Shown here one piece after another: positions 1 through 11,581 of a stretch of 11,581 nucleotides of DNA (positions within the stretch are counted from its first letter, which is position 1; each line of letters begins with the position of its first letter). The DNA comes from Nitrososphaera sp. (lineage in GTDB: Archaea > Thermoproteota > Nitrososphaeria > Nitrososphaerales > Nitrososphaeraceae), in contig JAKEIF010000019.1 of assembly GCA_022545875.1 (NCBI GenBank), forward strand, positions 1 to 11,581. Reading direction: 5' to 3'. The translations under genes were made by a program, and so were the position numbers. The notes under the pieces are model-generated. The model did no database searches, had not been told where the DNA came from, and saw nothing but the letters and a program-made list of their open reading frames with translations.

Positions 1-675
1 AAACCCCGGCATTTTTCTATTGTTGTCAGCGAAATGAGTGTGCTGTAGGAACTTTTTGCAGGAAAATATCGCACCTTCAAATGAATCCTCCTCTATGTTC
101 ATGTGAAATGTGTCAAGCAGAATCCCAAGGTTATCTAGCTGTTTCACAATCTCAAGTGCATCCGTTGCGGTAACACAGTATGGCGTGCTGTACCGGTTCA
201 GTGGTTCCAATACAAGCCTCACCCCATTATTCGCTGCGTCATTACAGAGCGCAGCTAATATCGGTAACACCTTCGTTATGATCTTGCTTTTTTCTGCATT
301 GGCAACAGCCCCATGAGTCTTGTCAAAGCCTTCAATTTCATCAGCAAATAGGCAGATATTCATCTCATTACCACCAAGCTGGCTGCACATTCTAACACAG
401 TCCTTTACATATTTCTGAGATGCTTCCACTAGGACCTCATCAGAACTCAAGAGTTTCCGCTTCCAGCCATGTCTGCTTACTCTGCCCCACATTCCCGTTA
501 TACCACATACTGAAAGCCTGGTCGTGCTCAGGACATCCTTTAGTAGCTTCAAGTCTACCTCTTCCGGCTCGCCGTACATTTCTACTGCGTCGAATCCCTG
601 GCTTGCAAGCCTTGCGATGCTTACCTCGACCGGCTCTATTTGCCTAAATGATGAAAGAGTGATTGAATATTTCAT
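1..675 (-). CDS. Sugar phosphate isomerase/epimerase, TIM barrel (partial, 3' end off the window)
   Basis: This is the first 225 residues of a xylose-isomerase-like TIM-barrel protein (AP endonuclease family 2 fold), close to the D-tagatose 3-epimerase / hydroxypyruvate isomerase type. Visible motifs are EPLNRY near residue 157 (metal-binding Glu), LDTFHMNIEE at 187-196 (metal Asp and His) and HTHFADNNR at 212-220 (metal His). These are the usual ligands for a divalent metal that drives ketose epimerisation or aldose-ketose isomerisation. The last metal Glu, expected about 30 residues later, lies beyond the left edge. The ATG start overlaps the stop of the upstream phosphatase-like gene as ATGA, so the two are probably translationally coupled and cotranscribed. 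It is clearly different in sequence from the other isomerase in this operon. The substrate cannot be read from the sequence. I am confident of the family, not of the reaction. Confidence 0.88.
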   Translation of the reverse strand, partial: MKYSITLSSFRQIEPVEVSIARLASQGFDAVEMYGEPEEVDLKLLKDVLSTTRLSVCGITGMWGRVSRHGWKRKLLSSDEVLVEASQKYVKDCVRMCSQLGGNEMNICLFADEIEGFDKTHGAVANAEKSKIITKVLPILAALCNDAANNGVRLVLEPLNRYSTPYCVTATDALEIVKQLDNLGILLDTFHMNIEEDSFEGAIFSCKKFLQHTHFADNNRKMPGF

Positions 676-1985
676 TGTCGCGCTATACACTTTACGATAT
701 CTGTGCATTTTGCGACGCCGGATTTTGCGATCTCATGCTTGATGCTTGAGCAATAAAAGGCAAGGCCCTCACCTGTCTCCAGATTAGCCGGCCTTCCATG
801 CGACCCTTTTACCAAACTTGGATCAAGCGGTATCGACTTTGTCTTTGGGTCAAAAAAAAGCTCGACCGGATCATACCCTGGCTTTCTGTGTATGTCCACC
901 CTGCGGGCAAAACTTGGAGCCTTAGTCTCATCATGCCACCAATAATAGCTGAACCACTTGTCGCGCTGTGAAATAGCCACAAGCTCTCCGCTTCGCTCGT
1001 GGTCTATTTTCAAGAGTTTCTTACCCTCGCCATCAAGTATCCTCTCAACTCCGCTGGTCGATTCAAGTGCCTTCCTTGTTTCATCCTCAAAACCATCATG
1101 TACAAAGATATGCGCCACTTGGTGATCCACCATCGCAAATGCCTTGCTGAACTCAAAATCAAGATATTCTTTACCTTGTATTTCCCGTACTGCAAGCAGG
1201 CCGGCATCTCGCAGTACTAGGTTCAAGGGAACGGAACCGTTTACGTCATTAAATGAGTATTCCGAGAGAACAATGAATTGTGTTTTATCGCTTATCCCAA
1301 GCTCGGTTGTTTTTTGTACCAGTCGTCCAACTATGTCATCTGCTTTTCGCAAGTCCTCTTTGACCCGAGCATCCGACTTGCCGAATCGCTGCGCTGAATA
1401 GTCTACATGTGGTAGATATGCGAAAAGCTGGTTAGGCCGTTTTTTCTCCAGGGTGTATTCCGCAGCCTTGGCTATCCATTCACTCGATTTGGATGACGCA
1501 AGCGGTCCCCAGTAGCCTGCCAGATCAAACTCGCCAAAGTTTTCTTTCAGTTCTTCATAATATCCCACCGGTTTTGAGTAACACCACATGACTAATCCCT
1601 CATCAAGATGTATGGGCCGCGGAGTAACTACAACATCAGAACGAGCATACATGGTGTTTTGCCAAAATAGCGCAGCGGAAGTGCCCGCATTTTGCTTGTC
1701 CCAGATCCTATCTGCCTTGACAAGCGAGCTTGGCTGTTCCCAAAAGGATGCAGTATAGGTCTTTCTATCATAAAGCCCATTTCCAATTATGCCATGCTCC
1801 TGCGGATACTTGCCAGACAAGATGCTGGCTTGGACGGTACATGTCACAGCTGGAAAGACGGGCTCTAGCTTTGCATACTCGCCGGCTTCGGCTATCTTTG
1901 CAATGTTTGGAATAAGGCCGGACTCTAGATGCTCAACTTCTAGTCCAACAATGCTCAGCACAATGGAATGTTTCGGTGCAACCAT
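672..1985 (-). CDS. Alkaline phosphatase-superfamily protein, EboF-like (nucleotide pyrophosphatase/phosphodiesterase family)
   Basis: A 437-residue protein with the type I phosphodiesterase/nucleotide pyrophosphatase layout. It has an N-terminal strand (about residues 7-15), the nucleophile segment FPAVTCT at 44-50, a central LPHVDY at 191-196, LSEY at 240-243 and DHQVAH at 287-292. Thr48 sits where the catalytic Thr of this family lies. Several usual metal ligands look replaced: no Asp in the first strand (SIVGLE), Gln instead of His four residues after Asp195, and Glu-Tyr instead of the usual Asp-His. From memory the same pattern recurs in phosphatase-like proteins of ebo-type clusters, so it is probably a family trait and not decay. 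The frame is open much further upstream (to 2264), but that part lies inside the prenyltransferase gene. The ATG at 1985, 44 bases after the upstream stop, starts right at the conserved fold. It overlaps the next gene as ATGA. Confidence 0.85.
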   Translation of the reverse strand: MVAPKHSIVLSIVGLEVEHLESGLIPNIAKIAEAGEYAKLEPVFPAVTCTVQASILSGKYPQEHGIIGNGLYDRKTYTASFWEQPSSLVKADRIWDKQNAGTSAALFWQNTMYARSDVVVTPRPIHLDEGLVMWCYSKPVGYYEELKENFGEFDLAGYWGPLASSKSSEWIAKAAEYTLEKKRPNQLFAYLPHVDYSAQRFGKSDARVKEDLRKADDIVGRLVQKTTELGISDKTQFIVLSEYSFNDVNGSVPLNLVLRDAGLLAVREIQGKEYLDFEFSKAFAMVDHQVAHIFVHDGFEDETRKALESTSGVERILDGEGKKLLKIDHERSGELVAISQRDKWFSYYWWHDETKAPSFARRVDIHRKPGYDPVELFFDPKTKSIPLDPSLVKGSHGRPANLETGEGLAFYCSSIKHEIAKSGVAKCTDIVKCIARQ

Positions 1986-2029
1986 GGTGTCTGCCAGCCT
2001 TATCTGTACATCGCTTAAATAACTTAACG

Positions 2030-2920
2030 TCAGGTTACGTATAGCTTTTTTGCCAGCAGCAAGGCTGGCACAATAAAGAGCATGGTTGCAAGACCATAAA
2101 CCAAGCCTGCCGTACCGGCCACAAACGCGGAATCGAGAATTATTATCGAGAGAACCATGTTTTTGACAGCTTTCTGAACAGACTGCGAGGATGATCGTTC
2201 TAACCGGCCAAAAGTAATTGCCATGACTGCAGAAAATATGGCCAAGTTTATCAAGAACGCCCACTGAAATTGCAGCAAAAAGCCTGCCATGGCTAGTGAC
2301 ACGGCGACGGCAGAGACTATTGCAATTGCCCCCGCCGCATTCGGCTTTTCATCGCCGACTTCTCTCTTGCTGAGCATCATGATAGCGACGACGTAGACAA
2401 AGAGCAGCACAGCGGCAACAAAGGCAACTGGGACTCCAGACGAAGCAAACAGCATGGGACTCGCTCCCAGAATCACGTTAAGAAATCTTGTGCTGCCCAT
2501 TGAAAACGGAGCCATGAGGCCGCGTTTTAGGCGAAAATCGTATGCGATTAGTGCCACTGACAGTGCGGCAGATATTGCAAGACTCGTAAGACTGACTGTC
2601 AGGGCAATGGCATTGGCGGCCATGAGTGCGGCTGTAGCGATGACTATGGCACGCTCCTTTGGGACGAGGCCAGATGCAAGCGGACGAGACGGGCGCTCCC
2701 GCTTGTCCGCTTCGATGTCAAAGTAGTCGTTTAGCACTACTCCAGCGATGTACAGCAGGATAGAAGAGACCATAAGCGAAGCGAGATGCAGGCCATTTGC
2801 TTCCGCTGCTGGAACTGTTGCAAAGTAGCCTACCAGTATGTTAGATGGGGCAGTAAATAGATTAGGAACCCTGAGAAGAAGCAGGTACTGCCTTAACGCA
2901 TTGATTCTATGATCTTGCAA
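2030..2920 (-). CDS. UbiA-family prenyltransferase (EboC-like)
   Basis: A 296-residue integral membrane protein with about eight or nine hydrophobic segments, the usual size for UbiA enzymes. These transfer an isoprenoid chain from a polyprenyl diphosphate to an acceptor within the membrane. The first Asp-rich motif is NDYFDIEAD at 64-72, followed by KRERPSRPLASG, typical of the superfamily. The second motif region is YDFRLKRG at 127-134. The start is a TTG at 2920, the most upstream possible because an in-frame TAG lies three codons before it. It overlaps the upstream isomerase gene by 28 bases. A GGGAGG about 13 bases before the TTG may be the ribosome-binding site. Neighbours point to the EboC branch and not to menaquinone or archaeal lipid synthesis, though a digeranylgeranylglyceryl phosphate synthase-like role cannot be excluded by eye. 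Confidence 0.87.
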   Translation of the reverse strand: MQDHRINALRQYLLLLRVPNLFTAPSNILVGYFATVPAAEANGLHLASLMVSSILLYIAGVVLNDYFDIEADKRERPSRPLASGLVPKERAIVIATAALMAANAIALTVSLTSLAISAALSVALIAYDFRLKRGLMAPFSMGSTRFLNVILGASPMLFASSGVPVAFVAAVLLFVYVVAIMMLSKREVGDEKPNAAGAIAIVSAVAVSLAMAGFLLQFQWAFLINLAIFSAVMAITFGRLERSSSQSVQKAVKNMVLSIIILDSAFVAGTAGLVYGLATMLFIVPALLLAKKLYVT

Positions 2921-3723
2921 AGGTGGCTATACGCCTCCCGCGCTACTTGTACGGGGTTGTCCTGATAAGGATAGAGCTCAACTGTGACAAATCCGCTGTA
3001 ACCGACATCATTCATCGCGCTAAAAACTGCCTTAAAATCGATCTCACCCCTGCCAGGCACGAGATGGTTGTGCACCCTGTTCGAAATGTCAGCAAGATGA
3101 AAATGTACTATATAGTCCGACAATTCATAGACTAACTTTGCCGGATCTTCATTTACACAGTAAAAGTGACTGATGTCAAAGTTTAGCTTGACCCAATCAG
3201 AGGAAACTTCATCGATGATCTCTTTGAATTGACCTGAATTTTCAATAAGCAGGCCGGGCTCCGGTTCCACAAGCAAGACGATGCCCTCTTTTTCAGCCAC
3301 CTTTGCCGCAGCCTTTAGGCCCTCGACAAAGATCCTTTGAAGTAAGCGGCGATCAGAGCTAGCTGGCAACGGGCCCCCGGGTTCCGTTGACAGATTCTTG
3401 GCTCCTACTTTACCTGCAAGCCTTATGCAGTTGATGGTGTGCTGTATGCGCGCCTGTCTCGAGTACTCGTCATCTATCCATGACGGATGATAAACGTCGC
3501 CCATGGCATAGAACGTAAATGCGTTAAGATTTGAGATTTGTAGCCCACAGGATGCGACCGTCTCTTTGAGAAGGTTCACTTTGCCGTCTTCAAAATCAGG
3601 CGGATAAGCATGGGGCGTGTCGCAGAGTATTTCAACTCCGCTGTAACCTATTTTTGCAATCTCCTTGATTGAATCATAAAGAGAGTATCGCTTGAAAGCA
3701 TTGGTGCTAAATGCCAGCTTCAT
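2893..3723 (-). CDS. Sugar phosphate isomerase/epimerase, TIM barrel (complete)
   Basis: A 276-residue xylose-isomerase-like TIM-barrel protein, full length for the family. Likely metal ligands are Glu153 (LLVEPEPGLL), Asp183 with His186 (NFDISHFY), His208 (HFHLADI) and Glu249 (FVTVELYPY). The GRGEIDF motif at 224-230 is typical of the sugar isomerase/epimerase group. The chosen ATG overlaps the stop of the TatD-like gene as ATGA. A GTG nine bases upstream (3732) is possible but adds only three residues and doubles as a GTGGA ribosome-binding-like sequence. It is the second gene of the operon. It is shorter than canonical EboE of bacterial ebo clusters, as I recall that family, so it may be a functional substitute and not an orthologue. 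Substrate unknown. Confidence 0.88.
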   Translation of the reverse strand: MKLAFSTNAFKRYSLYDSIKEIAKIGYSGVEILCDTPHAYPPDFEDGKVNLLKETVASCGLQISNLNAFTFYAMGDVYHPSWIDDEYSRQARIQHTINCIRLAGKVGAKNLSTEPGGPLPASSDRRLLQRIFVEGLKAAAKVAEKEGIVLLVEPEPGLLIENSGQFKEIIDEVSSDWVKLNFDISHFYCVNEDPAKLVYELSDYIVHFHLADISNRVHNHLVPGRGEIDFKAVFSAMNDVGYSGFVTVELYPYQDNPVQVAREAYSHLCKIIESMR

Positions 3724-4532
3724 GGCTTCCACGTGAATTTTGGAGACTGCTTAAAGAAGTCGTAGGCGTTGTAAAAAGTCACGCGCTCTATTTCATTGGT
3801 GCTAAATCCGGCCTTCCTCATTTCCCTCGCCACCAAAGGAACGCTTAGTGGATCCGACACTCCCCAGTCAGCCGCGCTGTGTATCATTATTCTCTCGGTG
3901 CCGTATTTTCTGATTATGCTAATCGCGCGCTCCGGTGACAGCTTGCTAACAGGATACACCGAGAGACCTGCCCACATTCCAAGCTCTAAGGTTTTTTCTA
4001 TTGTTTCTTCGACGTTATGGTCGACTAGTATTTTGGCCCGCTCATAACGCTGGCCGCCTTCGCTGTTCACAATACGCTCAATTCTCTGCATGCCCTCGGG
4101 CTTGTTGTTGTGCGGCAGATGTACCGTCATTAGCATATCCTTGTCTGCAGCGATATCCATCTGTTTTACAAAGACCTCCTCTTCTAGATGGTTTATCAGA
4201 TTGTAGCCAAGCTCGCCTACTGCAATAACTCGTTCCCGATCCAGATACTTCATCATGGCTTTTAGTGCGTCTAATGCAAGCGGTCTTTCCATCGCTTCCT
4301 TTGGGTTAACAGAGATGCAGACAAAGTGCTCGATTCCAAAGTCTTTTGCTCTCTTTGTCTCAAAAGTTATCATATGCTCCCAGTAATCTTCAAACGTGCT
4401 AACGCCTGTGCGCGGGGTGCCAAGCCAGAAGGAAGGCTGGACAATCACTTCAATTCCTGCCTTAGACATCGCATCGTAGTCATCGGTGGTGCGGGAGTAC
4501 ATGTGGATATGGGGCTCAAACAACCTTGTCAT
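3720..4532 (-). CDS. TatD-like metal-dependent hydrolase (EboB-like)
   Basis: A 270-residue amidohydrolase-superfamily protein of the TatD type, first gene of the minus-strand operon. Metal and catalytic positions are in order: HxH at 8-10 (EPHIHM), Glu107 (VIAVGELGYN), His138 (MTVHLPHNN), His172 (LVDHNVEET) and Asp222 (HSAADWGVSD). This is the full ligand set of a two-metal TatD hydrolase, so it is probably active on a phosphodiester or similar ester bond. TatD proteins are often DNases. In ebo-type clusters the homologue (EboB) is thought to act on the cluster's metabolite, and the context here favours that. The ATG follows a TATA-like box by about 26 bases, giving a leaderless transcript. 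The 3' end overlaps the next gene by four bases. Confidence 0.88.
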   Translation of the reverse strand: MTRLFEPHIHMYSRTTDDYDAMSKAGIEVIVQPSFWLGTPRTGVSTFEDYWEHMITFETKRAKDFGIEHFVCISVNPKEAMERPLALDALKAMMKYLDRERVIAVGELGYNLINHLEEEVFVKQMDIAADKDMLMTVHLPHNNKPEGMQRIERIVNSEGGQRYERAKILVDHNVEETIEKTLELGMWAGLSVYPVSKLSPERAISIIRKYGTERIMIHSAADWGVSDPLSVPLVAREMRKAGFSTNEIERVTFYNAYDFFKQSPKFTWKP

Positions 4533-4555
4533 TGTGATGTAATTACGGTAAACCC

Positions 4556-4563
4556 TTTTTATG
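4556..4563. promoter_or_regulatory. Divergent promoter: shared TATA-like box between TatD-like and dehydrogenase genes
   Basis: The intergenic space of about 100 bases holds one A/T block, TTTTTATG on the plus strand and CATAAAAA on the minus strand. On the minus strand its centre is about 27 bases before the TatD-like ATG, the spacing of a leaderless archaeal gene. On the plus strand transcription would begin near 4585-4590, before the dehydrogenase start. One box may thus serve both directions, or two overlapping promoters compete. Confidence 0.55.
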
Positions 4564-4630
4564 TTTGTAGAACAAACCTACTGTCGTCTATCATTTGGAA
4601 GCGGATCACAGCAGTAGCGCGACGGAAGGC

Positions 4631-5662
4631 ATGCAGGCCGCAGTATTTCACGGGCCAGATAACATCTTGGTGCAAAGGACCCAGTATTTCCAGGACCGGC
4701 CGGCGCTCAAAGTGAATTCCTGTGCCGTTTGCAGCTACGACGTACGGGTCTTCAGGAATGGCCATCGCAAGGTCAGCCCTCCAATAATACTGGGGCACGA
4801 GGTTTGCGGACAAGTGACCAAAAGTGTCCAAATGACAAATGGCACAATAAGCGAGGGCACAAGAGTAGCACTGTGCCCAATTATTCCATGCCTTGATTGC
4901 GTATATTGCCGTACCGGCCAGTACAATATGTGCTTAAACTTGAAAGAGATAGGGTCGACCCACAACGGCGGCTTTGCGGAATACGTCAGTATCCCGAAAC
5001 AGACTGTGAAGATGGGAGGGCTTGTGGAGGTTCCTGATAGCCTAAGTGATGAAGAGGCGTCGCTTCTTGAGCCGCTTGCCTGCTGCCTTCATGGTCTGCA
5101 GCAGCTTGGCCCCATTCACGATGCAAGACCTGTTGTCATAATTGGCGACGGACCAGTGGGACTGCTACATCTGCAGCTGTTCAAGAACTTTGTGGGTACA
5201 AGAACAGTGGTCGTAGGTAAGGTTCATTCAAGGATGCAAAAGGCGCGGTCTATGGGCGCAGAAGCTGTACTCGAATACAATGAGGACATTGCAACTAGAG
5301 TATTGGATTTCACAGGCAAGGCTGGCGCCAGCGTAGTTGTAATAGCAACGAGCAACCCTTCTGCGTTTGATCTCGTAGAAAAAGTTGCTGGAAAAAGTTC
5401 CAAGATAAGTCTGTTTGCCGGAATGCCTAGTGGGCAAAAGTTTTCTTTTGATGCCAACTGGTTACACTATAATCAGGTGTCCATCGTTGGGACCTTCAGC
5501 TCCCTTCCTCCTGTATTGGAAGAGGCTGCCCGGGTTGCAGCAGAAAGAATAGTTGACCTGTCAGAGGTAGTGACTCACAGATATTCGCTAGCTGAAGTCG
5601 AAAAAGCATTTCACACGACCGAGACATTCGGTGGACTCAGAGCGGTCATTAACAAATTCTGA
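4631..5662 (+). CDS. Zinc-dependent medium-chain alcohol/polyol dehydrogenase
   Basis: A 343-residue MDR-family dehydrogenase that oxidises an alcohol or polyol, or reduces the matching carbonyl, with NAD(P). Catalytic zinc ligands are Cys34 (CAVCSYD), His56-Glu57 (LGHEVCG) and Glu147 (EPLACC), the pattern of sorbitol/threonine dehydrogenases. The structural zinc lobe is Cys87, Cys90, Cys93 and Cys101 (PCLDCVYC to NMC). The Rossmann motif GDGPVG is at 172-177. The ATG at 4631 begins directly at the conserved first strand (MQAAVFHG). The frame is open to a TTG at 4595, which would add 12 unconserved-looking residues. It is divergent from the ebo-like operon with a shared promoter region, so it may act on the same sugar-derived metabolite as the two isomerases. 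That link is inference. Confidence 0.9.
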   Translation: MQAAVFHGPDNILVQRTQYFQDRPALKVNSCAVCSYDVRVFRNGHRKVSPPIILGHEVCGQVTKSVQMTNGTISEGTRVALCPIIPCLDCVYCRTGQYNMCLNLKEIGSTHNGGFAEYVSIPKQTVKMGGLVEVPDSLSDEEASLLEPLACCLHGLQQLGPIHDARPVVIIGDGPVGLLHLQLFKNFVGTRTVVVGKVHSRMQKARSMGAEAVLEYNEDIATRVLDFTGKAGASVVVIATSNPSAFDLVEKVAGKSSKISLFAGMPSGQKFSFDANWLHYNQVSIVGTFSSLPPVLEEAARVAAERIVDLSEVVTHRYSLAEVEKAFHTTETFGGLRAVINKF

Positions 5663-5710
5663 GTCCTGCTCGGAAACGGGGTTTTCATTAGCCCGGAATA
5701 AGCAAGTCGC

Positions 5711-5739
5711 TTTATGTTTTTTCAATTTTCACCGTTTTT
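5711..5739 (+). terminator. T-rich tract, probable archaeal terminator of the dehydrogenase gene
   Basis: About 50 bases after the dehydrogenase stop the plus strand has three closely spaced runs of T (TTTTTT, TTTT, TTTTT) with no stable hairpin before them. Archaeal RNA polymerase stops at such oligo-T tracts. Confidence 0.45.
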
Positions 5740-5775
5740 CGGCAGTGCAGAGCTCAGTCCGCGAAGATTGAATTG

Positions 5776-5865
5776 ATGACAACTAGGATTCTTCTATTGG
5801 AGTTATGCTCAGGAGCAAGAGGGAATCAGATCAAAAGTCTTGTCAACAACTTCATGTCTGAATAA
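5776..5865 (+). other. Short ORF of 29 residues, helix-turn-helix-like; uncertain
   Basis: An ATG-started frame reads TTRILLLELCSGARG, then NQIKSLVNNF, then stops. The pattern of a hydrophobic helix, a short turn and a second helix resembles the first part of a winged-helix regulator domain, but the frame ends after 29 residues. The frame is open upstream without a start back to about 5690. A GCTTTATG box at 5709 could be a promoter. It could be a small gene, a remnant of a regulator, or chance. The rest of the gap 5663-5880 shows no gene. Confidence 0.2.
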
Positions 5866-5880
5866 ATATAAGGTCAGGTA

Positions 5881-6264
5881 CTAGCCGACGATACTTGTTC
5901 CCCATGGATTATCGACTGCGATAAGCCACCGACCATCGGCTTGGCAGCGCAATACGTCCGAAGAGATCCCGCTCATTTCTACGCGGTTGCCTTCAGGCGA
6001 TGTCCCTACCAAATTCCACTTGGAACAAAAAAGCGCGATGTCTTTTGCCTCTATCACATTATGCGCCTGCCCCTGTAGTGATGGCTTTAACGAAATAAAT
6101 CCTTCAAGCGCTTTGCGAACTGCATCTGTCCCCTGAGCTAATTGGCCGGGTTGTGCAACTATAACGGCATCTGGTTCGTAGTAACTCAATGCTCTATCGA
6201 GATCTCCCTTATTAATTGCGTCCATTAGATTTCTTACAACATTTACTGGCGCTAATTCTGTCAT
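5881..6264 (-). CDS. NTF2-fold SnoaL/DUF4440-like protein
   Basis: A 127-residue protein with the SnoaL/ketosteroid-isomerase-like cone fold. It has an N-terminal helix (VVRNLMDAINKGDLDRALSYY), then the conserved PDAVIVAQPGQLAQG segment, a helix (DAVRKALEGF), and C-terminal sheet strands ending with RWLIAVDNPWG, typical of the SgcJ/YybH-type DUF4440 group. Members bind small hydrophobic molecules or catalyse simple isomerisation or hydrolysis, and many have no known substrate. The ATG is preceded by a TATA-like box 26 bases upstream (6287-6294), so it can be made from its own leaderless transcript. The ATG also overlaps the stop of the upstream 56-residue ORF as ATGA, which would allow coupling. 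I am sure of the fold, not of the function. Confidence 0.85.
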   Translation of the reverse strand: MTELAPVNVVRNLMDAINKGDLDRALSYYEPDAVIVAQPGQLAQGTDAVRKALEGFISLKPSLQGQAHNVIEAKDIALFCSKWNLVGTSPEGNRVEMSGISSDVLRCQADGRWLIAVDNPWGTSIVG

Positions 6265-6431
6265 GTCTGAGCATAATCATCTGGTACTAATAAATCCGTC
6301 AAACTCAATCGATTTGGCATGTCGATACAGTTTTGAGTGCCTCGAATAAAGGGTTGGATCAGGTCCCCAGCCGTTATCAGCGGCGTGGTTCTGTCGACAT
6401 CAGCCTTTCTAAGAAGAAATCTCGATCTCAT
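6261..6431 (-). CDS. Small ORF, 56 residues, coupled to the SnoaL-like gene; faint HemB N-terminal resemblance
   Basis: An ATG-started frame directly after an in-frame TGA encodes 56 residues and ends in TGA overlapping the SnoaL-like ATG (ATGA). A TATA-like GATTTAAG lies about 31 bases before the ATG, fitting a near-leaderless transcript. By eye, RSRFLLRK, then AGDLIQPFI and later MPNRLSLTDLL recall the N-terminal arm of porphobilinogen synthase (HemB: R-RLRR, DLI-P-FV, MPG-x-RLSLDDL). The spacing between the last two blocks is about six residues shorter, and the catalytic barrel is absent. It could be a truncated hemB remnant, a genuine small protein, or coincidence. It is too short to be enzymatic. 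Confidence 0.4.
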   Translation of the reverse strand: MRSRFLLRKADVDRTTPLITAGDLIQPFIRGTQNCIDMPNRLSLTDLLVPDDYAQT

Positions 6432-6457
6432 ATTTCAGAAGGAGCGTTGCTGATAAA

Positions 6458-6467
6458 CGCTTAAATC
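6458..6467. promoter_or_regulatory. Divergent TATA-like box between the 56-residue ORF and the 80-residue membrane protein
   Basis: The sequence CGCTTAAATC contains CTTAAAT on the plus strand, 28 bases before the GTG at 6491. Read on the minus strand it is GATTTAAG, about 31 bases before the ATG at 6431. Both spacings fit archaeal TATA-to-start distances for leaderless genes, so this box could direct both. Confidence 0.5.
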
Positions 6468-6490
6468 AGTTCTAGTCCTGTGAAAATTTA

Positions 6491-6733
6491 GTGTCTGCCC
6501 CAAAGGAAGGCAAGCCCAAGGTCACTGTAGGCAGGGTATATGCGATAAGCACACTTCTCGCAGTCATAATCGCGATTCCTGCAGTCAGTGTGACTCTGAT
6601 AATGCATTACCTAGTAAAGGCAGAAATTTTCATGACCCTTACTGCTGGTCTGATAACGCTTTTTGTCGCAATGGGATTTGGCTATAAATTGGCCAAAAAG
6701 TTCGCCAAAGTGCCAACCGCTGAAGGAGCATAG
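6491..6733 (+). CDS. Small two-span membrane protein, unknown function
   Basis: An 80-residue protein starting with GTG. It has a basic N-terminus (KEGKPKVTVGR), a first hydrophobic span at about 19-41, a short charged link (VKAE), a second span at about 46-66, and a basic tail (KLAKKFAKV). By the positive-inside rule both ends probably face the cytoplasm. There are no catalytic residues or known motifs. The GTG is supported by a TATA-like CTTAAAT 28 bases upstream and no Shine-Dalgarno, so the transcript is probably leaderless. I do not recognise the family. It may be one of the many short conserved membrane proteins of ammonia-oxidising archaea. Confidence 0.7.
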   Translation: MSAPKEGKPKVTVGRVYAISTLLAVIIAIPAVSVTLIMHYLVKAEIFMTLTAGLITLFVAMGFGYKLAKKFAKVPTAEGA

Positions 6734-6769
6734 TCAACGCTAGATACTTGAATAGGTTCAACTCATTTC

Positions 6770-6880
6770 TTAGTCAAATACGTGAGATCCTCCCACTATT
6801 GCCATCAGCACAATAGAAACGAGGACTACAATCCCGACGACTAATCCTAGCACTGTCATGTTTGCCATTTCGCCAGTCAT
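6770..6880 (-). CDS. Small single-span membrane protein, 36 residues
   Basis: A 36-residue frame reads MTGEMANM, then a long hydrophobic stretch from about residue 9 to 30 ending MAIVGG, then SHVFD. That is one transmembrane helix with an acidic end. Support is unusually good for such a short gene: a ribosome-binding sequence GGGGGTGA at 6886-6893 lies five bases before the ATG, and a TATA-like CTTTTTATAG at 6926-6935 lies about 25 bases before the expected transcript start, leaving a short leader that contains the binding site. No homologue comes to mind. It may be a small subunit or regulator of a membrane complex. Its 3' end faces the 80-residue membrane gene. Confidence 0.6.
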   Translation of the reverse strand: MTGEMANMTVLGLVVGIVVLVSIVLMAIVGGSHVFD

Positions 6881-6885
6881 GTTTT

Positions 6886-6893
6886 TCACCCCC
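6886..6893 (-). promoter_or_regulatory. Strong ribosome-binding site of the 36-residue gene
   Basis: GGGGGTGA, five bases before the ATG, is complementary to the end of 16S rRNA. It stands out because most other operon-leading genes here seem leaderless. Confidence 0.55.
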
Positions 6894-6925
6894 GCCTTGA
6901 GGACAATAGTAAGATACAGTTGCGA

Positions 6926-6935
6926 ACTATAAAAA
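6926..6935 (-). promoter_or_regulatory. TATA-like box of the 36-residue gene
   Basis: CTTTTTATAG on the minus strand lies 46-55 bases before the ATG, predicting a transcript start near 6905 and a leader of about 25 bases that holds the GGGGGTGA site. Confidence 0.5.
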
Positions 6936-7039
6936 GTTGATGAGAACATCTGTCTTTAGCTTAGTTTTTAAGCATTTTCATATATCTTTCATTTTTATTC
7001 AAAAATCATGACGTTTTGTTGAAATCTCTATCTATAGGA

Positions 7040-7315
7040 ATGCGAGCGCGCCGATTCAAAGAAATACCGGAAGCGCGAATTATGGCTGTGGTCGGCATCA
7101 AACAGATTGCAATGCAACTTTGCACCTGCACCTGGATAGAGATCATGACGGGCTCGGGTATAGTGCTGTACATGTTGTACCTCGACAATTACATGCTTGC
7201 AGGAGTCACTGCTGCAGCGTTTGCGCCACTTGTCATATTCCACTTTGCCATGACAAAACTTCCAAAGAGCAACGTCGACTGGAAGCCAAGAAACCGGATG
7301 ATAAAAATCCGCTAA
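7040..7315 (+). CDS. Small two-span membrane protein, unknown function
   Basis: A protein of about 91 residues with hydrophobic spans roughly at IEIMTGSGIVLYMLYL and MLAGVTAAAFAPLVIFHFAM, a basic N-terminus (MRARRFKEIPEAR) and a basic tail ending RNRMIKIR. The start is uncertain. The frame is open to TTG codons at 7016 and 7019, which add eight or seven residues. ATG 7040 has a weak AGGA just before it, and ATG 7082 would still keep both spans. TATA-like stretches at 6965-6972 and 6977-6986 could drive it. The stop overlaps the convergent pyrI stop: the four bases CTAA at 7312-7315 contain TAA on this strand and TAG on the other. I do not recognise the family. Confidence 0.6.
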   Translation: MRARRFKEIPEARIMAVVGIKQIAMQLCTCTWIEIMTGSGIVLYMLYLDNYMLAGVTAAAFAPLVIFHFAMTKLPKSNVDWKPRNRMIKIR

Positions 7316-7773
7316 AAGACCAGTTCGTCCGTTGACAATATCCTTGCGCAATACCTGCACTTGAGCATTACTTTTTCCTTGTCGATTATGTCTATTGTAG
7401 ACCTGATCTCTTCCCCGCTGTTTGTAATGCATTTCAAATTGGGACACTTGAAAATCCCAACTATGGATTCTGGCAGCTGGATCTTGCGCTTCTCAACCAG
7501 CTTGTAGTCACGGATGATATTGATTGTTGCCCGCGGCGCAATGAGGGCCAGCTTGTTAGTTTCGCTAATCTCTAGGAATCGGTTTTCCACCTTGATAATA
7601 TCCTTCTTGCTGTGCTTGCTGCTCGGAACATTTAGGGCCACCGTAATGACGTTGCCCTCCTTTCCAGCGATAGTTAGCGCCTGAAGAACCAAGAGGGCCT
7701 TGCCGGCTTCGATGTGGTCGATCACTGTGCCGTCCTTTATCCTGCGGACAAGAAGCTGGCTCGTGTCAGACAT
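7312..7773 (-). CDS. pyrI: Aspartate carbamoyltransferase regulatory subunit
   Basis: A 153-residue protein matching PyrI in length and order. The N-terminal allosteric domain contains the signature GTVIDHIEAGKAL (residues 15-27), where nucleotides bind. The C-terminal zinc domain has ligands Cys110, Cys115, Cys139 and Cys142 (CPNLKC and CRYC), which contact the catalytic PyrB subunit. Together PyrB and PyrI form the enzyme that makes carbamoyl-aspartate, the committed step of pyrimidine synthesis, with feedback control by nucleotides. The ATG at 7773 follows a TATA-like GCTTTTAAT by about 27 bases, so it probably has its own leaderless transcript. A TTG 15 bases upstream is less likely. No pyrB is visible in the window, which is unusual because archaeal pyrB and pyrI are often adjacent. 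Confidence 0.95.
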   Translation of the reverse strand: MSDTSQLLVRRIKDGTVIDHIEAGKALLVLQALTIAGKEGNVITVALNVPSSKHSKKDIIKVENRFLEISETNKLALIAPRATINIIRDYKLVEKRKIQLPESIVGIFKCPNLKCITNSGEEIRSTIDIIDKEKVMLKCRYCARILSTDELVF

Positions 7774-7796
7774 GATTCCCGATGACAAGCCTTACC

Positions 7797-7805
7797 ATTA
7801 AAAGC
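7797..7805 (-). promoter_or_regulatory. TATA-like box of pyrI
   Basis: GCTTTTAAT on the minus strand is centred about 27 bases before the pyrI ATG, with no Shine-Dalgarno in between, which supports a leaderless pyrI transcript separate from the broken gene upstream. Confidence 0.5.
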
Positions 7806-7819
7806 TTGTCCTTAAGCGG

Positions 7820-8100
7820 TCAAGACCATAGATACGCTGATAGGTTCTGTCGAGTCTCCAGCTGTTGGTCACGACCCAACTTGCCTGCATCGACTCTCAG
7901 GATATTCTCCACCCTTGTCTTCGCAAACGACAGGCCAAGCGCGACGCCGAGTGTGAAGAATATCAAGGCAAGCGAAATCTAGATGATTGTCCACAGCAGA
8001 GCCCGCTTGAATGTGTCGGTTTTTCAGTGTGATCTTCGGGCGATTCGCTCTTGCGCAGCCTACTCCTCAGTGCGCTAATCAGGCCCAGGTCTACTGCCAT
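7820..8100 (-). pseudogene. Interrupted small single-span membrane protein gene (one frameshift, one in-frame TAG)
   Basis: From an ATG at 8100 the minus strand reads MAVDLGLISALRSRLRK, then SESPEDHTEK. At a run of five A (8020-8024) the sensible frame shifts; one more A would restore it as TDTFKRALLWTII. An in-frame TAG (7979-7981) then falls inside a hydrophobic span that continues ISLALIFFTLGVALGLSFAK and a charged tail ending SAYLWS and TGA. Repaired, this is about 93 residues with an amphipathic N-terminus, one transmembrane helix and a soluble C-terminus. Only two lesions separate it from an intact gene, so it is either a young pseudogene or the sequence holds errors. It lies between the GNAT gene and pyrI, all on the same strand. 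I do not recognise the family. Confidence 0.45.
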
Positions 8101-8163
8101 GGCGGCGCCGACGCAGGAGCAGACAGCGTCGGTTTCGAAAGCCCAGTGTCTAGTTGATAGCCT

Positions 8164-9030
8164 TCAGTAAGCCAAAGATGGAAGAAATGGCGTGAGGGGT
8201 TCCTGGTAAACTCCGAGCGTCATAAGGTTTGCAGGCCAAGCAATTCGAAAACCGTTTTCAAATAACCAATTCAACAGTTCACGGTTTCGCGCAGGCACAA
8301 AGAATCCCGGGCCAACAATAGCATGCGCATTTGCAATCAGTGCCTTGAGATCGTCGTTTGATTTTGCCACTGCATGACCAAACAGTCCTATTCCAGCCGC
8401 ATAACCCGAAAGGTCACCATTCCGCTCTACGACACTGGCGACCCCTTGATCCTTTGCCTGACGCAATTCCATCTCCCTTGAAAATCCATGCACTGATTTG
8501 CAGAGTTCGTTGCATGCAGGAATGTCGCTGTCATCCAGGACTAGACGGACATTATCACTCTTGTAATTTGGCGCTAATGCCTGTCCGTGCATCAAAAATA
8601 AAGGTTCGCGAAGGGTGAACCCTTGCTTTGTATACAGTACAAATGAGCGGATATGACTTGGCGATTGAACCAACCGGACCTGTTCCTGCTTTTGTTCGCG
8701 AGCCTTGCCGAGAGCTGCTGACATCAGCGCCCTACCTACACCTGCATCTTCTGCAGAAGGATGTACGGTGAGTGGACCTATCACGGCTACAGGCGAAGGC
8801 GGAAATTTATGCAGAAATATACTTCCCAATACCCGTCCTTGTTTTTCTGCTAAAACGCCCCATGAATTTGGATTGCCAAGGATTGTCCTGACAAGCGCGA
8901 TGCCGTACTCTTCAGAGGGTTGCTCAGAGGGATAGCCATGAATTGAAGAGATTGCTTTGTGCGCTTCATAACCAATCCTTCCGCAGCTCTCTGCATCGCT
9001 TGATTCAATCGGCCGGATAGTTAAACTCAT
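8164..9030 (-). CDS. GNAT N-acetyltransferase with C-terminal acetyltransferase-like domain
   Basis: A 288-residue protein with two parts. Residues about 1-145 form a standard GNAT domain: TIRPIESSDAE at the start, the acetyl-CoA binding core LTVHPSAEDAGVGRALM at 87-103 (R/Q-x-x-G-x-G type pyrophosphate loop), and SFVLYTKQGF as the final motif. Residues about 155-288 look like the Acetyltransf_18-type C-terminal domain, with NLMTLGVYQEP and a FLPSLAY end. Such proteins transfer acetyl groups from acetyl-CoA to unknown small molecules or proteins. The ATG has a TATA-like CTTTAATAG centred about 29 bases upstream (9055-9063) and no Shine-Dalgarno. It seems to be a single gene. The substrate cannot be inferred. 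Confidence 0.88.
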   Translation of the reverse strand: MSLTIRPIESSDAESCGRIGYEAHKAISSIHGYPSEQPSEEYGIALVRTILGNPNSWGVLAEKQGRVLGSIFLHKFPPSPVAVIGPLTVHPSAEDAGVGRALMSAALGKAREQKQEQVRLVQSPSHIRSFVLYTKQGFTLREPLFLMHGQALAPNYKSDNVRLVLDDSDIPACNELCKSVHGFSREMELRQAKDQGVASVVERNGDLSGYAAGIGLFGHAVAKSNDDLKALIANAHAIVGPGFFVPARNRELLNWLFENGFRIAWPANLMTLGVYQEPLTPFLPSLAY

Positions 9031-9054
9031 TCATAATCCGCGAATCAAATATTC

Positions 9055-9063
9055 CTATTAAAG
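9055..9063 (-). promoter_or_regulatory. TATA-like box of the GNAT gene
   Basis: CTTTAATAG on the minus strand is centred about 29 bases before the GNAT ATG. The rest of the gap between 9064 and 9244 shows no gene on either strand. Confidence 0.4.
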
Positions 9064-9244
9064 ATGATGTTCAGAAATGATTTTCTGCTCTATCCAATAT
9101 TATGCCACTGCTACTGCATAAACATGTTTTCTTTCATCAACCTTACTGATTGTTGGATAATGCGGGCATGGTCATCTTAGCGATCGCATTTTTTAAGCCT
9201 GTATTGGCGATACATTGATTATTCCGCTCCGATAATAGTTCATC

Positions 9245-9493
9245 GTGGGACTATTCAATCGCTGGAAACCAAAAGGCAAGATGTACAGCCTAAAGTGCAC
9301 CCAGTGCGGTGAGGGCTTTCTCTCTAGCTACAACTTGGAAGCCCCAATATGCGGCAAATGCTTGCAAAAAGCCAAGTCTTTAGACTCTACAATAGAGCAT
9401 GACAAGGCTTGCGAAAACTGCGGCAATCCCGGCGTCATCTATGGCAAGACACTTTGCCATTCGTGCTACTTCGGCTTTAAGAAGAAAGAGTAA
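9245..9493 (+). CDS. Small double zinc-ribbon protein
   Basis: An 82-residue protein with eight cysteines in four CxxC knuckles: Cys18/Cys21 with Cys36/Cys39 (CTQC and CGKC), and Cys56/Cys59 with Cys71/Cys74 (CENC and CHSC). This is two tandem zinc ribbons with short basic ends (RWKPKGK, FKKKE). Archaea have many such small proteins, which usually bind nucleic acid or act as adaptors. No specific family is recognised. The GTG start gives the full protein. An ATG at 9281 would leave only five residues before the first cysteine. A GATTATT stretch about 26 bases before the GTG may be its TATA element. A strong inverted repeat begins three bases after the stop codon. Confidence 0.72.
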   Translation: MGLFNRWKPKGKMYSLKCTQCGEGFLSSYNLEAPICGKCLQKAKSLDSTIEHDKACENCGNPGVIYGKTLCHSCYFGFKKKE

Positions 9494-9495
9494 TT

Positions 9496-9548
9496 GCCGC
9501 CGTTGCAGACAGAGGGATACGTGGATTTTCGATCTGCAAGCAGGCGGC
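9496..9548. repeat. Inverted repeat (13-base-pair stem) right after the zinc-ribbon gene
   Basis: GCCGCC (9496-9501) and TTGCAGA (9503-9509) pair perfectly with TCTGCAA (9533-9539) and GGCGGC (9543-9548), with a 1 x 3 internal loop and a 23-base terminal loop. There is no T-run after it, so it is not a typical archaeal terminator. It may stabilise the mRNA end or be part of a structured RNA. Confidence 0.5.
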
Positions 9549-9571
9549 CGGCACTTGCTACTTTGGTCTGG

Positions 9572-9608
9572 CGGCTGCTATTAACAACCGCACGTGATTG
9601 AGCAGCCG
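9572..9608. repeat. Inverted repeat, 8-base-pair stem
   Basis: CGGCTGCT (9572-9579) pairs perfectly with AGCAGCCG (9601-9608) around a 21-base loop. It is the second stable stem in the gene-free stretch 9494-9955. Confidence 0.45.
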
Positions 9609-9711
9609 GCGATAAAGGATTTTGTGGTAAGATCTACCAGAATAATGTAGCTTGCCGCAACATGGCTTGCTCTCTGGTTGACTATCTAGTCAGCAACAGT
9701 TGTCAGGTTTG

Positions 9712-9825
9712 CATTAATGGCTCAAAGGGGAGAGTAGCGACACCGGCAGGAATTTGACGGTGTCGCCAAGGGAGAACGGGATGCTCGGGAAAGCTTCCAA
9801 TTCTCTCCCCTTTGACCCTCTAATG
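9712..9825 (-). ncRNA. Candidate structured RNA: long closing stem enclosing a 9-base-pair hairpin
   Basis: A perfect 13-base-pair stem, TCAAAGGGGAGAG (9722-9734) with CTCTCCCCTTTGA (9803-9815), is extended outwards by GG/CC and CATTA/TAATG with a few mismatches. Inside it, GCGACACCG (9737-9745) pairs perfectly with CGGTGTCGC (9758-9766), and GGAA/TTCC at 9788-9798 can form a third short stem, giving a three-way junction. The strand is a guess. On the minus strand a TATA-like CCTTAAGTC (9838-9846) would start transcription near 9815, exactly at the first base of the closing stem. A 39-codon GTG frame also crosses it on the minus strand but is less convincing than the pairing. No known RNA family is recognised, and a small palindromic mobile element is an alternative. 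Confidence 0.4.
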
Positions 9826-9854
9826 ATCACGGTTTAGACTTAAGGAACGCGCTT

Positions 9855-9913
9855 CCCTATGGCAAATTAGGGTATCAAATGGCTATTGTCGGTGGATAAT
9901 ACCCTACGACAAT
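9855..9913. repeat. Interleaved, mutually exclusive inverted repeats
   Basis: TAGGGTAT (9868-9875) pairs perfectly with ATACCCTA (9899-9906). ATTGTCG (9885-9891) pairs perfectly with CGACAAT (9907-9913). The arms alternate, so both stems together would form a pseudoknot with no linker between the two right arms. Strained geometry makes them more likely to be alternatives. CCCTA at 9855-9859 offers TAGGG a third partner. On the minus strand this lies about 40-100 bases after the tlpA-like stop, in its possible 3' untranslated region. Confidence 0.4.
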
Positions 9914-9955
9914 GATCGGAGATCTGCTGGAGATACAGCTTTGGGCGAGACAAGC

Positions 9956-11098
9956 TTATCCAAATGTGAACGTGTAAATCTGAAAGCCCTTGCCGATCGC
10001 CGTAATTTCGATTGTCCTTGTGCCATAATCGTCGTGCATCGCAATATTGTATAGTCTCTGACCGTCCACGTCTAGTTGGCCCGTCTCGGAAACATCAGCC
10101 CCGCGGCCATCGCCGGTCAGCTGCACCCCGTTCTCGACTATATGCAGCTCTCCCTGCCCGCCTGCTACAATGTTTACAGCCTTTGCCGAGTACGATAAGA
10201 CGATCCTTCCAATCTCTCCCTGCAGCTCCATTGAATCTGGGCTGTTCTTCCAGTCCCCGGAAACATAAATGATGTTGGGCTTGATTTCAGAATTTTCCGG
10301 GATGCTATAGCTGACAACTTCGCCCGGCTTGAAGCCTTCCGGGTTTCCAAGTTTTGCCCTGGCAAACTGGTACCCAAAGTACAGCTCCGGGGTCCGGATC
10401 TTGCCAAAGTCCACGTTCTGCGCGTCCGGCTGGCTTATCGACCCGTCTATGCTAATGGTCTGCCCGGAATTTGCTGCGCGCTCTGCCAGGAGCGACTGAA
10501 TCACTTTTTCAGTCTCTGCGTACGCGCCTTCGCCTATGTGATCGTAGCGGATGTAGCCTTCGTCGTCTATCAGATACTTGCGCGGCCAGTACCTGTTTTC
10601 GTATTCCCTCCATGTGCCCTTGTCGTTGTCCTGGACTACGGGATATTCTATACCAAACTTTTCCACCGCTGCTACGACGTTGTCATGATTTTTTTCAAAC
10701 TCAAATTCTGGAGTATGGACTCCAACGATTACGAGTCCCTGGTCCGCATACTTTTCATGCCACGCGTTAAGGTAAGGAATCGTCCTGATGCAGTTGATGC
10801 AACTATACGTCCAAAAATCTACGAGCACTACTTTGCCCCTGAGATCTGCAAGCGACAGCTCTTCCGTATTGACATGGCCACTTATCTTGGCAAGCTCTGG
10901 GGCCAGCTTGAACTGCGACTTGTCTATCTGAACCTTCGTTATGGTGCCGTTTTCCTCCACGACAGCAGCCGGCACAAAATTAACTTGGTGACCTGACGCC
11001 CTGTTCAAGTCAGGGCTGTTAAAGTAAATCCCGAATCCCGCAATAAGCGCGACTACTCCAACCCCGACTGCAAGCGCGCTCAGATTGTCGGTATTCAA
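9956..11098 (-). CDS. Membrane-anchored TlpA/DipZ-like thioredoxin-fold protein with C-terminal DipZ-type domain
   Basis: A 380-residue protein anchored by one N-terminal hydrophobic span (about residues 7-26) and facing outward. Residues about 75-210 form a thioredoxin domain with WTYSCINCIR (Cys100 and Cys103), the CxxC signature of DipZ/TlpA-like disulfide reductases, and the cis-proline region near YWPRKYLID. The C-terminal third (about 235-380) matches the beta-sandwich domain found after thioredoxin in DipZ (LYFGYQFA, IIYVSGDWKN, IVLSYSAKAVNIVAGG). It probably receives electrons from the CcdA-like protein encoded just upstream and reduces extracytoplasmic disulfides or supports cytochrome c maturation. 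It starts with TTG, whose TTGA overlaps the ccdA stop. GAGAGG lies just before it, so translation is coupled. Confidence 0.9.
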   Translation of the reverse strand: MNTDNLSALAVGVGVVALIAGFGIYFNSPDLNRASGHQVNFVPAAVVEENGTITKVQIDKSQFKLAPELAKISGHVNTEELSLADLRGKVVLVDFWTYSCINCIRTIPYLNAWHEKYADQGLVIVGVHTPEFEFEKNHDNVVAAVEKFGIEYPVVQDNDKGTWREYENRYWPRKYLIDDEGYIRYDHIGEGAYAETEKVIQSLLAERAANSGQTISIDGSISQPDAQNVDFGKIRTPELYFGYQFARAKLGNPEGFKPGEVVSYSIPENSEIKPNIIYVSGDWKNSPDSMELQGEIGRIVLSYSAKAVNIVAGGQGELHIVENGVQLTGDGRGADVSETGQLDVDGQRLYNIAMHDDYGTRTIEITAIGKGFQIYTFTFG

Positions 11099-11581
11099 AT
11101 TCCTCTCTCCAAGTTTATGATTTCGCTGGCTAGTGGAAAGTTGCCGATAATGCTGAGCTGGTTAGTGAAGACTAGGATGCCAAGTGCAATCAATATGGCG
11201 CCCATAATCGGGTTGAAGTATTTCAGGTGCTTCACCATCTTGCGGATGACCCGCGTCGCCTGCGAAAAGAATGCTCCTGTTATCAGAAATGGCACTCCAA
11301 GGCCTAGCGCGTAAGCGAGCAGCGAATTGTATGCCGCGCCTGGAGAAGTAGCGGCCAGCGTAAGCGTAGTGCCTAGAATTGGCCCGACGCATGGGGTCCA
11401 GCCCGAAGCAAACGCCGCGCCAAAAACAAACGAGGTGATATATGTAGTCTTGAATTTCGGAAGAGAAGTCATTCTCTTTTCAAAGTTGAGGAATCTGAGT
11501 CTCATGGACAATATGAGGTATGCCCCAAATCCCATAATCACGACTCCGCCAATTGACTGAAATGTGCTCTGAAAGCCAGTC
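11095..11581 (-). CDS. CcdA-family cytochrome c biogenesis / thiol-disulfide transporter (partial, 5' end off the window)
   Basis: The last 161 or so residues of a polytopic membrane protein of the CcdA/DsbD-beta family, which passes reducing equivalents across the membrane through two intramembrane cysteines. The reading frame is open to the right edge, with FQSIGGVVIMGFGAYLI at the visible start. The hallmark SGWTPCVGPILG, carrying one of the two cysteines, sits after a basic loop (RLRFLNFEKR). Further spans are seen at YALGLGVPFLITGAF and PIMGAILIALGILVF. The first half with the other cysteine lies outside. It ends in TGA overlapping the TTG start of the TlpA/DipZ-like gene, so the two form an operon and probably an electron relay. 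Confidence 0.9.
   Translation of the reverse strand, partial: TGFQSTFQSIGGVVIMGFGAYLILSMRLRFLNFEKRMTSLPKFKTTYITSFVFGAAFASGWTPCVGPILGTTLTLAATSPGAAYNSLLAYALGLGVPFLITGAFFSQATRVIRKMVKHLKYFNPIMGAILIALGILVFTNQLSIIGNFPLASEIINLERGI

Follow-up and report, generated by a model that had tools for sequence, protein, structure and literature searches.

A reduced and apparently rebuilt ebo-like gene cluster in an ammonia-oxidizer-type archaeon

Ebo clusters and their relatives

Many bacteria carry ebo genes, as do algal plastids; operons containing both EboA and EboD are described from Bacteroidota, Cyanobacteria and eustigmatophyte plastids (PMC5133447), and ebo is needed for scytonemin formation in Nostoc (PMC6282210). 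The ebo product was not known when the genes were named in 2016 and none is reported in the portions of the literature searched; a prenylated cyclitol has been proposed for the bacterial clusters (PMC5133447, PMC6092422), and one bacterial EboC was found to transfer a farnesyl group to an aromatic compound in vitro (PMC9235831). The same searches found no archaeal ebo cluster in print. EboA+EboD arrangements were also present on the plasmids we examined from Azospirillum, Mycetohabitans, Salipiger and Ketogulonicigenium.

The window, which is the entire contig G000:C190 (11581 bases), shares clustered EboB, EboC, EboF and an EboE-like TIM barrel with canonical ebo operons (ABCDEF and other EboA+EboD arrangements). 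It differs in having neither EboA nor EboD, in an EboE-like protein of 276 rather than about 390 residues, and in an additional epimerase-type TIM barrel and a zinc dehydrogenase. Since searches revealed neither EboA nor a cyclase of the EboD type, the window is not a canonical ebo operon. Sequence comparison instead indicates, in this ammonia-oxidizer-type archaeon, a pared-down and remodelled form of the cluster known from bacteria and algae, and we consider it fairly probable that the window encodes an archaeal variant of ebo whose product is a prenylated compound derived from a cyclitol.

Two other kinds of cluster bear comparison. SCO3242-type Streptomyces clusters (INO1-UbiA-TIM-EboA-TatD-EboE-EboF) resemble the window in EboB, EboC, EboF and two TIM barrels, with INO1, an inositol-phosphate synthase, occupying the place where others have EboD; however, they possess EboA and a long EboE, and the window has neither, nor a linked INO1. 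Haloarchaeal clusters (Halocatena, Natronococcus and Haladaptatus plasmids; 24 scanned loci) comprise EboB-TIMa-EboC-TIMb with INO1 and EboF. INO1 is linked in 19 of these loci, and profiles of EboA, EboD and long EboE matched none of the 24. Their TIMb is EboE-like and their INO1 is mostly linked, whereas neither holds for the window; their TIMa proteins are 39–42% identical to that of the window. Two Haloferax loci (L129 and L130) hold EboB, EboC, EboF, INO1, TIMa and TIMb. A core devoid of EboA and EboD is found in several bacterial phyla as well as in haloarchaea, often with INO1. The archaeal ebo variant of the sequence-only reading is supported as to its ebo relationship, but the arrangement is not peculiar to archaea.

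In a Paenibacillus locus (L156), the order TIMb-EboB-TIMa-EboC-EboF is followed by an IolE-like (inosose-dehydratase-like) gene (275.5 bits; cut-off 290) and by an inosose-synthase-like cyclase instead of INO1; its EboC scores 264 bits, above the NCBI cut-off of 250. Among solved structures, the cyclase matches 2-deoxy-scyllo-inosose synthase with 304 bits and, next, dehydroquinate synthase with 136 bits. Its best NCBIfam model, however, is plain AroB (222 bits, missing the cut-off of 305), which counts against a cyclitol-derived product. Homologues of the IolE-like gene and the cyclase recur in the same order in a second locus (L167). INO1 and TIMa lie in one stretch lacking EboC in 9 of 47 bacterial loci, and TIMa therefore appears tied to cyclitol. 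On the other side, many of the 47 fetched stretches, some truncated by contig ends, have no EboC (18), no EboB (34) or no EboF (31), which counts against the prenylated-cyclitol reading.

The operon and its encoded proteins

Table 1. Genes of the cluster and the divergent neighbour in the window
Feature	Position	Strand	Profile evidence
EboB-like metal-dependent hydrolase, TatD/amidohydrolase fold	3720..4532	-	PF01026 41.5 bits
TIMa: EboE-like xylose-isomerase-type TIM barrel, 276 aa	2893..3723	-	PF01261 (AP_endonuc_2) 155 bits
EboC-like UbiA-superfamily prenyltransferase (TTG start likely)	2030..2920	-	UbiA 66 bits
EboF-like type I phosphodiesterase/nucleotide pyrophosphatase	672..1985	-	Phosphodiest PF01663 178 bits (on the longer frame from 2264)
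TIMb: IolO/ketose-3-epimerase-like TIM barrel, cut by contig end	1..675	-	AP_endonuc_2 91 bits
Zinc-dependent alcohol/polyol dehydrogenase, divergent	about 4631..5662	+	ADH_N + ADH_zinc_N

Five minus-strand genes span positions 1–4532 in the order EboB/TatD-like, TIMa, EboC/UbiA, EboF/phosphodiesterase and TIMb (Table 1). ATGA overlaps of 4 nt each join EboB to TIMa (3720–3723) and EboF to TIMb (672–675), the likely TTG start of EboC overlaps the preceding stop, and a gap of 44 nt separates EboC from EboF. This spacing is operon-like and, together with the profile scores, confirms the five genes, their order and the single tight operon of the sequence-only reading, whose assignment to an archaeal host is likewise supported. 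Position 1 of the window cuts TIMb; a complete homologue lies at 14378–15235 of locus L033.

The EboB score exceeds its cut-off of 27 bits, yet is weak. The protein is 38–45% identical to EboB-type proteins of seven bacterial and three haloarchaeal clusters, and a tree separates this group from E. coli TatD and YcfH, the only two outgroup rows, with support of 100/100; by identity and tree, the window contains the TatD-like hydrolase typical of canonical ebo. Alignment of 17 EboB rows revealed 39 invariant columns. A distant class protein (G043) falls among the archaeal rows with a branch length of 5.92, which counts against this assignment. Dihydroorotate dehydrogenase genes adjoin EboB in some genera and look like ordinary neighbours.

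The best NCBIfam model for the window UbiA is EboC (NF035940, 174.9 bits), short of the cut-off of 250. In the tree, it forms one clade with bacterial ebo UbiA proteins (100/99; 18 rows versus 23 others, namely 22 UbiA paralogues from six relatives and E. coli UbiA), so that a UbiA of the EboC clade, as in canonical ebo, is present by tree position, although the main split carries a long-branch warning that tempers the result. Of 27 UbiA matches, 24 entered the tree; L113 and L115 duplicate proteins already included and L116 has a stop in frame. Window EboC shares R145 and Y57 with the ebo rows; a Tyr near residue 56 and R145 are described for the enzyme group of Maribacter UbiA-297 (PMC9235831). 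The R145A variant is still active (PMC9235831), which counts against the prenylated-cyclitol reading. The second DxxxD motif is absent from window EboC, as it is from 28 of 30 ebo rows and 13 of 23 others.

The EboF-like protein is 37–43% identical to proteins of bacterial and haloarchaeal clusters; the EboF-type phosphodiesterase of canonical ebo is, by this measure, present, and the phosphatase-like protein is close to ebo proteins, as had been supposed. EboF was chosen as the query for bacterial clusters because a plasmid tblastn search with UbiA gave only three records, all haloarchaeal. Among the matches listed (40 of 55 plasmid records), identity to window EboF is 38–43% over 85–100% of its length, and all nine plasmid loci opened from the 55 matching records carry ebo genes, seven by annotation and two by profiles.

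The two TIM barrels are not equivalent: by profile comparison, TIMa is EboE-like and TIMb is of the IolO/ketose-epimerase type. TIMa (AlphaFold2 mean pLDDT 94.4) aligns with EboE in hhalign at 96.7% over 150 columns, compared to 2.5% for TIMb; against the curated EboE model it reaches 36.9 bits, missing the cut-off of 250, and the C-terminal extension is absent. TIMb scores 107 bits with IolO (NF041099) and 85 bits with D-psicose epimerase, each under a cut-off of 300. The suggestion that two ordinary-length isomerases replace the longer EboE therefore needs amending, TIMa being the only EboE-like barrel of the window. Two EboE-like barrels of ~280 aa do accompany EboB, EboC and EboF in two Nitrosopumilaceae loci (L059, L061).

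The divergent dehydrogenase scores 140 bits with threonine dehydrogenase and 136 bits with the scyllo-inosose dehydrogenase IolM, both far under cut-off. In 21 of 33 loci, a zinc alcohol dehydrogenase is either at most three ORFs away from EboB or situated at the operon's opposite end; the Nitrosopumilaceae counterparts are only 22–27% identical, so orthology is unsure.

Distribution and the source of the ring

Among 250 genomes of the class, 214, some of them single-contig, have none of EboB, EboF and TIMa; of the 36 with any, 32 have all three, and the genes thus co-occur. Four weak TatD matches (E 7e-25 to 7e-21) were removed before this count. The distribution is patchy within genera. EboB-TIM-EboC-EboF is consecutive in 12 of 33 loci (strictly 11, as a small overlapping ORF interrupts the series in L032), and the operon order is therefore more than chance. 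These loci are the window and 32 others, out of 40 EboB-like places; several are on short contigs, and one (L062) is a distant TatD of 29% identity. The genes are dispersed in many relatives, which counts against the reading as an ebo module.

Profile searches of 14 cluster-bearing genomes (13 relatives and the 72%-complete genome of the window itself) bear out the reported absence of EboA and EboD. PF01761 gave no EboD match above cut-off in any of the 14, with one weak match (G079; 20.3 versus 24.2 bits) and a positive control in 11. The EboA models NF035938 and NF035937 matched none, their built-in control being silent too; as a positive control, NF035938 matched three of three bacterial plasmids and was silent in three of three archaeal genomes.

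Linked INO1 was found in none of nine Nitrososphaeria loci, and in a tree the INO1 copies sampled from genomes are separate from cluster-type INO1; both observations count against the prenylated-cyclitol reading. Unlinked INO1 is present in 20 of 21 genomes and was not found only in the incomplete genome of the window. A second INO1 copy was considered as the missing cyclase and rejected: genomes that lack EboB (G132, G136, G138, G072 and G040) have one too, and a 100/100 branch parts four second and twelve first copies from 41 cluster-linked INO1 proteins, in a tree whose bootstrap is unsettled and in which two second copies are 214-aa pieces.

Possible pathway and alternative explanations

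The variant retains EboB, EboC, EboF and an EboE-like TIM barrel but has neither EboA nor a linked cyclase of its own; its additions are a TIM barrel of the epimerase type and, frequently, a zinc dehydrogenase. In the pathway that we propose, the cell's own inositol-phosphate synthase would provide the ring, phosphate may be removed or released by EboF, and the dehydrogenase would yield a keto-cyclitol, on which TIMa and TIMb could act by epimerisation, isomerisation or dehydration. At the membrane, EboC would add an isoprenyl chain, and EboB may hydrolyse a late intermediate.

A broader scheme, for ebo of archaea and bacteria alike, would be a shikimate-independent route from cyclitols to prenylated polyhydroxybenzenes, which we regard as quite unlikely. 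Here, a keto-cyclitol from EboD, from INO1 and a dehydrogenase, or from 2-deoxy-scyllo-inosose synthase would be dehydrated until aromatic by the two TIM barrels, which are related to IolE and to the dehydroshikimate dehydratase AsbF, and then prenylated by EboC. This route agrees with the EboC acceptor, since the one known is aromatic and not a cyclitol (PMC9235831), a fact that counts against the prenylated-cyclitol reading.

The product could also be a membrane-bound prenylated-cyclitol lipid carrier that helps a different metabolite to reach the cell surface, as has been proposed for export of the scytonemin monomer in Nostoc. There, single deletions of ebo A, B, C, E or F and deletion of the cluster abolish scytonemin, the monomer accumulates in the cytoplasm, and the authors proposed such a carrier (PMC6282210). 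An NHL/ScyF-like protein adjoins TIMa-EboC in one genus (g2; L053, 238.7 bits, missing the cut-off of 350), a ScyD/ScyE family gene adjoins one Streptomyces cluster, and ABC transporter genes follow the Halocatena cluster. However, NHL propellers are a broad family, no transporter is present among the window ORFs scanned, and the portions of the literature searched report no isolated carrier, and we consider a carrier role unlikely, if still worth weighing. An operon for breakdown of inositol or a polyol, made up of IolO, IolM and IolE-like genes and including a UbiA gene by chance, would account for the resemblance of TIMb to IolO and of the dehydrogenase to IolM, but the Iol scores are far under cut-off, no Iol kinase or aldolase is found among the window ORFs scanned, the window UbiA belongs to the ebo clade, and the core is repeatedly accompanied by EboC- and EboF-type genes in haloarchaea and bacteria; this reading is very improbable. 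We give hardly any credence to a pathway for membrane lipids or quinones (of the DGGGP synthase, MenA or archaetidylinositol type), even though DGGGP synthase is the closest solved relative of the window UbiA (44.8 bits). The 22 UbiA paralogues of six relatives, which presumably include lipid and quinone enzymes, all fall outside the ebo clade, contrary to what a lipid or menaquinone origin would predict, and the 214 class genomes without EboB, EboF and TIMa include single-contig ones.

If the window does encode a prenylated-cyclitol variant of ebo, the ebo family would extend to Archaea, and the three kinds of ring-closing enzyme found beside one core would narrow its substrate to a cyclitol or inosose. 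Single archaeal genera hold genomes with and without the cluster and so offer natural comparisons.

Operon structure and surrounding features

The window is a whole contig from a source genome that is 72% complete and spread over 284 contigs. A scan of open reading frames and domains located, on the minus strand, all five genes that the sequence-only reading had described at 1-4532, in the order it gave. Two of the operon junctions are 4-nt ATGA overlaps.

Features of the window; gene starts of the operon were picked to fit homologues
Feature	Position	Strand	Remark
EboB-like (TatD-like)	ATG 4532	-	start by homologue fit
TIMa (first AP_endonuc_2 TIM barrel)	ATG 3723	-	start by homologue fit
EboC-like (UbiA)	TTG 2920	-	start by homologue fit
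EboF-like (phosphodiesterase)	ATG 1985	-	start by homologue fit
TIMb (second AP_endonuc_2 TIM barrel)	ATG 675, truncated at base 1	-	start by homologue fit
Zinc dehydrogenase	ATG about 4631		divergent from EboB-like gene
Aspartate carbamoyltransferase regulatory subunit	7312-7788		178 bits (cut-off 149)
Long hairpin	9720-9825		arms around CTCAAAGGGGAGAG / CTCTCCCCTTTGA
Thioredoxin_10/redoxin protein and DsbD-like membrane protein	9956-11580		adjoining; DsbD-like match weak, below cut-off

The segment containing the hairpin (9600-9850) outfolds 200 of 200 shuffles (z -3.67). The window has no Rfam match up to an E-value of 1, the exact hairpin arm occurs in 0 of 204 loci, and no viral contig carries a 25-base stretch. 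The redoxin and DsbD-like proteins possibly form a thiol-redox pair separate from the ebo-type cluster.

Relationship of the core proteins to ebo counterparts

The top curated model for the window UbiA is EboC (174.9 bits, below the cut-off of 250), followed by the Streptomyces-type SCO3242 (143.9 bits) and a lipid prenyltransferase model (63.5). EboC is likewise first and SCO3242 second for one representative each of Nitrosopumilaceae (145 bits) and of g2, a genus within the class (137 bits). In a tree of 41 rows, 18 ebo-type and archaeal-cluster sequences are set apart with support of 100/99 from E. coli UbiA and 22 paralogues of the class (six genomes, roles unassigned here), at a split where, as the program warned, long branches meet. 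Within that sampling the window protein lies on the ebo side, in agreement with the sequence-only reading. The alignment has Arg145 in 30/30 ebo-type rows versus 0/23 others, and Tyr57 in 27/30 (Phe in three) versus 0/23; E. coli UbiA has an arginine at the Tyr57 position. Passages of PMC9235831 describe UbiA-297, with a tyrosine at 56 replacing arginine and R145 conserved, and in vitro prenylation of 8-hydroxyquinoline-2-carboxylate by a bacterial EboC. They also report that an R145A mutant is about as active as wild type, so we place little weight on R145.

Identity of the EboB-like protein to its counterparts in ten clusters is 38-45%, and this set splits from E. coli TatD and YcfH with support of 100/100; a distant class protein (genome G043) falls inside the set on a very long branch. 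Its nearest solved structure is the uncharacterized AF_1765 (146.8 bits, versus 43.3 for TatD-type nucleases). The EboF-like protein is matched by 55 plasmid records, 52 of them across at least 80% of its length, and all nine opened records contain ebo genes (seven via annotation, two via our own profiles). It is the sole PF01663 protein in 4/4 cluster-bearing genomes tested and is missing from 2/2 genomes without the cluster.

On profile comparison, the two TIM barrels of the window differ in type. Profile similarity to EboE is 96.7% for TIMa and 96.9% for the kind of TIMb that haloarchaea, Nitrosopumilaceae and bacteria carry; the window TIMb type reaches only 2.5% and is akin to IolO and ketose 3-epimerases. 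The closest solved relatives of TIMa are MJ1311, Art22, TM_0416 (which we take to be IolO), IolI, AsbF and IolE, and its AlphaFold2 prediction is a confident TIM barrel (mean pLDDT 94.4). In one genome of the same genus, assembled as a single contig (L031, 6324-7207), and in Nitrosotalea sp. FS (L170, 11605 to about 12515), the second TIM barrel is divided between two frames, possibly through decay or sequencing error.

Distribution within and beyond the class

Among 250 genomes of class Nitrososphaeria, EboB (matches retained at E 4e-86 or better) occurs in 34, EboF in 34 and TIMa in 33. All three are present in 32 of the 36 genomes having any, which bears out the expected co-occurrence (EboB with EboF, Fisher's test 1e-35, kinship ignored). 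Linkage is complete at 12/33 opened loci and elsewhere partial or none, and the cluster is patchy within genera: three listed genomes of genus g1 have it and six do not. Among listed records, EboB, TIMa, EboC and EboF occur together in, for instance, Nitrososphaera sp. AFS, Candidatus Nitrosotalea sp. FS and a Nitrosopumilus MAG, and TIMa, EboC and EboF on a short Nitrosotenuis contig.

EboA and an EboD-type gene had gone unseen in the window, and this holds for the relatives. PF01761 (EboD-type) reached its cut-off in 0/14 cluster-bearing genomes, with a single weak match (G079), and two EboA models matched 0/14, an EboA positive control being matched in 3/3 bacterial plasmids. Because the source genome is incomplete, both absences rest on 13 relatives.

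EboB-TIMa-EboC-TIMb is also present, together with EboF, on three plasmids of haloarchaea, and inositol-phosphate synthase (INO1) on two of these. The wider TIMa-based scan (one genome per species) is no census, since its 80 of 450 relatives come from the matches listed; L125, among its haloarchaeal loci, and L074 are one and the same plasmid.

Genes at the 80 scanned loci, among the matches listed
Lineage	Loci	EboB	EboC	EboF	INO1
Haloarchaea	24	24	24	23	19
Nitrososphaeria	9	8	9	9	0
Bacteria	47	13	29	16	20

Among these listed matches, EboA and EboE profiles found 0/80 loci and EboD-like genes 2/80; EboB, EboC and EboF are all present in 11/47 bacterial loci. INO1 accompanies TIMa with no EboC in the stretch in 9/47, which suggests that TIMa may act on the INO1 product. 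Two listed Paenibacillus loci read TIMb-EboB-TIMa-EboC-EboF, then two further genes. In one, L156, EboC, at 264 bits, exceeds its curated cut-off. One added gene there scores 275.5 of 290 bits with the myo-inosose-2 dehydratase model, IolE being its nearest solved structure; the other is nearest to solved 2-deoxy-scyllo-inosose synthase (304 bits versus 136 for dehydroquinate synthase), its top NCBIfam model being AroB (222 of 305 bits).

A family of ~400 residues lies directly upstream of the TIM barrels in 7/47 listed bacterial loci (L174, 3867-5848; L148, L155, L158, L160, L188, L197). Of two members scanned with the Pfam squalene-hopene cyclase C-terminal model, L174 passed (32.1, cut-off 26.1) and L155 narrowly missed (25.6); a YdjY-domain protein is encoded at L174 as well. 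In genus g2, an NHL beta-propeller protein (L053, 15947-17230) adjoins TIMa-EboC and scores 238.7 bits with the ScyF model, missing the cut-off of 350; it groups with a protein of L056 (6439-7770). Beside the Streptomyces cluster L067 there is a gene of the ScyD/ScyE family.

Proposed product and novelty

EboD, INO1 and inosose-synthase families convert sugar phosphates into six-membered carbocycles, and UbiA enzymes transfer isoprenyl chains. As EboD, INO1 and the inosose-synthase-like enzyme are each found beside one shared core, the substrate common to the clusters is probably a cyclitol. At the cluster in the window's class no linked cyclase was seen, and a general, unlinked INO1 is present in 20/21 genomes. 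This INO1 and the divergent zinc dehydrogenase may stand in for the linked cyclase, the least secure step of the mechanism. A lipid-carrier reading of the ebo product, proposed in a passage of PMC6282210, is compatible with the cyclitol proposal.

Passages of PMC5133447, PMC6282210, PMC9235831 and PMC6092422 cover bacterial and algal ebo. The first three papers each use 'archae' or 'archaea' twice, in passages on other prenyltransferases or lipids, and PMC6092422 never does; 'inositol' occurs 0 times in the four main texts. Within a search whose scope excluded preprints and most subscription papers, nothing further in print on an archaeal ebo cluster, an INO1-type ebo cluster or SCO3242 turned up. 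Sequence comparisons give good support to the window cluster as a new ebo-type variant, without EboA and EboD, in archaea of the ammonia-oxidizer type, and a cyclitol-derived prenylated product is the leading candidate for its putative function.
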